Source: Rippkaea orientalis PCC 8801 (GTDB lineage Bacteria > Cyanobacteriota > Cyanobacteriia > Cyanobacteriales > Microcystaceae). From it: DNA of 64,000 bases. The stretch lies in contig NC_011726.1 of NCBI RefSeq assembly GCF_000021805.1, forward strand, positions 2,636,097 to 2,700,096, written 5' to 3'. The notes under the pieces were generated by a model, which was not told where the DNA came from, searched no databases, and saw nothing but the letters and a program-made list of their open reading frames with translations. Positions 1-64,000 of the stretch are shown here, piece by piece (the first letter of the stretch is position 1; each line of letters starts with the position of its first letter). The translations under genes and the position numbers were made by a program.

Positions 1-301
1 TGTTACTTTGCGGTGGTTCAACGACCTGGGGTTTCGGTGGGTTGCTGCTGACTTGCAAAGGAGTATCGGCATTCAGAGGTTTGATACTAACAATTCGACC
101 CCCCATGCGGTTAATGCGACGCATTTCTTGATTCATTCGCTTGTAAGGCACGGTGATAAACACACTGCCACTGCGACGAATTGGGTAGTCGAGATTGTCG
201 TTATCGGTATTCTGACTTAACCCCACGACCTCGTAAACAAACAGACGGTTTCCATATTCTGTTGTTTGGGTCGAAGTTACCCCTACACTGGGACTGTACA
301 T
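1..301 (-). CDS. petH: Ferredoxin-NADP(+) reductase, N-terminal part (runs off the left edge)
   Basis: The first about 100 codons of a leftward gene are present, starting at the ATG complementary to 299-301 (MYSPSVGV). Residues about 17-75 form a CpcD-type phycobilisome linker domain, with NRLFVYEVVGLSQ, YPIRRSGSVFITVP and MNQEMRRI followed by GGRIVSIKPL. This matches the N-terminus of the large cyanobacterial FNR isoform, which docks on the phycobilisome and reduces NADP with ferredoxin electrons. A Pro/Gln-rich linker begins at the cut. The FAD and NADP domains lie outside the window, so catalytic residues cannot be checked. A lone CpcD linker is the alternative, but the start and linker sequence fit PetH better. 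Confidence 0.9.
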   Translation of the reverse strand, partial: MYSPSVGVTSTQTTEYGNRLFVYEVVGLSQNTDNDNLDYPIRRSGSVFITVPYKRMNQEMRRINRMGGRIVSIKPLNADTPLQVSSNPPKPQVVEPPQSN

Positions 302-565
302 GGTCTATATGACTCCTAATACTTTTCCAATCATTGCATTCTTTAGCCTACCATTGCGGGTTAGTTTGATGAATAGGGGGAAATTAGGAAAGGAAACCTA
401 AACCCAGACCAGATCGTGCATTGAGTTTAACTAATTTTAAGGGGAAAAACTGTTAAGCTTGTTTCAGTTTAAGGTTTTTTTCGGAACAATAGACGCTAAG
501 TCCTTTAAGCTTCTACACTGAGGATAGATTTAGATTCCCTAACATTAGTAGGCTTATATAAGCTT

Positions 566-1123
566 ATGATTATTGGCATTTTAGCCGTCCTTTCTGCCTC
601 AGCAGCAGCCGGAATGAGAATTGCTCTCCCTTTGCTAATTATTGGCTTACTTCACAGTAATTTATGGTCTGAAGTTCCTCTGTTATCAAAAATTCCCCCT
701 CCTGTCTTGCTAGGAGTACTCACCAGTTGGTCTTTATTTGAATTATTCGGCTCCAAAAAACTCCTCGGACAACGAGTTTTACAATTAATTGAGCTTGTCT
801 TTTCTCCCTTTGTCGGGGGACTATTAGCGGTTACTGTTGTGAAAATGGGCAATTTTGCCATGGAACCTCTGTGGTTAATTGGTGTAATTGGCGGGGTTTT
901 AGCCTTGGTTCTAAAATTGGTACAGGTTGGATGGTTTTTTCGATTACGCGGAATCCCTTTTTGGGTAGTTTGTCTTGAAGATTTGATCTGTGTTCTATTA
1001 GTTTTCTTTGCGGTTGAAGCTCCCGAAAATGGCGGATTAATTGCGCTAATGTTATTGTGGTTGGCTATTCGGAGTTCTACAGCTTGGCAACAATGGTATA
1101 GTAAAAGTCAGAAGAAGGAATAA
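566..1123 (+). CDS. DUF4126 family membrane protein
   Basis: This 185-residue, very hydrophobic protein has about five predicted membrane segments. It begins with a glycine/alanine-rich segment (ASAAAGMRIALPLL) typical of DUF4126 proteins, whose function is unknown. It ends in a short basic tail (KSQKKE). The ATG at 566 has no clear ribosome-binding site and sits two bases after a 12-bp palindrome (GCTTATATAAGC, 552-563), so translation may be weak or start differently. The CYTH gene follows after 20 bp and era 19 bp after that, suggesting a three-gene transcription unit. The family assignment is by recognition of overall pattern. Confidence 0.75.
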   Translation: MIIGILAVLSASAAAGMRIALPLLIIGLLHSNLWSEVPLLSKIPPPVLLGVLTSWSLFELFGSKKLLGQRVLQLIELVFSPFVGGLLAVTVVKMGNFAMEPLWLIGVIGGVLALVLKLVQVGWFFRLRGIPFWVVCLEDLICVLLVFFAVEAPENGGLIALMLLWLAIRSSTAWQQWYSKSQKKE

Positions 1124-1143
1124 TCCATACTTAAAACAAAATT

Positions 1144-1623
1144 ATGTCCGTTGAAATCGAACGAAAATTTTTAGTGAAAAGCGATCATTGGCGTTCTTTA
1201 GCAAAGGGAACAGTCTATCGACAAGGCTATATCTTGACTACGAATAAAACAGCAACTGTTCGAGTTAGAATTGTTGGCGATCACGCTTACTTAACCCTCA
1301 AAGGAAAAACCGCAGGATTAGCTCGCTCAGAATTTGAATATCCTATCCCAATAGAAGACGCTAAAATTATATTAGAAACCCTCTGCGATCGCCCCCTAAT
1401 CGAAAAAACCAGATATCGAATACCGCTCAATAATGTTGTTTGGGAAGTCGATGAATTTAGCGGTGAAAATCAAGGATTAATTTTAGCAGAAGTAGAACTG
1501 ATCCATGAAAATCAATCCCTAGAATTACCCGATTGGATTGGAGAAGAAGTAAGCGGAGATCTTAAGTATTATAATGTTAATCTCTGCCAAAATCCTTATC
1601 AATTATGGACAACAAAAAATTAA
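1144..1623 (+). CDS. CYTH domain protein (inorganic triphosphatase-like)
   Basis: The 159-residue protein opens with MSVEIERKFLV, which carries the ExExK signature of the CYTH/triphosphate tunnel metalloenzyme superfamily. Alternating charged strands follow, such as ATVRVRIVGDHAYLTLKGK, ending with EVELIHENQ. These residues line the tunnel that binds triphosphate and divalent metal. Family members of this size hydrolyse inorganic triphosphate; class IV adenylate cyclase and thiamine triphosphatase are relatives, so the exact substrate is inferred. The gene lies between DUF4126 and era with short gaps, probably in one transcript. Length and motif are normal for bacterial members. Confidence 0.85.
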   Translation: MSVEIERKFLVKSDHWRSLAKGTVYRQGYILTTNKTATVRVRIVGDHAYLTLKGKTAGLARSEFEYPIPIEDAKIILETLCDRPLIEKTRYRIPLNNVVWEVDEFSGENQGLILAEVELIHENQSLELPDWIGEEVSGDLKYYNVNLCQNPYQLWTTKN

Positions 1624-1642
1624 CAAAACTTGCGGATAACTA

Positions 1643-2587
1643 ATGACTGAACAAATCAATCAACTATCCTTATCATCAATTCCCATCGCTCCAGAGGGCT
1701 TTAAGTCTGGTTTTGTTGGCATTATTGGTCGTCCCAACGTGGGAAAATCCACCCTAATGAATCAATTAGTTGGACAAAAAATAGCCATTACTTCACCTGT
1801 TTCCCAAACAACTCGTAATCGTCTAAGAGGAATTTTAACCACCGAAGAAGCACAAATAATTTTTGTCGATACCCCAGGCATTCATAAACCCCATCACCAA
1901 CTCGGAAAAATCCTGGTACAAAACGCCGAAGCGGCTATCAATGCCGTCGATATTATCCTAGTAGTCGTTGACAGTTCCATCGAAGCCGGAGGAGGCGATC
2001 GCTACATTGTTGAACTCTTAGAAAACACAGAAACTCCCGTCATTTTAGGACTCAATAAAAGCGATCAACAACCCCAAAACTATCAACCCATTGATGAGAG
2101 TTATTTAGTCTTAGCTCAAGCTCATAACTGGCCGGTCATCAAATTTTCCGCCCTAACAGGAGAAGGATTAGATAACCTGCAAAAAACCCTAATTAATCTT
2201 CTAGAACCCGGACCCTATTATTATCCCCCGGATCTCGTCACCGACCAACCCGAACGGTTTATCATGGGAGAACTCATTCGCGAACAAATCCTACAACAAA
2301 CCCGGCAAGAAATTCCCCACTCCGTCGCCATTGTCATCGAAAAAGTCGAAGAAACCCCCACCCTAACGCGAGTCTTTGCAGCTATCAACGTCGAAAGAGA
2401 TTCCCAAAAAGGGATTATTATTGGTAAAAAAGGTGCGATGCTCAAAGCCATTGGCACAGCAGCACGGGAGCAAATGCAAAAATTAATCACCGGGGAAGTT
2501 TACCTACAGCTATTTGTCAAAGTAGAACCCCAATGGCGACAATCGAGCTTACGTCTGTCAGAATTTGGGTATCAAATCGAAACCTAG
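1643..2587 (+). CDS. era: GTPase Era (ribosome assembly)
   Basis: The 314-residue protein has the G1 loop GRPNVGKST (residues 29-37), G3 DTPG (76-79) and G4 NKSD (138-141). It is followed by a C-terminal KH domain with IIIGKKGAMLKAIG near residues 258-271. Era binds the 3' end of 16S rRNA and supports maturation of the 30S subunit. The first about 20 residues form an extension (SLSSIPIAPEGF) before the usual GFVGIIGRPN start, which is common in cyanobacteria. It follows the CYTH gene by 19 bp. Length and motifs are complete, so it should be functional. Confidence 0.96.
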   Translation: MTEQINQLSLSSIPIAPEGFKSGFVGIIGRPNVGKSTLMNQLVGQKIAITSPVSQTTRNRLRGILTTEEAQIIFVDTPGIHKPHHQLGKILVQNAEAAINAVDIILVVVDSSIEAGGGDRYIVELLENTETPVILGLNKSDQQPQNYQPIDESYLVLAQAHNWPVIKFSALTGEGLDNLQKTLINLLEPGPYYYPPDLVTDQPERFIMGELIREQILQQTRQEIPHSVAIVIEKVEETPTLTRVFAAINVERDSQKGIIIGKKGAMLKAIGTAAREQMQKLITGEVYLQLFVKVEPQWRQSSLRLSEFGYQIET

Positions 2588-2818
2588 ATTTTTTGCCCCA
2601 AATATTCCTAAAAAAATATCCTCACCAATGGGAGTTTTTGCGGTCAACCTGGGTATTCTAACAACAACAGGCTAGTTCACTACGACCCCGTATACCAGGG
2701 TCAGGCAAAGGGCAAAAGACGGGGATGCAAAAGTAAGATCCAACGAGGTTTTCACTTTGACCAACGACCTAACCGATGTTTCAAGTGCTATACCAGACAA
2801 CCTGATTAGGAAGAAGAC

Positions 2819-5800
2819 ATGATGAGCCGTGACTCCCACCCAGACAACCAACACAGTAATTCGTTTGACCGTGACATTGCTGACTTGCTAGACGATTTAA
2901 CCAATGAGTTTGAGTTTGCTCAACCCGATAGCGAACTCGACGACTTAGTGAGTTTGTTTGATCAAGATCTATCCGGTTCCTTTGCTAAAAACCATCAAAC
3001 TCATTCATCAGGAAAGAAATCTTCTTCCTCTTCCTCCCTAGAAGACGAAATTAGCAACATTTTCCACCAAAATTGCCCATCCAGTAAGCAGACAGACCCC
3101 TCTCCATTAGCCGATAGCGAAGAAGACGCACTCGATACAATCTTTGCCAAACATAGCTCATCACGGGAGTCAAAAACCGCCTCAGATCACGAAGAATTGT
3201 TCAGTCAGCTAGAATCGAGTTTCTCGGACATTTCAGCCGACAAGGGATTAGCCGATCTCAAACAGCTTTTGCATGATCCAAGCCGTGAAGCAGAAATCAT
3301 TCAACCCAAAGCGATCGCCAAACCAACGACCAACACCGTTGAGACTGACAATATTCTCTCTCGGCTCTATTTACCCTTTGAAGAGCTAGAATCTCTCTTA
3401 AAGCAACCCGTCATCGATCCCCATCAACAAAGCCTCGATGAAGCCACCGCCGCCGCATTAGCCGCCTTTATTGACGCTCCCGTTGCGCTCTCTAGTCCCC
3501 CTCAACCAGCCCTAGAGACAACAACCTCCGTAGACGTAGACTCCGACTTAGATCAAGAGTTCAAAGACTTAGAAGCCCTTCTTGAACAAGCCGATCGCAC
3601 CATGGGAGGCTCCCCCACCGTCAACGTAGCCAAAGGACAACGTACCAGTCGAGCCAGAACCAAAGTTTTTGAACAAACTATGCGGGTTCCCGTCAAACAA
3701 CTCGATAACCTCAGCAACTTAATCGGGGAATTAGTCGTCAAACGGAACCGCTTAGAACAGGATCAAGAAAGATTACGGCAATTTTTAGACAACCTGCTCA
3801 ACCAGGTGCAGAACCTCAGCGATGTTGGGGGACGGATGCAAGATCTCTACGAACGTACTCTCCTCGAAGGAGCCCTGCTCGCTAGTCGGAACCAAGGACG
3901 AGGGTCTTTTCCCGACTTAGGCAGTAGCCAAGGAACAAAAAACCCTGGTAACAGTGACCTGACCAACGAAGGCGGCTTAGATGCCCTAGAAATGGACCGA
4001 TTTACGGGCTTTCATTTGCTTTCCCAAGAAATGATCGAACTGATCGTCCGCGTCCGAGAATCTGCCTCAGATATTCAATTCGTCGTCGATGAAACCGAAC
4101 AAGTGGCTCGCAACCTGCGTCAAGCCACCACCCAATTACAAGAAGGAATGACCAAATCTCGAATGGTACCCTTTGCTCAAACAGCAGAACGGCTACCCCG
4201 GGCAGTCCGAGAAATTTCCTTGAAATTGAAGAAAAAAGCCAAATTACAAGTGGAAGGGCGCGATGTTTTAGTCGATAAGATGATCCTAGAACATCTGTTT
4301 AGCCCCATGACCCACCTCGTTAATAATGCCATGACCCACGGGATTGAGACTCCCGAACAGCGACAAAAATTAGGGAAGCCTGCCGAAGGACGTATTACCC
4401 TCCAGGCCTTTCTCCAAGGAAACCAAACGGTGATTACCGTTTCTGACGATGGGGGAGGGATCGATCCCGAACAGGTCAAAGCCAAGGCGATGGAAAAAGA
4501 GCTCATTACTCGCGAAGAAGCCGACGGATTATCAGAATCGGAAATTTATGACTTCCTCTTCCATGCCGGGTTCAGTACGCGAGATAAAGCCGATGATTTC
4601 GCCGGTCGTGGAGTCGGCTTAGACGTAGTACGCACCAGTTTAAGCGAAGTACGCGGTTCTGTGACCATTGATTCCGTCAGAGGCAAAGGAACGACCTTTA
4701 CCATTCGTTTACCCTTGACCTTGAGTATTTGTAAAGCCCTCTGTTGTATCAGCGATCGCGCTCGCATTGCTTTCCCCATGGATGGGGTAGAAGACATGAA
4801 GGATTATATGCCCGAGGATTTAATTGTCGATGAGGATGGACGCAAAGCCATTAAATGGGACGGTCAATCCCTGCCTCTCTATCCCTTGGGTGAATTGCTC
4901 TCCTATAACCGTCAATTGAGCCGTGGTACTGTCTATGGCGGTAAAAATGAGGAGGATACTATCTCGGTGATTGTCCTACGCGGGACAGGGAATTTACTCG
5001 CGGTTCAAGTGGATCAGGTCATCGGCGAACAGGAAATCGTGATTAAACAAATCGAGGGGCCAGTCCCTAAACCCCCCGGAATTGCTGGAGCAACCGTCTT
5101 AGGGGATGGTAGCATTATGCCCATCGGGGACGTATTGGAGTTGATTGAAATTGCTCAAGGACGGATGCGAACTGATGGACCAGGTAGTCTGTGGCAAAAA
5201 GCCATCCCGATGGAGTCTCGCTTTGTGGATAAAACTGAGCCGACGGTGTTAATTGTGGATGACTCCATTACAGTACGCGAACTACTGTCGTTGAGCTTTA
5301 GTAAGGCCGGATATCGGGTGGAACAGGCACGAGATGGTCAGGAAGCCTGGGAAAAATTGCGATCGGGTCTGCCTTGCGATGTGGTCTTCTGTGATATCGA
5401 AATGCCCCGCATGAACGGGTTAGAATTGTTGGCTCATATTCAAAAAGATCAACACCTGTGTGACCTTCCTGTGGCCTTACTGACCTCACGGGGGGCTGAT
5501 CGTCACCGTCAGGTTGCTGCTAAATTAGGGGCGACGGCTTATTTTACTAAGCCTTGTCCGGATCAAACCCTCCTGAATGCAGCCCAATGGATGATGGAAG
5601 GCGAAGTCTTGCTGCCAGGTAGCACGAAAAAACCCAAAAAGAAAGCCATTCCAACGGTTCAAGAACTTTCATCTACGGAAGGGTTCGATAGTAAACCTGA
5701 TCAGAAAATCCCTAATTCGGTGTTAATTATCGATGACTCGGTGATGGTACGAGAAATGCTGTCGATGACGTTTACTAAGGTAGGTTATGAGATTGAACAG

Positions 5801-6115
5801 GCACGAGACGGTCAGGAAGCCTGGGAAAAATTGCGGGGTGGGTTATCTTGTAAGTTGATTCTCTGTGATATTGAAATGCCTCGAATGAATGGACTAGAGT
5901 TGTTGTCCCGTCTCCAAGAAGATGAAAAACTCTCTCAAATTCCTATTGCCATGATTACTTCCCGTGGAGCCCAAAAAATGCAGCGCATTGCCGCAGAAAG
6001 AGGAGCAAAAGGGTATTTTGTCAAGCCTTATATTGAAGAAGTGTTACTCGATTGTGCTAAGCGATTGATTGATGGAGAGGTATTACTTGATATCAATAGT
6101 TTAGTAGAAAGTTAA
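2819..6115 (+). CDS. CheA-like hybrid histidine kinase without HPt domain (PilL-C type)
   Basis: This 1098-residue protein has an acidic, serine-rich N-terminus (about 1-280), then a CheA dimerisation region. The CheA ATPase follows, with an N box near 490 (HLVNNAMTHG), DDGGGID near 542 and GRGVGLD near 597. A CheW-like domain (about 640-790) and two receiver domains complete it, with phospho-acceptor Asp859 and Asp1017. No phosphotransfer domain with its histidine (HxxKG) is visible, so the phosphoryl group must go to a histidine on another protein. This matches the split PilL-C kinase of type IV pilus phototaxis systems such as Synechocystis Slr0322. No pilus or chemotaxis genes lie nearby. 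An AGGAAG site precedes tandem ATGs at 2819 and 2822. Confidence 0.88.
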   Translation: MMSRDSHPDNQHSNSFDRDIADLLDDLTNEFEFAQPDSELDDLVSLFDQDLSGSFAKNHQTHSSGKKSSSSSSLEDEISNIFHQNCPSSKQTDPSPLADSEEDALDTIFAKHSSSRESKTASDHEELFSQLESSFSDISADKGLADLKQLLHDPSREAEIIQPKAIAKPTTNTVETDNILSRLYLPFEELESLLKQPVIDPHQQSLDEATAAALAAFIDAPVALSSPPQPALETTTSVDVDSDLDQEFKDLEALLEQADRTMGGSPTVNVAKGQRTSRARTKVFEQTMRVPVKQLDNLSNLIGELVVKRNRLEQDQERLRQFLDNLLNQVQNLSDVGGRMQDLYERTLLEGALLASRNQGRGSFPDLGSSQGTKNPGNSDLTNEGGLDALEMDRFTGFHLLSQEMIELIVRVRESASDIQFVVDETEQVARNLRQATTQLQEGMTKSRMVPFAQTAERLPRAVREISLKLKKKAKLQVEGRDVLVDKMILEHLFSPMTHLVNNAMTHGIETPEQRQKLGKPAEGRITLQAFLQGNQTVITVSDDGGGIDPEQVKAKAMEKELITREEADGLSESEIYDFLFHAGFSTRDKADDFAGRGVGLDVVRTSLSEVRGSVTIDSVRGKGTTFTIRLPLTLSICKALCCISDRARIAFPMDGVEDMKDYMPEDLIVDEDGRKAIKWDGQSLPLYPLGELLSYNRQLSRGTVYGGKNEEDTISVIVLRGTGNLLAVQVDQVIGEQEIVIKQIEGPVPKPPGIAGATVLGDGSIMPIGDVLELIEIAQGRMRTDGPGSLWQKAIPMESRFVDKTEPTVLIVDDSITVRELLSLSFSKAGYRVEQARDGQEAWEKLRSGLPCDVVFCDIEMPRMNGLELLAHIQKDQHLCDLPVALLTSRGADRHRQVAAKLGATAYFTKPCPDQTLLNAAQWMMEGEVLLPGSTKKPKKKAIPTVQELSSTEGFDSKPDQKIPNSVLIIDDSVMVREMLSMTFTKVGYEIEQARDGQEAWEKLRGGLSCKLILCDIEMPRMNGLELLSRLQEDEKLSQIPIAMITSRGAQKMQRIAAERGAKGYFVKPYIEEVLLDCAKRLIDGEVLLDINSLVES

Positions 6116-6603
6116 AGGAGAAAAGATCTCACAATTTCTTGTAACTCAATTAACTTTTGTTTGACTGATTCGTGGGTATATTCATCGTCAGGATGGGGTG
6201 CTTGTCCAGGTTGCTGAAAATAGGGTTTTTCATCATAAAGTTGACCCCATCTAAAATCAACTTGTTTGACTAATTCATAGAGTAATTCTTGATTAGTAAT
6301 AAGGGATTCTAGGATCTCAGATAAAGCAACAAGCGGAGTATTCAAATAGCGACTAACAGACGCTTCATCTCCCTTAACCCAAGTTTGTAAAACCTGTTGC
6401 AATGCGCCCGATGAATCGGCTATATTTTGAGCAATAAACACATTAATTTCTGTCGTTGCTTGGACTAATTTAGGTACTGGAGACTCCCCTTTTAAAAAAT
6501 CTCCCCCTTCGCGTGCGATCACCTCTGCTAAGGAAAACTCTCTTCCGGCTAAAATCTCTTGCCGAATATCTTGATATCTTTCGTTCTTTTGTTCTGATGT
6601 CAT
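6112..6603 (-). CDS. Conserved hypothetical protein
   Basis: The 163-residue soluble protein starts at the ATG at 6603 (MTSEQKNERYQ); an upstream TTG would add 11 residues but lacks support. It appears helical, with an acidic C-terminus rich in Gln and Glu and the central motif KPYFQQPGQAPHPDDEY. I do not recognise a named domain. It converges on the CheA-like kinase, their stop codons overlapping by 4 bp (6112-6115), so the two transcripts must run into each other. No membrane segment or signal peptide is visible. Function is unknown and there is no operon partner. Confidence 0.7.
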   Translation of the reverse strand: MTSEQKNERYQDIRQEILAGREFSLAEVIAREGGDFLKGESPVPKLVQATTEINVFIAQNIADSSGALQQVLQTWVKGDEASVSRYLNTPLVALSEILESLITNQELLYELVKQVDFRWGQLYDEKPYFQQPGQAPHPDDEYTHESVKQKLIELQEIVRSFLL

Positions 6604-6970
6604 AGGATTTCCGAAAATGTTATGATAGTAGCCCAACTGAAAGCAAGATGCTTCCGGCGCAGTTCGTGAACAAGTAATATAGGTATCTTGCCTCTATTAG
6701 AAGTTTGTGGTACGTCTTTTCCTATTGATCTAGACTGCCTAGAGTTAAACGCAACGTTAGGTTTCTGTGTTAACGCTTCATTATAACAGGTAGAAACAGC
6801 GACGTTGTGGATTAGATGCGTTTAATAAAGGACTCAGGTTTAAGCCAAGGTTAAAGGAAGCAAACAAGCCTAAAAGCGATATGATGAATCTGATGGACTG
6901 TTTTGAATTATCAGTCCCTTTGTTTTAACAGTAATTCTGATTTTCATTCCGATTACTTACCTTTACTTTT
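6604..6970. other. Intergenic region upstream of caxA
   Basis: About 370 bases between divergent genes. I see no open frame with coding character, no long hairpin and no repeat family. It must hold promoters for both flanking genes, but I cannot assign a convincing -35/-10 pair. Confidence 0.4.
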
Positions 6971-8068
6971 ATGCTCACTAAAAATACCATTTTGTTTGCC
7001 TTATTATCGTTCATTCCTATTTCTTTTGCTGCCGAGTATCTAGGATGGGGAGCAACGATTATTTTCTTAACGGCGGCTTTATCCATTGTTCCACTAGCTG
7101 CTTTTATGGGACAAGCTACTGAAGAAATAGCCGTAGTGGTTGGTCCTAATTTAGGGGGATTGTTAAACGCAACTTTTGGTAATGCAACCGAATTAATTTT
7201 AGCCCTAATTGCTTTAAAAGAAGGGTTAATAGGGGTTGTTAAAGCGACGATTACTGGGTCAATTATTGGGAACCTATTGCTGGTTATTGGCTTTGCGATG
7301 TTGTTAGGGGGACTTCGCTATAAAGAACAGACATTTCAGCCAATTACTGCGCGATTAAATGCCTCATCCATGAATTTAGCGATTATTGCTATTTTGTTAC
7401 CAACGGCGGTTCAATATACCTCAACAGGAATTGAAGAAAAAACCCTACAAATTCTATCGGTTTCCGTTGCTATAGTCCTGATTGCTGTCTATGGATTAAC
7501 CTTACTTTTTTCTATGAAAACTCACGCCTATCTCTATGATGTCGGCGTAGCTGAAGCGGATGGAAAAGAGTCATCAGAACTGATCGATCACCAAGACCAT
7601 AAAGTCAATATTAACAAATGGATTGTAATTTTATTATTAGTGACGTTAGGAGTAGCGATCGAATCAGAATTATTAGTTAATTCTCTCGAAGAAGCAACCG
7701 ACTCTTTAGGACTAACCTCTCTATTTACGGGGGTTATTTTACTACCGATTGTTGGTAATGCAGCCGAACACGCTACGGCGGTTACTGTTGCCATGAAAAA
7801 TAAAATGGATTTATCGATGTCTGTTGCTGTTGGTTCAAGCTTACAAATTGCCCTCTTTGTTGCCCCCGTTTTAGTCATTGCAGGTTGGATTTTAGGACAA
7901 CCCATGGATCTCAATTTTAATCCTTTTGAATTAGTCGCTGTAGCGGTAGCTGTTTTAATTACTAATTCCATCAGTTCTGATGGTAAATCAAATTGGTTAG
8001 AAGGAACTTTATTATTGGCAACCTATATCGTGATTGGTTTAGCCTTTTATTTTCATCCAGTGGTTTAA
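6971..8068 (+). CDS. caxA: Calcium/proton antiporter (CaxA family)
   Basis: The 365-residue integral membrane protein has about 11 hydrophobic segments in two homologous halves. Each half carries the cation-exchanger signature: GNATELILALIAL near residue 75 and VGNAAEHATAVTVA near residue 260. The acidic residues in these repeats bind the cation. An acidic hydrophilic loop (EADGKESSELIDHQDH, about 195-210) separates the halves, as in Cax/ChaA exchangers. The likely role is export or sequestration of Ca2+ in exchange for protons, with salt tolerance as a known phenotype in cyanobacteria. It is monocistronic by spacing. Confidence 0.9.
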   Translation: MLTKNTILFALLSFIPISFAAEYLGWGATIIFLTAALSIVPLAAFMGQATEEIAVVVGPNLGGLLNATFGNATELILALIALKEGLIGVVKATITGSIIGNLLLVIGFAMLLGGLRYKEQTFQPITARLNASSMNLAIIAILLPTAVQYTSTGIEEKTLQILSVSVAIVLIAVYGLTLLFSMKTHAYLYDVGVAEADGKESSELIDHQDHKVNINKWIVILLLVTLGVAIESELLVNSLEEATDSLGLTSLFTGVILLPIVGNAAEHATAVTVAMKNKMDLSMSVAVGSSLQIALFVAPVLVIAGWILGQPMDLNFNPFELVAVAVAVLITNSISSDGKSNWLEGTLLLATYIVIGLAFYFHPVV

Positions 8069-8074
8069 ACGGCT

Positions 8075-8142
8075 AGATTGGAGAGTGAGGATTTTCTTGT
8101 CGCTAAACAATCAGAGACTGAGGTCTTTTTGATCTCCAATCT
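8075..8142 (+). terminator. Inverted repeat downstream of caxA, possible terminator
   Basis: A 10-bp perfect inverted repeat (AGATTGGAGA at 8075-8084 and TCTCCAATCT at 8133-8142) encloses a small AGAC/GTCT hairpin followed by five T residues (8116-8130). It lies just after the caxA stop and before a TATAAT box (8160-8165) that could serve phoU. Terminator function is inferred. Confidence 0.45.
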
Positions 8143-8268
8143 GCCTTCTAAAAATCTGCTATAATCAGTCAAGCGTTCCCTAAAGAAACTAACATAAAAA
8201 TTCTCGATGATTCGATAAAAAAACCTTATTTTAAATCTCTGTTGGCTGTTGCGTTTCCACCATAAGCA

Positions 8269-8937
8269 GTGAACCTATCTACCTATAGCAATCACCCAGA
8301 ACGTAGCCATTTCGAGCGTTGTCTCAAACGACTAGAGCAAGAAGTATTGCGTATGGGAACCCTAGTTGAAGAATCCTTCCGCCTCAGTCATCAAGCCTTA
8401 TTTGACCAAAATATTGATGCTGCTGCCAAAATTGCTGCCCTTGATCGCCAAATTGATCGCTATTACCGTCAAATTGAACTCGACTGCTCAACTTTAATGA
8501 CACTACAGTCCCCCGTAGCACAAGATCTACGGCTTCTCAGTGCGTTTATGCAATTAGTCAGAGATCTAGAACGTATTGGGGACTATGCCCAAGATTTAGG
8601 CGAAATTTCTCTAAAACTCTTAGCCTATCCTCCCCATCCAGTGATCAAGGAGGTAGCAATTATGTCCCTTCAGGCTCAAATGATGCTGGCTACTAGCCTA
8701 GTTGCCCTAGCTGACTTGGATGCCCATGCTGGACAACGGGTTAAACAGTTGGATGATATCGTTGATGATGCTTACGATAAGCTCTATCAAATCTTGGCCT
8801 ATCAACGGGATATTCAAGGCGTTATTGAGCCTTTTTTACTCCTTGCTTTAGTCATTCGTCATTTAGAAAGGATGGCCGATCATGCTACGAATATTGCTCA
8901 ACGAGTTTCTTATATTGTGACGGGACATCGGGGTTAG
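8269..8937 (+). CDS. phoU: Phosphate signalling regulator PhoU
   Basis: The 222-residue helical protein has two PhoU repeats. Each carries the metal-binding pattern: RDLERIGDYAQDL near residue 105 and RHLERMADHATNIAQ near 200. PhoU links the Pst phosphate transporter to the PhoR-type kinase and represses the Pho regulon when phosphate is ample. The start is GTG at 8269, because the next in-frame ATG would remove the first helix. A TATAAT element at 8160-8165 lies 104 bp upstream. No pst genes are adjacent, which is usual in cyanobacteria. Confidence 0.92.
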   Translation: MNLSTYSNHPERSHFERCLKRLEQEVLRMGTLVEESFRLSHQALFDQNIDAAAKIAALDRQIDRYYRQIELDCSTLMTLQSPVAQDLRLLSAFMQLVRDLERIGDYAQDLGEISLKLLAYPPHPVIKEVAIMSLQAQMMLATSLVALADLDAHAGQRVKQLDDIVDDAYDKLYQILAYQRDIQGVIEPFLLLALVIRHLERMADHATNIAQRVSYIVTGHRG

Positions 8938-9163
8938 CGAAGTCATATCAAGTCCGGTTATCATGGGTTATTCTCAAAAACCCATCCGTACAGAAGTTGT
9001 TTTTGTCACTGGCACATACATAAAACCTTATGTCAATCATTTGTAATATTTATTTGCATATTGTAAATTTTTGTTACATAATAGAAAACAAGGAGGCAAT
9101 ACCATAGCGGAAAGCCTCTTGCAGACGAATCAGTCAACTTTAGAAGGACTCGTAAAAACAATC

Positions 9164-9661
9164 ATGGTTTACACAGCAACCACTCAAGCAATCACTTGGA
9201 ATCCCCAAACTGTTGACGTTCCCTCTGTCACAGCGCAATTTCAACGCCTCAGTACCGATGACAAGTTAGGCTTACTGTGGATCATCTACACAGAAGTTGG
9301 TCGCTCTATTACACCAGCCGCACCTGGCGCAGCACGCTTACAATTCGCAGAAGGCATCCTCAACCAAATCAAGCAGATGCCTCAAAACGAGCAACTAGAA
9401 GTCATGCGCGACTTAGTCAAAAAAGTCAGCACTCCCATCACCCGTGCTTACGGAAGCCTCACCAGCAACACGAAATTAGCCTTCTGGTATCAACTCGCAG
9501 AATTGATGAAAGCAGGATTGGTGATTCCGGTTCCCCCTAACTACCAATTAAGCCGTGAAGCGAATACTGTCATGGCTGGACTACAAAATCTTAGCTTTAA
9601 TCAGCAAATTACTGTTTTACGCAATGCCGTTGCTGATATGGGAGTTGATCCCTTAGCATAA
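9164..9661 (+). CDS. Helical carotenoid protein (OCP N-terminal-domain homologue)
   Basis: The 165-residue protein is homologous to the all-helical, carotenoid-binding N-terminal domain of the orange carotenoid protein. Typical stretches are DKLGLLWIIYTEVGRSITPA, AEGILNQIKQM and AFWYQLAELMKAG. It lacks the C-terminal regulatory domain, so it belongs to the HCP group, whose members bind canthaxanthin-type ketocarotenoids and quench singlet oxygen or phycobilisome excitation depending on the clade. I chose the ATG at 9164 (MVYTATTQAITW); an in-frame TTG at 9071 would add 31 residues absent from the family. The C-terminal-domain partner follows at 9755, as seen for HCP4/HCP5-type pairs. The clade assignment is inference. 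Confidence 0.9.
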   Translation: MVYTATTQAITWNPQTVDVPSVTAQFQRLSTDDKLGLLWIIYTEVGRSITPAAPGAARLQFAEGILNQIKQMPQNEQLEVMRDLVKKVSTPITRAYGSLTSNTKLAFWYQLAELMKAGLVIPVPPNYQLSREANTVMAGLQNLSFNQQITVLRNAVADMGVDPLA

Positions 9662-9698
9662 CCCTTTCTCAATCTCGCTTTCAATTCTCCTAACAGTT

Positions 9699-9724
9699 AA
9701 GAGCAGGATTTCCCTGCTCTTTTC
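9699..9724 (+). terminator. Rho-independent terminator between the two carotenoid-protein genes
   Basis: AAGAGCAGG (9699-9707), loop ATTTC, then CCTGCTCTT (9713-9721) form a perfect 9-bp stem ending in a short T run. It lies 38 bp after the helical carotenoid protein stop and 30 bp before the partner gene. It could end or attenuate transcription, giving unequal amounts of the two proteins. Confidence 0.75.
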
Positions 9725-9754
9725 TATGCTAATCTGATTGTTTTTGCCATCATT

Positions 9755-10153
9755 ATGACCGTTATTGAAACTACCGCGATCGCAGGAATTGTAGAACCAG
9801 TCATCGAAGCTTATTTTGCTACGTTAAATGCGGGTCAATTTGAGGCAACTGCCGACTTATTTGCCGTTAACGGGGCATTACACCCTCCCTTTGAATCTCC
9901 TGTGGTTGGAACTGAGGCGATCGCTGCCTATCTCAAAGCAGAGGCTCAAGGAATGACCCTTTATCCCCGCCAAGGGACTAAAGAACCGCTAGAGAACAAC
10001 CGCACTCAAGTTAACGTCACAGGGAAGGTTCAAACCCCCCTATTTGGGGTCAGGGTTGCTTGGACGTTCATTCTCCAAGAGAACCATCAAATTGAGTCAG
10101 TTGAGGTTAACTTATTAGCTTCTTTGGCAGAATTAGCTAATTTTCAGCGTTAA
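9755..10153 (+). CDS. OCP C-terminal-domain homologue (NTF2-like carotenoid carrier)
   Basis: The 132-residue protein has the NTF2-like fold of the OCP C-terminal domain: an N-terminal helix (VEPVIEAYFATLNAGQFEAT), the LFAVNGALHPPFESPVVG segment, and strands ending FGVRVAWTFIL. Such homologues (CTDH) dimerise around a carotenoid and pass it to helical carotenoid proteins. No cysteine is present, so the Cys-mediated redox dimer described for some CTDHs is not possible here. It starts at ATG 9755, 93 bp after the HCP gene with a terminator hairpin in between. The convergent gene at 10161 ends 8 bp downstream. Confidence 0.88.
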   Translation: MTVIETTAIAGIVEPVIEAYFATLNAGQFEATADLFAVNGALHPPFESPVVGTEAIAAYLKAEAQGMTLYPRQGTKEPLENNRTQVNVTGKVQTPLFGVRVAWTFILQENHQIESVEVNLLASLAELANFQR

Positions 10154-10160
10154 AACCAAC

Positions 10161-10601
10161 TTAAGCCACATAAGCGGGTTGTTCAAAGGCCATCTGTAAT
10201 GCTTTGCGTCCTAATTCTAAATCTTGGGGAGAAGGAATCCAATCAGGATGACTGGTCATTAAGAGACTTTCAATGCTTTCTTTATCGAACAAGTGCCAAG
10301 TTAATGCGCCATCAACCCTTCCCTGGATAGCATAGCAATTCTCGCTGATACAGTGAATCGAACACCCTCCGACAACCCGCTTAATGGTCATGATTTCTTG
10401 GGGTTGGAGTGACCGAAACTGGAGGATTGCTTCCTTCAATTCTTGAACGGATGACACACACAACCCTGGAATGATCACCTGTAATTGTTGATTACCATTA
10501 ACAGCAATCCAATAGCGACGAGAGGGATCAACTCCTTCTAACCAAGGTAGTTCGTCATCAAGGCGATAGCGAGGGGAAAGGATAAACGGTTGTGTCATCA
10601 T
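10161..10601 (-). CDS. Conserved hypothetical protein, cysteine cluster
   Basis: The 146-residue soluble protein has no domain I recognise. It begins MMTQPFILSPRYRLDDELPW and carries a compact cysteine group, GGCSIHCISENC, near residues 79-90, plus an earlier Cys near 48. The spacing resembles a metal or disulphide site, but it is not a standard ferredoxin or zinc-ribbon pattern. The gene converges on the carotenoid-carrier gene with only 7 bp between their ends. The ends WHLFDKESIESLL and QDLELGRKALQMAFEQP look helical. Function is unknown; a link to carotenoid photoprotection is only guilt by position. Confidence 0.7.
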   Translation of the reverse strand: MMTQPFILSPRYRLDDELPWLEGVDPSRRYWIAVNGNQQLQVIIPGLCVSSVQELKEAILQFRSLQPQEIMTIKRVVGGCSIHCISENCYAIQGRVDGALTWHLFDKESIESLLMTSHPDWIPSPQDLELGRKALQMAFEQPAYVA

Positions 10602-10776
10602 CTATATCGTTGGTTTGTTTAATCTGTTTGTTTAAAAGGTCTGTTAAAAACTTGTTGTGTTAGATTGTAGAATCTCATGACAAAATTGCCCGTTAAATTA
10701 ATAAAACTTAACTAAACTATTTTTTTAAGTAATATTTTGTTACTTTTCGTAATAATAGTATTCCCTGAAAAAAAAT

Positions 10777-10810
10777 GAGGTGGGGGTCAACAGCCGTTGA
10801 CCCCCACCTC
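10777..10810 (-). terminator. Strong rho-independent terminator of ybaB
   Basis: GAGGTGGGGGTCAAC (10777-10791) and its exact complement (10796-10810) form a 15-bp GC-rich stem with a 4-base loop. On the minus strand it is followed by eight T residues. It lies 30 bp after the ybaB stop and closes the murC-murB-ybaB unit. Confidence 0.92.
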
Positions 10811-10840
10811 ACAAAGTCCTAATGTGCTAACATCAGCTTC

Positions 10841-11185
10841 TTAAAGACCTGGAAGATTCAAGCCACTGGTGAGTTCTTCCATCTTAGTCCGCATCGTTTC
10901 CGTCGACTGAGTATAGGCATCCTTCATCGCGTCAGTGACCAACTGAGAGAGTTCATCAGCTCCCTTTTCCAACGCTTCTGGGAGAATAGTCACGCTACGG
11001 GGTTCTTGGTTGCCACTCATGATCACTTTAACCAGTTTTCCCTCAGAGAACCCCTCAATTTCCATCTGCTCCAATTCTTGTTGAAGTTGTTGGGCTCCTG
11101 CTTGAACTTGTTGTGCTTTGGCAAAAGCTTCTTGTAATTCCTTAATTTTACCTAATCCAAACCCAAATCCTTGTCCTTTTGTCAT
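10841..11185 (-). CDS. YbaB/EbfC family nucleoid-associated protein
   Basis: The 114-residue protein has the YbaB/EbfC architecture: an N-terminal helix rich in Gln and Ala ([20 protein letters not shown]), then [16 protein letters not shown] and a C-terminal helix. Family members form dimers that bind DNA and influence nucleoid organisation. An N-terminal glycine-rich [11 protein letters not shown] stretch replaces the more usual short start. It is the third gene of the leftward murC-murB-ybaB group, 113 bp after murB, and is followed by a strong terminator. DNA specificity cannot be read from the sequence. Confidence 0.88.
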
Positions 11186-11298
11186 AATCTCTTCAACAGT
11201 ATGAGTTTTAATGATAATTAATCAGAGCCTTAATAAAAGACCCTCTGGGTTGAAACAATCAACCCCTAGTTAATCTTAATATCCCTTGGTTGTTTCTG

Positions 11299-12240
11299 TC
11301 AGACTTCAAGAGGAGAAAACTCACCCAAGATTTTGACCTCTGGTTCTAATAACAAAGACCAGTGAGACTCTACTTGTTCTTGAACATGACGAATGAGCCT
11401 AAAAATATCTTGAGCCTTAGCCTGTCCACAATTGAGAATAAAATTGGCATGACGTTGAGAAATTTCGGCATCGCCAATGCGATAGCCTTTCAATCCTAAT
11501 TGTTCAATTAACCAACCCGCCGCGTGGGGAGTCGGATTACGAAAAACACTGCCACAACTTGGTTTATCGTAGGGTTGAGAACTTTTACGCTGTTGCAGAT
11601 TTTGCTGAGTTATCTGCATGATTTCTTGACGACTAAAGCCCATTTCTAACTGAAAAGTTGCCTCTAACACCAGTTTTGACTGTCCTTGTAAAGAAGACTT
11701 GCGATAACTGTAATTAAGATCCTTGGGCGTTAACGTTTCCTTTGTCCCATCTGGAGATAATACCACCGCACTAATTAAACAGTCTGCCGTACATTGATGA
11801 TGAGCTCCCGCATTCATGACCACTGCACCACCAACGGTTCCGGGGATACCCACAGCCCATTCTAAGCCTCGCCAACCTCGTTTAGCAGCTTGCCAAGCAA
11901 TACTGGCAATGGGTTCCCCCGCGGCCACTGTAATGCGACCCGTTTCGGCATCAAAGCCACGGTGACGCAAAAAACGAGTACTCAGGACTAACCCATCAAT
12001 ACCGCGATCGCTAATCAACAGGTTAGAGCCTGCGCCCAAGAGCATCAGTGGCATATCTTGGGTTTGAAACCATTCAAAGGTAGCTTGGAGGGCTTCCCAA
12101 CTGCGAGGGGCTGCATACCATTGGGCTTGACCCCCCACCCGATAGGAGGTTTGATCCGCTAGGGAAAAATTGGGCAAAATCTGACAATCGGTTCCTCGAA
12201 GTTGGATTACACAAGGAGTAGCAGAAGAAACTGTCATCAT
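11299..12240 (-). CDS. murB: UDP-N-acetylenolpyruvoylglucosamine reductase
   Basis: The 313-residue flavoenzyme reduces UDP-GlcNAc-enolpyruvate to UDP-MurNAc in peptidoglycan synthesis. It shows the FAD-binding domain entry SYRVGGQAQWY, the pyrophosphate loop LGAGSNLLIS, GIPGTVGGAVVMNAGA, and the catalytic serine segment CGSVFRNP. The C-terminal QRHANFILN with a final glutamate region (LLLEPEVKILG) is also present. All are in the usual order for type I MurB. It follows murC in the same direction with a gap of 122 bp, so co-transcription is likely. Tandem ATGs at 12240 and 12237 leave the start uncertain by one residue. Confidence 0.95.
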   Translation of the reverse strand: MMTVSSATPCVIQLRGTDCQILPNFSLADQTSYRVGGQAQWYAAPRSWEALQATFEWFQTQDMPLMLLGAGSNLLISDRGIDGLVLSTRFLRHRGFDAETGRITVAAGEPIASIAWQAAKRGWRGLEWAVGIPGTVGGAVVMNAGAHHQCTADCLISAVVLSPDGTKETLTPKDLNYSYRKSSLQGQSKLVLEATFQLEMGFSRQEIMQITQQNLQQRKSSQPYDKPSCGSVFRNPTPHAAGWLIEQLGLKGYRIGDAEISQRHANFILNCGQAKAQDIFRLIRHVQEQVESHWSLLLEPEVKILGEFSPLEV

Positions 12241-12362
12241 GGGCTTACTAACAAATTAGGAGGGGTCAATTGAAACGAAAGACTAATCATAGTGCCAATT
12301 GTTTCCAAACCGAGGGTCTGAAAACTTGGCCAACTCTCAATCTCAGGGAATTTTGACAATTT

Positions 12363-13847
12363 TTAGATTGAGACGACATCATAACGGGCAATCACCTGAG
12401 GAATAATTTGGTTAAGGTTTCCTGCCCCCAAAAACAGAGCAAGATCTCCAGGTTGCAACAATTGCGGTAAAGATTCCGTTAACGCCTTTAAGCAAGGTTC
12501 ATAGATGACCTGAGAATGGTGAACTTTAACCGCATTAGCTAAGTCTTGTCCGGTAATGTTATGGATATTGACTTCCCCTGCACTGTAAATATCGCTCAAA
12601 ATGACTAAATCGGCTGCCTGAAAAGCCTGAGCAAAGTCCGCTAAAAAGGTTGCTGTTCGACTATAGCGATGGGGTTGAAAAATCGCTACCACACGAGATG
12701 AGCCATTTTGATCGACTTTAGAACGAGCAGCCGAGAGAGTGGCTTGAATTTCGCTGGGATGGTGGGCATAGTCATCAATAAACGTAATGCCGTTAGAGTA
12801 GCCCCGATGTTCAAAGCGTCGCTTAGCCCCGCCAAAGGTAGCTAGGGCATCGGCAATAACCTGAAAATCTAGGCCGAGTTTTCGTCCCACTGCCACTGCT
12901 GCGAGGGCATTACTGACGTTATGTTCGCCTGGAATGGTTAGACGCATCTGCCCTAAAAATCGACCCCGTTCCCAGACCTCAGCTATTGTGCCTTGGGCAT
13001 CATAGGTCAGGTTTTTAACGGTGTAATCAGCGTTTTTCGTGGGATCGAGGCTATAGGTAATGGTAGGGTTGAGTTGGCTTCTAACCGTCTCACAATCGAT
13101 ACAACCGACCAAAATCTCGCATTGGGTTTCAAAAATCTGGAAGGTTCTGACCACTTGTTCGAGACTTTCGTAGTGATCGGGGTGATCTAATTCAATATTC
13201 GTCACCACACCAATAGTCGGGGAGTGCTTGACCAGTGATCCATCGGACTCATCGGCTTCGGCTACGAGGTATTTACTTGACCCTAAATGAGCATTGCCTT
13301 CCCATGCGTCCACCTCTCCCCCGACAATAATCGTTGGATCTAGTCCTGCTTTGAGGAGGACATAACCCACCAGACTGCTGGTGGTGGTTTTGCCGTGGGT
13401 TCCGGCTACTGCAATACTTTGATAATCGCTAATTAAGGCAGCTAAGACATCAGAACGGTGAAAAATGGGACATCCCTTTTCTTGGGCAGCTTGATATTCA
13501 GAATTATTTTTAGCGATCGCCGTTGAACAGATAACTTGGGGCAAATTATCTTCAGGTAAAGTTAAAGTAGCGACTGTTCTCGAAGACGAATGGATTGTCT
13601 GATTAGCGAGAACCGACACAGGCTCAGCAGCGCGACTTCGACCAGTTTGGAAAAGTTCTAGGTTAGTGGCTTCTTGACGACTAAAAATATGGGCTCCTAC
13701 CCCTTGCAATCTTTCTGTAATATGACTTGACCGTACATCGGAACCAGATACGGGCAGTTGTCGCTTGGCGAGTACATAGGCCAAGGCTGACATCCCAATG
13801 CCACCAATACCGATAAAATGGAAAGGCCGTCCGCTAAAATCAACCAT
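12363..13847 (-). CDS. murC: UDP-N-acetylmuramate-L-alanine ligase
   Basis: The roughly 494-residue enzyme adds L-alanine to UDP-MurNAc using ATP. It has the Rossmann start FHFIGIGGIGMSALAY, the P loop AGTHGKTTTSSL, EADESDGS, NIELDHPDHY and the C-terminal domain motif IDDYAHHPSEI. A stretch of about 35 residues near 60-95 (FQTGRSRAAEPVS and following) is longer than in proteobacterial MurC, which accounts for the cyanobacterial length of about 500. I prefer ATG 13847, which has GGAG 14 bases upstream; a GTG at 13871 would add 8 residues. The gene heads the murC-murB-ybaB unit. Confidence 0.95.
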   Translation of the reverse strand: MVDFSGRPFHFIGIGGIGMSALAYVLAKRQLPVSGSDVRSSHITERLQGVGAHIFSRQEATNLELFQTGRSRAAEPVSVLANQTIHSSSRTVATLTLPEDNLPQVICSTAIAKNNSEYQAAQEKGCPIFHRSDVLAALISDYQSIAVAGTHGKTTTSSLVGYVLLKAGLDPTIIVGGEVDAWEGNAHLGSSKYLVAEADESDGSLVKHSPTIGVVTNIELDHPDHYESLEQVVRTFQIFETQCEILVGCIDCETVRSQLNPTITYSLDPTKNADYTVKNLTYDAQGTIAEVWERGRFLGQMRLTIPGEHNVSNALAAVAVGRKLGLDFQVIADALATFGGAKRRFEHRGYSNGITFIDDYAHHPSEIQATLSAARSKVDQNGSSRVVAIFQPHRYSRTATFLADFAQAFQAADLVILSDIYSAGEVNIHNITGQDLANAVKVHHSQVIYEPCLKALTESLPQLLQPGDLALFLGAGNLNQIIPQVIARYDVVSI

Positions 13848-13871
13848 TTTCACCGTTACATCTCCTGACAC

Positions 13872-14196
13872 ACCGCATGATTATTGCAAAAGGTCTTTGC
13901 TTATTAATTACGGGCTATGATATCAAAAACTGACCTATTAATCATTAAATCTGTTTCCATCAATTGGGAAATTTTAGCCGAATCGAGGTTCAATTGACGC
14001 ACTCCAATCAGGCTCAAAGACTGATTAAATGTGTATTTTGCCCCTGTTGTTCTGGGAGCTTAAGCTATCTAGTTACATCTGCTTACCTTAAAAAAATTTC
14101 TAATTTGGGGATCGAATGGATCAGTCTTTGGGGTATGATTGGGGTCATTAATAATCATTTAATCTATTGAGCTAAAGCATAGAGGGCAACAAACAA
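13872..14196. other. Divergent promoter region between murC and gap2
   Basis: About 325 bases separate the two divergent genes. A TATGAT box at 14134-14139 could serve gap2, but no -35 at correct spacing is convincing. An open frame across 13964-14170 lacks a credible start and composition, and I do not call it a gene. Confidence 0.4.
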
Positions 14197-15210
14197 GTGA
14201 TTAGAGTAGCGATCAACGGATTCGGACGCATTGGACGGAACTTTTTACGGTGCTGGTTAGGACGCGAAAACACCCAGTTAGAGTTGGTGGGGATTAATGA
14301 TACTTCCGATCCGAGGACTAACGCCCACCTATTGAGATACGATTCGATGTTGGGCAAACTCAATGCGGACATCAGTGCTGATGAAAATTCCATTACTGTT
14401 AATGGAAAAACCATCAAATGTGTGTCCGATCGCAACCCCTTAAATTTACCTTGGCAAGAATGGGGAGTAGACCTGATTATCGAATCTACTGGGGTCTTTG
14501 TTGACGACGAGGGAGCTTCTAAGCATATCGTCGCTGGAGCGAAAAAAGTGCTGATTACGGCTCCTGGTAAGGGAGGTAACATTGGAACTTATGTGGTTGG
14601 GGTCAACGATCACGAATACGACCACGACAAATACAATATTATTAGTAATGCTAGTTGTACCACTAACTGTCTAGCTCCAGTGGTTAAGGTGATTCATGAA
14701 AACTTTGGCATCATCAAAGGAACCATGACCACTACCCACAGTTATACAGGGGATCAGCGCATTCTTGATGCGAGTCACCGGGATTTACGTCGGGCTCGTG
14801 CGGCTGCGGTTAATATTGTACCTACTTCTACGGGTGCTGCTAAGGCGGTTGCTTTAGTTATCCCTGAAATGAAGGGTAAACTCAATGGTATTGCTCTGCG
14901 GGTTCCCACTCCTAACGTTTCTGTGGTGGATTTAGTCGCTCAAGTTGAAAAGAGTACCATTGCTGAACAAGTTAATGAAGTGCTTAAAGCTGCCGCAGAA
15001 GGGCCGATGAAAGGAATTATTGAATACAATGATTTACCTTTAGTTTCCTGTGACTACCGTGGAACAGATTCTTCTTCTATCGTTGATGCTAGTCTGACGA
15101 TGGTTATGGGTGGCGACATGATTAAGGTAATTGCTTGGTACGACAACGAGTGGGGTTATTCTCAACGGGTTGTGGACTTAGCTGAAGTGGTTGCTAAAAA
15201 CTGGAAATAA
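14197..15210 (+). CDS. gap2: NADP-dependent glyceraldehyde-3-phosphate dehydrogenase, photosynthetic
   Basis: The 337-residue enzyme starts with GTG at 14197 ([16 protein letters not shown]). It has the NAD(P) fold GFGRIGRN, the active-site [12 protein letters not shown] with Cys154 as nucleophile, and the ending [15 protein letters not shown]. The stretch [17 protein letters not shown] is typical of cyanobacterial Gap2, which accepts NADPH and works in the reductive direction of the Calvin cycle. A glycolytic Gap1 is less likely because of this segment. There is no CP12-like tail. It is monocistronic, with its own terminator at 15235-15260. Confidence 0.95.
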
Positions 15211-15234
15211 GTCAAATAAGCGATTAAGTCAAGC

Positions 15235-15260
15235 AAGGGAGGCTAAAAATAGCCTCCCTT
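15235..15260 (+). terminator. Terminator of gap2
   Basis: AAGGGAGGCTA (15235-15245), loop AAAA and TAGCCTCCCTT (15250-15260) form a perfect 11-bp stem, 24 bp after the gap2 stop. The following bases are TCTC rather than a pure T run. Termination is well supported by position and stem strength. Confidence 0.85.
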
Positions 15261-15319
15261 TCTCACTCTATTGTACAGTGACACATTAGAAAGCAACATG
15301 GGATAGCCGAGGTGAAGTA

Positions 15320-15347
15320 CCCCAACTTGTTATCGCTGAAGTTGGGG
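15320..15347. repeat. Orphan hairpin resembling an IS200/IS605 end
   Basis: CCCCAACTT (15320-15328) and AAGTTGGGG (15339-15347) form a 9-bp stem with a 10-base loop (GTTATCGCTG), flanked by GAAGTAC and CTTCCCAAC. The form resembles subterminal hairpins of cyanobacterial IS200/IS605 elements, but no transposase is nearby. It could equally end gun4 transcripts. Confidence 0.4.
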
Positions 15348-15394
15348 CTTCCCAACAACAAGTCAATTAAAATCTAACGGACAATTGCTGAGCG

Positions 15395-16126
15395 TTACCA
15401 ATTATGTTCAGACCAAACAGGATGGGAAAATAGGGAAGCAGCAACCCTAACTCCTCGCAGTTGATTTAAGAGAGGAAGATGTCCGACAGGAGCACTTAAA
15501 TCCCAAGTAAACTGATTAGGATATTGAGTCCAATTATTATCCTGTTTCCAGCCAATTTTTGGCCACAATTTATTATAGTCTTGACCTACCGAGAGCCAGA
15601 TTTTGCGTTGGACTGAAAAGCCAAATTTTCCTTCTGAATAAACCCACCACAAGGAATTAATAGTGTGTAAGTCTGTACTTGGAAATTGTTCAACTTCCGT
15701 AAAATACGCCCATTTACGCTGGACAGCAGCTTCTCCGGCTAATTCACAGAGTTTTTGTCGAGTGAGGGTATCTGCTGCTTGAAACTCTTGTTTAAGGAGT
15801 AATTCATTCAGTCCTTGATAGTCAATGTTGCGTTCTGACTTGAGGGGGATGACTCCATTGGGAAAATGATGGGTTAAAAAGTCCAGGGTTTTTGGGACGT
15901 TAACCTGATAAAGAGCCTGATAAGCTTTACCTATGACGATATTAGGGGTTTTTGTCTGTGATAATTGTAAAAAGGTCATCAAAACTTCCCATCCACTGTC
16001 TCCACTGCTTACCAATTGAGGAATGAGTTCTAATTGGGTTTTAGGAGACTCTGCTAAAAACTGACTCACCTCTGGGGAGAGATTATTATGTGTATTGTGA
16101 ACTGTAGCGGTCTGCTGCTCAGTCAT
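15395..16126 (-). CDS. gun4: GUN4 domain protein, Mg-chelatase activator
   Basis: The 243-residue protein has an N-terminal helical-repeat domain (about 1-110) and a C-terminal GUN4 domain. Porphyrin-binding landmarks are present: INSLWWVYSEGKFGFSVQ, KIWLSVGQDYNKLWPKIGW and WDLSAPVGHLPLLNQLRG. GUN4 binds protoporphyrin IX and Mg-protoporphyrin and stimulates the ChlH subunit of Mg-chelatase in chlorophyll synthesis. The length is close to the single-domain cyanobacterial type (about 230 residues) and not the larger kinase fusions. It converges on gap2 and begins with ATG at 16126. No chlorophyll gene is adjacent. Confidence 0.93.
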   Translation of the reverse strand: MTEQQTATVHNTHNNLSPEVSQFLAESPKTQLELIPQLVSSGDSGWEVLMTFLQLSQTKTPNIVIGKAYQALYQVNVPKTLDFLTHHFPNGVIPLKSERNIDYQGLNELLLKQEFQAADTLTRQKLCELAGEAAVQRKWAYFTEVEQFPSTDLHTINSLWWVYSEGKFGFSVQRKIWLSVGQDYNKLWPKIGWKQDNNWTQYPNQFTWDLSAPVGHLPLLNQLRGVRVAASLFSHPVWSEHNW

Positions 16127-16358
16127 GAAACCACCCGTTTACCTAGTGCCATAACTATTAATATCATCAATTGAGGCTAATTGGTTTGAGGTTGCGGGTT
16201 TATCTAAATAATGTAGGGTTAGCAGGAATGTCAGAGAGTTTTTTCTTTTTGTCACCCTGTGAGATATGATTGTCTAGGAATTTTATAAAGTAAGGACTGG
16301 CGTTGACAGGCATCCTCAAACTCAGTCATCTTACTTGAGAAATTCTAGGCTCAATTAG

Positions 16359-17634
<1,276 letters not shown>

Positions 17635-17865
17635 TTGATTGAACTTGAGTCTGACACAAAAGGGAATAGGGAATACTCCGTGGGGCTACATTTAACATGA
17701 TTTGTTTTAGGGCATTAACTGTTCCATTTTTTCTCCCCATTCCCTACTGTTGATTCATTTTAAGAAGCCTCCAGAGGGAAAGACCTTAAAAACAAATCCT
17801 TCAATGATCAATCAATGACCTATAATAATAAATTAATCTTGAAGAGAATAAATATTGACTAACCC

Positions 17866-18954
17866 ATGACTCAAACAAAACGCGCCCTAATTACTGGTAT
17901 TACTGGCCAAGATGGCTCTTATTTAAGTGAGTTTTTATTAGAACAAGGGTACGAAGTCCACGGGATTATTCGTCGAACCTCTACGTTCAATACCGATCGC
18001 ATCGATCATATTTACGTCGATCCCCATGATACCCAAGCCAAACTGTTTCTTCACTATGGAGACTTAACCGACGGAACCACTCTGCGTCGTATCTTAGAAC
18101 AGGTTCAACCCGTAGAAATCTATAACTTAGGAGCCCAGTCCCATGTTAGGGTGAGTTTTGATTCTCCCGAATATACCGTAGATTCAGTGGGAATGGGAAC
18201 CCTGCGTCTGTTGGAAGCCATTCGAGACTACCAACAGCGTACAGGAATTGAGGTTCGGTTTTATCAAGCCGGATCATCGGAAATGTTCGGTAAAGTCCAA
18301 GACATTCCCCAAAAAGAAACCACTCCCTTCTATCCTCGCAGTCCCTATGCCTGTGCTAAAGTCTATGCCCATTGGCAAACTGTCAATTATCGGGAATCTT
18401 ACGATTTATTTGCCTGTAATGGTATTTTATTTAACCATGAATCCCCCCGGCGCGGCGAAACCTTTGTAACTCGCAAGATTACGAGAGCGATCGCCCGTAT
18501 TGTCGCAGGAACCCAGAAAAAACTCTATTTAGGGAACCTTGATTCTAAACGGGACTGGGGCTACGCTAAAGACTACGTTAGAGCCATGTGGCTCATGTTA
18601 CAACAACAAGAAGCCGATGATTATGTCATCGCTACGGGAGAAACCCATTCTATTCGAGAATTTTTGGAAATTTCTTTTAATTATGTGAATCTCAAGTGGG
18701 AAGATTACGTTGCCTTTGATGAACGCTATCTCCGTCCGGCGGAAGTGGATTTACTGATTGGAGATCCCACCAAGGCTAAGGAAAACCTGGGTTGGGAACC
18801 TTCTGTTACCTTTGAGGAGTTAGTCCATTTAATGGTTGAGGCTGATTTAGCTGTTTTAGGGCTTTCTTCTCCTAATGGAACCCCTAATGACCAAATATTG
18901 TTGTTAAAAGATAATGCCTATGTTCGTCAACCAATGAGCGTTATGGTGGACTAA
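17866..18954 (+). CDS. gmd: GDP-mannose 4,6-dehydratase
   Basis: The 362-residue short-chain dehydrogenase converts GDP-mannose to GDP-4-keto-6-deoxymannose. The NADP fold is [20 protein letters not shown], followed by [14 protein letters not shown]. The catalytic pair Tyr161 and Lys165 lie in [12 protein letters not shown], and [17 protein letters not shown] is the family signature. The C-terminus carries a 25-residue hydrophobic tail beyond the usual end. The next gene encodes the epimerase/reductase that completes GDP-fucose synthesis. Products probably feed surface polysaccharide or lipopolysaccharide. Confidence 0.95.
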
Positions 18955-19068
18955 TTTTCCTCAATAAAACTCAAGGACAAAAAAAGATCACAGTGTGAGT
19001 TAATTAAGGTAACAATTAAGTCATGATCATAGATAATTGAGAAAGCAAGCCTTAGGGAAGCGATAAAA

Positions 19069-20007
19069 ATGCTGGATTTGAGCGATAAACGAATTTTAGT
19101 AACAGGTGGCTCTGGTTTTTTGGGCAAACAAGTCGTTGAACAACTGCTCCAAGCAGGTGCTAATGCTGATAAACTTACTATTCCTCGTTCTCGGAACTGT
19201 GATTTGCGGATCATAGACAATTGTCAGAAGGCTGTGGCTCAACAGGATATTATTATCCATTTGGCTGCTCATGTCGGAGGAATTGGCTTAAATCGGGAAA
19301 AACCGGCTGAATTATTCTACGACAATCTGATGATGGGGGCGCAATTAATTCATGCTGCTTACCAAGCGGGGGTAGAAAAATTCGTCTGTATTGGTACGAT
19401 TTGCGCCTATCCTAAGTTCACTCCCGTTCCTTTTCAAGAAGACGACCTCTGGAATGGCTACCCCGAAGAAACCAATGCTCCCTATGGAATTGCTAAAAAG
19501 GCTTTATTAGTTCAACTCCAGTCCTATCGTGATCAGTATGGATTTAATGGTATTTACCTCCTTCCCGTTAATTTGTATGGTCCTGAGGATAATTTTAATC
19601 CCCGTAGTTCCCACGTGATTCCGGCTTTAATTCGCAAAGTCTATGAGGCTCAACAACAGGGAATTAATGAGCTTCGGGTTTGGGGAGATGGTTCTCCAAC
19701 CCGGGAATTTCTCTACTCTACGGATGCAGCTAGAGGGATTGTTATGGCTACCCAATTGTACAATGATCCTGAACCCGTTAATTTAGGGACTAATTATGAG
19801 ATTTCTATCCGCAATTTAGTGGAATTAATTAGTGAATTGATGGAATTTAAGGGACAAATTATCTGGGAAACCGATAAACCTAATGGACAACCGCGCCGTT
19901 GTTTAGATACCCATCGCGCTCAAGAAACCTTCGGATTTAAGGCAGAAATGAACTTAAAACAAGGTTTAAAAAATACCATTGACTGGTATCGGAAAAATCC
20001 ATCTTAA
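19069..20007 (+). CDS. fcl: GDP-L-fucose synthase
   Basis: The 312-residue enzyme epimerises and reduces GDP-4-keto-6-deoxymannose to GDP-L-fucose with NADPH. It has [17 protein letters not shown] at the N-terminus, [26 protein letters not shown] and the catalytic Tyr139/Lys143 in [10 protein letters not shown]. The C-terminal substrate region contains [11 protein letters not shown] and [10 protein letters not shown]. It follows gmd by 114 bp in the same direction, and the two steps are consecutive. No fucosyltransferase is adjacent; glycosyltransferases occur further right at 50-52 kb. Confidence 0.95.
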
Positions 20008-20032
20008 TAGGCTTTGATGGCTACATAGAACA

Positions 20033-20395
20033 TCAATCATCTAAGATAATATCTTGGTACAAGCCCTTGTGTTTTAAATTAATTATTTGTGCGACTGCTT
20101 CTAGATTAATCACTCCGTATACATGAGGAAATTTTTCGTCTTGATGACAGACTAGAGAGCTATTATTATTGGGATGACTAGGGGCTTCCCATTTTACCTG
20201 CGAGGTGAGTTTTTCGGAATCAACACACAGAACAATTAAGTCATTAGAATCTTGATAAAAAGTTTTAGCAACTTTCATCACTTGACTATTGGTAGAACAA
20301 TGAATAAATCCCTCTATTTCTAAAGAGTTAGTGCGATAGTATCCTAAATTTTTTGCCGCTTGCCATTGTTCTGGTGTAGTAATATGAAAAATCAT
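20033..20395 (-). CDS. DUF952 family protein
   Basis: The 120-residue protein begins MIFHITTPEQWQAAKNLGYY and continues EGFIHCSTNSQVMKVA. These match the DUF952 family, a fold related to ADP-ribosyltransferase-like and 2'-phosphotransferase (Tpt1/KptA-like) proteins according to published classifications. The function is not established. The start ATG is at 20395. It is leftward, 29 bp after the anbu stop, and could be the last gene of that transcript. No membrane segment is present. Confidence 0.8.
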   Translation of the reverse strand: MIFHITTPEQWQAAKNLGYYRTNSLEIEGFIHCSTNSQVMKVAKTFYQDSNDLIVLCVDSEKLTSQVKWEAPSHPNNNSSLVCHQDEKFPHVYGVINLEAVAQIINLKHKGLYQDIILDD

Positions 20396-20424
20396 AACTG
20401 ATTACTGATTACTCAATAATTGAT

Positions 20425-21192
20425 TTAATCAATCAAAATATCATCATTAGACTGACTTTCTTCGGGTTCCCATTCAAGATTAGGCATGGCATCAAAGGCA
20501 GAACGAACATGATCTTCCCATAGCTTACGCATCTTAGCTAAATAGGGATCACCTAAGCGCAGTTCTAATTTATGACGAACCACTAAAGTGTCCATTTCAT
20601 ACATGATTAAATTAATCGGCGGTCCCACAGAAATATTCGATTTCATCGTAGAATCGATGGATAAAAGAGCACATTTTGCCATCGCATCTAAGGGAGTATC
20701 GTATTTAATCGTTCGATCTAAAATCGGTTTACCATATTTAGTCTCTCCAATTTGTAAAAAAGGCGTTTCTTTGGTGGCTTGGATAAAGTTTCCTTGGGGA
20801 TAAATTAAATACAATTGAGCATTTTCTCCTTGGACTTGTCCTCCTAATAAAAAACTACATTGATAATCAATATTATTCCGTTCTAACCAAGGGCGATCGC
20901 TGTCTTGAATTTCTCTACTTTTTTCCCCAATATAGTGGGCAATATCATACATACTAGGCAAATTATAAAGATTTCTTGGTTCTCCATGATGCAAATCGCG
21001 TTTGAGTTGAGTAATGACTCCTTGGGTAATAGAAAGATTCCCCGAAGAACAGATTACAATTGCCCTTTCTCCAGCTAAGGAAAAATCAAATAATTTGCGG
21101 TAAGCTGAGATATAATCGACACCAGCATTAGTACGGGAATCAGCCCCCATAACGATCCCAAAGCGATTAATAATTCCTAAACAGTATGTCAT
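20425..21192 (-). CDS. Anbu (bacterial proteasome-related) peptidase
   Basis: This proteasome-type N-terminal hydrolase of 255 residues starts MTYCLGI. Removal of Met would expose the catalytic Thr, with Asp17 (GADSRTNAG) and Lys32 (YRKLFDF) at the proteasome-like positions counted from that Thr. I therefore prefer ATG 21192 over an upstream in-frame ATG at 21216 that would bury the threonine behind eight residues. Anbu subunits form open helical or ring assemblies, and their substrates are unknown. The C-terminus is acidic (WEPEESQSNDDILID). A small gene ends 36 bp upstream. The usual alpha-E/ATP-grasp/transglutaminase partners of Anbu are not next to it. Confidence 0.85.
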   Translation of the reverse strand: MTYCLGIINRFGIVMGADSRTNAGVDYISAYRKLFDFSLAGERAIVICSSGNLSITQGVITQLKRDLHHGEPRNLYNLPSMYDIAHYIGEKSREIQDSDRPWLERNNIDYQCSFLLGGQVQGENAQLYLIYPQGNFIQATKETPFLQIGETKYGKPILDRTIKYDTPLDAMAKCALLSIDSTMKSNISVGPPINLIMYEMDTLVVRHKLELRLGDPYLAKMRKLWEDHVRSAFDAMPNLEWEPEESQSNDDILID

Positions 21193-21228
21193 AGGTAGTG
21201 GATTAAACAGAATCAAAAAGTTAGTGAA

Positions 21229-21456
21229 TTAGTGAATAATTTCAGTTCGAGAAGTCTTTATTTTGCGAGTCATTAATAGGGCTAACTCTGGGGGAAAATT
21301 AGCTATTTGTAACCAGTCTTTTGAGAGATCATTAAGCAAATGCTCTTGTTCAAACTCAGATTTTTCGGTAGGTTGACCAACATTCATCAAAGCAATCCAA
21401 ACTGTTTCTTTATTTTGGGTTGGTAAAGCACCTGCTAAAGCCGATATTTTTGCCAT
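21229..21456 (-). CDS. Small hypothetical protein upstream of Anbu
   Basis: This 75-residue open frame starts at ATG 21456 (MAKISALAGALPTQNKETVW) and ends TRKIKTSRTEIIH. It is predicted to be soluble, with an acidic centre (EFEQEHLLNDLSKDW) and no domain I recognise. It sits 36 bp upstream of the Anbu start in the same direction, so the two are probably co-transcribed. A substrate, adaptor or unrelated function are all possible. Its short length makes the call uncertain, but it has a normal ATG start and coding-like composition. Confidence 0.6.
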   Translation of the reverse strand: MAKISALAGALPTQNKETVWIALMNVGQPTEKSEFEQEHLLNDLSKDWLQIANFPPELALLMTRKIKTSRTEIIH

Positions 21457-21476
21457 ATTCCTGATTTTAACACAGA

Positions 21477-21635
21477 TTACTCAGGAAGGTAACGCTTTTC
21501 TAAAAAGCCGGGATCTTTACCCGCAATAGCAAATACATCCGCTATACTCATACTCATACGGTAGTCTTGCAGATAATTTTCAATAGCTAAAAACATGGCA
21601 ACAGCAGCGCGAGGAGAGATGCGATCGCATCCTAA
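21477..21635 (-). pseudogene. Short open remnant, C-terminus-like, no start
   Basis: Between in-frame stops an uninterrupted leftward frame reads RISPRAAVAMFLAIENYLQ and then ADVFAIAGKDPGFLEKRYL before its stop. It looks like the C-terminal end of a longer protein. An internal ATG at 21596 would give only 39 residues. I do not recognise the parent family. It may be a degraded gene. Confidence 0.4.
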
Positions 21636-21875
21636 CTAATTGAATTTCACTTTCTGATATTTTTGTTGTCTCGACGACTATAAAACTTGAGGCTATCCCA
21701 TAACCCCGATTATTTTCCTTCTTCTTAGCCGTTGGATGCTGATATTTATCTTCATAGGAAAACCCATAGAATCTTTAGCTGGTTTAGCAACAGTTGCCCA
21801 GGAAATCTCCTTTTACTTTATCTCGTCTCACAGTAAATTACTCAAATCAACCAAATAAATTAATCATAACTGATC
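21636..21875. other. Spacer upstream of the lipoprotein gene
   Basis: AT-rich sequence with no convincing gene, repeat or hairpin. Together with the remnant at 21477-21635 it makes a gap of about 420 bases without an intact gene. It presumably holds the promoter of the gene at 21876. Confidence 0.35.
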
Positions 21876-23093
21876 ATGAAAACTCAATCTTTAATCTCTC
21901 TTTTATTAACCTTTGCTGCTATCAGTTTTATTCAATCTTGTGGCAATAATAATCCTACTCAATCTGATAATCAAACGACAACAAAACCTTCTGAAACAAC
22001 GACAGAAACTGTCCCCGTCGTTAACCCTGAACCTTCTCTCGCTCCCTTAGCTAAGTTTGATAAAGCAAAGGCAGAACGGTTAACCAATACAGCTAAAACG
22101 ATTGCGGGAATGAAGATTGATGATAATAGCAAATTAGCTGAACTTCAAAAAACTCAAGCGTGGAATAATTACCGTAATTCTTTAGAAAACTCCTGGTCAA
22201 AATTAGAGACTCAACAACTCTCTAAAGTCAGACAATGGTCAGGTAAAGAATTACCCTCCATTAATGACAATTCCTCTACCGTTTTCTATCCCTTTAGTGG
22301 ACCTGATTTTCTCTATGCCTATTCTTTATTTCCCAAAGCACAAGAATATGTTTTAGTAGCCCTTGAACCCGTAGGAAAACTCCCTGATTTTGAGACACTT
22401 TCTACTAATCAACAGATCCAAAAATTACAAGAATCCCAAAATGCCCTTTATGCGATTCTTAAATTCAGTTTCTTTCGTACTAATGATATGAAAGTAGACA
22501 TGACTAAGCAAGGAGTTTTACCGGTTTTGTTTTTGTTTTTAGCAAGAACAAATAATCAAATTCTTGATCTTCAATACGTTGGAATTAACTCTCAAGCTAA
22601 CATTCAAAAGTTTGCTAATAGCATGATACCAGGGGTTAAAATTAACTTTCTTCCTCAAGGAGAATCTACCCCCCGCACACTCTATTATTTTTCGACGGAT
22701 TTATCAGATGCAGGACTGAAAAAAACACCACAGTTTAGTCAATTTGTAAAACAATTAGAGACTCCTGTGACTTATCTTAAAGCTTCCTCTTATCTAATGC
22801 ACTATGGGACGTTTTCTAATATACGGGAGCTGATTTTATCGAAAACCACCAGTTTAGTTCAAGATGATTCGGGAATTGCCCTTAAATATTTTAACCCTGA
22901 ACAATGGGACTTAAAATTTTTTGGTAACTATACCCCTCCTCGTGCCCCTTTTAACCAAGAGGAATACCAACCCAATTTGATGCAAGTCTATCGCAGTAAT
23001 AAAAATATTAGTAAGATAGATTTTGGTATTGGTTACAATTTTGGACCCAATGAATCCAATTTAATGATAGCGATTCCCAAGGCAAAAACTTAA
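21876..23093 (+). CDS. Putative lipoprotein, conserved cyanobacterial hypothetical
   Basis: The 405-residue protein has an N-terminal hydrophobic segment ending SFIQSCGNNN, a plausible though imperfect lipobox with Cys22 as lipid anchor. A Thr/Gln/Pro-rich linker (about 23-55) follows. The mature domain contains the motif FYPFSGPDFLYAYSLFPKA and a second half with LKYFNPEQWDLKFFGNYTPP. I recognise these as features of an uncharacterised bacterial family but give no function. It probably resides in the periplasm or on the outer face of a membrane. It is isolated, with a leftward cluster downstream. Confidence 0.75.
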   Translation: MKTQSLISLLLTFAAISFIQSCGNNNPTQSDNQTTTKPSETTTETVPVVNPEPSLAPLAKFDKAKAERLTNTAKTIAGMKIDDNSKLAELQKTQAWNNYRNSLENSWSKLETQQLSKVRQWSGKELPSINDNSSTVFYPFSGPDFLYAYSLFPKAQEYVLVALEPVGKLPDFETLSTNQQIQKLQESQNALYAILKFSFFRTNDMKVDMTKQGVLPVLFLFLARTNNQILDLQYVGINSQANIQKFANSMIPGVKINFLPQGESTPRTLYYFSTDLSDAGLKKTPQFSQFVKQLETPVTYLKASSYLMHYGTFSNIRELILSKTTSLVQDDSGIALKYFNPEQWDLKFFGNYTPPRAPFNQEEYQPNLMQVYRSNKNISKIDFGIGYNFGPNESNLMIAIPKAKT

Positions 23094-23415
23094 GCCCAAT
23101 CTCAATAACAGATTAACTTTAATTTAAATGCACGATGTTGTCCTCTGATGGCAAGTTGGAGAATTTCCTGACAAATTTTTAAGCCATTTTCACTAAGGAG
23201 GTCGGTATAAATAAAGGTAGGGTGGGCAATGTCAACCAAAAAGCAGCAAATAGTGTAGCGATCAGGGTTTCTAGCAGTAACTGTGCTTCGAGTTTTTCAG
23301 CCAATAAATTGATTAGGTTGACCACAGAACAACCAACTATTGCATTTCTACAATGTCTTAAAAAGTGGCAACGTTCAAAATAATTGGACATAGGATAAAG
23401 AATGTAGCAATTCTT
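23094..23415. other. Intergenic region with one dispersed-repeat copy
   Basis: About 320 bases. GGTAGGGTGGGCAATGTCAA (from 23216) is a decayed copy of the GGGTGGGCAATGCCCACC repeat found three more times in the window. Open frames exist on both strands but resemble no protein I know and lack good starts, so no gene is called. Confidence 0.5.
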
Positions 23416-24006
23416 TTATACTACCACTTGAGCCATGGTCGTTACAGTAATAATTTTAGGATCTTCTTGCACTGTTTCAAACTTCCAACCCATCTGAGCA
23501 GAATAATCATTAATAATCGTCAAAAGTCCTAACCCAGAAACTTCATGATTGGGATTTCTGACACTGTTTTCGATTTCAGAAATATAGCGAGCATCAAGAT
23601 CGCAAGTAAGTAATTCTTGAATAAAAGCTTGAAAACTCTCCACGGTTTCAGGTCGAATACTATTTTTAGCAAAAATAATGGCTTTCATCCCCAAATTATC
23701 GACAAAATTGACCCCGACTTGAATTTGATACTTTGATTTTTCATCATTATATTTAATTGCATTTTCCAACAATTCATTGGCAATAAAGCTGACTGAATTT
23801 CTACTAATAGCTATTTTTTTTTGTCGTTCAACATCATCAATATCAATGGGCAAAAAAGAGGTAAAATAATCCGCAATAAAATGAGCCGATAAGCGATTAT
23901 TTCGCCAGCGTTTTTTAATCGGATCAGCATGGGGTGTAAAAATGATTTGTAAACAATCATGAGAGGGGATAAATTCCTCTAAAAACTGACCAAAAACTTG
24001 AGACAT
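23416..24006 (-). CDS. GHKL ATPase-domain protein (Slr1861-like)
   Basis: The 196-residue protein carries a histidine-kinase-type ATP-binding fold: an N box (SFIANELLENAIKYN, about 71-85) and a glycine-rich segment (SGLGLLTIINDYSAQMGWKF, about 158-177). There is no dimerisation histidine. Slr1861 in the Synechocystis icfG cluster has this layout and is thought to act like an anti-sigma/RsbW-type switch kinase. It is the third leftward gene after two SpoIIE-type phosphatases, 305 bp past the larger one. The expected partner, a STAS antagonist, is not seen within this window. The function is inferred from the family. Confidence 0.75.
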   Translation of the reverse strand: MSQVFGQFLEEFIPSHDCLQIIFTPHADPIKKRWRNNRLSAHFIADYFTSFLPIDIDDVERQKKIAISRNSVSFIANELLENAIKYNDEKSKYQIQVGVNFVDNLGMKAIIFAKNSIRPETVESFQAFIQELLTCDLDARYISEIENSVRNPNHEVSGLGLLTIINDYSAQMGWKFETVQEDPKIITVTTMAQVVV

Positions 24007-24132
24007 AGTTACTTGTATAATCTATAACTCGGTTAACTTAATAACAATCTTATCATATTATTGGTTTTTCTCTGAATCCTTGATATAGTAAGTCTATTGA
24101 AATTGTCAACGAACTGGTGAGAAGAAGGAAAC

Positions 24133-24162
24133 GAGGAACGGGGAACGGGGAACAGGGAACGG
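24133..24162. repeat. Heptanucleotide tandem repeat (STRR type)
   Basis: Four consecutive seven-base units, GAGGAAC, GGGGAAC, GGGGAAC and AGGGAAC, followed by GG. Short tandemly repeated heptamers of this kind are dispersed in cyanobacterial genomes. It lies in the 305-bp spacer between the GHKL protein and the large phosphatase. Confidence 0.8.
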
Positions 24163-24248
24163 ATAATTTTTACAACTCAAATGGAAATGCTATAGATAAG
24201 TTTAAAACAGAATTTCAGGAGAAGTGCCCATCTATTCATTTAACTTCT

Positions 24249-24277
24249 GTAGGGGCTTAATATTATTAAGCCCCTAC
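24249..24277. repeat. 29-bp palindrome, copy 1
   Basis: GTAGGGGCTTAATA (24249-24262), one central T, then its exact complement (24264-24277). A near-identical palindrome stands at 39195-39221, so this is a dispersed family. It lies 34 bp beyond the stop of the large leftward phosphatase and could also act as its terminator. Confidence 0.85.
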
Positions 24278-24311
24278 TCACTACTAAATACTGACTTCAT
24301 TCAACTTTACC

Positions 24312-27215
24312 TCATTTTTGTTTAAGCACCAACAAAGTAATATCATCAAAAACTTTTTGTTCTCCAATATGCTGATACACATCTTCAATCACTGCCTCTT
24401 GAATTTCTTGTGCGGACTTTTGCCAACTTTGACTAACAACGTCACATAATCTGTTTAATCCATAAAAATTCCTATTAATATCTTTTGCTTCCGTAATACC
24501 ATCAGTATAGAGAATAACCCCATCTCCGGGGTTTAATTCAACACAAACTTGATCAACAAAATGGGAAATGTCATGATCTAAACCAATCGGAAAGCCGAGA
24601 TCTATTGTATTAATTCGTTCAATTTTTCCTCCAGAACGAACCAGTAAAATTTCTTCATGTTGGCCACTTATTCTCAGTTGTCTTTGGTAATAATGAAGAA
24701 TCCCTAAGCTCAAGTTTTTATCGGAATTCATTCGTTGTAAATTTTGATAGATTGTGCGATTTAAAGCCGATAGAAAGCGAATAGGATCAGTTTCTCCTAT
24801 TTCTTTAAGAGTCCGTACTGCTGTTTGAGTCATGACCATTAAAATCCCACTTTCTAAACCATGGCCGGTAACATCTCCAATGCCTAAAGTAACGATTCCA
24901 TCATGATGCAAAACATCATAATAATCTCCTCCAACTTCCGCAGCAGGTTTCATAAATCCAGCTAACTCTAATCCTTCAATTCCTCTTAATTCTTCAACTT
25001 TTGGTAAAATCATCTGCTGCATTTGAAAAACAACGTTAAGTTCTGCACTCATGCGAACATTTTCTAACCTTAATTTGTTATTGAGATCGGTAATTTCTTG
25101 ATTAGCTGCTGCTAGTTGAGCCGTGCGTTTACTAACAATACTTTCTAAGGTTTGTTCTAATTCCTTACGAGCCGTAATTTCTGTCCGAATACTTAAATAC
25201 TGAAAGGGACGACCAGTTTTATCCAAAAAAGGAATAATGGTACTATTAACCCAATAAAATGCTCCATCTTTGGTTTTATTTTTAATTTCTCCTTGCCAAA
25301 TTTGTCCACTAGAAATAGTTGACCAAAGCTCTTTATAAAAGGCGCGATCATGATAACCCGATTTGAGTATACGATGGTTATTACCAATTAATTCCTCTGG
25401 GGAATATTGAGATACTTCACAAAACTTATCATTAACATAATTAATATTACCTTGAGCATCGGTAATCGTAACAATAGCTAATTGATCTAATGCGTATTTG
25501 ATATCTGATAATTCTTTAACGGTTTGAGTCAGCTTTTCTTCAGCTTTTTTGCGTTCTGTAATATTAATGCCAATGGAAACTGTCGCATTACCACCTTGAT
25601 ATTTTTGAGCAGCGATAAGATAATATTCTAGGCAGTCATTGAAGGTTATTTCAACCACTTGCGAATCCGCATCTTTAGAACTTTCTAGAAAGCTAAACAA
25701 AAACTCGATTAAGTGATCATTTCCTTGGAGAAATCCAATAGGTTTCCCGATAAATTCTTCTGCTGGCAAATTCCACTTATCAGATAGGTAACGGTTAACA
25801 CCTAGATAAAATCCTTGAGAATCAATCCAAGAAATTGAACCAGGAACTGCGTCTAAAATTGTTTCTAATTTTTCTTTGGCTTCTAATAAATCAGCTTTTG
25901 CTTGCTCAAGATCTTCATTTTTAGCTTCTAACGCTTCAAAATAATCTTTAATTTGATTTGCCATAACATTGAAAGTTATTCCTAAGCTTTCTAATTCTTT
26001 TATCCCTTTAATATTGACTTTGGTTTTAAGATTTCCTTCTGCAATTTGTTGAGCGGCTTGATTTAGTTGTAAAATCAGTTCAACAATCCACCGCGAGGTC
26101 AAAAGTCCCAAGGTTGTTGCTAAAATTAAAGCAGCAATAACTAAAGCAAAAGTTGTCTTATTATTTGCCTCGATTTGTTGCATAAAATCGCTTTCAGGGA
26201 CAACAATAACAATGTACCAATCCAGTCCAAAATCATCTTGAAAAGGCAATACTTTCATAAAGTGATGCTTGCCATGAATTTTAAATTTTAGTTTTTGAGG
26301 AATATCGATCGGGATAATATCTTCTGGTGATGCTGTTTTTATATTTCCCAACGTTTTCTGTAAATAAAATGCTGCTGGACGAATTAAGGAATCTTCAAGA
26401 TTGGTAGCACTAAGTCGCTGAGGTTGATTATCAACCATTAAAAAAGGCGATTTAGCAGAAGAACTAGCTACTAATTGACCTGAACTTTCTATAATAAATG
26501 TCTTACCCGATCGCCCAATTTTTAAACTGCGAAGAAAGTCACTAATTTGCAGTAGGGTTAAATCCGTTGCTAAGACCCCTTGAAATTTGCCGTTTTTATC
26601 ATAATAAGATTCACCCAACGTAATGGCTAAGGTAGGAGGACTAACCCAAGGATAAATTTGACTCCAGACGGGTTTTCCTGCTCTTTCAGAAGCAATATAC
26701 CAGGGTTGAAGACGGGCATCAAAACCTATATACGTCCTTAGTCTTTCTCGACGATTTCCTTGACTATTAATAGCGTAGGTTTGTAAGTCACCTGATCGAT
26801 CTCTTTCTTGATAATCAAGAGTTCCATCATCATTGATCGCTAATCCAATAAATTTTCCATCAACACCAGCAAACTGAATTTTACTAACTAACTCAAAAAC
26901 TTGTGCCTGTTGCCAAAAATGACGTTCAATTGCCTTGATATTCTGGAGATTTAATTGCCCCAAATTTAACGCATTTTTATTAAGCTGATTAACCAGATGG
27001 GGAGTCCCTAAATAACTGTTCAAACGCTCAATAATGACATTGCTAACTTCATTGGTTAACTGACCCGCTAAATCTTCAACGGCTTTCTGACCATTTCTAA
27101 AGGAAAGATAACCCACCAAACCCACTGCACCAACAATTTGAATGACAAAAGGAACCACGAGGACGGTTCTCAAGGGAATTTTATACTGAAATTTTTGCAG
27201 CAGCGTGATTAACAT
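24312..27215 (-). CDS. Membrane sensor phosphatase: Cache-HAMP-PAS-PAS-SpoIIE/PP2C
   Basis: The 967-residue protein has an N-terminal membrane segment (about 17-39), a large extracytoplasmic Cache-like sensor domain and a second segment (about 350-375). HAMP, coiled coil, two PAS domains (the second with ITDAQGNINYVNDKFCEV) and another coiled coil follow. The C-terminal SpoIIE-type PP2C domain (from about 735) carries metal-binding aspartates in GGDYYDVL, GDVTGHG, YTDGITEA and FDDITLLVL. The layout matches IcfG/RsbU-like phosphatases, which dephosphorylate STAS antagonists in partner-switching circuits. It lies downstream of a shorter paralogue and upstream of a GHKL ATPase. Confidence 0.9.
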   Translation of the reverse strand: MLITLLQKFQYKIPLRTVLVVPFVIQIVGAVGLVGYLSFRNGQKAVEDLAGQLTNEVSNVIIERLNSYLGTPHLVNQLNKNALNLGQLNLQNIKAIERHFWQQAQVFELVSKIQFAGVDGKFIGLAINDDGTLDYQERDRSGDLQTYAINSQGNRRERLRTYIGFDARLQPWYIASERAGKPVWSQIYPWVSPPTLAITLGESYYDKNGKFQGVLATDLTLLQISDFLRSLKIGRSGKTFIIESSGQLVASSSAKSPFLMVDNQPQRLSATNLEDSLIRPAAFYLQKTLGNIKTASPEDIIPIDIPQKLKFKIHGKHHFMKVLPFQDDFGLDWYIVIVVPESDFMQQIEANNKTTFALVIAALILATTLGLLTSRWIVELILQLNQAAQQIAEGNLKTKVNIKGIKELESLGITFNVMANQIKDYFEALEAKNEDLEQAKADLLEAKEKLETILDAVPGSISWIDSQGFYLGVNRYLSDKWNLPAEEFIGKPIGFLQGNDHLIEFLFSFLESSKDADSQVVEITFNDCLEYYLIAAQKYQGGNATVSIGINITERKKAEEKLTQTVKELSDIKYALDQLAIVTITDAQGNINYVNDKFCEVSQYSPEELIGNNHRILKSGYHDRAFYKELWSTISSGQIWQGEIKNKTKDGAFYWVNSTIIPFLDKTGRPFQYLSIRTEITARKELEQTLESIVSKRTAQLAAANQEITDLNNKLRLENVRMSAELNVVFQMQQMILPKVEELRGIEGLELAGFMKPAAEVGGDYYDVLHHDGIVTLGIGDVTGHGLESGILMVMTQTAVRTLKEIGETDPIRFLSALNRTIYQNLQRMNSDKNLSLGILHYYQRQLRISGQHEEILLVRSGGKIERINTIDLGFPIGLDHDISHFVDQVCVELNPGDGVILYTDGITEAKDINRNFYGLNRLCDVVSQSWQKSAQEIQEAVIEDVYQHIGEQKVFDDITLLVLKQK

Positions 27216-27390
27216 AAGTTCAGATTAATATCTGAGGATTCAACAACACTATCACAGCCTCTAGGGAAAACAACAACGTTTTTTGTGCAAGGGGTTGGGT
27301 AACTTGGTATTATCTTTATTATAAGGCCGACCATGATTAAAGGAAGTCAGTATATTTTCGGGATTGTCTGTTTTGTTTAGAAAGTTCTTT

Positions 27391-28146
27391 TTATTTTTGT
27401 TTAAGTATCAACAACGTAATATCATCAAAAATCTTTTCTGTTCCAATATGTTGGTAGACATCTTTAATAACCGCTTCTTGAATTTCCTGTGCAGATTTTG
27501 ACCACATTTCACTGACAACTTCACATAATTTTTCAACTCCATAAAAGTTTTTACTCATATCTTTTGCTTCGGTAATACCATCGGTATAAAGAACAACCCC
27601 ATCCCCCGTATTTAGCTGGACACAAATTTGATCAATAAAGTGAGAAATCTCGTGATCTAACCCAATGGGAAGACCTAAATCAATAGTCTCAATTCTTTCA
27701 ATTTTTCCGCCAGAATGTACCACCAAAATCTCTTCATGTTGACCACTGATACTCAGTTGACCTTCGCAATAATGAAGAATACCTAGAGTCAGACTTTTAT
27801 CTGAGTTCATCCGTTTGATATTTTGATAAATCGTTCGGTTGAGGGTAGATAAAAATTTTACGGGGTCAGTTTCTCCCATTTCTTTGAGGGTGCGTACTGC
27901 GGTTTGCGTCATGACCATTAAAATCCCACTTTCTAGTCCATGACCGGTAACATCTCCAATGCCTAAAGTAACAACTCCATTATGATGTAAAACATCATAA
28001 TAATCTCCTCCCACTTCTTCGGCCGGTTTCATATATCCAGCTAAATCAAGTTCCTCGATTTTTTCAAGTTCTTCAAGTTTGGGTAAGATCATCTGCTGCA
28101 TTTGACAGACAATACTGACTTGCTGTTTTTCGATACTAAAAGCCAA
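27391..28146 (-). CDS. Stand-alone SpoIIE/PP2C phosphatase, paralogue of the neighbour
   Basis: The 251-residue protein is almost wholly a SpoIIE-type PP2C domain, with the same motifs as the C-terminus of the 967-residue gene downstream: GGDYYDVLHH, GDVTGHGLESGILMVMTQTA, YTDGITEAKD and FDDITLL. Identity is high through the whole domain, pointing to a tandem duplication that kept only the catalytic part, with a short N-terminal MAFSIEKQQVSIVCQMQQM. All metal ligands seen in the family remain, so activity is likely. It has no sensor domain and would depend on another protein for input. Confidence 0.88.
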   Translation of the reverse strand: MAFSIEKQQVSIVCQMQQMILPKLEELEKIEELDLAGYMKPAEEVGGDYYDVLHHNGVVTLGIGDVTGHGLESGILMVMTQTAVRTLKEMGETDPVKFLSTLNRTIYQNIKRMNSDKSLTLGILHYCEGQLSISGQHEEILVVHSGGKIERIETIDLGLPIGLDHEISHFIDQICVQLNTGDGVVLYTDGITEAKDMSKNFYGVEKLCEVVSEMWSKSAQEIQEAVIKDVYQHIGTEKIFDDITLLILKQK

Positions 28147-28203
28147 ATGAAGGGGAATATCCGCATTTTAGCTCTCTAGCATAATACTCCCTCGTCCCCA
28201 AAG

Positions 28204-28232
28204 TTGCCAGTATGGGAAATTAGGACTATAAT
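28204..28232 (+). promoter_or_regulatory. Promoter of ssrA
   Basis: TTGCCA (28204-28209), 17 bases, TATAAT (28227-28232): near-consensus sigma-70 spacing and sequence, 15 bp before the mature tmRNA 5' end. The leftward phosphatase gene starts 57 bp away on the other strand. Confidence 0.8.
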
Positions 28233-28247
28233 GAAAGGAGAACACAA

Positions 28248-28632
28248 GGGGCCGTAACGGTTTCGACAGGTTGGCGAAAGCTGCCCCGTGATTCAGGTCG
28301 AGAGTGAGTCTCCTCTCGTAAATCCAAGGCTCAAACAAAAAGTAACTGCGAATAACATCGTTAGCTTCAAGCGTGTAGCCGTAGCTGCCTAGATTCTAGA
28401 CTCGTCAGAGTACGCTTACTTCTATTGTGACTCCGTTAAGCATTAGAGGTAAACCCCAACGGATGCACCCTTTAGTTACCTCTGGTTGACTGTTGGGTAA
28501 AGACTTCACCAGAGCATCCCATCATTCGGGATAATGAATGGTTCCCGTCCTGCGGATCAAAAGGACTAAGCCTGTGAATGAGCGGAAAGTTAATACCCAG
28601 TCTGGACAGCAGTTCGACTCTGCTCGGCTCCA
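28248..28632 (+). ncRNA. ssrA: Transfer-messenger RNA (tmRNA)
   Basis: The 5' end GGGGCCGTAACGGTTTCGAC pairs with the 3' end GTTCGACTCTGCTCGGCTCC to form the tRNA-like domain with a T arm. The tag reading frame runs 28348-28392 and encodes ANNIVSFKRVAVAA followed by TAG, differing by one residue from the ANNIVSFKRVAIAA tag I recall for Synechocystis. CCA is not encoded and must be added. It rescues ribosomes stalled on broken mRNAs and marks the product for ClpXP. It is a one-piece tmRNA, not permuted. The 3' end is placed at the discriminator A. Confidence 0.97.
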
Positions 28633-28739
28633 TGAAATATTCTTAAAAAAAGTGAATTATAATTCTAAGTTAAACTCTAAGGATTGATCCTAGAGTAATA
28701 TTTGAGTGTGGTTTTGGAAAAATTAGGAAACACCTACTT

Positions 28740-29255
28740 ATGCTCAAGTTAGGAAAAATTCTCCAAGGGATTAGTTTATCCCTTGTCACCGTTTTTTGTT
28801 TATTAATCTTTTCGGCAGTTTTTGGATTAATCCCACAATCTGTTTTGGCTCAAGAGACGACTATTGATTGTAATCTTCCCGAAAGTATTGCGATTACTTT
28901 TCTTGAGGCAAAATGTAGCGAAAGACTTTTAGATGAGCCTGAAACCTTTTATCGTTATTATAGTCAAGAGGAATACAAAAAAGGTCGCTATTTAACGACT
29001 GATCAATATGCTCTGAACACGGAAGTCATCCAAAAGTTAGCCCTCAAACAGGAATGGGGTAATCAAGCAACGATGATAATGACTGTTACTTTACCTCAAG
29101 GAACAACGGTTTATGAAGGACTTGCTGCACCACAAACCCCTTCAGAATGTTATCCGGGTGGGGGACAACAAACCTTTATTACTGATTCCAAAAATCCCGC
29201 GATAGAATGGTCTGAAGGTACACCAATTACTGTTGCTGCTTTTAGTTGTCCCTAA
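28740..29255 (+). CDS. Secreted hypothetical protein
   Basis: The 171-residue protein has a clear signal peptide (MLKLGKILQGISLSLVTVF and following) with a likely cleavage site after SVLA, before QETTIDCNL. The mature part has four cysteines (DCNL, AKCS, SECYPG, AFSCP), compatible with two disulphides in the periplasm. The region TTVYEGLAAPQTPSECYPGG is reminiscent of bacterial toxin-like or cyclophilin-tail segments but is not diagnostic. No domain is assigned. The gene stands alone, 107 bp downstream of tmRNA. Confidence 0.7.
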   Translation: MLKLGKILQGISLSLVTVFCLLIFSAVFGLIPQSVLAQETTIDCNLPESIAITFLEAKCSERLLDEPETFYRYYSQEEYKKGRYLTTDQYALNTEVIQKLALKQEWGNQATMIMTVTLPQGTTVYEGLAAPQTPSECYPGGGQQTFITDSKNPAIEWSEGTPITVAAFSCP

Positions 29256-29315
29256 TCTAGTAGGACAGTTTTAATATTCGTGAGCTACACTAGACTGTAA
29301 GTTGGGTCAATCTAG

Positions 29316-29350
29316 GAAACCCAACATCAATTAAGGTTATGTTGGGTTTC
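29316..29350. repeat. 12-bp perfect inverted repeat
   Basis: GAAACCCAACAT (29316-29327) and ATGTTGGGTTTC (29339-29350) flank an 11-base loop. An additional GTTGGGT occurs upstream at 29301. It could end transcripts of the secreted-protein gene or be a remnant of a mobile repeat. Confidence 0.7.
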
Positions 29351-29380
29351 ACTATCGTTCAATAATCGTTCTCAAAAATT

Positions 29381-29665
29381 ATGGAAGTTAAACAACAAGA
29401 ATTGATTAAATTAATCGATAAAGCGGTTGATATAGCTCAACAAATGGAAAAAACCCAAAAATCGAATACTCATCACCTCAATCAATTAGTTACTGTTCTC
29501 AGAACTATTAAAAATGATGCCCTTAAAGGAAGTTTAGAACCGTCAAAAGGGATAGTAACTTTAGGGTTATCCCGTCAAGTTGCTGATTGGATTGAACCGT
29601 TAGACTCCCCTTTATTAACCATTGTTGGTGAAATTGAAAAATACTATCAAAAACACCTTAATTAA
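29381..29665 (+). CDS. Small hypothetical helical protein
   Basis: The 94-residue protein, MEVKQQELIKLIDKAVDIAQ onward, appears mostly helical with a Gln/Lys-rich N-terminal half, and ends VGEIEKYYQKHLN. No family is recognised. It has an ATG start at 29381 and composition like neighbouring genes. It is isolated between an inverted repeat and a dispersed-repeat copy. The fold might be a small coiled-coil, but nothing indicates its role. Confidence 0.6.
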   Translation: MEVKQQELIKLIDKAVDIAQQMEKTQKSNTHHLNQLVTVLRTIKNDALKGSLEPSKGIVTLGLSRQVADWIEPLDSPLLTIVGEIEKYYQKHLN

Positions 29666-29674
29666 TAGATATTC

Positions 29675-29700
29675 GTAGGGTCGGCAATGCCCACCTTACG
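29675..29700. repeat. Dispersed GGGTGGGCAATGCCCACC-type repeat, copy
   Basis: GTAGGGTCGGCAATGCCCAC, continuing CTTAC, is an imperfect palindrome. Related copies are at 23216, 32309 and 39451. It lies between the convergent ends of the small helical-protein gene and selO. Confidence 0.75.
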
Positions 29701-29740
29701 GTTTAATTATGATAAGCTACTCAGCTTAAAAAATGTTGTA

Positions 29741-31162
29741 TCATAATTTATGTTGTAACTTGTTCACTAATCCATAGAAAGGTTGCCAATCATCTTCATG
29801 GGCGATCGCATTCCAAACCGTTTCTATATTATCTCTAATTAAGGTTGTTGGTGGATTAGACTCTTGTAAACATTTCCCGATTTTTTCCATCGTGTCTTGA
29901 GGGAATTGATTGAGAATTTTATGATAAATAGTACGCCATGTTGTCCAATCTGCGGGGGGTAAGGTTTGATTTTCTAAAATTGTAGCACCGTTTTTACGCC
30001 AACCATAATTAAAGTCTTGGGATAGGGTAGCAAAGAAACCTCCATAACTCATTTGTGTTTCTTGCAAAATTTCTAAGGTTTTAGCCAATAAGTCATCTGC
30101 TTCCCCCAAATTAATTTGCTCAAATCCCAATCTTTTGAGCATTAATTGACGATAATAACTTTGATAATACTCATCAAATTTAGCTAAAGCGGATTCTAAA
30201 TTAGGCGGAAAAGTTACCGTCATTAACGGTAATTGTAGCATCTCCAAATTCAAACGACAAATGAACGGTTGATTGCCATAACTATAACGTCCACCGTAAT
30301 CAAAATAAGCGGCCGTAAATTTAGGATCATAGCTAGGGATAAAAGCGTAGGGGCCATAATCAAAACTTTCCCCTGTAATCGACATATTATCAGTATTTAA
30401 TACCCCATGACAAAATCCAGCGGCCATCCACTGCGCTACTAATTGGGCTACTCTTCTCACCAATTCAGCATAAAATAAGGTATTGCGGTTATCAGATTGA
30501 GCAATTTCAGGATAGTAAATATCAATCACATGATCCAACAATTTTTGAATTAAATCAGGACGTTTAATATAATATAATCGCTCAAACGTTCCAAACCGAA
30601 TATGAGAACGGTTTAAACGAATCATCACCGAAGAACGAGTCGGGGAAGGTTCATCCCCTCTCCATAATGCTTCCCCCGTTTCTATCAGACTGAGACAGCG
30701 AGAGGTTCTCACTCCCAAACTATGCAACGTTTCAGCAGCTAATACCTCTCTGACTCCCCCTTTCAGGGTTAATCTTCCATCTCCACCACGAGAATAAGGA
30801 GTCGTTCCTGACCCTTTTGTGCCAAAATCGTATAATTGGTTATCTTTCCCTCGTATCTGTCCGTAGAGAAACCCCCTTCCATCCCCTAAAAAGGGGTTAT
30901 ATTCTCCAAATTGATAGCCATGATAGCGTAAGGCTAAAAATGGACGAATTGACTTGAATTTCCCAAAGGATTCAATAAAATGGCGATCTCGTACATCTTC
31001 AGCAGACAAGTTGAATAGGGGTAATAAATGATCGTTGCGAAAGCGGAGGATATGTTGGGGAAATTCAGCAGCCATTACTGTATCGTAATAGTCGTCCCCT
31101 AGATTTTCGAGGATGGGTTCGTAATTAAGATTAAGGAAGGGATTATCTGGGGTTTCTGTCAT
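29741..31162 (-). CDS. selO: SelO/YdiU family protein adenylyltransferase
   Basis: The 473-residue pseudokinase-fold protein is of the SelO family, whose members transfer AMP from ATP to serine, threonine or tyrosine of proteins. Visible landmarks are [20 protein letters not shown] with [17 protein letters not shown], then [16 protein letters not shown] with the metal-binding Asn and Asp, and [12 protein letters not shown]. The start is taken at ATG 31162 ([14 protein letters not shown]); a TTG three codons upstream is less likely. There is no C-terminal selenocysteine or Cys motif, as in most bacterial members. It is monocistronic. Confidence 0.9.
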
Positions 31163-31296
31163 ATTATACAAAAGGTTTCTAGTTTATCACTAGGCTGCTT
31201 TTAGATTGTAGCGAATTTCAACAATTTAATCTATCCTCAAGATCAATTATTGACTATTCCTATCAAGATAAATACCTTTTTAAAAAAAATTTAGAT

Positions 31297-32127
31297 TTAA
31301 GCCATTTTTTCTTCAATGACAAGAGTAGCACTTACCCATCTTCCTTCATTATCATAACTACGAATGAGTCGTTTCCGTTTAGTGGGTTCAATTAGCCAAC
31401 CCGTTTCTACTAAGAAAGATTGACGATTTTTGAGTTGTAAAGGAACTAAACTAGACCCCCCACCAGGAAGTAATAATAACCTCATTTTTTGGCTTCCTTG
31501 TTCAAATTCTAATCGATGATTATAGACGGAAGCAGTTGAGGTAAGGGTTTGATTATAAAAGTTTAATTGTTGTTCGACTTGTTGCTCATTAATTCTCTTG
31601 ACAATTAAGGTAGTAGAGAAGCTTTCGGGGGGTCTTAAATCAGGGTATAATGTATAAGCTTGACCCACCCATTTTCCGAGTAATTGTTCTAGGATTAATT
31701 GAGGCTGTTCTGGTGCTGTTGTTTCAGCGCGTTTCTCTCGAATTAAGGTTAAACCATTAAATAATCCCTCTTTATCAAATTGTTGCACAAAACGGAGACG
31801 GCGATCAGCATTAACAAAACCAAATTCACTATAAAATTCCGAAAAAGGAGCCATTTGCATATTACCTTTAGAGAAGCAACCATCATCAAAAAAGAGCAAA
31901 TGACGACCTAAAGATTGATATACTTGAGTCAATTCTCTCACAGGAGGTTCACTCATATCCCCAGTTCCATACCGACTAAGACTCAAGCGAACTTGATCAT
32001 TTTCTTCGGGTGCTAAGGTTAATATAGAAGGGTTACTTTCTAAAACTTCGCCCATTGGCGAGATCTTCGTGAAAGAGCCTTCCCAAACCCCTAAATTTTG
32101 CTTAAAATTCTCCCATTGTGTTTCCAT
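31297..32127 (-). CDS. DUF3598 family protein (lipocalin-like)
   Basis: The 276-residue protein fits DUF3598, a cyanobacterial family with two lipocalin-like halves. It starts METQWENFKQNLGVWEGSF, has a second GKWVGQAYTLYPD near residue 150, and ends with strand-rich KRLIRSYDNEGRWVSATLV. The repeat of the G-x-W lipocalin start supports the double-barrel layout. It would bind a hydrophobic ligand, but none is known to me. No signal peptide is present, so it is probably cytoplasmic or thylakoid-associated. Confidence 0.82.
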   Translation of the reverse strand: METQWENFKQNLGVWEGSFTKISPMGEVLESNPSILTLAPEENDQVRLSLSRYGTGDMSEPPVRELTQVYQSLGRHLLFFDDGCFSKGNMQMAPFSEFYSEFGFVNADRRLRFVQQFDKEGLFNGLTLIREKRAETTAPEQPQLILEQLLGKWVGQAYTLYPDLRPPESFSTTLIVKRINEQQVEQQLNFYNQTLTSTASVYNHRLEFEQGSQKMRLLLLPGGGSSLVPLQLKNRQSFLVETGWLIEPTKRKRLIRSYDNEGRWVSATLVIEEKMA

Positions 32128-32308
32128 TAGCTTACCTACTTAAATTTTTTCTGTATTTTACTATAAAATGTCAATCTAAGTCAGTAAGTAGATGAGCATA
32201 ATTAAACGAAGAATACCTGTAGTGGCCTGTTTCAGATAAAATGTTGCTTAAGAATTTAGCCCTAACTACGAACCTAGAGCTATTTCCCTATTTTAGATAA
32301 AACAATCC

Positions 32309-32331
32309 GGTAGGTAGGCAATGCCCATTTT
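32309..32331. repeat. Dispersed GGGTGGGCAATGCCCACC-type repeat, decayed copy
   Basis: GGTAGGTAGGCAATGCCCAT is a weaker copy of the family at 29675 and 39451. The second half of the palindrome has decayed. It lies in the 256-bp spacer between the divergent DUF3598 and S4-domain genes. Confidence 0.6.
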
Positions 32332-32383
32332 AAGCTTATTTATCTTGGATTAATCATTAAAAATAAGGAGAAATAAATAAACT

Positions 32384-32599
32384 GTGACTAATCAGCTATT
32401 AAATGACCAACAAACTACCATTAAATTAGCTCAATTTCTTAAGTGGAAAGGACTGGTAAGAACAGGTGGAGAAGCTAAGTTAAGGATACAAGGAGGCGAA
32501 GTTTTTGTGAATGGAATACTGGAAACAAGACGAGGACGAAAGTTGATAACTGGAGATCAGGTAACAATTGATTACGAAACCTATGAAGTTCAATTGTAA
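32384..32599 (+). CDS. S4-domain RNA-binding protein (YbcJ-like)
   Basis: The 71-residue protein is a single S4 domain: IKLAQFLKWKGLVRTGGEAK, then IQGGEVFVNG and RRGRKLITGDQV. Small stand-alone S4 proteins bind structured RNA such as rRNA. The start is GTG at 32384, after AAGGAG (32366-32371) with a slightly long spacer. It is monocistronic. The RNA target is unknown. Confidence 0.85.
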   Translation: MTNQLLNDQQTTIKLAQFLKWKGLVRTGGEAKLRIQGGEVFVNGILETRRGRKLITGDQVTIDYETYEVQL

Positions 32600-32643
32600 A
32601 TTAGTTTGAGATTATTTTAATGATTAAAATAGCAACTCATAAT

Positions 32644-33129
32644 TCAAAGATTTAATAATAATAAAATCTGTTTGATGATTTCTTCGACGGATAAACTAAT
32701 ATCTATAATAATTGCATTTTTAGGTTCCTCTAAAGCTTGAAATTGAGATTGTAATAAGTTACTTTTCATGAAATGATTTTCTCGGTTTTCTAATCTTTGT
32801 AAGATTTGTTCAAAACGACCTTTTAAATAAATCCATTGGATATAGTGATCATTATTATTCAGTAATTCACGATAGGACTTTCTCAAACAAGAACAAGCGA
32901 TTATCGCATTTTGTTGTTTGTTTTCTAAAGACTCAATTAAGTCTTGTAATCTTTTTAACCAAGGTTGGCGATCGCAATCAGTTAGAGCAATTCCTTGCCT
33001 CATTTTTTCAATATTCTCAATAGGATGAAAATCATCGGCATCATAAAACAAATAATTTAATTTTTCACTGAGCTTTTGTCCTATCGTCGTTTTTCCTGAA
33101 CCCGAAACCCCCATAACAATATAAATCAT
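32644..33129 (-). CDS. gntK: Gluconokinase (carbohydrate kinase, P-loop)
   Basis: The 161-residue P-loop kinase starts MIYIVMGVSGSGKTTIGQKL, a Walker A motif typical of GntK. FYDADDFHPIENIEKMRQGIALTD is a family signature (substrate site and lid), followed by DRQPWLKRLQ and ACSCLRKSYR. It converts gluconate to 6-phosphogluconate, feeding the oxidative pentose phosphate or Entner-Doudoroff pathway. I chose ATG 33129, which is preceded by GGGGAA, over the ATG at 33141. It is not close to other gluconate genes. Confidence 0.88.
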   Translation of the reverse strand: MIYIVMGVSGSGKTTIGQKLSEKLNYLFYDADDFHPIENIEKMRQGIALTDCDRQPWLKRLQDLIESLENKQQNAIIACSCLRKSYRELLNNNDHYIQWIYLKGRFEQILQRLENRENHFMKSNLLQSQFQALEEPKNAIIIDISLSVEEIIKQILLLLNL

Positions 33130-33194
33130 ATAATTCCCCATGGAAATTGTGTTACATTGAAAACTAATAAATTATCAATAACTAATGACCACTT

Positions 33195-33359
33195 ATGCCC
33201 GTTTTTATTATAGTCTTATTTTTCTTCCTGACTAATTGGATATTTTCTAATTTTTTAGCAATTATTCCTATGCTGTTTATGGATTATATCAATTCATTCC
33301 TTTCAACTTCTTTGCTCATTATATTAGCAATTATTGTTAGCTGGTTTTTTGGAGATTGA
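33195..33359 (+). CDS. Small two-helix membrane protein
   Basis: A 54-residue open frame runs from ATG 33195 to TGA 33359, almost entirely hydrophobic: MPVFIIVLFFFLTNWIFSNF, then a short polar turn DYINS and a second helix SLLIILAIIVSWFFGD. It would cross the membrane twice. It is divergent to gntK, whose start lies 65 bp away, and rpsB follows. It is short, so a chance frame cannot be excluded, but the consistent hydrophobicity and ATG start support a gene. Confidence 0.5.
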   Translation: MPVFIIVLFFFLTNWIFSNFLAIIPMLFMDYINSFLSTSLLIILAIIVSWFFGD

Positions 33360-33407
33360 TTAATCTTGTCCCGCTTCACGTCAAGAAATGAAATTTTGGG
33401 GTTGAAC

Positions 33408-33435
33408 TTGTCTCAACAAGTTTCAGTTCTATGCT
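33408..33435 (+). promoter_or_regulatory. Possible rpsB promoter
   Basis: TTGTCT (33408-33413), 16 bases, TATGCT (33430-33435). Spacing is acceptable but both boxes deviate from consensus. The 5' leader would be about 100 nt. Confidence 0.35.
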
Positions 33436-33541
33436 ATCCTAGTAAAGTTGTCAAAATATCGCACATCTAGGGTTTCGGGTGTTTCTTTTCAAGAAATCCC
33501 CCTGGATGGAGGATAAACCCGAATCAGGAGCAAAATTAAAA

Positions 33542-34348
33542 ATGCCAGTTGTCTCACTCGCCGAATTACTAGAGTCAGGGGTTCACTTTGGCCACCAGAC
33601 CCGACGTTGGAACCCCAAGATGTCCCCCTACATCTATACTGCGCGTAACGGGGTACACATCATTGACCTAGTGCAAACCGCCCAATTGATGGAAAATGCC
33701 TACGAATACGTTCGCAAATCCTCAGAACAAGGCAAGCGGTTTCTCTTTATTGGCACTAAACGCCAAGCTGCCGGAATTATCGCCCAAGAAGCATCCCGAT
33801 GTGGAGCCAACTACGTTAACCAGCGTTGGTTAGGAGGAATGCTCACCAACTGGGAAACCATTAAAGGTCGCGTCGAACGCCTCAAAGAATTAGAGTCAAT
33901 GGAAGAAAATGGGGCAATTAGTCGCCGTCCCAAGAAGGAAGCCGCCGTATTGCGTCGAGAATTAGGCAAACTCGACAAATACCTAGGGGGCATCAAAACC
34001 ATGCGGAAATTGCCCGATGTAGTAGTCATTGTAGACCAGCGACGGGAATACAACGCTATCTCCGAATGTCAAAAACTGGGCATTCCGATTATTTCTATGT
34101 TGGATACCAACTGTGATCCCGACTTTGCTGATATTCCTATCCCTGCTAACGACGATGCCATCCGATCCATTAAACTGATCTTAGGTAAGTTAGCTGATGC
34201 CATTTACGAAGGTCGTCACGGTCAACTCGACTCCGAACAAGATTACGAAGACTTTGATGAGAGCATCAGTGATGAATACGACGACTACGAAGACGAAGAA
34301 GAGTATGAAGAGCAAGATCTAGAGGTTGACGCTTCTGAAGACGAATAA
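33542..34348 (+). CDS. rpsB: 30S ribosomal protein S2 with acidic tail
   Basis: The 268-residue protein has the classic start [20 protein letters not shown] and [24 protein letters not shown] and the later [17 protein letters not shown]. An open frame begins at 33479, but conserved S2 starts at ATG 33542. The last 39 residues contain 24 Asp or Glu, an acidic tail beyond the normal bacterial S2 end of about 230 residues; cyanobacterial S2 proteins often have such tails. EF-Ts follows after 90 bp. S2 is needed for 30S assembly on the ribosome back. Confidence 0.96.
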
Positions 34349-34364
34349 AGTCTCGTTTTTTGAT

Positions 34365-34396
34365 GAGGGAAACTTCTGTGATAGAAGACTTCCCTC
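34365..34396 (+). promoter_or_regulatory. Hairpin in the rpsB-tsf spacer
   Basis: GAGGGAA (34365-34371) pairs with TTCCCTC (34390-34396), and CTTCT (34373-34377) with AGAAG (34383-34387), giving a two-part stem-loop. It lacks a T run, so attenuation or mRNA stability control between rpsB and tsf is more likely than full termination. Confidence 0.5.
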
Positions 34397-34438
34397 CCCA
34401 TGTCATCATAGTTGTTAGAGTAGGAACATAAAATTAAC

Positions 34439-35188
34439 ATGGCGGAAATTTCAGCAAAACAGGTTAAAGAACTTAGAGAAACCACCGGCGCTGGTATGAT
34501 GGACTGCAAAAAAGCACTCCAAGAAAACCAGGGCGATATGACTAAGGCCATAGAATGGCTACGGCAAAAGGGGATCACCTCGGCCGAGAAAAAATCTGGA
34601 CGGCAAACCGCAGAAGGGTTAGTGGAAAGTTACATTCATACCGGAGGCCGTATTGGGGTTCTGGTGGAAGTTAACTGCGAAACGGACTTTGTCGCGCGTC
34701 GAGAAGAATTTAAGGAACTCGTTCGCAATGTTGCCATGCAAATTGCCGCCTGTCCCAACGTAGAATACATTCAAGGTAGCGATATTCCAGAAGCTGTTGT
34801 TGCCAAAGAAAAAGAAATCGAGATGGGGCGCGATGATTTGGGCAATAAACCCGATAACATCAAGGAAAAGATTGTTCAAGGTCGCATTGAAAAGCGAATC
34901 AAAGAACTCTGTTTGTTAGATCAACCCTATATTCGGGATCAAAATGTTACCGTTGAAGAGTTGATTAAACAAACCATTGCTCAACTTGGTGAAAATATCC
35001 AAGTTCGCCGTTTTACTCGCTTTGTGTTAGGGGAAGGCATCGAAAAACAAGAAGTTGACTTTGCTAGAGAAGTCGCTGAACAAGCAGGACAATTAGCCCC
35101 AGAAGCTGAGTCTACAACAGAAACTGCTGATGCAACTTCCGAGACAACAACTGAAAAATCTTCTGCGAAAAAGAAGAAGAAAAAGTAG
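34439..35188 (+). CDS. tsf: Elongation factor Ts
   Basis: The 249-residue nucleotide-exchange factor for EF-Tu starts [20 protein letters not shown], then [13 protein letters not shown] and the core [10 protein letters not shown]-type motif ([13 protein letters not shown]). One dimerisation-domain repeat is present and the C-terminus ends with a Lys-rich KKKKKK tail. This length fits the cyanobacterial single-core form rather than the long multi-S1 chloroplast type. It is the second gene of the rpsB-tsf operon and is followed by a terminator at 35217-35258. Confidence 0.96.
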
Positions 35189-35216
35189 TTTTCTCCCCAT
35201 AGATTCCTTTGATATT

Positions 35217-35258
35217 AAGGCAAAAGCGAGGAAATATTTATCTCACTTTTGCCTTTTT
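35217..35258 (+). terminator. Terminator of rpsB-tsf
   Basis: AAGGCAAAAG (35217-35226) pairs with CTTTTGCCTT (35246-35255) around a 19-base loop that contains GAG/CTC, followed by TTTAT. It lies 28 bp after the tsf stop. The next gene therefore starts beyond it, at 35290. Confidence 0.85.
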
Positions 35259-35289
35259 ATCATTATTATTCCCTAGAGAAATATTATAT

Positions 35290-36153
35290 ATGGCTAAATC
35301 TCTTCAGCAAATTAGACAAGATCTAGCAGCATTTGAAGAAAAAACCACTGAACTTGCTGGATTATTAAATGACCTTTATCGTAAACATTTAACCTCATTA
35401 AGTCAATCTGTTAAACAACAGTTAATTTTAGCTTTTTATCAAATTTGCACCCAAATTTATCCTGATGAATTTTTAAAATTATCTTTTAATCAACGGGAAA
35501 AACTCCAAGGTAATTTACGGCAGTTGGCTAGAGGAATTGAAAGCAAACTGTTAGCTTGCTTAGAAATCCGTCCCCAAATTCCCCAGTCAACTATTACCGA
35601 ACAAATTTTATTACAGTTATCTCGGACAGAAGATTCATCCTTTGAATTACCAAATGCTGAGTCCCAATCACCTATTTCCGAGATTAAAAACCCAGAAGAA
35701 TTAGTCCATTGGTGTCAAACCATAGAACAAGGAATTAGTGATAGTTTAGATCAGCTATCCCATGAGGCTAATAATTACCTACAACAAGCAAAGATTATTC
35801 CGACAAACTTACCCCCTCAATTAATAGAAATGGCTTTACAAGCAGAAGAAGTCGGCATGGCTGCTGGAGGAACACCGAATATCCTCAATTTGCTCGTAGA
35901 AACCAACACCCAACAACCAGAAGAAGATGAAGAAACAGAAGAAGAAAAACAAGCTAAAATAACCAAAATTTCGGCTATTAGGCTACGCTTACCCGAAATT
36001 ATCTTTGCTGATGCTACCTTAAGTCTTGAACTCAAAGAAATTCGTAATCTCCTAGAAAAACTCAAAAAAATGCGTCAAAATTACCGTCAAACCCAACGGG
36101 AATACGCCAAAGCTGAAGCAGAAACCGCCTGGCGTGCCAGTTGGCATGAATAA
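35290..36153 (+). CDS. Conserved cyanobacterial hypothetical, coiled-coil
   Basis: The 287-residue protein starts MAKSLQQIRQDLAAFEEKTT at ATG 35290, chosen because an upstream start at 35209 would lie across the tsf terminator. It is largely helical, with a Gln/Leu-rich N-terminal region, an acidic segment (EEDEETEEEKQAK, about 212-224) and a basic C-terminal coiled coil (LRLPEIIFADATLSLELKE, then KKMRQNYRQTQREYAKA). I recognise no domain. No membrane segment or signal is visible. Function is unknown; the flanks, rpsB-tsf and a toxin-antitoxin relic, do not suggest one. Confidence 0.75.
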   Translation: MAKSLQQIRQDLAAFEEKTTELAGLLNDLYRKHLTSLSQSVKQQLILAFYQICTQIYPDEFLKLSFNQREKLQGNLRQLARGIESKLLACLEIRPQIPQSTITEQILLQLSRTEDSSFELPNAESQSPISEIKNPEELVHWCQTIEQGISDSLDQLSHEANNYLQQAKIIPTNLPPQLIEMALQAEEVGMAAGGTPNILNLLVETNTQQPEEDEETEEEKQAKITKISAIRLRLPEIIFADATLSLELKEIRNLLEKLKKMRQNYRQTQREYAKAEAETAWRASWHE

Positions 36154-36233
36154 TCTCACTAAGAGGCAATCAGATCTTGGTTAGAATGGTCTAGATGGTG
36201 ATTGGTCAACCTAAATATTGTGAGAATAGTCCT

Positions 36234-36599
36234 ATGAGTGTTAACGCCGAATTTAAAGTTTCTGCTCCACCGTTCCGTTGGGATGAGTCGGGAGGTATTC
36301 GTATTGGTCAGAGCCGCGTTACCCTCGATAGTCTTTTAGCTGCATATCATAGTGGATTTACGCCTGAAGAAATTGCATTTCAGTATTCTGTTCTTCATTT
36401 AGAAGAAATATACTCAGCTATCGCTTACTATCTCAACCATCGACAGCAAATAGATAAATACCTAGAGCAACGTCGCCAAAAAGCTCAGCAGCAACGTAGT
36501 GAATTTGTCGAACAGTATAACTTGGCTGATCTTAGGCAGCGTTTAAGCGATCGCTATCAAACTCAAGGAGAATTAAAAGGTGATGCGTCTATTGGCTGA
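36234..36599 (+). CDS. DUF433 family antitoxin-like protein
   Basis: The 121-residue protein contains a DUF433 winged-helix-like core: PPFRWDESGGIRIGQSRVTL, AAYHSGFTPEEIAFQYSVLH and LEEIYSAIAYYLNHR. DUF433 proteins are usually the antitoxin beside a DUF5615 (PIN-like) toxin. The best start is ATG 36234 (MSVNAEFKVSA) with GAGAA upstream; 36195 is a longer alternative. Its 3' end overlaps the start of a toxin gene at 36583 by 17 bp, the normal arrangement for this pair. That toxin is broken, so this antitoxin now has no partner here. Confidence 0.85.
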   Translation: MSVNAEFKVSAPPFRWDESGGIRIGQSRVTLDSLLAAYHSGFTPEEIAFQYSVLHLEEIYSAIAYYLNHRQQIDKYLEQRRQKAQQQRSEFVEQYNLADLRQRLSDRYQTQGELKGDASIG

Positions 36600-36763
36600 T
36601 GAGAACTTCAACGGTTCGATATTGCGCGGCTTAATCAGACGTTTACCAGACTTAGACATTGTCCGCTCCCATTGGACAGGTTATTGATGACTTATATTTA
36701 TTCGTCTGTTGCAGTCAGACCAACGAATATGAAGGACAGATTCTTTTCATTCCTTTTCCTTAA
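36583..36763 (+). pseudogene. Wrecked DUF5615 PIN-like toxin
   Basis: The first 28 codons read MRLLADENFNGSILRGLIRR and LPDLDIVR, the N-terminus of DUF5615 toxins. Then SHWTGY and a stop at 36685-36687 follow instead of the normal middle. In a frame shifted by one, 36686-36763 encodes DDLYLFVCCSQTNEYEGQIL ending FIPFP, which resembles the usual DUF5615 C-terminus. About 60-70 central residues with the catalytic acidic residues are missing, together with a frameshift. The product cannot be a normal toxin. The start overlaps the DUF433 gene by 17 bp. Confidence 0.75.
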
Positions 36764-36918
36764 TTTCTACAATCCCTAGAAATTGGTAGGTTAGGGTGAG
36801 GGATCTCTAAAAAAAATCAAGAGATTTTATTTTTTTAAGGTTGATTCATGAGAAAATAAGCCAGGAGAGTACATCCGAACATCCCCCTTGATCCTTGACC
36901 CTAGGCTTTTATATTGCC

Positions 36919-38697
36919 ATGCAACCGCGACCCCTATTCCGTCGAACCAAAATTGTTGCCACTATCGGCCCTGCCACCCAAAATAAAGAAGTATTACGAC
37001 AGTTAATTCTAGCCGGTGCCACAACCCTACGCCTCAACTTCTCCCACGGCGATCATGACTATCATCAACACAGTATCCGTCTCATTCGCCAAACCGCTTT
37101 TGAACTTAACCAACCCGTAGCCATTTTGCAGGACTTACAGGGACCGAAAATTCGTCTCGGTAAATTTGCTTGTCAGTCAATTACCCTGAAAAATGGTGAT
37201 CCCTTTATTCTCACGAGTCGTAAGGTAGAATGCACCCCAGAAATTAGCTACGTCAGCTATCGCTACCTAACCGATGAAGTGCCCGATGACGCAAGAATTT
37301 TACTCGATGACGGCAAAGTGGAAATGCGGGTAGAAAAAGTCGATCGCACCCAACAAGAATTACACTGTCGCGTAGTGGTTGGTGGGGTTCTCTCCAGCAA
37401 TAAAGGGGTCAATTTTCCAGGGGTCTATCTATCAGTCAAAGCTTTGACAGACAAGGACAAGGAAGATTTGATGTTCGGTCTGGATCAAGGCGTTGATTGG
37501 GTAGCCTTGAGTTTTGTCCGCAATCCCCAAGATATTCGAGAAATTAAAGACTTAATCACCAATGCAGGGAAAGTCGTTCCCGTGATCGCCAAAATCGAAA
37601 AGCATGAGGCGATCGAAAACATGGAGGACATTCTCTCCCTCTGTAATGGCGTGATGGTGGCTAGGGGTGACTTAGGGGTGGAATTGCCGGCCGAAGATGT
37701 GCCCATCCTGCAAAAACGCTTGATTATGACGGCGAATAAGTTAGGTATTCCCGTCATTACTGCTACCCAAATGCTAGACAGCATGGTTAATAATCCTCGT
37801 CCCACTCGCGCGGAAATCTCCGATGTGGCTAATGCTATTCTTGATGGAACCGATGCGGTCATGCTGTCCAATGAAACCGCCGTCGGTAAATATCCCGTGG
37901 AAGCCGTCGCTACCATGGCTACCATCGCAGAACGGATGGAACAGGAACCCTTCTCCCTAAAATTCTCCTCCCAACCTAAAACATCGGTTACTAATGCCAT
38001 TTCTTCGGCAGTGAGTCAAATTGCCCAACAATTAGACGCAGCAGCAATCATGACCCTGACAAAAACAGGATCAACCGCCCGTAATGTCTCGAAATTTCGC
38101 CCACCGACCCCTATTTTAGCCGTCACTCCCCATGTGGATGTGGCTAGGCAGTTACAATTAGTTTGGGGGGTTAAACCCCTATTAGTTCTCGATTTACCCT
38201 CCACTAGCCAAACCTTCCAGTCAGCGATTAATGTCGCCCAAGAAAATCAGTTAGTCAACGATGGTGATATCGTGGTGATGACCGCCGGAACCCTCCAAGG
38301 AGTCGCCGGATCAACGGATTTAATTAAGGTAGAAATGGTTAAAGCCATTTTGGGTCAAGGGGTCGGTATCGGTCAAGGATCAGCCAGTGGTCGTGCACGA
38401 GTAGGTCAGCATCCGAAGGAATTGGGCAATTTTGAGGCCGGAGACATTTTAGTCGTTCCCCACACCAATGCGGAGTTTGTGGAGATGATGCGAAAAGCGT
38501 CTGGCATTATTACCGAAGAGTCCAGTCTCACCAGTCACGCGGCGGTAATTGGCATCCGTTTAGGCATTCCTGTTCTCGTTGCCCTCAAAGATGCTACTCA
38601 AATTATCCGTGAGGGGGCAATTGTCACTATAGATGCCCAAAAAGGTTATGTTTATTCAGGCGCAATGACCCGCAGCAATGGTAAAGGGGAATTTTGA
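36919..38697 (+). CDS. pyk: Pyruvate kinase with C-terminal PEP-utilising domain
   Basis: The 592-residue enzyme has RRTKIVATIGPATQNKEV at its start, FVRNPQDIREIKDLI, KIEKHEAIENMEDI, MVARGDLGVELPAEDVP and TATQMLDSMV, all from the catalytic barrel. The usual regulatory C domain follows. An extra PEP-utilising-enzyme mobile-domain-like region comes after about residue 490 (ASGIITEESSLTSHAAVIG), as in cyanobacterial and Bacillus types. It forms pyruvate and ATP from phosphoenolpyruvate. The start is ATG 36919 (MQPRPLFRRTK); a TTG at 36895 is less likely. It is monocistronic. Confidence 0.95.
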   Translation: MQPRPLFRRTKIVATIGPATQNKEVLRQLILAGATTLRLNFSHGDHDYHQHSIRLIRQTAFELNQPVAILQDLQGPKIRLGKFACQSITLKNGDPFILTSRKVECTPEISYVSYRYLTDEVPDDARILLDDGKVEMRVEKVDRTQQELHCRVVVGGVLSSNKGVNFPGVYLSVKALTDKDKEDLMFGLDQGVDWVALSFVRNPQDIREIKDLITNAGKVVPVIAKIEKHEAIENMEDILSLCNGVMVARGDLGVELPAEDVPILQKRLIMTANKLGIPVITATQMLDSMVNNPRPTRAEISDVANAILDGTDAVMLSNETAVGKYPVEAVATMATIAERMEQEPFSLKFSSQPKTSVTNAISSAVSQIAQQLDAAAIMTLTKTGSTARNVSKFRPPTPILAVTPHVDVARQLQLVWGVKPLLVLDLPSTSQTFQSAINVAQENQLVNDGDIVVMTAGTLQGVAGSTDLIKVEMVKAILGQGVGIGQGSASGRARVGQHPKELGNFEAGDILVVPHTNAEFVEMMRKASGIITEESSLTSHAAVIGIRLGIPVLVALKDATQIIREGAIVTIDAQKGYVYSGAMTRSNGKGEF

Positions 38698-38700
38698 AGA

Positions 38701-38724
38701 GTTAATAGTTGATAGTTAATAGTT
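38701..38724. repeat. GTTAATAGTTGATA short tandem repeat
   Basis: GTTAATAGTT GATAGTTAATAGTT: two near-repeats directly after pyk. The 14-mer GATAGTTAATAGTT recurs at 54507-54520, also just after a stop codon. Such short repeats are common in cyanobacterial spacers. Confidence 0.6.
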
Positions 38725-38773
38725 ATATCGATTAGCATGGAAAAAGGTAATTGTATATCATTTCTAATTAACG

Positions 38774-39157
38774 ATGACTCAACTTCTGGATACGATAACT
38801 TCTTTAGATAACGAACTATCAAAACGCTATATCGCTCTTGATCCGGGAGGGTATTTTATTATCTATGTTGACCGAGAAGCAGGCTTAATTTGTGCTAAGC
38901 ATTTTACCAATATTATTAATGAAAAGGGATTAGCTGTTGATCCGGCAACGGGTAAGGTTATCCCTTGTGATGGCAGCTTAAAACGAACTTCAGAAACGGT
39001 TTATAAAGGTAGAACTGCTAAGGAATTATGCGTCAAACTCCTTGAAGAAATTCAGCCTTGTCCCGTGACTATGTTAGATCATGCTGCCTATTTAGGTCGA
39101 GAATTTTTACGCGCTGAAATCGCTTTAATTAATGGTTCAGAATATATTCAAGATTAA
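38774..39157 (+). CDS. DUF4346 family protein
   Basis: The 127-residue protein contains the DUF4346 pattern seen mostly in cyanobacteria: YFIIYVDREAGLICAKHF, DPATGKVIPCDG, YKGRTAKELCVKLLE and DHAAYLGREFLRAEIALING. In longer proteins the domain follows a dihydropteroate-synthase-like enzyme; here it is alone. The function is unknown. It starts at ATG 38774, 76 bp after pyk, with a short tandem repeat in between. A dense repeat region follows. Confidence 0.85.
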   Translation: MTQLLDTITSLDNELSKRYIALDPGGYFIIYVDREAGLICAKHFTNIINEKGLAVDPATGKVIPCDGSLKRTSETVYKGRTAKELCVKLLEEIQPCPVTMLDHAAYLGREFLRAEIALINGSEYIQD

Positions 39158-39194
39158 TCAAGACTGACGCTACATTAACGAAGTCAGAAGTCAG

Positions 39195-39221
39195 TAGTGG
39201 CTTAATAATATTAAGCCACTA
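39195..39221. repeat. 27-bp palindrome, copy 2
   Basis: TAGTGGCTTAATA (39195-39207), a central A, and its exact complement (39209-39221). It differs from the copy at 24249-24277 at only a few positions. It abuts the left end of the MITE-like element at 39225. Confidence 0.85.
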
Positions 39222-39224
39222 CAG

Positions 39225-39404
39225 TAACTCTCTTCTGTCACTCTGGGGGAACCCTGATGATTTCTAAGTTCTAGAACTCTTATAAAAAGGGCGATCGCTA
39301 CCTTATTTTCTATTAAGAAATTAAAATTCTGGTCAAATCGCTCAAGTGCCGTTGTCATAAGACTTTTAGCGATCATCCTTTCCAAGAGTGACAGAAGAGA
39401 GTTA
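39225..39404. mobile_element. MITE-like element with 18-bp terminal inverted repeats and TA ends
   Basis: TA plus ACTCTCTTCTGTCACTCT at the left (39225-39244) is matched exactly by AGAGTGACAGAAGAGAGT plus TA at the right (39385-39404). Total length is 180 bp with no transposase. Such perfect terminal repeats flanked by TA suggest a non-autonomous IS630/Tc1-mariner-type element, but no parent element is in the window. The interior has a short minus-strand open frame (including ALERFDQNFNFLIENK) of unclear meaning. Confidence 0.7.
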
Positions 39405-39450
39405 AAGATTAAATAATCAGTTAGGAGGCATAATAAAACTAACAAACTCT

Positions 39451-39476
39451 GTAAGGTGGGCAATGCCCACCCTCCG
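39451..39476. repeat. Dispersed GGGTGGGCAATGCCCACC-type repeat, best-preserved copy
   Basis: GTAAGGTGGGCAATGCCCAC, then CCTCCG: a near-perfect palindrome centred on GGGCAATGCCC. It is the clearest of four copies and lies 47 bp right of the MITE-like element. Confidence 0.75.
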
Positions 39477-39614
39477 TTTATTGATCATTATCGACTTACC
39501 CCTAACTATAGCAATGACCAATGGTTCTTCTGTCCAATCTTCACTCAGTTTAATTCTAAGTTTTGTTAAGATGAAACGAAGCTAGGTAAAAAATAACCCA
39601 GATAGTGACTTTGG

Positions 39615-40880
39615 ATGAAAATTAACAAAAGAATGGCTTTAGGGGTGGTGTTTACCAGTGTTTTGAGCCTAAATTCCCTGGGATGCGGTTTAATTCCCGA
39701 AACTGAAGCCCAAGAAGAGAAAAAAGCCCCCTCTGGTGTGCAAACAGCAGCAGTCGATGTAGCGATCGCCCGTCGAGGTAGTATGGCAGAGGTGGTTGAA
39801 TATATCGGAACCACTCAACCTGTTCAGGAAGTATCCTTACGATCTCAAGTCCAGGGACAATTACTCAATTTAACGGTTGATGTGGGCGATCGCGTCACCA
39901 AAGGACAACCCTTAGTCCAACTCGATAATAGCCTCTTACAAGCCGTTTTAAGTCAAGCAGAGGCAGAATTAGCGACTCAAGCGTCAGAAGTCATTCAAGC
40001 CCAAGGAGAAGTGAATGAAGCTCTTTCTGCTGTAGAATCAGCTAAAGTTCAGTTAGAACAAGCGAAAATTGATGCTGATCGTTTGCGACAGTTGTTTGAA
40101 CAGGGGGCGATCGCTAAACGAGAAGTCGAGTTAGCCGATACCCAATATCGTACCGCGAAGCAAGTCCTAGTTTCTGCTCAATCTCAGGTGAATGTGCGTA
40201 AATCTGCTGTAGCAGTAGCCCAAGGGCGTGTTAATGCCCAAAAATCCCTAATTAAACAAGAACAAGAACGCCTCTCTTACAGTAGTTTAGCCTCTCCCAT
40301 CAGTGGCTATGTTTTGCAACGGGTATTAGAACCAGGGAATTTAGTACAACCGGGTAGCGAAATTGTGCGTTTAGGAGATTTTAGCCAAGTTAAGGTGGTT
40401 GTTCCGGTCACAGAATTGGCTTTAGCCAATATTAAGGTAGGACAGTCGGTTAAAGTCCGTTTAGATGCGTTTCCCCGTGATAGTGTTGGGGGACGGGTGC
40501 AAAATATTTCTCCGGCCGCTGATCCTACGGCGCGGCAGGTTCCCATTGAAGTAATTATACCCAACCCGCAGCAAAAAATCGGCAGTGGATTATTGGCTAG
40601 GGTGAGTTTTAGTCAAGAAGTAAGTCAACCCGTGGTGATTCCTGAAACGGCTTTGAACGCATCCCGTAAGAAAGCAATAGGGAGACAAGGAACCATTTTT
40701 ATTGTCAAAGGAGATAAGGACAATGCAACCGTTAGTCAGAGAAACGTGACATTAGGAAAAAGTAAAGATGGCTATGTTGAAATTCTGCAAGGAATTAGTC
40801 CAGGTGAACGCTTTGTTTCCCGTAGTAGTCGTCCGTTAAAGGAAAATGAATCGGTTCGGTTAAGTGTTTTGTCTGAATAA
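39615..40880 (+). CDS. RND efflux periplasmic adaptor (membrane fusion protein)
   Basis: The 421-residue protein has a lipoprotein-like N-terminus ending LNSLGCGLIPETE (Cys24). Next come the barrel-sandwich hybrid half (VEYIGTTQPVQEVSLRSQVQ), a long Gln/Ala-rich coiled-coil hairpin (about 110-215), the second lipoyl half (SYSSLASPISGYVLQRVLEP) and the beta-barrel. It joins an inner-membrane RND pump to an outer-membrane channel. The RND pump gene follows 222 bp downstream, separated by a toxin relic. The outer-membrane TolC partner is not in the window. The substrate is unknown. Confidence 0.93.
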   Translation: MKINKRMALGVVFTSVLSLNSLGCGLIPETEAQEEKKAPSGVQTAAVDVAIARRGSMAEVVEYIGTTQPVQEVSLRSQVQGQLLNLTVDVGDRVTKGQPLVQLDNSLLQAVLSQAEAELATQASEVIQAQGEVNEALSAVESAKVQLEQAKIDADRLRQLFEQGAIAKREVELADTQYRTAKQVLVSAQSQVNVRKSAVAVAQGRVNAQKSLIKQEQERLSYSSLASPISGYVLQRVLEPGNLVQPGSEIVRLGDFSQVKVVVPVTELALANIKVGQSVKVRLDAFPRDSVGGRVQNISPAADPTARQVPIEVIIPNPQQKIGSGLLARVSFSQEVSQPVVIPETALNASRKKAIGRQGTIFIVKGDKDNATVSQRNVTLGKSKDGYVEILQGISPGERFVSRSSRPLKENESVRLSVLSE

Positions 40881-40923
40881 AGTAGGGTTTTTCAGATTAA
40901 TCCCAGATGCTCTGTAAATCTAA

Positions 40924-41088
40924 CGCAAAATCGAGCAAAACATTATTTCAAATTTACCTTTTTAGCATAATGATTCTTTTGATAGACTAATGATTGCACG
41001 GACTATGATAGAAGAAATTCCTATTTTAAGTAGAGATGTAGCCTTTGATTATTATCAAATCAACCGTATTTGGCATGACTATCCTTAA
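40924..41088 (+). pseudogene. Relic of a VapC-type PIN toxin (C-terminus, amber stop)
   Basis: In one frame the sequence reads ISNLPF, an amber TAG at 40963-40965, then HNDSFDRLMIARTMIEEIPI and LSRDVAFDYYQINRIW before TAA 41086-41088. This is the C-terminal third of VapC-family PIN ribonucleases (normally LP-x-H-x-DPFDRLLIAQA). The N-terminal catalytic acids are gone, and no antitoxin is adjacent. It sits between the adaptor and pump genes of the RND system. Confidence 0.72.
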
Positions 41089-41102
41089 AATACAAATAAC
41101 TT

Positions 41103-44100
41103 ATGAAAACTCAAACTAACCCTTCTCCTCCTAGTCTTAGCGGACTTGCTATCCGTCAACATATCGGGACTTTAATGTTAACCTTAGCGGTTATGGTGGT
41201 GGGAATTTTCCTAGTCACAACTATTCAAGTAGACTTACTTCCTTCTATTACCTATCCCCGTATTGGACTACGTTTAGATACCCCAGGAATTGCCCCAGAA
41301 ATTGCCATTGATGAGATTACTCGACCCCTAGAACAAGCCTTATCGGCAGCAGAAGGGGTTGAACAAATCTATTCCCAAACCCGTGAGGGACAAGTTAGTT
41401 TAGACTTGTTTTTTAGGGTAGGAGGGAATATTGATCAAGCGTTAAATGATGCTACTACAGCCTTTAATCGTGCCAGAAATACCTTACCCGAAAACTTAGA
41501 AACACCCCGCTTATTTAAAGCAGATCCCTCTCAATTACCTGTTTACGAATTTGCCTTAACTTCCCCAATGAAAAAAGAAGTAGAGTTGAGGGTATTTGCT
41601 GATGAAGAATTAGGAAGAGAACTAAGTGTTGTGCCTGGCGTTGCCTTAGTGGATGTCTCAGGAGGGGTAGAAGAAGAAGTAAGAATTAATATTGATCTCA
41701 ACCGTTTACAAGCGTTAGGAGTGGGATTAAACGATGTTTTAGAGCGCTTAGAAGAAACCAACCAAGATGTTTCAGGAGGACGGTTATTAGGGGAAAATGG
41801 AGAACCCTTGACCCGTGCTGTAGGACGCTTTCAAAATGCCGACGAAATTCGCAATTTATCCTTAGAAGTCAATGGAGAAACCTCCTCAATGAGTCCCTCT
41901 CGTCGAGTCTATTTACGGGACTTTGCAGAGGTGATTGATGGCACGGAAGAACAACGAATTTTTGTCTCTTTAAATGGGGAACCTGCTGTTAAAATCAGTG
42001 TTCAAAAACAACCAGAAGCTAATACCATTGAAGTTGTAGAAGCTGTTAAACAAAAGCTAGAAGAATTAAAACAAACCGGGATTATTCCTGAAGATATTAC
42101 CTTCGTCCCTACCTTAGATGAATCGATTTTTATTCGCAACGCCATTAATAATGTTATTAGTTCGGGATTAATGGGAACAGCTTTAGCGGCGATCGCGGTT
42201 TTATTATTCTTAGGATCACTGCGTCAAACCTTCATTATTGTCCTCTCTATTCCCTTAGCCACCTTGGGAGCAATTATCCTGATGAAATTGTTTGGTTTAT
42301 CCCTTAATGTCTTTAGTTTAGGGGGGTTAGCGTTAGGGGTAGGAATTGTGGTGGATAACTCGATTGTTATGTTAGAAACCATCGCAGAAGGCGTAGGTGT
42401 TACCCCAGGAAAAGATAGTAATAGCCGTTTAAAATCTCATCAATTAATTAATCAGTCTATCGAAAGTAGTCAATCAGTTGAATCAGCTTTAATTGCCTCT
42501 ACTAGCACAAATTTAGTTGCAGTCTTACCCTTTTTAATGATTGGGGGATTTATTTCTTTACTCTTTAATGAATTGATTTTAACTATTAGTTTTGCTGTTG
42601 CTGCTTCTATTGTCGTAGCCTTAACAATTGTTCCTATGTTAACCTCTCGTTTATTAGCCATTCCTTGGTCAAGTGGCTTAACTAAATTCTGGCCTCTTTA
42701 TTGGTTTAATCGGTCTTTTGAAGCAGCCACCCAACAATATAAAAGATTTCTAACGCTCTTACTGAAATTTCGTTTATTTGTCGTCCTCATCACTTTTTTA
42801 GTCTTAGGAGGAATCAGTTTAAATTTAGCTTCCCATATTCCTCAAGAAATTCTACCAAAAATTAACACTGGACAAGCTAGATTAACAGCTCTATTTCCGC
42901 CCAATACTTCCCTAGAAACCAACCGTAAAGTGATGGCAATCGTAGACGATATTATGCTACAACAGCCTGAAACACAATATTCTTTTACCACAGCAGGAGG
43001 CTTTTTATTTGGAAGAAATACTAATGAAAATGTCCTCAGAGGGTCGAGCAATATTGCTCTTAAACCCGGAACCAATGTCCAAGCATATACGGAACGAGTT
43101 AGCGAAGAATTAGACAAATTAAATTTAGTTCAAACTCGGCTCAGATTAAGTCCTGATGAAGTTCGAGGACTGGTTTTAAATAATTCTCCCGTTAGGCAAG
43201 CTGATATTGATATTATCCTCCAAGGAAACGACCAAAATACCCTAGAACAAGCGGCCGAACAACTCCTAAATTCCTTAGAAGAAAAGGCAACTTTAGCAAG
43301 GTTTCGTCCTGATGCTGATTCCCGTCAAACAGAGATCCAAATTCGCCCAGATTTTGAGCGTTTAGCTGCCTTTAATTTGACGATGGAAGATATTAGTAGC
43401 TCCCTAGAAACTGCCCTTCAAGGAACCGTTCCCACCCGCTTACAGAGAGAAAACCGCTTAGTAGATATTCGGGTACAACTCGATCGCGCTTTAATTAATC
43501 GTCCCTCTCAATTAGAGCAAATTCCCCTATTTACCCCAAATAACCGACTAATTCGACTGGGAGATGTAGCTATTATCGAACAAGGACGGGCTCCGGCGGA
43601 AATTCAACGGATTAATCAGCGTCAGGTCATGATTATTGTCGGCAATTTAAGTGAGGGAGCTAGTTTAAGCGCGGCTTTACAAGAAGTGAACCAAGTATTA
43701 GGAGAATTAGAGTTACCAGAAGGGGTCAGAATTTTACCTAGTAATGCCCAAAAAAGTAACGAACAATTGCAAGCTTCTTTAGGCATTTTAGGCGGGTTAG
43801 CTGCCTTTTTGGTCTTCGTTGTCATGGCAGTTCAATACAATTCTTTAATCGATCCTTTGGTGATTATGGTAACGCTTCCCTTAGCGCTTGGTGGGGGAAT
43901 TTTAGGACTGTATGTTACTCAAACTGCTATCGGTGCAACGGTAATAGTCGGGGCAGTTCTTTTAGTGGGAATTGTCGTGAACAATGCAATTATTATGGTG
44001 GAATTAGCGAACCAAATTCGCGCCGAAAAACACTGCGATCGCAAAACAGCTATTCTAGAAGCATCTCCTCAACGGTTACGTCCTATTTTAATGACAACTA

Positions 44101-44288
44101 TTACCACCGTCTTAGGAATGTTTCCCCTCGCCTTAAATTTAGGGGCGGGAGGAGAATTTTTACAGCCATTAGGAATAGTCGTTTTTTCCGGTTTGTCCTT
44201 AGCAACGCTGTTAACCTTATTGATTATTCCCTGTGTTTATTTATTGTTACATGATCTCTTCAAACCTTTGATCAAATTAATGAGTTAA
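41103..44288 (+). CDS. RND-family efflux pump (AcrB/HAE1 type)
   Basis: The 1061-residue inner-membrane protein has a membrane segment near residues 20-45, a large periplasmic loop and a central cluster of membrane helices from about 350. The second half repeats this pattern (ITTVLGMFPLALNLGAGGEF near residue 1000). VVDNSIVMLETIAEG (about 418-432) carries the proton-relay Asp region in the fourth helix. With the adaptor upstream it should form a tripartite pump; the outer-membrane partner is absent here. The substrate cannot be inferred. All expected segments are present and no frameshift is seen. Confidence 0.93.
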   Translation: MKTQTNPSPPSLSGLAIRQHIGTLMLTLAVMVVGIFLVTTIQVDLLPSITYPRIGLRLDTPGIAPEIAIDEITRPLEQALSAAEGVEQIYSQTREGQVSLDLFFRVGGNIDQALNDATTAFNRARNTLPENLETPRLFKADPSQLPVYEFALTSPMKKEVELRVFADEELGRELSVVPGVALVDVSGGVEEEVRINIDLNRLQALGVGLNDVLERLEETNQDVSGGRLLGENGEPLTRAVGRFQNADEIRNLSLEVNGETSSMSPSRRVYLRDFAEVIDGTEEQRIFVSLNGEPAVKISVQKQPEANTIEVVEAVKQKLEELKQTGIIPEDITFVPTLDESIFIRNAINNVISSGLMGTALAAIAVLLFLGSLRQTFIIVLSIPLATLGAIILMKLFGLSLNVFSLGGLALGVGIVVDNSIVMLETIAEGVGVTPGKDSNSRLKSHQLINQSIESSQSVESALIASTSTNLVAVLPFLMIGGFISLLFNELILTISFAVAASIVVALTIVPMLTSRLLAIPWSSGLTKFWPLYWFNRSFEAATQQYKRFLTLLLKFRLFVVLITFLVLGGISLNLASHIPQEILPKINTGQARLTALFPPNTSLETNRKVMAIVDDIMLQQPETQYSFTTAGGFLFGRNTNENVLRGSSNIALKPGTNVQAYTERVSEELDKLNLVQTRLRLSPDEVRGLVLNNSPVRQADIDIILQGNDQNTLEQAAEQLLNSLEEKATLARFRPDADSRQTEIQIRPDFERLAAFNLTMEDISSSLETALQGTVPTRLQRENRLVDIRVQLDRALINRPSQLEQIPLFTPNNRLIRLGDVAIIEQGRAPAEIQRINQRQVMIIVGNLSEGASLSAALQEVNQVLGELELPEGVRILPSNAQKSNEQLQASLGILGGLAAFLVFVVMAVQYNSLIDPLVIMVTLPLALGGGILGLYVTQTAIGATVIVGAVLLVGIVVNNAIIMVELANQIRAEKHCDRKTAILEASPQRLRPILMTTITTVLGMFPLALNLGAGGEFLQPLGIVVFSGLSLATLLTLLIIPCVYLLLHDLFKPLIKLMS

Positions 44289-44352
44289 TTGACCGAGAAG
44301 ATTGGAGATTGCTGATTGAAAAGACACAAGCTCCTATCTTTCAAGTAAGGGA

Positions 44353-44465
44353 AAATCTAAAATCTCCCCTCTAAAATCTACAATAAATCTACAATCTACA
44401 ATCCCAAGTCTCTGTCTTTTAAGCAGAGGTCAATCTAAAATCTACAATCGGCAATCTACAATCCC
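44353..44465. repeat. AATCTAC/AATCTAAA short-repeat array
   Basis: Two clusters (44353-44405 and 44431-44465) consist of AATCTAAAATCTACAATC-like words repeated with small variations. They are separated by TCTGTCTTTTAAGCAGAG. They fill the spacer between the RND pump and the ABC exporter. They are probably slippage-derived repeats and not genes. Confidence 0.6.
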
Positions 44466-44538
44466 TTGTTATATGTCACAATAGGAGAAAATCAAAAATG
44501 TTTAAGATTTGTATCATCTCTCCTAACATGGACAGATT

Positions 44539-45558
44539 ATGACTCCTGCCATTATTATTGAATCCCTCAAAAAAAATTACGGAACCGTCGAAGCCGTCAA
44601 AAATATCTCCTTTCAAGTGCAACCGGGAGAGATTTTTGGCTTACTCGGTCCCAATGGGGCGGGTAAAACCACCACCATTCGCTGTTTATGTACCTTAGCC
44701 AAACCTGATCGCGGAACCATCGAAGTCGGGGGAATTTCCGTTGTAGACCACCCAAAAGCAGCCCGCCGACGCTTGGGGTATGTCGCCCAAGAAGTCGCCT
44801 TAGATAAAGTGTTAACGGGGCGAGAATTGCTATCCCTACAAGCAGCCCTCTATCATCTTCCCAAAGCCAAAGCCAAAGAACGCATTGATCACTTATTAAA
44901 CCTATTGGACTTAGAAGAGTATGGCGATCGCCAAACAGGAACCTATTCCGGGGGTATCCGTAAACGCCTGGACTTAGCCGCCGGACTCCTCCATCAACCC
45001 CAAGTCTTAGTCCTAGATGAGCCCACCGTGGGATTAGATATAGAAAGTCGGTTGATTGTTTGGGAATTTTTGCGAAAATTACGGCAAGCCGGGACAACAG
45101 TCTTAATTACCAGCCATTATCTCCAAGAAATTGATGCCTTAGCCGATCGCTTAGCCATTATCGATCGCGGAGAAGTCATTGCCGAGGGAACCCCCTCCCA
45201 ACTCAAAGATCGCGTCGGGGGCGATCGCGTCACCCTGCGGATACGAGAATTTTCCCCGGCTGAAGAAGCCGAACAAGCCAAAAACTTGCTAGAAGCGTTA
45301 CCCTTTGTCGAAGAAGTCATTATTAATCAATCTCAGGGTAATTCCCTCAATTTAGTGGTAACAGCAGGAAGCAATTGTTTAAGCAAAATTGAGCAATCGT
45401 TAATCAATTCTGGGTTGCCGATTTTTAGTTTAGCCCAATCTCGTCCGAGTCTTGATGATGTTTACCTAGCAGCTACCGGACAAACCCTCATGGATGCGGA
45501 ATTAGCCGCCGCCGGAAATCGAGATCTCAAAGCGGAAAAAAAACAAGCCATGAAATAA
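44539..45558 (+). CDS. ABC-2 exporter ATP-binding protein (DrrA-like)
   Basis: The 339-residue protein has Walker A GLLGPNGAGKTTTI (about 35-48), Q loop YVAQEVALDKVL, signature YSGGIRKRLDLAAGL (Tyr replaces the usual Leu), Walker B VLVLDEPTVGLD and the H loop ITSHYLQE. The C-terminal 100 residues resemble the regulatory extension of DrrA-type drug exporters. The permease gene follows after 53 bp. Together they probably export a lipophilic compound or polysaccharide; the substrate is unknown. All motifs are intact. Confidence 0.93.
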   Translation: MTPAIIIESLKKNYGTVEAVKNISFQVQPGEIFGLLGPNGAGKTTTIRCLCTLAKPDRGTIEVGGISVVDHPKAARRRLGYVAQEVALDKVLTGRELLSLQAALYHLPKAKAKERIDHLLNLLDLEEYGDRQTGTYSGGIRKRLDLAAGLLHQPQVLVLDEPTVGLDIESRLIVWEFLRKLRQAGTTVLITSHYLQEIDALADRLAIIDRGEVIAEGTPSQLKDRVGGDRVTLRIREFSPAEEAEQAKNLLEALPFVEEVIINQSQGNSLNLVVTAGSNCLSKIEQSLINSGLPIFSLAQSRPSLDDVYLAATGQTLMDAELAAAGNRDLKAEKKQAMK

Positions 45559-45611
45559 GATTAAGGTAATAGTAAGTAGTCAAATTAAGCCTGATTAAGT
45601 GAGGGAAATCC

Positions 45612-46508
45612 ATGAGTCAAACCATTACACCGTCTCAGTTAGAAAAGGGTTTATCTCCTAGAGAAAGGATTTTAACCCCCTTAGATGAAGAAAGCAATCG
45701 TTTAGGGGAATTTATCCAAGAAACCCTAGCCATGACAGGTCGCCTGTTTATTCAATTAAAGCGTCGTCCTTCTACCCTAATGGCAGGAATTATTCAGCCG
45801 TTTATGTGGTTAATTTTGTTTGGCGCACTCTTTTATAATGCTCCCCAAGGAATGTTCGGAGGAGACTTAAATTACGCTAAATTTCTTGCTCCGGGTATTA
45901 TCGTTTTTACCGCTTTTTCAGGGGCATTAAATGCGGGTTTACCCGTCATGTTTGACCGAGAATTTGGCTTTTTAAATCGCTTATTAGTGGCTCCCTTAGC
46001 CTCTCGTTACTCTATTGTCGCCGCGTCCACCCTCTATATTATTGCCTTAAGTGTCATTCAAACCGCAGTGATTGTCGGCGCAAGTGCTCTATTAGGAGCG
46101 GGTTTCCCCAATATTGCTGGATTAGGGGCGATCGCTTTGATTGTCTTTTTAATCGTCTTGGGAGTCACCGGATTAAGTTTAGGATTGGCTTTTGCCTTAC
46201 CAGGCCATATTGAATTAATTGCCGTGATTTTTGTGACCAATTTACCCTTATTATTTGCCAGTACCGCCCTTGCACCCTTATCTTTTATGGCAAAATGGTT
46301 ACAGATCGTCGCCAGTCTTAACCCCTTGACCTATGCCATTGAACCAATACGTTATATTTATCTTAAGGGGCATTGGTCTTTAGGAAGTGTTATACTAGAC
46401 ACCCCTTGGACGGCTATCAATTTTGCTTCTGTTTTGTTGATTTTACTAGCTTTCGATGTTCTAATATTAGTAGCTATCCAACCCCTACTACGTCGCCGTT
46501 TTGCTTAA
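45612..46508 (+). CDS. ABC-2 type permease (DrrB-like)
   Basis: The 298-residue membrane protein has an N-terminal cytoplasmic stretch with SPRERILTPLDEESNRLGEF, then six hydrophobic segments, ending LLRRRFA. The segment PGIIVFTAFSGALNAGLPVM and the ABC2-membrane pattern DREFGFLNRLLVAPLASRY are typical of DrrB/ABC-2 permeases. It forms a dimer with two copies of the ATPase encoded 53 bp upstream. It starts at ATG 45612 after GAGGGAA. A small secreted-protein gene begins 36 bp downstream. Confidence 0.92.
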   Translation: MSQTITPSQLEKGLSPRERILTPLDEESNRLGEFIQETLAMTGRLFIQLKRRPSTLMAGIIQPFMWLILFGALFYNAPQGMFGGDLNYAKFLAPGIIVFTAFSGALNAGLPVMFDREFGFLNRLLVAPLASRYSIVAASTLYIIALSVIQTAVIVGASALLGAGFPNIAGLGAIALIVFLIVLGVTGLSLGLAFALPGHIELIAVIFVTNLPLLFASTALAPLSFMAKWLQIVASLNPLTYAIEPIRYIYLKGHWSLGSVILDTPWTAINFASVLLILLAFDVLILVAIQPLLRRRFA

Positions 46509-46544
46509 ATTTAGTGTTTGGTTGTATACAGGAGTGAACTTCCC

Positions 46545-46889
46545 ATGATGTCTATTAAGGTTGCTTTCAAAAAATTAGCCCTTGTTGCCCTTGTTTTCGG
46601 AACAATCACCGGATTTTCTTCTGTAACGGTAGCACAATCCCTTAATAGGATCGATCAAGATCCCTACCAAAAGAATGAACAAAATCCTGAAGGGGAATTT
46701 GGGAACATTTTTAGTCCCATTGATATGATGCACAATTCTAATTTACAACGGAGCCGTAATTCTAGTGATTTTGCGGAAGATACTACCAATAATCTCAATA
46801 AAGCGGCTGAAGAATTTAAGCGCATTCAGCAACAAAGACTAGAACAAGACTCTTCTAATTCGTCTTCTGAACCGACTTCTCTCAACTGA
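46545..46889 (+). CDS. Small secreted hypothetical protein
   Basis: The 114-residue protein starts at ATG 46545 (MMSIKVAFKKLALVALVFGT) with AGGAG about 10 bases upstream. The signal peptide probably ends after TVAQ (or SVTVA), before SLNRIDQDP. The mature part is hydrophilic and rich in Asn, Ser, Gln and Glu (EEFKRIQQQRLEQDSSNSSS), so likely unstructured in the periplasm. It is 36 bp from the ABC-2 permease and could be co-transcribed. No family is recognised. Confidence 0.65.
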   Translation: MMSIKVAFKKLALVALVFGTITGFSSVTVAQSLNRIDQDPYQKNEQNPEGEFGNIFSPIDMMHNSNLQRSRNSSDFAEDTTNNLNKAAEEFKRIQQQRLEQDSSNSSSEPTSLN

Positions 46890-46894
46890 AATCG

Positions 46895-46927
46895 TCCCTA
46901 ACTATACCCTTTGGGGTTAGTTAGGGA
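46895..46927 (+). terminator. Terminator-like hairpin after the secreted protein gene
   Basis: TCCCTAACTA (46895-46904) and TAGTTAGGGA (46918-46927), with an inner ACCC/GGGT pairing, form a stem of 10 bp or more. The following sequence is not T-rich, so termination could be weak or bidirectional. It lies 5 bp after the stop codon. Confidence 0.6.
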
Positions 46928-47005
46928 TTCCTACCCCCTGAAACACCATTGAGCAACCCTAAAGGATTTAGGTCAAAATCTTATTGTTGTCTTTTTGGAA
47001 ATCAG

Positions 47006-47079
47006 GGCGAACGATGGGACTTGAACCCACGAATGGCGGAACCACAATCCGCTGCCTTAACCACTTGGCTACGCTCGCC
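47006..47079 (-). tRNA. tRNA-His (GTG anticodon)
   Basis: The reverse complement reads GGCGAGCGTAGCCAAGTGGT, then an anticodon arm with GCGGATTGTGGTTCCGC (anticodon GTG), a T arm GTGGGTTCAAGTCCCAT and a 3' part CGTTCGCC. Counting from T8-A9, the first G is the G-1 residue that pairs with discriminator C73, a histidine-specific identity element, here encoded in the genome. CCA is not encoded. It decodes CAC and CAT codons. Confidence 0.95.
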
Positions 47080-47221
47080 ATTATTAACCATGAGTTTAAC
47101 ACCCTGTTTAGCCATTATAACACAACCAATCAAAAATGGTTGCTCATTGAGAAGGTTGGTTGATTGATCTTGTGACCTCCATAAGCAGCGAAACTTCTTG
47201 ACTGAGCTAGAGACAAGAATC

Positions 47222-47249
47222 CCACGACTCCGCTACGCTAAAGTCGTGG
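47222..47249. repeat. Orphan hairpin with GCTACGCTA loop, IS200/IS605-like
   Basis: CCACGACT (47222-47229) and AGTCGTGG (47242-47249) form an 8-bp stem whose loop contains CGCTACGCTA, with GAAGTGTC after it. It resembles the structure at 15320-15347 and the ends of IS200/IS605-type elements. No transposase is present. It is close to the end of the PEBP gene. Confidence 0.4.
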
Positions 47250-47279
47250 AAGTGTCAAAAAATAGATTTTTTCAAAGAT

Positions 47280-47777
47280 TTATCTTTGATAATAACCGAC
47301 AGTCATCGCATTTTCAATGACATAGCTGGACATTAAAAACCTAGCCACTGCATTAGTCGTTTCAGCATTAATATCGAGTCTTTCAACACTTAACGCATGG
47401 AGGACAAATTGATAGGGATGGGGTGGATCACCCACGGGAGGTAATGCACCTCCATAACCAGCGAAACCATAATCATTGTGTAATTGAATCGCTTCTGATG
47501 GCAATAGTTGGGTGGAAACAGTCCCCGCATTCTGTTCAATAACGCGAAGATCGCTCGGAATATTGAAAATAACCCAGTGCCAAAACCCACTCCCTGTCGG
47601 TGCATCGGGATCATAAACCGTCAGCGCAAAACTTTTGGTATCTGCTGGCGGATTTTCCCATTCTAGTCTAGGGGAAATATTCTGACCATTCCCCCCAAAC
47701 CCATTAAACTCATGATCCAGACTCAGTTTTCCTTGATCGGAAAACTCTGGCGACCATAGGCGAAAGTTAGTAGGCAT
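47280..47777 (-). CDS. PEBP family protein (YbhB/YbcL type)
   Basis: The protein belongs to the phosphatidylethanolamine-binding/Raf-kinase-inhibitor-like family: RLWSPEFSDQGKLSLDHEFN, NISPRLEWENPP, VYDPDAPTGSGFWHWVIFN (the DPDxP and GxHW-like site) and GYGGALPPVGDPPHPYQFVL. The fitted start ATG 47777 gives 165 residues, matching bacterial members of about 160; an in-frame upstream start at 47882 adds 35 residues unlike the family. The ligand and role in cyanobacteria are unknown. It is monocistronic. Confidence 0.85.
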   Translation of the reverse strand: MPTNFRLWSPEFSDQGKLSLDHEFNGFGGNGQNISPRLEWENPPADTKSFALTVYDPDAPTGSGFWHWVIFNIPSDLRVIEQNAGTVSTQLLPSEAIQLHNDYGFAGYGGALPPVGDPPHPYQFVLHALSVERLDINAETTNAVARFLMSSYVIENAMTVGYYQR

Positions 47778-48055
47778 CTTAGTCGTCGATAAACTTGACC
47801 TCTCTATCGTACTGTTAAACAAAAAAGAGGGGAACCGTCTGTCCTGAACGATTCCACCTGCCGATCCTTGAGAGGAGAACACAATAATCCTTACTATAGT
47901 CTTATTAAGAATCTATGTCAATAATATTGAGAATATTTTTCAATAAGTTGCAGAATGTTAAATACATTTGTACCTATAAAGAGAATAACCTATATATAGT
48001 TCTGATGACCTATAATTATTTGTAAAAATTACTATCTTGTCTTACTGATGTACCC

Positions 48056-49252
48056 ATGCTTGATATTGCCAAACTTGCTGGAAGAATCCCAGGAATTAGC
48101 CAACATTTTAAACAAGAAGTTAACGCCAGTTATCAACGACTAGAACAAGGAAAAGAAATCGTTGAAAAAACCCATTTACAGCAACAAGAAATCATTGAAC
48201 GATATCAACAATGGCGCGATCGCCTAATTTTTTCTGTTGCTATTCCCATCGAACCCCTTGACACTTGTCTTCCCATTTCTTCCCCTCCCTATAGTCATAG
48301 TGTTTTTGCAACCGATGGTTCACAAATTGCCCCATCTCACCATGAAATCGCCTATTGTTACTTAATTAATGTTGGACGGGTGATGCTGCATTACGGGCAA
48401 AATTTACACCCCTTACTCGATAGTTTACCAGAGGTTTATTATAAACAAGAAGACCTTCAAGTTTCCCGACAATGGGGCATTCGTACTGAAGAATGGATGG
48501 GGTATCGTCGTAGCGTTTTAGAAGCCGAAATTTTAGCGGAAATGGCTTGTCGTTGGGTAAATCCACCCGGAGCCCATCAAGAACCTAATTTAGCGATGGT
48601 GGATGGCTCATTAATTTATTGGTTTTTGGACAGTTTACCCTATGAGGCACGGGATTTAATTTTACCTCCTATCCTCGCCGCGTGGGAACAATTACGGGAA
48701 ACGGGTATTCCTTTGATGGGGTATTTAAGTGCGTCTCGCAGTGTGGAAAGTATGAATTTTTTACGGTTCCATAGTTGTCCCTTTGAGACTCCTAACTGTA
48801 TGGTCAATTGTACTGATTTAGAAGATAAAAAAGCTCCTTGTCAAGTCATTGAACCCTTAAGAGATGTTACCCTTTGGGGACAGTTTTTGCAACCTGGAGA
48901 ACGGGGACCTTTATGGAAAAGTTCTCAGCGTATTTTAGATTTATATCCCGAAGAACAACAGATTTATTTTTGTTATGTGAATGTCGGTTCAGAGATTGCC
49001 AGAATAGAACTTCCTGCTTGGGTTGCTCAGGATCAAAACTTATTAGAACAAGCATTAGGAATTATGTTAGCACAAGTGAGTAAAGGCTATGGTTACCCCA
49101 TTGGTTTAGCAGAATCTCATAACCAAGCAGTGATTAGAGGGGGCGATCGCGTGAGGTTTTTTGCCTTACTTGAACAACAAATGATTCGCGCAGGATTACA
49201 TAATGTGGGAACCTCTTATAAAGAAGCGAGAAAACGAGGAAGCATTGCTTAA
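48056..49252 (+). CDS. NurA domain nuclease-like protein
   Basis: The 398-residue protein contains a NurA domain with VFATDGSQIAPSHHEIAYCY (the metal-binding Asp motif) near residues 89-108, LAMVDGSLIYWFLDSLPYEA near 180, and a late KGYGYPIGLAESHNQAVI. NurA nucleases work with the HerA helicase in archaeal and some bacterial end resection. A herA gene is not in the window. An N-terminal helical extension (1-70) contains ELxxR-type coiled-coil patterns. Nuclease activity is inferred from the retained acidic residues. Confidence 0.85.
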   Translation: MLDIAKLAGRIPGISQHFKQEVNASYQRLEQGKEIVEKTHLQQQEIIERYQQWRDRLIFSVAIPIEPLDTCLPISSPPYSHSVFATDGSQIAPSHHEIAYCYLINVGRVMLHYGQNLHPLLDSLPEVYYKQEDLQVSRQWGIRTEEWMGYRRSVLEAEILAEMACRWVNPPGAHQEPNLAMVDGSLIYWFLDSLPYEARDLILPPILAAWEQLRETGIPLMGYLSASRSVESMNFLRFHSCPFETPNCMVNCTDLEDKKAPCQVIEPLRDVTLWGQFLQPGERGPLWKSSQRILDLYPEEQQIYFCYVNVGSEIARIELPAWVAQDQNLLEQALGIMLAQVSKGYGYPIGLAESHNQAVIRGGDRVRFFALLEQQMIRAGLHNVGTSYKEARKRGSIA

Positions 49253-49302
49253 ATATCTCGTTAAAAATAATCCAACTCCTAACCCCGAACTCCGAACTCA
49301 GG

Positions 49303-50172
49303 TTAAGTAACAAATTCTCTGATATATTGATTCACTAATTGAGGTTTTTCTTGTTGTACCCAATGGCTACAGTTGGGAATATATTTTATCGTCAGATCTT
49401 GGGCATATTGATCAGTATCATAGGTCAATTCTTTGCCTAATGCTGTGTCATTTTCTCCCCAGATCATCAAGATAGGCATTGCTAAAACTTTCCATTGTTG
49501 CTTAGGTGGGGTAAATAATGATTTAAAGATGTTCCGATAATAATTTAACATAGCAGTTAATGCGCCAGGTTGGGCAGCAGATTGTTTATATTTCTCTAAA
49601 TCTTCATCACTAAAGGCACTTTTATCAACACAAGTTTTACGAAACATAGTAGCAATTGCTTGACAATTATTTCTCTGTAGTATTAGTTCAGGCAAATAAG
49701 GAATTTGGAAGAAAAATATATACCAACTTTTTGATAATTGTTTTAGTGTTTTTAGTCCTTTCTGAAAATTCGCTGGATGGGGAATATTTAAGACAATGAG
49801 TTTTTCAACCATCCCTGGATAAGCATCGGCAAAATACCAAGCGATCGCGCCTCCCCAATCATGTCCAACTAAGATACAATTATCATAGCCTAATTCTTTG
49901 ATAACTCCCGCAATATCCTTGACTAAAGTTTCTATCCGATAGGCTGATAATTCTTGAGGTTTATCACTCTTATTATATCCTCTTAAATCGAGTGCAACTA
50001 CTTTATGATCTTGAGCAAATTCTGGAATCTGATGTCGCCAAGAATACCAAAACTCAGGAAATCCATGGACGAATAACATTAATTTTCCGGTTCCTTGAGT
50101 GATATAATAAAGTTGAATGCCATTGGTCTTAACAAATCCTTCTTGTCCGCAATTTTTTAAACTAGAATCCAT
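49303..50172 (-). CDS. Alpha/beta hydrolase, epoxide-hydrolase-like
   Basis: The 289-residue enzyme has HGFPEFWYSWRHQIPEF and HKVVALDLRGYNKSDKP near the N-terminus and the nucleophile Asp in GHDWGGAIAWYF. These features are typical of soluble epoxide hydrolases and haloalkane dehalogenases. The late PILMIWGENDTALG and final NCSHWVQQEKP supply the acid and the catalytic His. Two cap Tyr residues are likely within RNIFKSLFTPP. Its substrate is unknown. It is the downstream partner of the leftward glycosyltransferase-like gene, separated by 11 bp. Confidence 0.88.
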   Translation of the reverse strand: MDSSLKNCGQEGFVKTNGIQLYYITQGTGKLMLFVHGFPEFWYSWRHQIPEFAQDHKVVALDLRGYNKSDKPQELSAYRIETLVKDIAGVIKELGYDNCILVGHDWGGAIAWYFADAYPGMVEKLIVLNIPHPANFQKGLKTLKQLSKSWYIFFFQIPYLPELILQRNNCQAIATMFRKTCVDKSAFSDEDLEKYKQSAAQPGALTAMLNYYRNIFKSLFTPPKQQWKVLAMPILMIWGENDTALGKELTYDTDQYAQDLTIKYIPNCSHWVQQEKPQLVNQYIREFVT

Positions 50173-50183
50173 TATTTTTACCT

Positions 50184-51101
50184 TTATTTTTTAAAAAATT
50201 GTTTAGCACGTTGGAGTAAGGAAAATTGAGAAGGTTCAGGTTTTGGGGAAAGTTCTGCATCAGAAGGCGAGGTTTCTCCTAAGTAACGATAATACTTCCA
50301 AATATCCCAATAAGGACACCCTGGTTGAATTTTAATTCCTGCCCAATGTAAGTAATGAAGAGGTTGATTACTGTTAGGATCAATTAAATAGTTATTTTGT
50401 TGTTGAAAATGCCTACTTCCTGCCCAATTTCCAGGGTATTTTTCGGGTTGATGCGCTAAATTTAACCGACGTTTAATGGTTTTAAGAATCATATAATTAA
50501 TAATCGGTTGATCAGAGGTTTTATAGGTAAAATCAAAATAGTCAATATGAGCAGCGCATTCAGCAAAAATTTGATAAATCTTTTGTTCGGAAATTAACCC
50601 TTTTTTGGCCGCCCAAAACCCTCCATTAAACATATCATTTAATTCTTGTTTTGTAAAAACATTGTCTTCCAAAATTTTAGGTGAAAAAACATTTTTAATT
50701 CCTGCTTTGTGTTGATAGTCGTAACAAATAAAATCATAATCTGTAAAAAAATCCAGATCATCTATTATTCTTTTAAAAACAACAATATCTGTATCAATAT
50801 AAAGAAACTCATCAAATTCGCCAAACCAACAAGCTTGTTTACGAAATTGATTAGGGCGAGCAAAAAAATTTGAACCGAAAATACTTTGAAGTTTTTGGGA
50901 TAATCGTTCAATAAAGGCTAAATCGGGATATAAGGTTACACCATAATTTTTGTTTAAAAAGTCAGCAATCATTTGATACTGATCATCGTAGGGAATTAAG
51001 ACAACAGGAGTCTGCTGATCGTAAAATCGAATACTCTTAAGGAGAGCGATCGCTTGTTCAATCACTTTATCATTGGCCGTAATATAAATTCCGCGAGTCA
51101 T
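50184..51101 (-). CDS. Glycosyltransferase-like protein (Npun_R2821/R2822 family)
   Basis: The 305-residue protein resembles GT-A-fold sugar transferases: RGIYITANDKVIEQAIAL at the start, FLYIDTDIVVFKRI with a DxD motif near residue 120, and FNGGFWAAKKGL. The C-terminus (LHYLHWAGIKIQPGCPYW) carries the substrate region. I match it to the cyanobacterial Npun_R2821/Npun_R2822 family, which has no confirmed activity. It is leftward, divergent to a GT4 glycosyltransferase and 11 bp before the hydrolase gene, suggesting glycan work on a common surface polymer. Confidence 0.78.
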   Translation of the reverse strand: MTRGIYITANDKVIEQAIALLKSIRFYDQQTPVVLIPYDDQYQMIADFLNKNYGVTLYPDLAFIERLSQKLQSIFGSNFFARPNQFRKQACWFGEFDEFLYIDTDIVVFKRIIDDLDFFTDYDFICYDYQHKAGIKNVFSPKILEDNVFTKQELNDMFNGGFWAAKKGLISEQKIYQIFAECAAHIDYFDFTYKTSDQPIINYMILKTIKRRLNLAHQPEKYPGNWAGSRHFQQQNNYLIDPNSNQPLHYLHWAGIKIQPGCPYWDIWKYYRYLGETSPSDAELSPKPEPSQFSLLQRAKQFFKK

Positions 51102-51320
51102 GCTTTTTCCTTTAAACTAGGTGAGATTTTTCCCTATCATACTATTTTGAGTCAGGACTTGGCTAGAAGTCAAGAATCATCCTATGATAGACTAAGTTTT
51201 AATAGCCCTAGGTTTGTCGTGAAGGCTTGAGCCCTATAATAACCTCTCTAGAGGTTACTACTAAGCTTAATAATAATCAAGGGATCTAAATTTGTTGTCT
51301 AAATAATCAAAACTCATCAA

Positions 51321-52460
51321 ATGCAGCAGTTTATCTCTAAATTAAATCGCGGTTTAGGTTACTTAAAAAATTGGTTAACTGCTAAAGTTTGGCCAAAAAA
51401 ATCCATTGTGTTTTATGCAGGAACAACCACTTATCCCCATTATGACTGGAGTCCTCTAGGGTTAAAAACAGGACTGGGAGGATCAGAAATTGCTGCAATT
51501 AATTTAGCCAAAGAATGGGTCAAATTAGGCTATCAAGTAACGGTTTATAATCGCTGTAATAATCAAGAAGGAATTTATGAGGGGGTAGAATATCTCCATT
51601 ATTCTAAATTTAATCGCTATGACACCTTTGATACGTTAGTTATTTGGCGGTTTCCTTGGACACTTTATCCTAAAACTAAAGCGAATAGAATTTGGTTAGA
51701 ATTACAAGAAATGCTCTTACCTCAACAAGTGACCAAAGAGAAACTCCGTCTCTTTCAAAAAATCTTTGTTAAATCCAACTATCATCGTAGTATGATGCCA
51801 GAAATTGAGGATCAACAGATTGCTATTATTCCTAATGGAGTAGACAAAAAATACAGTCAATGGAGTCAAAATCCTAAAGATCCCTATAAGCTTATTTATG
51901 CCTCTAATTATACTAGAGGATTAGAAAGAATGTTAGCGTTTGGTTGGCCAATTATTAAAAAAGAAGTCCCTCAAGCTTCCCTACATATTTATTACGGTTG
52001 GCCAGCTTTAAACCCTAAAAACCCTGATGATGAAAATACCATAGGTACGGCTGCTTGGCGTAAGAAAATGGAACAATTAATGGCTCAACCAGGAATTATT
52101 GACCATGGCAAAATAGGGGTTGAGGAATTAGTCAAAGAAAAGTCAACTTGTGCTATTCATTATTATGGTTGTTCTTTCCAAGAAACGGATTGTGTATCGG
52201 TTCGAGAATCCGCTTTAGTGGGGTGTGTTCCCGTTACTAGCAGTTATTCTGCTTTAGGAGAAAAACAATATTGTGTCCGAGTTTCAGGGAATCCTTATCA
52301 ACAAGAGACTCAAGAAAATATTGCCCATAAAATTGTTGAATTGCTCAATAATCAAGACCGATTACAGTTACTCCGTCAAGACTTTCAAGAGTTAGCAAAA
52401 GCCGAAACTTGGGACAATATTGCGAAATCGTGGATAGATTATGCTGTTAATAAAAGCTAA
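51321..52460 (+). CDS. Glycosyltransferase, family 4-like
   Basis: The 379-residue protein has a GT-B layout. The N-terminal domain contains GLGGSEIAAINLAKEWVKLG (donor-side loop), the middle has IIPNGVDKKYSQWSQNPKDP, and the C-terminal domain has YGCSFQETDCVSVRESALVG with a Glu-rich acceptor site like GT4 enzymes. It begins at ATG 51321 (MQQFISKLNRGLGYLK). Donor and acceptor cannot be read from sequence. It is divergent to the DxD glycosyltransferase at 50184, with 219 bp of shared upstream region, so co-regulation is possible. Confidence 0.85.
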   Translation: MQQFISKLNRGLGYLKNWLTAKVWPKKSIVFYAGTTTYPHYDWSPLGLKTGLGGSEIAAINLAKEWVKLGYQVTVYNRCNNQEGIYEGVEYLHYSKFNRYDTFDTLVIWRFPWTLYPKTKANRIWLELQEMLLPQQVTKEKLRLFQKIFVKSNYHRSMMPEIEDQQIAIIPNGVDKKYSQWSQNPKDPYKLIYASNYTRGLERMLAFGWPIIKKEVPQASLHIYYGWPALNPKNPDDENTIGTAAWRKKMEQLMAQPGIIDHGKIGVEELVKEKSTCAIHYYGCSFQETDCVSVRESALVGCVPVTSSYSALGEKQYCVRVSGNPYQQETQENIAHKIVELLNNQDRLQLLRQDFQELAKAETWDNIAKSWIDYAVNKS

Positions 52461-52560
52461 ACTAAACTACTGTGTCAGACCTTCAATGAAACTCTACTAT
52501 TTTTGAAGGGACACAATTGTGTTAAACTAAATCAAAATATATTGAATCAATCAAGTAACA

Positions 52561-52761
52561 ATGACAACCCATTTTATTAGTGCTGAAATTAATCTACAAG
52601 AAAGCCCCCTAAAACTTCAACAAGCGATCGCAACTGAACTCGAAAAACAGGGAGAACCTCTCCGATGGGCAATTACCGAAGTAGACAGCGACAAACAAAC
52701 CGCTAAAATTGAAGCCATTGTCACCACCGAAGTCCTAGAGACGGGTTTAGTGAGTCAGTAA
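52561..52761 (+). CDS. Small conserved hypothetical protein
   Basis: The 66-residue protein, MTTHFISAEINLQESPLKLQ onward, has an alternating strand-helix-strand pattern (PLRWAITEVD, KIEAIVTTEVLE). It ends GLVSQ. No family is recognised. It precedes the DUF3326 gene by 69 bp in the same direction and could be co-transcribed. The start ATG at 52561 is preceded by TCAAGTAAC without a strong ribosome-binding site. Its role is unknown. Confidence 0.6.
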   Translation: MTTHFISAEINLQESPLKLQQAIATELEKQGEPLRWAITEVDSDKQTAKIEAIVTTEVLETGLVSQ

Positions 52762-52830
52762 CGCTATTGAACCATCAATCGTGGAAAACCTCCCCTCAGA
52801 CAAGGCAATTGTTAAACCACAATTTAAGGC

Positions 52831-53922
52831 ATGAATAGCTTAAATCGTCCTTATACAGTTGTTTTAATCGTTCCAACAGGAATTGGGGCAGCCATTGGGG
52901 GTTATGCGGGAGATGCCCTACCTGTGGCTAGGGCAATGTCTCAAGTGTGCGATCGCCTCATTACCCATCCCAATGTCCTCAATGGAGCGCAACTTTACTG
53001 GAATCTCCCCAACGTCCTCTACGTCGAAGGGTACGGACTAGATCGCTTTGCCCAAGGAGACTGGGGACTAAAAAGTACTCATCAAAACCGAGTCGGGTTA
53101 ATCTTAGATCAAGGCATTGAACCCGAATTACGTCTACGTCACCTCCAAGCAGCCGATGCCACTAGAGCCACATTAGGACTTGATTTAACCGATTATATCC
53201 TCACCGATGCCCCCTTAAACGTTGAATTGCGAACAGCCTCCTCTGGGGCAAGTTGGGGGACAATTGGCAACCCCGACAGTTTAGTGAGGGCAGCCGAAAC
53301 CCTGATTACCCAAGCCAAAGCCGATGCGATCGCCATTGTTGCCCGTTTTCCCGATAATATTGACAGTTTAGCCCTCAATAACTACCGTCATGGTCAAGGA
53401 GTTGATCCCTTAGCGGGAGCAGAAGCAGTCATATCTCACCTCATTGTGCGTCAATTTTCCATTCCGACTGCCCATGCCCCTGCTTTGATGCCCTTACCTC
53501 TTGATGCGACCATTTCTCCCCGTTCTGCTGCTGAAGAACTCGGTTATACCTTCTTACCTTGTGTGTTAGTTGGGTTGAGTCGGGCTCCCCGGTTTGTCAG
53601 AAGAGAGAAGGAGAGTTTTAATTTAGGGAGGAGTTCAGATATCATTTGGGGAGATGAAGTGGATGCGGTGGTTATACCAGAGACAGCGTGTGGCGGAAGT
53701 GCTATCCTCAGTTTTAGCCAGCAGAATACCCGTATTATTACGGTAGCCGATAACAAAACGCAATTAAACGTTACTCCTGAATCCCTCGGTATTCAAGCAA
53801 TTAAGGTAAACTCATATTTAGAGGCGTTAGGCGTTTTAGTGACTCACCGTGCTGGAATTAATGCCGATGCCTTACGTCCTACCCTGTCCTCTCTCAAGTG
53901 TTTTTCTAAAGCCTGTGACTAA
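52831..53922 (+). CDS. DUF3326 family protein
   Basis: The 363-residue protein fits DUF3326, a family known mainly from cyanobacteria: VLIVPTGIGAAIGGYAGDAL and PVARAMSQVCDRLITHPNVL near the start, AIVARFPDNID in the middle, and DAVVIPETACGGSAILSF near residue 275. The GxGAxxGG loop hints at nucleotide or phosphate binding, but the function is not known. Its stop (53920-53922) sits immediately upstream of a CPBP protease start, with a possible overlapping GTG at 53915. Confidence 0.85.
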   Translation: MNSLNRPYTVVLIVPTGIGAAIGGYAGDALPVARAMSQVCDRLITHPNVLNGAQLYWNLPNVLYVEGYGLDRFAQGDWGLKSTHQNRVGLILDQGIEPELRLRHLQAADATRATLGLDLTDYILTDAPLNVELRTASSGASWGTIGNPDSLVRAAETLITQAKADAIAIVARFPDNIDSLALNNYRHGQGVDPLAGAEAVISHLIVRQFSIPTAHAPALMPLPLDATISPRSAAEELGYTFLPCVLVGLSRAPRFVRREKESFNLGRSSDIIWGDEVDAVVIPETACGGSAILSFSQQNTRIITVADNKTQLNVTPESLGIQAIKVNSYLEALGVLVTHRAGINADALRPTLSSLKCFSKACD

Positions 53923-53938
53923 TCCTAACTCATCTGAC

Positions 53939-54508
53939 ATGGAACCGTTAACCCGCAGCCAAATTTTAGTGGTGATGGGGGTAACGGCGGTTATTTTGCT
54001 GATTATTGCTAAAGCTTGGCAAAAATTAGGGTCTGTTGACCTTCTTAATCTAGAATTAACCAAAGAGGCTTTTCTTTCGGGCTTAGCGGTAGCAGGGGTT
54101 ATTATTATTGCTAGTAGCATTATTTATCGTTTATGGCCAGCTTATCGAGATAGTGCTGATGCTTACCTAGAATTAGTGATTAAACCCTTAATTTGGCCGG
54201 ATTTAATTTGGTTAGGATTGTTACCTGGCTTGAGTGAAGAGTTGTTATTTCGGGGGGTAATGTTACCTGCATTGGGATTAAATTTACCGGCGGTTATTGT
54301 ATCTAGTATTATCTTTGGAGTCCTTCATTTAAGCGGGATTCAACAGTGGCCTTATGTTGTTTGGGCAACTATTGTTGGCTTTGCTTTAGGATATAGTGCC
54401 TTACTAACTGGAAATTTATTAGTACCCATTGTTGCCCATATTCTAACCAATTTGGTGTCTAGTAGTTTATGGAAATTAGGTAAGTCTGTTGGCCTACCTT
54501 CTTCTTGA
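53939..54508 (+). CDS. CPBP family intramembrane glutamic endopeptidase
   Basis: The 189-residue membrane protein has five to six predicted helices and the CPBP motifs: GLSEELLFRGVMLPALG (EExxxR, catalytic glutamates) and FGVLHLSGIQ with a conserved His. The last helix is PIVAHILTNLVSSS, with His and Asn. CAAX-type Rce1 and bacteriocin-processing relatives suggest an intramembrane protease. I take ATG 53939; a GTG at 53915 overlapping the DUF3326 stop is also possible, and the frame is open further upstream. Its substrate is unknown. Confidence 0.85.
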   Translation: MEPLTRSQILVVMGVTAVILLIIAKAWQKLGSVDLLNLELTKEAFLSGLAVAGVIIIASSIIYRLWPAYRDSADAYLELVIKPLIWPDLIWLGLLPGLSEELLFRGVMLPALGLNLPAVIVSSIIFGVLHLSGIQQWPYVVWATIVGFALGYSALLTGNLLVPIVAHILTNLVSSSLWKLGKSVGLPSS

Positions 54509-54532
54509 TAGTTAATAGTTAATTGTTTAAAG

Positions 54533-54976
54533 ATGGAAGTTCAATTTAGAGAGTTTAATCCGTTTGATCTGTGGCTTTGGTTAGAGTTTGAAACCAATCC
54601 TTCTCCGATGGAACAACAATATATCGAAGAACTGTTTAATTCCTGGTTTTATTTAGGCAAATTGGGAGCCTTTAATGCTGAAAATTTGCAGGTACAAGAT
54701 CAAGGAATTGATATTAGTTATATGGACTATGAAACAGAGACTGATAACAGTATTATGATGGCTCCCATGCACAATATGGCAGAATTTCAATATCGAGGAG
54801 TTTGGGGACGCTGTTGGTTTGATTTAGGAACGAGTGACTTAATTGCTTTAGATATTTTGATCAATGCTTTACATCAATTAAGCAAAGAATACGTTACTAT
54901 TAATCGGTTAATTATTGGGGGTGAAAACGAAGACTGGAAAATTGATGATAAGCGTCAATCAATGTTCGCTGAGTAG
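54533..54976 (+). CDS. DUF3531 family protein
   Basis: The 147-residue protein matches DUF3531, found in cyanobacteria and plant chloroplasts: MEVQFREFNPFDLWLWLEFE, LFNSWFYLGKLGAFNAENLQ and AEFQYRGVWGRCWFDLGTSD. Tryptophan and acidic residues are abundant. The function is unknown; a plastid role is implied by the distribution. It follows the CPBP gene by 24 bp after a GATAGTTAATAGTT repeat. It starts at ATG 54533. Confidence 0.85.
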   Translation: MEVQFREFNPFDLWLWLEFETNPSPMEQQYIEELFNSWFYLGKLGAFNAENLQVQDQGIDISYMDYETETDNSIMMAPMHNMAEFQYRGVWGRCWFDLGTSDLIALDILINALHQLSKEYVTINRLIIGGENEDWKIDDKRQSMFAE

Positions 54977-54986
54977 TAAAAATTAA

Positions 54987-55076
54987 AGAGGAAAACCTTG
55001 TATTAGAGGTTTGCGTGTTACTGTAGGTACAATAGTTTGCTTAATGGCTTCTGGCCATACATCAGAAGAAATTTAA
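54987..55076 (+). pseudogene. Relic of a DUF433 antitoxin gene
   Basis: After an in-frame stop, 54987-55076 reads RGKPCIRGLRVTVGTIV, then CLMASGHTSEEI and TAA. GKPCIRGLRxTV is the hallmark of the DUF433 antitoxin core. There is no start codon, the N-terminus is missing and the frame stops early. No DUF5615 toxin is nearby. The spacer to 55239 holds no other gene that I can support. Confidence 0.7.
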
Positions 55077-55239
55077 AAAAATACGATGAGAATTGAACAG
55101 AGTGTAGGGATGGGTTTTTCGATAGTAATGGGTTTCAAGGTTATTCTACCTCCAAACCCACCCCGACCAACGGCAAAACGGACTTTTTGCTTGAAAACAT
55201 AAGATTTCACCGATTAAATTTTGCCTAACTCCTAACCTC

Positions 55240-56322
55240 TTAAGAAGAGGCCATAACAGATTGAGGTTTAGCAAAAATCATCCGTCCTGCAGAGGTTTGT
55301 AATGCAGAAGTGACCACGACTCGCAATTCTCCTCCTAGATACTCTTTTCCTTCTTCTACGACAACCATTGTGCCATCTTCGAGATAACCTACTCCTTGGG
55401 TGGGTTCTTTCCCTGGTTTGAGAATTTTCAGGTCTAGGGTATCCCCTGGGAGATAAATAGGACGAATCGCTTGGGCAATATCATTGACATTGAGAATAAT
55501 GACTTTTTGCAGATTGGCCACTTTACTCAGGTTATAGTCATTGGTGATTAAAGTCCCGTTGATTTCCTGAGCTAAATGGACTAATTTAGCATCAACAGTA
55601 GTGATATCATCATAATCTGCTGAATGAATTACAATTCGCTTTGGGAAAGCTTCTTGCATTCGGTTAAGGATATCTAACCCCCGTCTTCCTCTGACCCGTT
55701 TTTGGTCGTTACTAGCATCAGCTAATTGTTGTAACTCCTGTAGGACAAACTGAGGAATCAACAATTGTCCTTCAATAAACCCTGTTTCCACCAATTGTTC
55801 GATGCGTCCGTCAATAATGCAACTGGTATCAAGAATTTTTGTAGACGCAGGTTGTAAGGTTCCTTCCGCGACTAATAGGGTTTCGATACTATTAGGATTA
55901 ATCAGTCGTAAAAAAGTCCGTCCGTGAGTATCCGCTAAACTTATCCCCATAAAAGAAAAGATAACACTTCCTAATATCGCTGCCATCGGTTTGATGAAGA
56001 CAAACTCTTTAGGAATCGGTAAGAGAAAAATGGGTGCTAGCATCAGGTTAGCAATTAGTAATCCAATGACTAAGCCCACAGCGCGAGTTAAAATAACTTC
56101 AATGGGAGTAGTGCTAATTCTCGTCTCTAAACGGCGATAGGTGGTTTGAGCAACTAACCCTAAAGCAAGTCCAATAATTGAGGTAAAACCCGCTACTAAC
56201 CACCGTAGAGCTTCAATATTGGAGATTTGCACCCGAACAATATCCGGTAACAAATCTACACTATCAAAACCGACTCCGGCGGCTGCTACGATAAATATAA
56301 GGATAATAATGGCATCAATCAT
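55240..56322 (-). CDS. PIN-TRAM membrane protein (YacL-like)
   Basis: This protein of about 360 residues has four N-terminal membrane helices (first: MIDAIIILIFIVAAAGVGFD). A PIN nuclease domain with LDTSCIIDGRIEQLVETGFI follows, with VLQELQQLADASNDQKRVRG and TNDYNLSKVANLQ for the acidic pocket. A C-terminal TRAM domain (GYLEDGTMVVVEEGKEYLG) completes it. This matches YacL-type integral-membrane PIN/TRAM proteins; RNA cleavage is inferred and not shown for all members. ATG 56322 has AGGA-GGG at a better distance than ATG 56331. It is monocistronic. Confidence 0.9.
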   Translation of the reverse strand: MIDAIIILIFIVAAAGVGFDSVDLLPDIVRVQISNIEALRWLVAGFTSIIGLALGLVAQTTYRRLETRISTTPIEVILTRAVGLVIGLLIANLMLAPIFLLPIPKEFVFIKPMAAILGSVIFSFMGISLADTHGRTFLRLINPNSIETLLVAEGTLQPASTKILDTSCIIDGRIEQLVETGFIEGQLLIPQFVLQELQQLADASNDQKRVRGRRGLDILNRMQEAFPKRIVIHSADYDDITTVDAKLVHLAQEINGTLITNDYNLSKVANLQKVIILNVNDIAQAIRPIYLPGDTLDLKILKPGKEPTQGVGYLEDGTMVVVEEGKEYLGGELRVVVTSALQTSAGRMIFAKPQSVMASS

Positions 56323-56670
56323 AATTCCCATCCTAAGTAAAATTTTGGGATTTGAAATAAAAAAATAGGAAAATTTCCGAACTTAGAGTCAAATCCATTG
56401 ATCTATTATATCTTTTAATCTTCCTGTCTCTGTTATACCTTGTTTGGCAACACTCTTTGAGAAATTTCGGGAAAATTTACATAATAGGCTAGACTTCGGG
56501 TTTTTACTCAGATAAGCGACTAAAATCAGGGACTATAGTATTTTAGACATTAAATAACTCAACACAAAGTATGGACAGATTTTAAGACTAACTAAAAATG
56601 ACAAGATTCTTTCTCTGTTTCCTATTCCGACTAAAAGACTTTTCGCTACAAACCTTAATTACTTATCAGA
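56323..56670. other. Intergenic region between PIN-TRAM and hemW-like genes
   Basis: About 350 bases of AT-rich sequence between divergent genes. I see no coding frame, palindrome or dispersed repeat. It must hold promoters for both sides, but none is clear enough to place. Confidence 0.4.
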
Positions 56671-57915
56671 ATGACTCAACTTTTCCCTAACATTGGCTTC
56701 AATCAATTGCCTAAATCAGCTTATATTCATATTCCTTTTTGTCGTCGTCGTTGCTATTATTGTGATTTTCCTATTTCCGTTTTAGGAGATAAAACAGATA
56801 TTTATACTGCCTCTTCTATTACCCATTATGTAGAGGTTTTATGTCAAGAAATTCTGGTTACTCCGTTTCAAGGGAATGGGTTAGAAACCGTCTTTTTTGG
56901 CGGAGGAACTCCCTCATTATTACCTCCTAACCATCTTGAAACTATTCTGAGTACCTTAGATCAAAAATTTGGGATCTTTGCTAATGCCGAAATTTCTCTA
57001 GAAATAGACCCTGCAACGTTTACACTAGAACAATTACAACGTTATCATGACTTAGGGATCAATCGAGTTAGTTTAGGGGGACAAGCATTTCAGGACAATT
57101 TATTAGAAACTTCTGGACGATTACACCGAGTTAAAGATATTTTTGAAGCCATTGACTATATTCATAAAGTAGGGATAAACAATTTTAGTCTAGATTTAAT
57201 TTCTGGATTGCCTAATCAAAGTATAGAAGATTGGATTTTTTCCTTAGAAACTGCTATTAAAATCTCTCCAAGTCATCTTTCTTGTTATGATTTAGTTCTT
57301 GAACCAGTAACTGCATTTGGCAAGCAATATAAACCTGGAAAAAAACCTTTACCAAGCGATGAAATAACCGCTAAAATGTATCGAATATCTCAAAAAATAC
57401 TGACGGATGCAGGGTATGACCATTATGAAATTTCTAATTATGCAAAACCGGGTTATCAATGTCTACATAATCGAGTCTATTGGGAAAATAAACCCTACTA
57501 TGGTTTTGGAATGGGAGCAGCTAGTTATACCAATCAACAACGATTTACTCGACCTCGTACTCGAAAAGATTATTATGAATGGGTCAATAAGTTATCTAAA
57601 ACACAAGGATTAATCGATTGTGAAGTATCATCAAAAACAGATTTTTTGCTAGAAACATTAATGCTTGGTTTGCGCCTTAAAGAAGGGATTAAATTATCAT
57701 TTATTAGCGATGTTTTTGGCAAGCAAATCTCTCAAAAAATTTTAGATATTTTAGCACCTTTTATTAAGCAAAGTTGGATAGAGTTACCTCCTAACAGTAG
57801 TTTAATTCACTTAGAGAATATTGATCGTATTTCTTTAAGTGATCCCGAAGGATTTTTATTCTCTAATACCATTTTATCGACTTTATTTGAGAAATTAGAA
57901 GAATGTGGGAACTAA
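56671..57915 (+). CDS. hemW: Radical SAM protein, HemW-like
   Basis: The 414-residue enzyme has the radical-SAM cluster motif CRRRCYYC (CxxxCxxC) within AYIHIPFCRRRCYYCDFPI near residues 17-35, the SAM glycine motif FFGGGTPSLLPP and SLEIDPATFTLEQL. The C-terminal HemW-type domain begins near 330. HemW is related to coproporphyrinogen III oxidase HemN, but most members act as a haem chaperone. No HemN-specific Cys after CxxxCxxC (CxxxCxxCxC) is present, which supports HemW. It is monocistronic. Confidence 0.9.
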   Translation: MTQLFPNIGFNQLPKSAYIHIPFCRRRCYYCDFPISVLGDKTDIYTASSITHYVEVLCQEILVTPFQGNGLETVFFGGGTPSLLPPNHLETILSTLDQKFGIFANAEISLEIDPATFTLEQLQRYHDLGINRVSLGGQAFQDNLLETSGRLHRVKDIFEAIDYIHKVGINNFSLDLISGLPNQSIEDWIFSLETAIKISPSHLSCYDLVLEPVTAFGKQYKPGKKPLPSDEITAKMYRISQKILTDAGYDHYEISNYAKPGYQCLHNRVYWENKPYYGFGMGAASYTNQQRFTRPRTRKDYYEWVNKLSKTQGLIDCEVSSKTDFLLETLMLGLRLKEGIKLSFISDVFGKQISQKILDILAPFIKQSWIELPPNSSLIHLENIDRISLSDPEGFLFSNTILSTLFEKLEECGN

Positions 57916-58002
57916 TTAATGTTATAGTATTTTCAAAAGTTTGTAATAAGCTCTTTATTAGATGGTAAACTGAAAAGTAAATCATTAGGGAGATAAAAAA
58001 CC

Positions 58003-58485
58003 TTGCTAGACGAACAAGCTAAAAAAACAATGTTACGCAAAATTCCTCACGGACTGTATATCTGTGGAGTCAAAGACGGGGAAAACTTGAACGGGTTTAC
58101 CGCAAGTTGGGTAATGCAAGCATCTTTTGAACCCCCTTTAGTGATTAATTGTGTCAGAAAAGACTCCGGTTCCCATGAAATGATCAAAAAAAGCGGGGTT
58201 TTTGCTTTGAGTTTTCTTGAAGAGGGACAAAAAGATTTAGCAGCTAAATTTTTTAAACCGCAAAGTCGTGTCGGAAATAAGTTCGAGGATGTCGAATTTA
58301 TTGAAGGAACTGAAACGGGATGTCCTTTGATTAAAGACTCTCTCGGATATATTGAATGTAGAGTGGTTGGTTCTGTTGAAAAAGGTGATCACACTGTGTA
58401 TGTCGGTGAGGTGATTAGTTCAGGAATTTACCGGGAAGGAAACCCCCTATTATTAGAAAGTACGGGTTGGCAATACGGAGGGTAA
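58003..58485 (+). CDS. Flavin reductase-like FMN-binding protein
   Basis: The 160-residue protein belongs to the flavin-reductase-like split-barrel family: LRKIPHGLYICGVKDGENLN, GFTASWVMQASFEPPLV (FMN phosphate binding), INCVRKDSGSHEMIKKSGVF and GHxxY-like DHTVYVGEVI. The start is TTG at 58003 after AGGGAG; the nearest ATG would cut nine residues and the first helix. It is likely to bind FMN and work in electron transfer or as a reductase. A MIF homologue follows 91 bp downstream. Confidence 0.85.
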   Translation: MLDEQAKKTMLRKIPHGLYICGVKDGENLNGFTASWVMQASFEPPLVINCVRKDSGSHEMIKKSGVFALSFLEEGQKDLAAKFFKPQSRVGNKFEDVEFIEGTETGCPLIKDSLGYIECRVVGSVEKGDHTVYVGEVISSGIYREGNPLLLESTGWQYGG

Positions 58486-58576
58486 ATTCAGTGATCAGTA
58501 AACAGTAAACAATTGACTGTTGTAATAATCATCTTCAAATAGTTCTGTATTTTTTTGAAAATATTCGGAGGGTGAA

Positions 58577-58927
58577 ATGCCATTTATTAAAGTTCAATCG
58601 TCCGTCTCTACAACCAATTCTCAGACAATAGAAGACTTATTAACCAGTTTATCATCTAAGGTTGCCAAACATTTAGGTAAACCAGAGTCCTATGTCATGA
58701 CTATGTTTGAACCCGATGTTAAAATGACATTTGCTGGAACTTTTGACCCTGTTTGTTATATTGAAGTCAAAAACATTGGTACAATGAAACCTGAACAAAC
58801 CAAAGCAATGAGTCAAGATTTTTGCCAAGAAATCAAGGATAAATTAGGGGTTCCTACCAATCGTATTTATATTGAATTTACCGATGCACAAAGACATCTT
58901 TGGGGATGGAATGGAGGCACTTTTTAA
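58577..58927 (+). CDS. MIF/tautomerase family protein
   Basis: The 116-residue protein resembles macrophage migration inhibitory factor. After Met removal it exposes the catalytic Pro (MPFIKVQSSVS), and carries YVMTMFEPDVKMTFAGTFDP, NRIYIEFTDAQRHLWGWNGG and the terminal F. This is unusually close to eukaryotic MIF (WGWNG ending), although cyanobacterial MIF proteins are known. Tautomerase activity is inferred. It follows the flavin reductase gene, with GGAGGGTG before the start. Transfer between domains of life would need a tree to judge. Confidence 0.9.
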   Translation: MPFIKVQSSVSTTNSQTIEDLLTSLSSKVAKHLGKPESYVMTMFEPDVKMTFAGTFDPVCYIEVKNIGTMKPEQTKAMSQDFCQEIKDKLGVPTNRIYIEFTDAQRHLWGWNGGTF

Positions 58928-58972
58928 GCATTGATTTTTTGTAGAGGCGAACATCTGTTTGCTCCCACTCAT

Positions 58973-60292
58973 TTAAGATCCTTTTAAACGACGATAAACA
59001 GTGACTAATCCTTGATCATTGCCGACATTACCTGGAAATAAAACCACGGGTAAATTAGCAAATAAAGGATGATTGTTTTCTGTTATAACCATCGAACATC
59101 CCGCTAAAACTTGACCTAACAAACGCACCGATCGCAGGTTTAAACCCGTACTCAGCACATCATTAGAGGTAATTCCCCCCTTACTGATTAAAAACCCGAT
59201 ATCGCGGGGTAATCCTTGAACAATTTCCATTAATAAACTAGAGACAGCAATCCCAAAATCTAAGCGTTGTTGTATCGTTTCAAAAGTCAATTCTTCTCGA
59301 CTGGTATACACTACTGGAGTTTTAGTTTCAGAATAAACCTGTTTAACTCGCTCTAAAATTTCTTGTAATAATTGCTCTTTTTGCTGAGGATGATCTCGCA
59401 ATCTTTTAACCTCAACTTCAATACCAACTACATCCGATTCTTTGAGCAGTTCTTGCAATTGTCGAGTGCTTTTTTTGACATGAGAACCAACAATAACTAC
59501 TCCAGGGTTAGCAGTTGGTTTATATTTCGCCATTTCTTCGGGTGCAATGGGTTGGGGTCCTAAATTCGCTAAAGAGGTTAAGATACTCGCAGCACTACGG
59601 AATAAAAACCGCTTTCCCGATGCTGCTGCGGTTAATAAATCTTGAGCAAATTTATCTAAATCTGCTTGAATTTCTCCATCAACAACCGCACATTGATTTG
59701 CCTTTAATTGCATCAAACGCTCTAAGCTTCCTTGACGAATATCCGTTAATAAAAATCGCTCAACTTCGCTTGCTTTAATACGTCCTTGGGTCTTTTCTTC
59801 TACATAATCAGGAAGATAACTATAATGATAGCCAAATACAGAATCTTTAGCAAATTCTGTTTCATGAACAGGGGTTAACTTCCCGTCTATTTTTAAATAA
59901 TGAATACTCCCAATGGTTTGTCGTCCCCCCTCAAAAAAGGCCGGAATGAGAAAATGAGCATCAAAACCCCCCAATTCCTCTGCGATAACATCCGTTTCGA
60001 TGGGATAATGTCCTCGCAAAGTAGAGTCCGAACGACTGACAACCAGAAAGTCTTCAATTCCTTCTGCTTCAATGGCTATTTTCAGATTATGACAGACTTC
60101 TTGGGTAACACTAGCTGCATTTTCGGAGGTTAGGGCTCTCGTATTTGTTAAAATAAAGACAATAGGAACCTCATCTGCTAAACCTAACCGAAGGGTTTCC
60201 ACATCCCACCGCATCAACAATAAACAACTGTGTACCGTTTGAGAACCTGTAGGATCGTCATCAAGGACAATAATCTTAGGGGTTTGATTCAT
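58973..60292 (-). CDS. Four-carbon acid sugar kinase family protein (DUF1537/DtnK-like)
   Basis: The 439-residue protein has a DUF1537 kinase layout: KIIVLDDDPTGSQTVHSC at the start (substrate domain) and VVSRSDSTLRGHYPIETDVI with GGFDAHFLIPAFFEGGRQT. The C-terminal nucleotide-binding domain carries GFLISKGGITSNDVLSTGLN. Relatives phosphorylate D-erythronate, L-threonate or 3-oxo-tetronate. The usual DUF1537 partners (aldolase, dehydrogenase) are not nearby, so the substrate is open. It starts at ATG 60292. A partial copy of its 5' end lies at 60614-60670. Confidence 0.87.
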   Translation of the reverse strand: MNQTPKIIVLDDDPTGSQTVHSCLLLMRWDVETLRLGLADEVPIVFILTNTRALTSENAASVTQEVCHNLKIAIEAEGIEDFLVVSRSDSTLRGHYPIETDVIAEELGGFDAHFLIPAFFEGGRQTIGSIHYLKIDGKLTPVHETEFAKDSVFGYHYSYLPDYVEEKTQGRIKASEVERFLLTDIRQGSLERLMQLKANQCAVVDGEIQADLDKFAQDLLTAAASGKRFLFRSAASILTSLANLGPQPIAPEEMAKYKPTANPGVVIVGSHVKKSTRQLQELLKESDVVGIEVEVKRLRDHPQQKEQLLQEILERVKQVYSETKTPVVYTSREELTFETIQQRLDFGIAVSSLLMEIVQGLPRDIGFLISKGGITSNDVLSTGLNLRSVRLLGQVLAGCSMVITENNHPLFANLPVVLFPGNVGNDQGLVTVYRRLKGS

Positions 60293-60386
60293 CTTTTTGC
60301 TGTGAGTACCACCGTGATTATTGTCTCATAAAAGATGATGGGAACGAATTGATATTTATTGGACTCGGAAATAAGAGAAAAATTAA

Positions 60387-60566
60387 CTATTCAAGACTAT
60401 CAGGATTAATGCCTAATTCGTGCAACTTTTCCGCTAATTTTTCTGATTTTTTCTTTAAATATAAATTACTTTCCAAGGGATGTTCGTCACTCCAAAATTC
60501 ACCTTGAGGAAAGATTACCTCATTTTGGAGGGTTTGGGGAGTTTCTATCTTGGAAGAAATGGTCAT
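60387..60566 (-). CDS. Small hypothetical protein (59 residues)
   Basis: A leftward open frame from ATG 60566 to TAG 60387 gives MTISSKIETPQTLQNEVIFP, then QGEFWSDEHPLESNLYLKKK and SEKLAEKLHELGINPDSLE. FPQGEFWSDEHPLES resembles a short motif common in small cyanobacterial proteins next to Uma2-family nucleases, but no Uma2 gene is present here. The C-terminal half is a helix rich in Lys and Glu. It has a normal start and coding-like composition. It could be an orphan member of such a pair. Confidence 0.55.
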   Translation of the reverse strand: MTISSKIETPQTLQNEVIFPQGEFWSDEHPLESNLYLKKKSEKLAEKLHELGINPDSLE

Positions 60567-60613
60567 TATTATTGAGTTAGTTTAGCCGAATAACTAAACT
60601 TAATCTATGGGAG

Positions 60614-60670
60614 CGTCATCAAGGACAATAACATCAGGGGTTTGATTCACAGACCACCACGATTATTGTC
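60614..60670 (-). pseudogene. Partial duplicate of the DUF1537 gene start
   Basis: On the minus strand the sequence VNQTPDVIVLDDAPID followed by a stop mirrors MNQTPKIIVLDDDPTG at 60292, and the upstream ACCACCACGATTATTGTC mirrors ACCACCGTGATTATTGTC at 60308. A direct duplication of about 60-70 bp has left a fragment of the gene and its leader. It encodes nothing functional. Confidence 0.75.
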
Positions 60671-60732
60671 CTTTGACTGATAGCCAAGCTTTTCCTTGAG
60701 CATGAGAATTGCTGACTGTTTCCCTAAGTTAC

Positions 60733-61086
60733 TTATTGAGCAGCATTCGCTGTTTCTACTACTTTAGCAAAGGCTTGAGGGTCAAGAATAGCCAACTGTG
60801 CTAACATTTTGCGGTTAAGCTCGATATTGGCTTTTTTGAGTTGTCCCGTTAGCTTACTATAACTGATTCCGTGGACTCTAGCGGCTGCATTAATCCGCGT
60901 AATCCACAGACGACGGAAGTCCCGTTTACGTTTACGGCGATCGCGGTACGCATTGCGTAACGCTTTCATCACCTGCTGATTAGCAGTACGGAAGAGTTTA
61001 GAATGAGACCCTCTAAACCCTTTAGCTAATTTAAGCACTTTTTTACGGCGTTTCCGAGCAACATTGCCCCGTTTTACCCTTGTCAT
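60733..61086 (-). CDS. rplT: 50S ribosomal protein L20
   Basis: The 117-residue basic protein is a typical L20: [60 protein letters not shown] and [20 protein letters not shown]. It helps early 50S assembly and in many bacteria represses its own operon. It follows rpmI by 49 bp in the same leftward unit. There is no infC upstream in this window. Confidence 0.96.
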
Positions 61087-61135
61087 GGCTTATTCTCTCA
61101 GTATATCTAATCTGGTAGTGATTTCGTCTTTTTCC

Positions 61136-61339
61136 CTAGAGATAGGGAAGCATTAAACGCACATTTGCTTCGTCTTGTTCACTCACCAAGGAAAGGCCAG
61201 ATAAACGACGGAACTTGCGTTCAGAACTTTTATGCTGTAATAGGTGGTTTTTGAAGGCTTTACGGCGGAAAATCTTCTTACCACTCCCTGTAACACGAAA
61301 ACGCTTAGCCGCAGCTTTGCGAGTTTTTAGTTTAGGCAT
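61136..61339 (-). CDS. rpmI: 50S ribosomal protein L35
   Basis: The 67-residue basic protein begins [20 protein letters not shown] and continues [20 protein letters not shown], the standard L35 pattern. It ends [22 protein letters not shown], slightly longer than the E. coli form. It is the first gene of the rpmI-rplT unit and starts at ATG 61339. The start is preceded on the minus strand by AATTCAGGGTA. Confidence 0.96.
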
Positions 61340-61507
61340 TACCCTGAATTAAATTCGACACAATTTCTTATTATATCATTGATTTTGAAAATTTTGCAAG
61401 ATCTGATTATTCTAATTCAAATAATTCTTGATAGGTTAAGCAAAGTTTCTTGTTATTCTACAGCTTGGATGTGTTATTGTCATAGCTAACAATCGAGTAG
61501 ATTTAAT

Positions 61508-61535
61508 TTAATGCCAATGAGTTAATGCCAATGAG
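61508..61535. repeat. 14-bp tandem duplication over a start site
   Basis: TTAATGCCAATGAG occurs twice in direct succession (61508-61521 and 61522-61535). The first copy gives a mini-frame ATG CCA ATG AGT TAA (MPMS stop); the second starts the next gene with MPMSN. It looks like a recent slippage event. Confidence 0.85.
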
Positions 61536-61956
61536 CAATCAACTTATCCCTGTCATCTGTGGACTCTTATCTTGCGCCATAATAGCAGAAAATGCTCAAG
61601 CAGCGAACTTAATTATTAATGGAGGTTTTGAAACAGGCACTTTATCAGGATGGAATACAGCAGGCGTTGTTCAAGCAACTTTAGTCAATCCTCCCTGTTG
61701 TAATTTTGGAGGAATAGGGTCTTATATTGCTGGTTTTAATGCAGGAGATCTTTCCCCTAACGGTATTCTTTCTCAGTCTTATAACACTATTATTGGTGCA
61801 TCCTATCGCCTTCAATTTGATTATGGAACCTTTTCTAATGCTTCGGTAAGTCAAAGTATTTTTATCGAGTTAGATGGTGCAGCAGGAATTAGTTCTGTTT
61901 TAAATACTTCCATTTTGCTAAAAGTTAGTATTTTTCCTGTCAAGATTGTGTTATAA
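61525..61956 (+). CDS. Secreted DUF642-like protein, probably truncated
   Basis: The 143-residue protein has a signal peptide (MPMSNQLIPVICGLLSCAII) probably cut after AQA. The mature domain is ANLIINGGFETGTLSGWNT with SYIAGFNAGDLSPNGILSQS, typical of DUF642/carbohydrate-binding jelly-roll proteins that often end in a PEP-CTERM anchor. Here the fold ends abruptly with VLNTSILLKVSIFPVKIVL and no PEP-CTERM motif, so the gene may be shortened by a frameshift or deletion. It starts at ATG 61525 within a tandem duplication. The DUF2993 gene follows. Confidence 0.65.
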   Translation: MPMSNQLIPVICGLLSCAIIAENAQAANLIINGGFETGTLSGWNTAGVVQATLVNPPCCNFGGIGSYIAGFNAGDLSPNGILSQSYNTIIGASYRLQFDYGTFSNASVSQSIFIELDGAAGISSVLNTSILLKVSIFPVKIVL

Positions 61957-61993
61957 CAAAGACTCAGTAGAAACACTCTAATCAATCATCATT

Positions 61994-62707
61994 ATGTGGA
62001 TTCGTCAACCGAGTAATATTATTAGCAAAATTCTCTCTCCTGCCGTGCAAGTGTGGTTGCGTTCTCAACTTGATCGCGTAGAAACCTTACAAATGAAGAT
62101 CCAAGGAAGCGATCGCCAGATTTTGGGGGGATATATTCCTAATATCCTTCTTAATAGCAAAGGTGCGGTTTATCAAGGGTTACATCTAAGTCAAGCAGAA
62201 ATTACAGGAGAAAATATCCGCATTAATATCGGACAAATCATCAAAGGAAAACCTCTACAATTACTCGAAGCTATTCAAGTTTGGGGGGAAGTTCAACTAA
62301 CAGAAACTGATTTACAAGCGTCTTTAACCTCGTCTTTATTAGGGGATGCTTTTCGAGAATTATTAATTGCTTTATTAGACTATCAAGAAATTGAAGAACC
62401 TGAGAAAATCTTAGACAACTATGAACTTACTTGGCAAGAAGTAACCTTAAAAGAATCTACTTTTACCTTACAGGGATTAGCGGTTGAAAATGAGGTATCA
62501 AACCAGCTTATTATTGAAGCCAAATTACAATTAATTTCTTCCCAAAGTTTGCGAGTTATTCCTATTAAAATCCAGGGACTACCAGAGTTTAATATTTGTC
62601 GTTTAGAAGAGTTAGAATTGGAGTTAGGTTCGGATGTGGTTATTGATGCGCTTAGTTTAGCAGATAATCAATTATTTTGTCGAGCACAACTACTCATTCG
62701 TCCTTAG
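61994..62707 (+). CDS. DUF2993 (LmeA-like) lipid-binding protein
   Basis: The 237-residue protein matches DUF2993: SKILSPAVQVWLRSQLDRVE, DRQILGGYIPNILLNSKGAV, GLHLSQAEITGENIRINIGQ and QLTETDLQASLTS. Alternating beta-strand repeats like these are found in LmeA-type lipid-binding proteins of mycobacteria and cyanobacteria. No cleavable signal peptide is evident, though the N-terminus is amphipathic. Ligand and site are inferred. It is followed by ispH after 154 bp. Confidence 0.85.
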   Translation: MWIRQPSNIISKILSPAVQVWLRSQLDRVETLQMKIQGSDRQILGGYIPNILLNSKGAVYQGLHLSQAEITGENIRINIGQIIKGKPLQLLEAIQVWGEVQLTETDLQASLTSSLLGDAFRELLIALLDYQEIEEPEKILDNYELTWQEVTLKESTFTLQGLAVENEVSNQLIIEAKLQLISSQSLRVIPIKIQGLPEFNICRLEELELELGSDVVIDALSLADNQLFCRAQLLIRP

Positions 62708-62861
62708 CGATTAAGATTAAATACCGTCAGGATTACTTCCTAATTCTCATAACTCTGCTGTCAACTTTAACGAGGAGTTCCTATCGTGCTAAAATCATTC
62801 TAGCATTCAAGACAAAGGTTATTTAATCAAAATTACGCCCTAGACACTGGGATTAAAATCT

Positions 62862-64000
62862 ATGGATACTAAAGCTTTCAAACGTAGTCTACAACAGTCT
62901 GAGAATTACCATCGCAAAGGATTTGGTCAGACAGAAGCAGCGATGGGGGTGATGAATACAGAATATCAAAGTTCTCTTATCCAACAAATTCGTCAAAATA
63001 ACTATCAATGGAAACAGGGAAATGTTACTATTCATTTAGCACAAGCATTTGGATTTTGTTGGGGAGTTGAACGCGCTGTAGCAATGGCCTATGAAACCCG
63101 TCAACATTTTCCCAAAGAAAGCATTTGGATTACTAATGAACTAATTCATCATCCTTCTGTGAATCAACGGCTAGAGCAGATGGAAATCAAATTTATTGAA
63201 GTAATTAATGGTCAAAAAGATTTCTCTCAAATTAAATCAGGAGATGTGGTTATTTTACCTGCTTTTGGAGCCAGTGTTAGCGAAATGCAACTCCTCAATG
63301 ACAGAGGATGTACGATTGTTGATACCACTTGTCCTTGGGTTTCTAAAGTATGGAACTCAGTAGAGAAACACAAAAAACGCCACTATACTTCAATTATTCA
63401 TGGCAAATATCGTCATGAAGAAACCGTAGCTACCAGTTCTTTTGCAGGGACTTATTTAGTTGTATTAAATTTAGAACAAGCGACTTATGTTTGTGATTAT
63501 ATTCTCAAGGGAGGGAATAAAGAAGAATTTTTAGCCAAGTTTAAAAATGCTTATTCTGAAGGATTTGATCCTGATACCGATCTAGAAAAGGTTGGGATTG
63601 CTAATCAAACAACTATGTTGAAAAGTGAAACCGAACAAATTGGAAAACTTTTTGAAGGAACCATGCTCAAAAAATATGGACCTGCTGTTATTAATGACCA
63701 TTTTATGAGTTTTAATACTATTTGTGATGCCACCCAAGAACGTCAAGATGCTATGCTAGAGTTGGTTAAAGAAAAATTAGACCTAATGGTAGTTATTGGC
63801 GGTTTCAACTCCTCGAATACCACTCACCTACAAGAGATCCCAATTTATCAAGGAATAACCTCTTATCATATTGATAATGCTACTCGGATCAAACCGAATA
63901 ATTGCATTGAACACAAACCCCTAGGGAAAGACTTAGAAATCAAAGAAAATTGGCTTCCAGAAGGGTCTATTGTTGTCGGCATTACATCCGGTGCATCCAC
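62862..64000 (+). CDS. ispH: 4-hydroxy-3-methylbut-2-enyl diphosphate reductase, 3' end cut by the window
   Basis: The 379 codons present start at ATG 62862 ([20 protein letters not shown]). The three Cys of the [4Fe-4S] cluster occur in [28 protein letters not shown] and [12 protein letters not shown]. The cyanobacterial N-terminal extension before FGFCWGVE is present. IspH makes IPP and DMAPP in the last step of the methylerythritol phosphate pathway, using reduced ferredoxin. The frame is open at the right edge (VGITSGAS), so only about 20 residues appear to be missing. Confidence 0.95.

Follow-up and report, generated by a model that had tools for sequence, protein, structure and literature searches.

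Introduction

Several described switches combine a PP2C phosphatase with a kinase and a STAS protein and resemble the gene cluster analysed here. The closest is the Slr1658/Slr1659 system of Synechocystis PCC 6803 (NCBIfam NF052618, NF047703 and NF047705), in which disruption of slr1658 is reported to lessen recovery from iron limitation and to raise Pgr5 by a mechanism described as still to be identified (PMC7555055, citing Zer 2018). SiaABCD of Pseudomonas aeruginosa likewise uses a PP2C phosphatase, a GHKL-type kinase and a STAS-related phospho-target. Phosphorylation of SiaC by SiaB is reported to block activation of the cyclase SiaD (PMC8457831), so that the output of such a switch need not be a sigma factor. 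The icfG cluster of Synechocystis (Slr1856/1859/IcfG/Slr1861) also pairs a PP2C with a GHKL kinase. According to one account, Slr1861 phosphorylates Ssr1600, Slr1856 and Slr1859, and IcfG dephosphorylates Slr1856 (PMC12329169); one kinase serving several antagonists, one of them outside the operon, is therefore known in the icfG family. HmpU/V/W of Nostoc punctiforme is, by its description, a further cyanobacterial phosphatase/STAS/kinase switch, and the target of its STAS protein is said not to be known (PMC8256260).

Gas sensing by H-NOX proteins has been linked to other kinds of output. In cyanobacteria, H-NOX genes accompany genes for GGDEF proteins or for histidine kinases that carry HNOBA. 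A review assigns bacterial H-NOX proteins three kinds of partner, namely histidine kinases, c-di-GMP enzymes and a hybrid kinase/phosphatase, with neither PP2C nor SpoIIE mentioned in the available portion of its text (PMC8738867). In the accessible part of a paper on the signalling helix, HNOBA and PP2C are named separately (PMC1592074). An H-NOX protein acting on a PP2C was not found in a literature survey at the level of titles and abstract openings that covered few subscription papers. A looser precedent for gas sensing that reaches a PP2C is the O2-sensing stressosome of Vibrio brasiliensis, where a haem gas sensor is described upstream of a PP2C-type phosphatase; there, however, a haem RsbR and a putative RsbU belong to a stressosome complex and do not form an H-NOX/HNOBA-PP2C protein, and the genome is said to lack RsbV and RsbW (PMC4976288).

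The window examined here is a 64,000-nucleotide stretch of the Rippkaea orientalis PCC 8801 genome (4.79 Mb, 4 contigs). Three open reading frames on its minus strand, in the order small PP2C, large dCache-HAMP-PAS-PAS-PP2C phosphatase and GHKL-like protein, had been predicted from the sequence to form an icfG-like unit with a duplicated phosphatase and no STAS antagonist. The three adjacent genes, the duplication and the local absence of a STAS gene are all borne out below. The icfG label is wrong, because the kinase belongs to the Slr1658/DUF6272 family. The cluster is read here, with moderate confidence, as a satellite input branch of an Slr1658/Slr1659-type partner switch in which the small PP2C would be a truncated gas-sensor phosphatase.

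Layout of the cluster

The features of the cluster and of the loci compared with it are collected in Table 1. The second PAS repeat of the large phosphatase is visible only as two TIGR00229 stretches. In the sister genome UBA12306 the gap between the large PP2C and kinase genes is 2 bp, against the much longer spacer of the window. Copies of a short palindromic repeat from this spacer also lie at 39186-39224 and elsewhere in the genome (L090, L092). The promoter-like site of the tmRNA gene is similar in UBA12306, and clear homology of the two genomes stops just upstream of it.

Table 1. Positions of the cluster genes, their neighbours and the compared loci (window coordinates unless a contig is named)
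Feature	Position	Strand	Content or match
Small PP2C (SpoIIE-type) phosphatase	27391-28146	-	251 aa; bare catalytic domain, TTG start; SpoIIE 130.2 bits
Large dCache-HAMP-PAS-PAS-PP2C sensor phosphatase	24312-27215	-	967 aa; dCache_1, HAMP, PAS and SpoIIE (130.8 bits)
Spacer between large phosphatase and kinase	24007-24311	.	305 bp
Heptamer tandem repeat in the spacer	24126-24162		AACGGGG
Predicted switch kinase	23416-24006	-	196 aa; Slr1658 family (DUF6272), SiaB-like fold
tmRNA promoter-like site	28204-28232	+	TTGCCA-17-TATAAT
tmRNA gene	28248-28632	+	divergent neighbour of the small PP2C; marks the apparently truncated cluster end
Small gene, presumably DUF952	20033-20395		also present on UBA12306 contig C307
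Window-only genes between kinase and presumed DUF952 gene	20425-21216; 21876-23093		not in the collinear UBA12306 order
Type-1 module	C3:828-832 kb		HAMP-PAS-PP2C, kinase, 117-aa STAS
Type-1 STAS protein	G000:C3:831702-832052		Slr1659-like
UBA12306 contig C68			SelO, two small genes, tmRNA (same tag peptide), H-NOX, HNOBA-PAS running off the contig end
UBA12306 contig C307 (L019)			starts within PAS; then PP2C ortholog, large PP2C, kinase, small gene

The predicted kinase and its missing partner

Against Pfam the kinase matches only DUF6272 (33.9 bits, cut-off 26.6), with no HATPase_c_2 match at E 0.001. Against NCBIfam it lies well above the cut-off of the equivalog slr1658_cyano (NF052618; 257.1 bits, cut-off 200). 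In this it resembles the Synechocystis system, as do the paralogous modules of PCC 8801, in which PP2C, kinase and STAS genes stand in a row; the window cluster differs by lacking an slr1659-type neighbour and by carrying an extra upstream PP2C. It differs from the icfG cluster in having a kinase of another family, not the RsbW-type HATPase_c_2, and no STAS gene in the cluster.

A sequence search of the PDB with the kinase gave no credible match. An AlphaFold model with six sequences as input (pLDDT 82, pTM 0.81) retrieved the SiaB-SiaC complex 6kko as its top Foldseek match (E 3e-5, TM 0.58/0.65). VIA-align likewise ranked SiaB first (Z 12.8 over 155 residues at 3.5 A), with SpoIIAB/RsbW/UsfX-type kinases next (Z 9.7-11.9). 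The protein carries NELLEN at residue 77 and SGLGLLT at residue 157, which we take to be ATP-binding boxes; kinase activity of the GHKL-type protein is therefore inferred, and we call it a predicted kinase. The likeness to the Sia system extends to the small PP2C, which has two PDB matches, one of them 6k4e, presumably SiaA. The window proteins nevertheless fall below the corresponding NCBIfam cut-offs (111.3 bits against 700 for SiaA, 33.2 against 85 for SiaB), and no SiaC or SiaD neighbour was seen at the cluster.

The list of small open reading frames in the window contains no STAS frame between or beside the cluster genes. When 22801-24400 was searched by permissive tblastn with two Slr1659-type STAS queries, the strongest hit reached E 0.024 and ran antisense to the cluster; a STAS remnant beside the kinase was rejected on these weak matches. 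Among relatives an adjacent slr1659-type STAS gene is the rule, although it is no part of the NCBIfam Slr1658 model. Within 59 related genomes, 28 of which have the kinase, an Slr1659-like STAS gene lies at most 238 bp from 32 of 35 kinases; the three without it are the window kinase, its UBA12306 ortholog and the divergent G042:C102. The original prediction, for which a STAS gene in the cluster of close relatives would have been damaging, survives this check: no STAS gene stands next to the ortholog in the nearest relative, UBA12306. In more distant homologues one is usually adjacent, as the count above shows.

A wider survey across the phylum (291 genomes, of which 47 have the kinase) placed an Slr1659-like STAS gene within 2 kb of 56 of the 61 kinases, all rows being counted, weak ones included. 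Within the 56, the pair of G286 is fragmentary and the STAS frame of G051 contains stops; the STAS rows omitted were three fragments (G051, G286, G066) and those with E 7.9e-6 or weaker, none of them near a partner-less kinase. L024, a 5-kb MAG contig where the kinase spans two frames and STAS is lacking, stands outside both partner counts. The five kinases without STAS comprise those of the window (G000), G066, G161 and G042 together with one that matches weakly (E 2e-4), in G102, a genome that has no STAS match. An adjacent PP2C is kept in G066 and G042, and none occurs within 9 kb at G161. Since all four strong cases come from genomes that also hold a complete module, such STAS-less branches are rare but recur. 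The opposite case is met in 12 genomes, where Slr1659-like STAS matches outnumber Slr1658 kinases (e.g., G143, G172, G248).

The two phosphatase domains

The PP2C domains of the small and large window proteins are 79% identical over 243 residues, and the identity is uneven along the domain in a rough look for gene conversion. In a tree of 33 rows with at least 200 aligned residues, the two window and the two UBA12306 domains form one clade (100/99) separate from the 29 other rows, within which the small PP2C and the upstream UBA12306 domain are sisters (97/84). Because of this pairing, the tandem duplication is placed by the tree at genus level in this sample and before the split from UBA12306. 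Aligning the domains had been proposed as a means of dating it; dS for the paralogs (0.95 and 0.76) is about that for the orthologs (0.88 and 0.93), so that the duplication is bracketed by the tree and not dated.

Both domains appear catalytically intact. All 58 positions that are invariant in 28 homologues are kept in the small as well as the large PP2C, and GGDYYD, GDVTGHG, YTDGI and FDDIT, whose regions we take to be the metal-ligand motifs of PP2Cs, are present in each; a loss of metal ligands, which would have spoken against the prediction, was not found in either.

A putative truncated sensor phosphatase

For the small PP2C, TTG is the sole start codon available: an in-frame stop lies 7 codons upstream of it, and the sequence up to the catalytic domain contains no ATG. 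Among 11 open reading frames of its subfamily (at least 62% identity) it is open over 258 codons, and the other ten all reach at least 392. What preceded it may be preserved in UBA12306. There, behind the H-NOX gene (PF07700, 178 bits), comes a gene for HNOBA (PF07701, 106.6 bits), which leads into a PAS-like stretch (L076/L149:2-1242 on C68), and contig C307 starts in the same PAS. The ends of the two contigs share 15 identical nucleotides and the frame is continuous. C307 also holds the ortholog of the large phosphatase (L019:1503-4412, 76% identical) and the match at DLXW01000202.1:4415-5002, which is G005:C307:4415-5002. The upstream phosphatase of UBA12306 thus appears to be an HNOBA-PAS-PP2C encoded beside an H-NOX gene. 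This is judged from the joining of two contigs in a single MAG, 87% complete, and the gene itself is interrupted by a run of N.

Gene order in the window and UBA12306 is collinear save for the H-NOX-HNOBA-PAS block and the two window-only genes, the orthology of SelO being recognised by eye. Because the upstream phosphatase of UBA12306 appears to have this architecture, the 251-aa window PP2C reads as the 3' remnant of an HNOBA-PAS-PP2C gas-sensor phosphatase, cut beside the tmRNA gene. No credible H-NOX or HNOBA remnant was found in the window, and PF07701 has no match in the PCC 8801 genome. The block may have been gained in UBA12306 and not lost in the window lineage; loss is the simpler reading of the gene order. 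A coiled-coil linker is reported to dimerize and activate RsbU-type phosphatases (PMC12143880), so that a small PP2C deprived of both sensor and linker should be unregulated, weak or silent.

As in the known H-NOX/HNOBA systems, an H-NOX gene precedes an HNOBA gene in UBA12306; the output there differs in that it appears to be a PP2C. HNOBA searches of the 59 and 291 genomes gave matches in 11 and 38, and none in 14 control genomes. At 17 HNOBA loci that were checked, no PP2C match was better than E 2.9, and the outputs read by eye were a histidine kinase or GGDEF, with the L128 stretch stopping before the gene end; beyond these 17 lie at least two strong matches (G078:C102 and G095:C1:4.96 Mb) and many rows covering only the last 30-50 model positions. 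The strongest novelty lies in the sister genome UBA12306.

Plasmids were covered as well. HNOBA had no match on them, and the PP2C matched 219 plasmid records, all below 60% identity. Two stretches without annotation were taken from these. The one from Kovacikia showed no kinase or STAS match under E 0.8 by tblastn. The one from a Sinorhizobium meliloti plasmid (L150:2691-6732), read gene by gene, encodes a weak Slr1658-like protein and a methyltransferase fusion whose other part is a weakly Slr1659-like domain, which suggests an enzyme as switch output; it also encodes a large protein with a PP2C, whose identity to the window PP2C is about 50%.

Complete modules elsewhere in the genome

The search of the genome for STAS proteins that had been suggested for this cluster returned two Slr1659-like proteins and five further STAS matches. 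Both Slr1659-like proteins exceed the cut-off of the Slr1659 superfamily (154 and 157 bits against 100) and have FLNSSG in common. One belongs to the type-1 module of Table 1. The other is of type 3 and lies at C3:3941-3945 kb (L091:4885-8660), in a module consisting of a receiver-PP2C, a CheB methylesterase, a kinase, a 114-aa STAS protein and a HAMP coiled coil. In all, the genome encodes five phosphatases of the small-PP2C subfamily (at least 62% identity), three DUF6272 kinases and these two Slr1659-like STAS proteins, only one of which is type 1.

Trees connect the window proteins with the type-1 module. In the kinase tree (38 loci and the window, duplicates of one gene dropped), the pair formed by the window and UBA12306 falls in a 14-row group with the kinase of the module at C3:830 kb (92/90, the fork not starred). 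In the PP2C tree both window domains and the PP2C of that module are on the same side (100/100). The STAS tree was built from the 35 loci having both kinase and STAS, and in it the partners of this kinase group fall in a clade supported at 99/98 that also takes in a single stray row, L029. Kinase distances correlate with STAS distances (35 pairs, r 0.74) and with PP2C distances (21 pairs, r 0.66); in neither case were any of 5000 permutations as high, and shared species history contributes to both values. Because the kinase and PP2C trees group the window proteins with this module, its STAS protein, 1.8 Mb from the cluster, is the likeliest candidate for a target in trans.

Separate antagonists for the two PP2Cs, as had been proposed, are accordingly not favoured, because both domains share one genus-specific type-1 clade and the genome has one type-1 Slr1659-like STAS protein. 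The small and large phosphatases probably differ in input signal rather than in target. Another phosphatase of the subfamily, a HAMP-PAS-PP2C preceded by a periplasmic binding protein gene, is encoded at C3:1056.9-1060.3 kb (L092:905-4256). This PP2C, at C3:1059 kb, has a Cache match below cut-off and no kinase or STAS nearby in an 8 kb stretch, and it may be a further input.

Discussion

In the reading favoured here, the conserved serine region (FLNSSG) of the distant type-1 STAS protein is where the Slr1658-like kinase and both PP2Cs would act, the kinase adding phosphate and the PP2Cs removing it. Input to the large phosphatase would come through its Cache domain. The small one would be what is left, at the C-terminal end, of an HNOBA-PAS-PP2C phosphatase that once partnered an H-NOX protein. 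It is also conceivable, if unlikely, that the cluster is simply decaying: having lost its STAS partner, H-NOX sensor and operon promoter, and with kinase and phosphatase split by an insertion, its genes would be relics of little function. The truncated small PP2C with its TTG start and the repeat-bearing spacer, so much longer than the gap in UBA12306, are in line with this. So is the dN/dS of the window kinase against UBA12306, which is 0.225 compared with 0.093 and 0.093 for its two STAS-paired paralogs (2.4x), although such a rise would fit decay or partner loss as well as a new role. Decay is harder to reconcile with three open frames and with two PP2Cs that keep every family-invariant residue. 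The dN/dS values of the kinase, the large phosphatase (0.162 in full, 0.132 for its PP2C part) and the small PP2C (0.097) are, moreover, far below 1; as single-pair NG86 estimates at dS near 1, these window-UBA12306 values are not specific to the time after truncation. The absence of a STAS gene, finally, is common to the window and UBA12306, so that the kinase has probably been without one since before the split.

The choice of substrate is a separate matter. Action of the kinase and phosphatases on something else, such as a SiaC-type regulator of a diguanylate cyclase or another STAS protein, is decidedly unlikely. It would suit the SiaB-like predicted fold, the control of a diguanylate cyclase reported for SiaABC (PMC8457831) and the five further STAS matches. 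Against it, a canonical STAS protein at C3:1938 kb is already accompanied by a HATPase_c_2 kinase and a PP2C of its own, and the trees tie the cluster to Slr1659-bearing modules. SiaC (DUF1987, PF09345) has no match in the genome, a weak argument as the control set also has none; with 17.7 bits, the two Slr1659-like STAS proteins stay below the model's cut-off of 24.5. The original idea, an icfG-like unit with a separate antagonist for each PP2C, is very improbable. The combination of PP2C and GHKL genes, the second PP2C and the presence of two Slr1659-like STAS proteins are what one would look for, but the kinase is of the Slr1658 family with no HATPase_c_2 match at the threshold used, a single clade on the type-1 side takes in both PP2Cs, and the second STAS protein is of type 3.

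The satellite branch that we prefer on these grounds may be part of a wider circuit of the genus. Tentatively, an H-NOX protein would act on an HNOBA-PAS-PP2C which, together with the Cache-PP2C and a Slr1658 kinase free of its own antagonist, would tune the STAS protein of another operon, and the window would represent a natural truncation of this arrangement. An input branch without an antagonist of its own is apparently functional here, and a lost gas sensor is possible. In Synechocystis, Slr1658 affects iron recovery and Pgr5, and its substrate is not named in the available text of PMC7555055. A STAS partner that co-varies with the kinase, together with kinase copies that have no partner, makes the switch and the sharing of an antagonist among input branches directly testable. 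If the gene of UBA12306 proves true, it would link H-NOX gas sensing to a partner switch.
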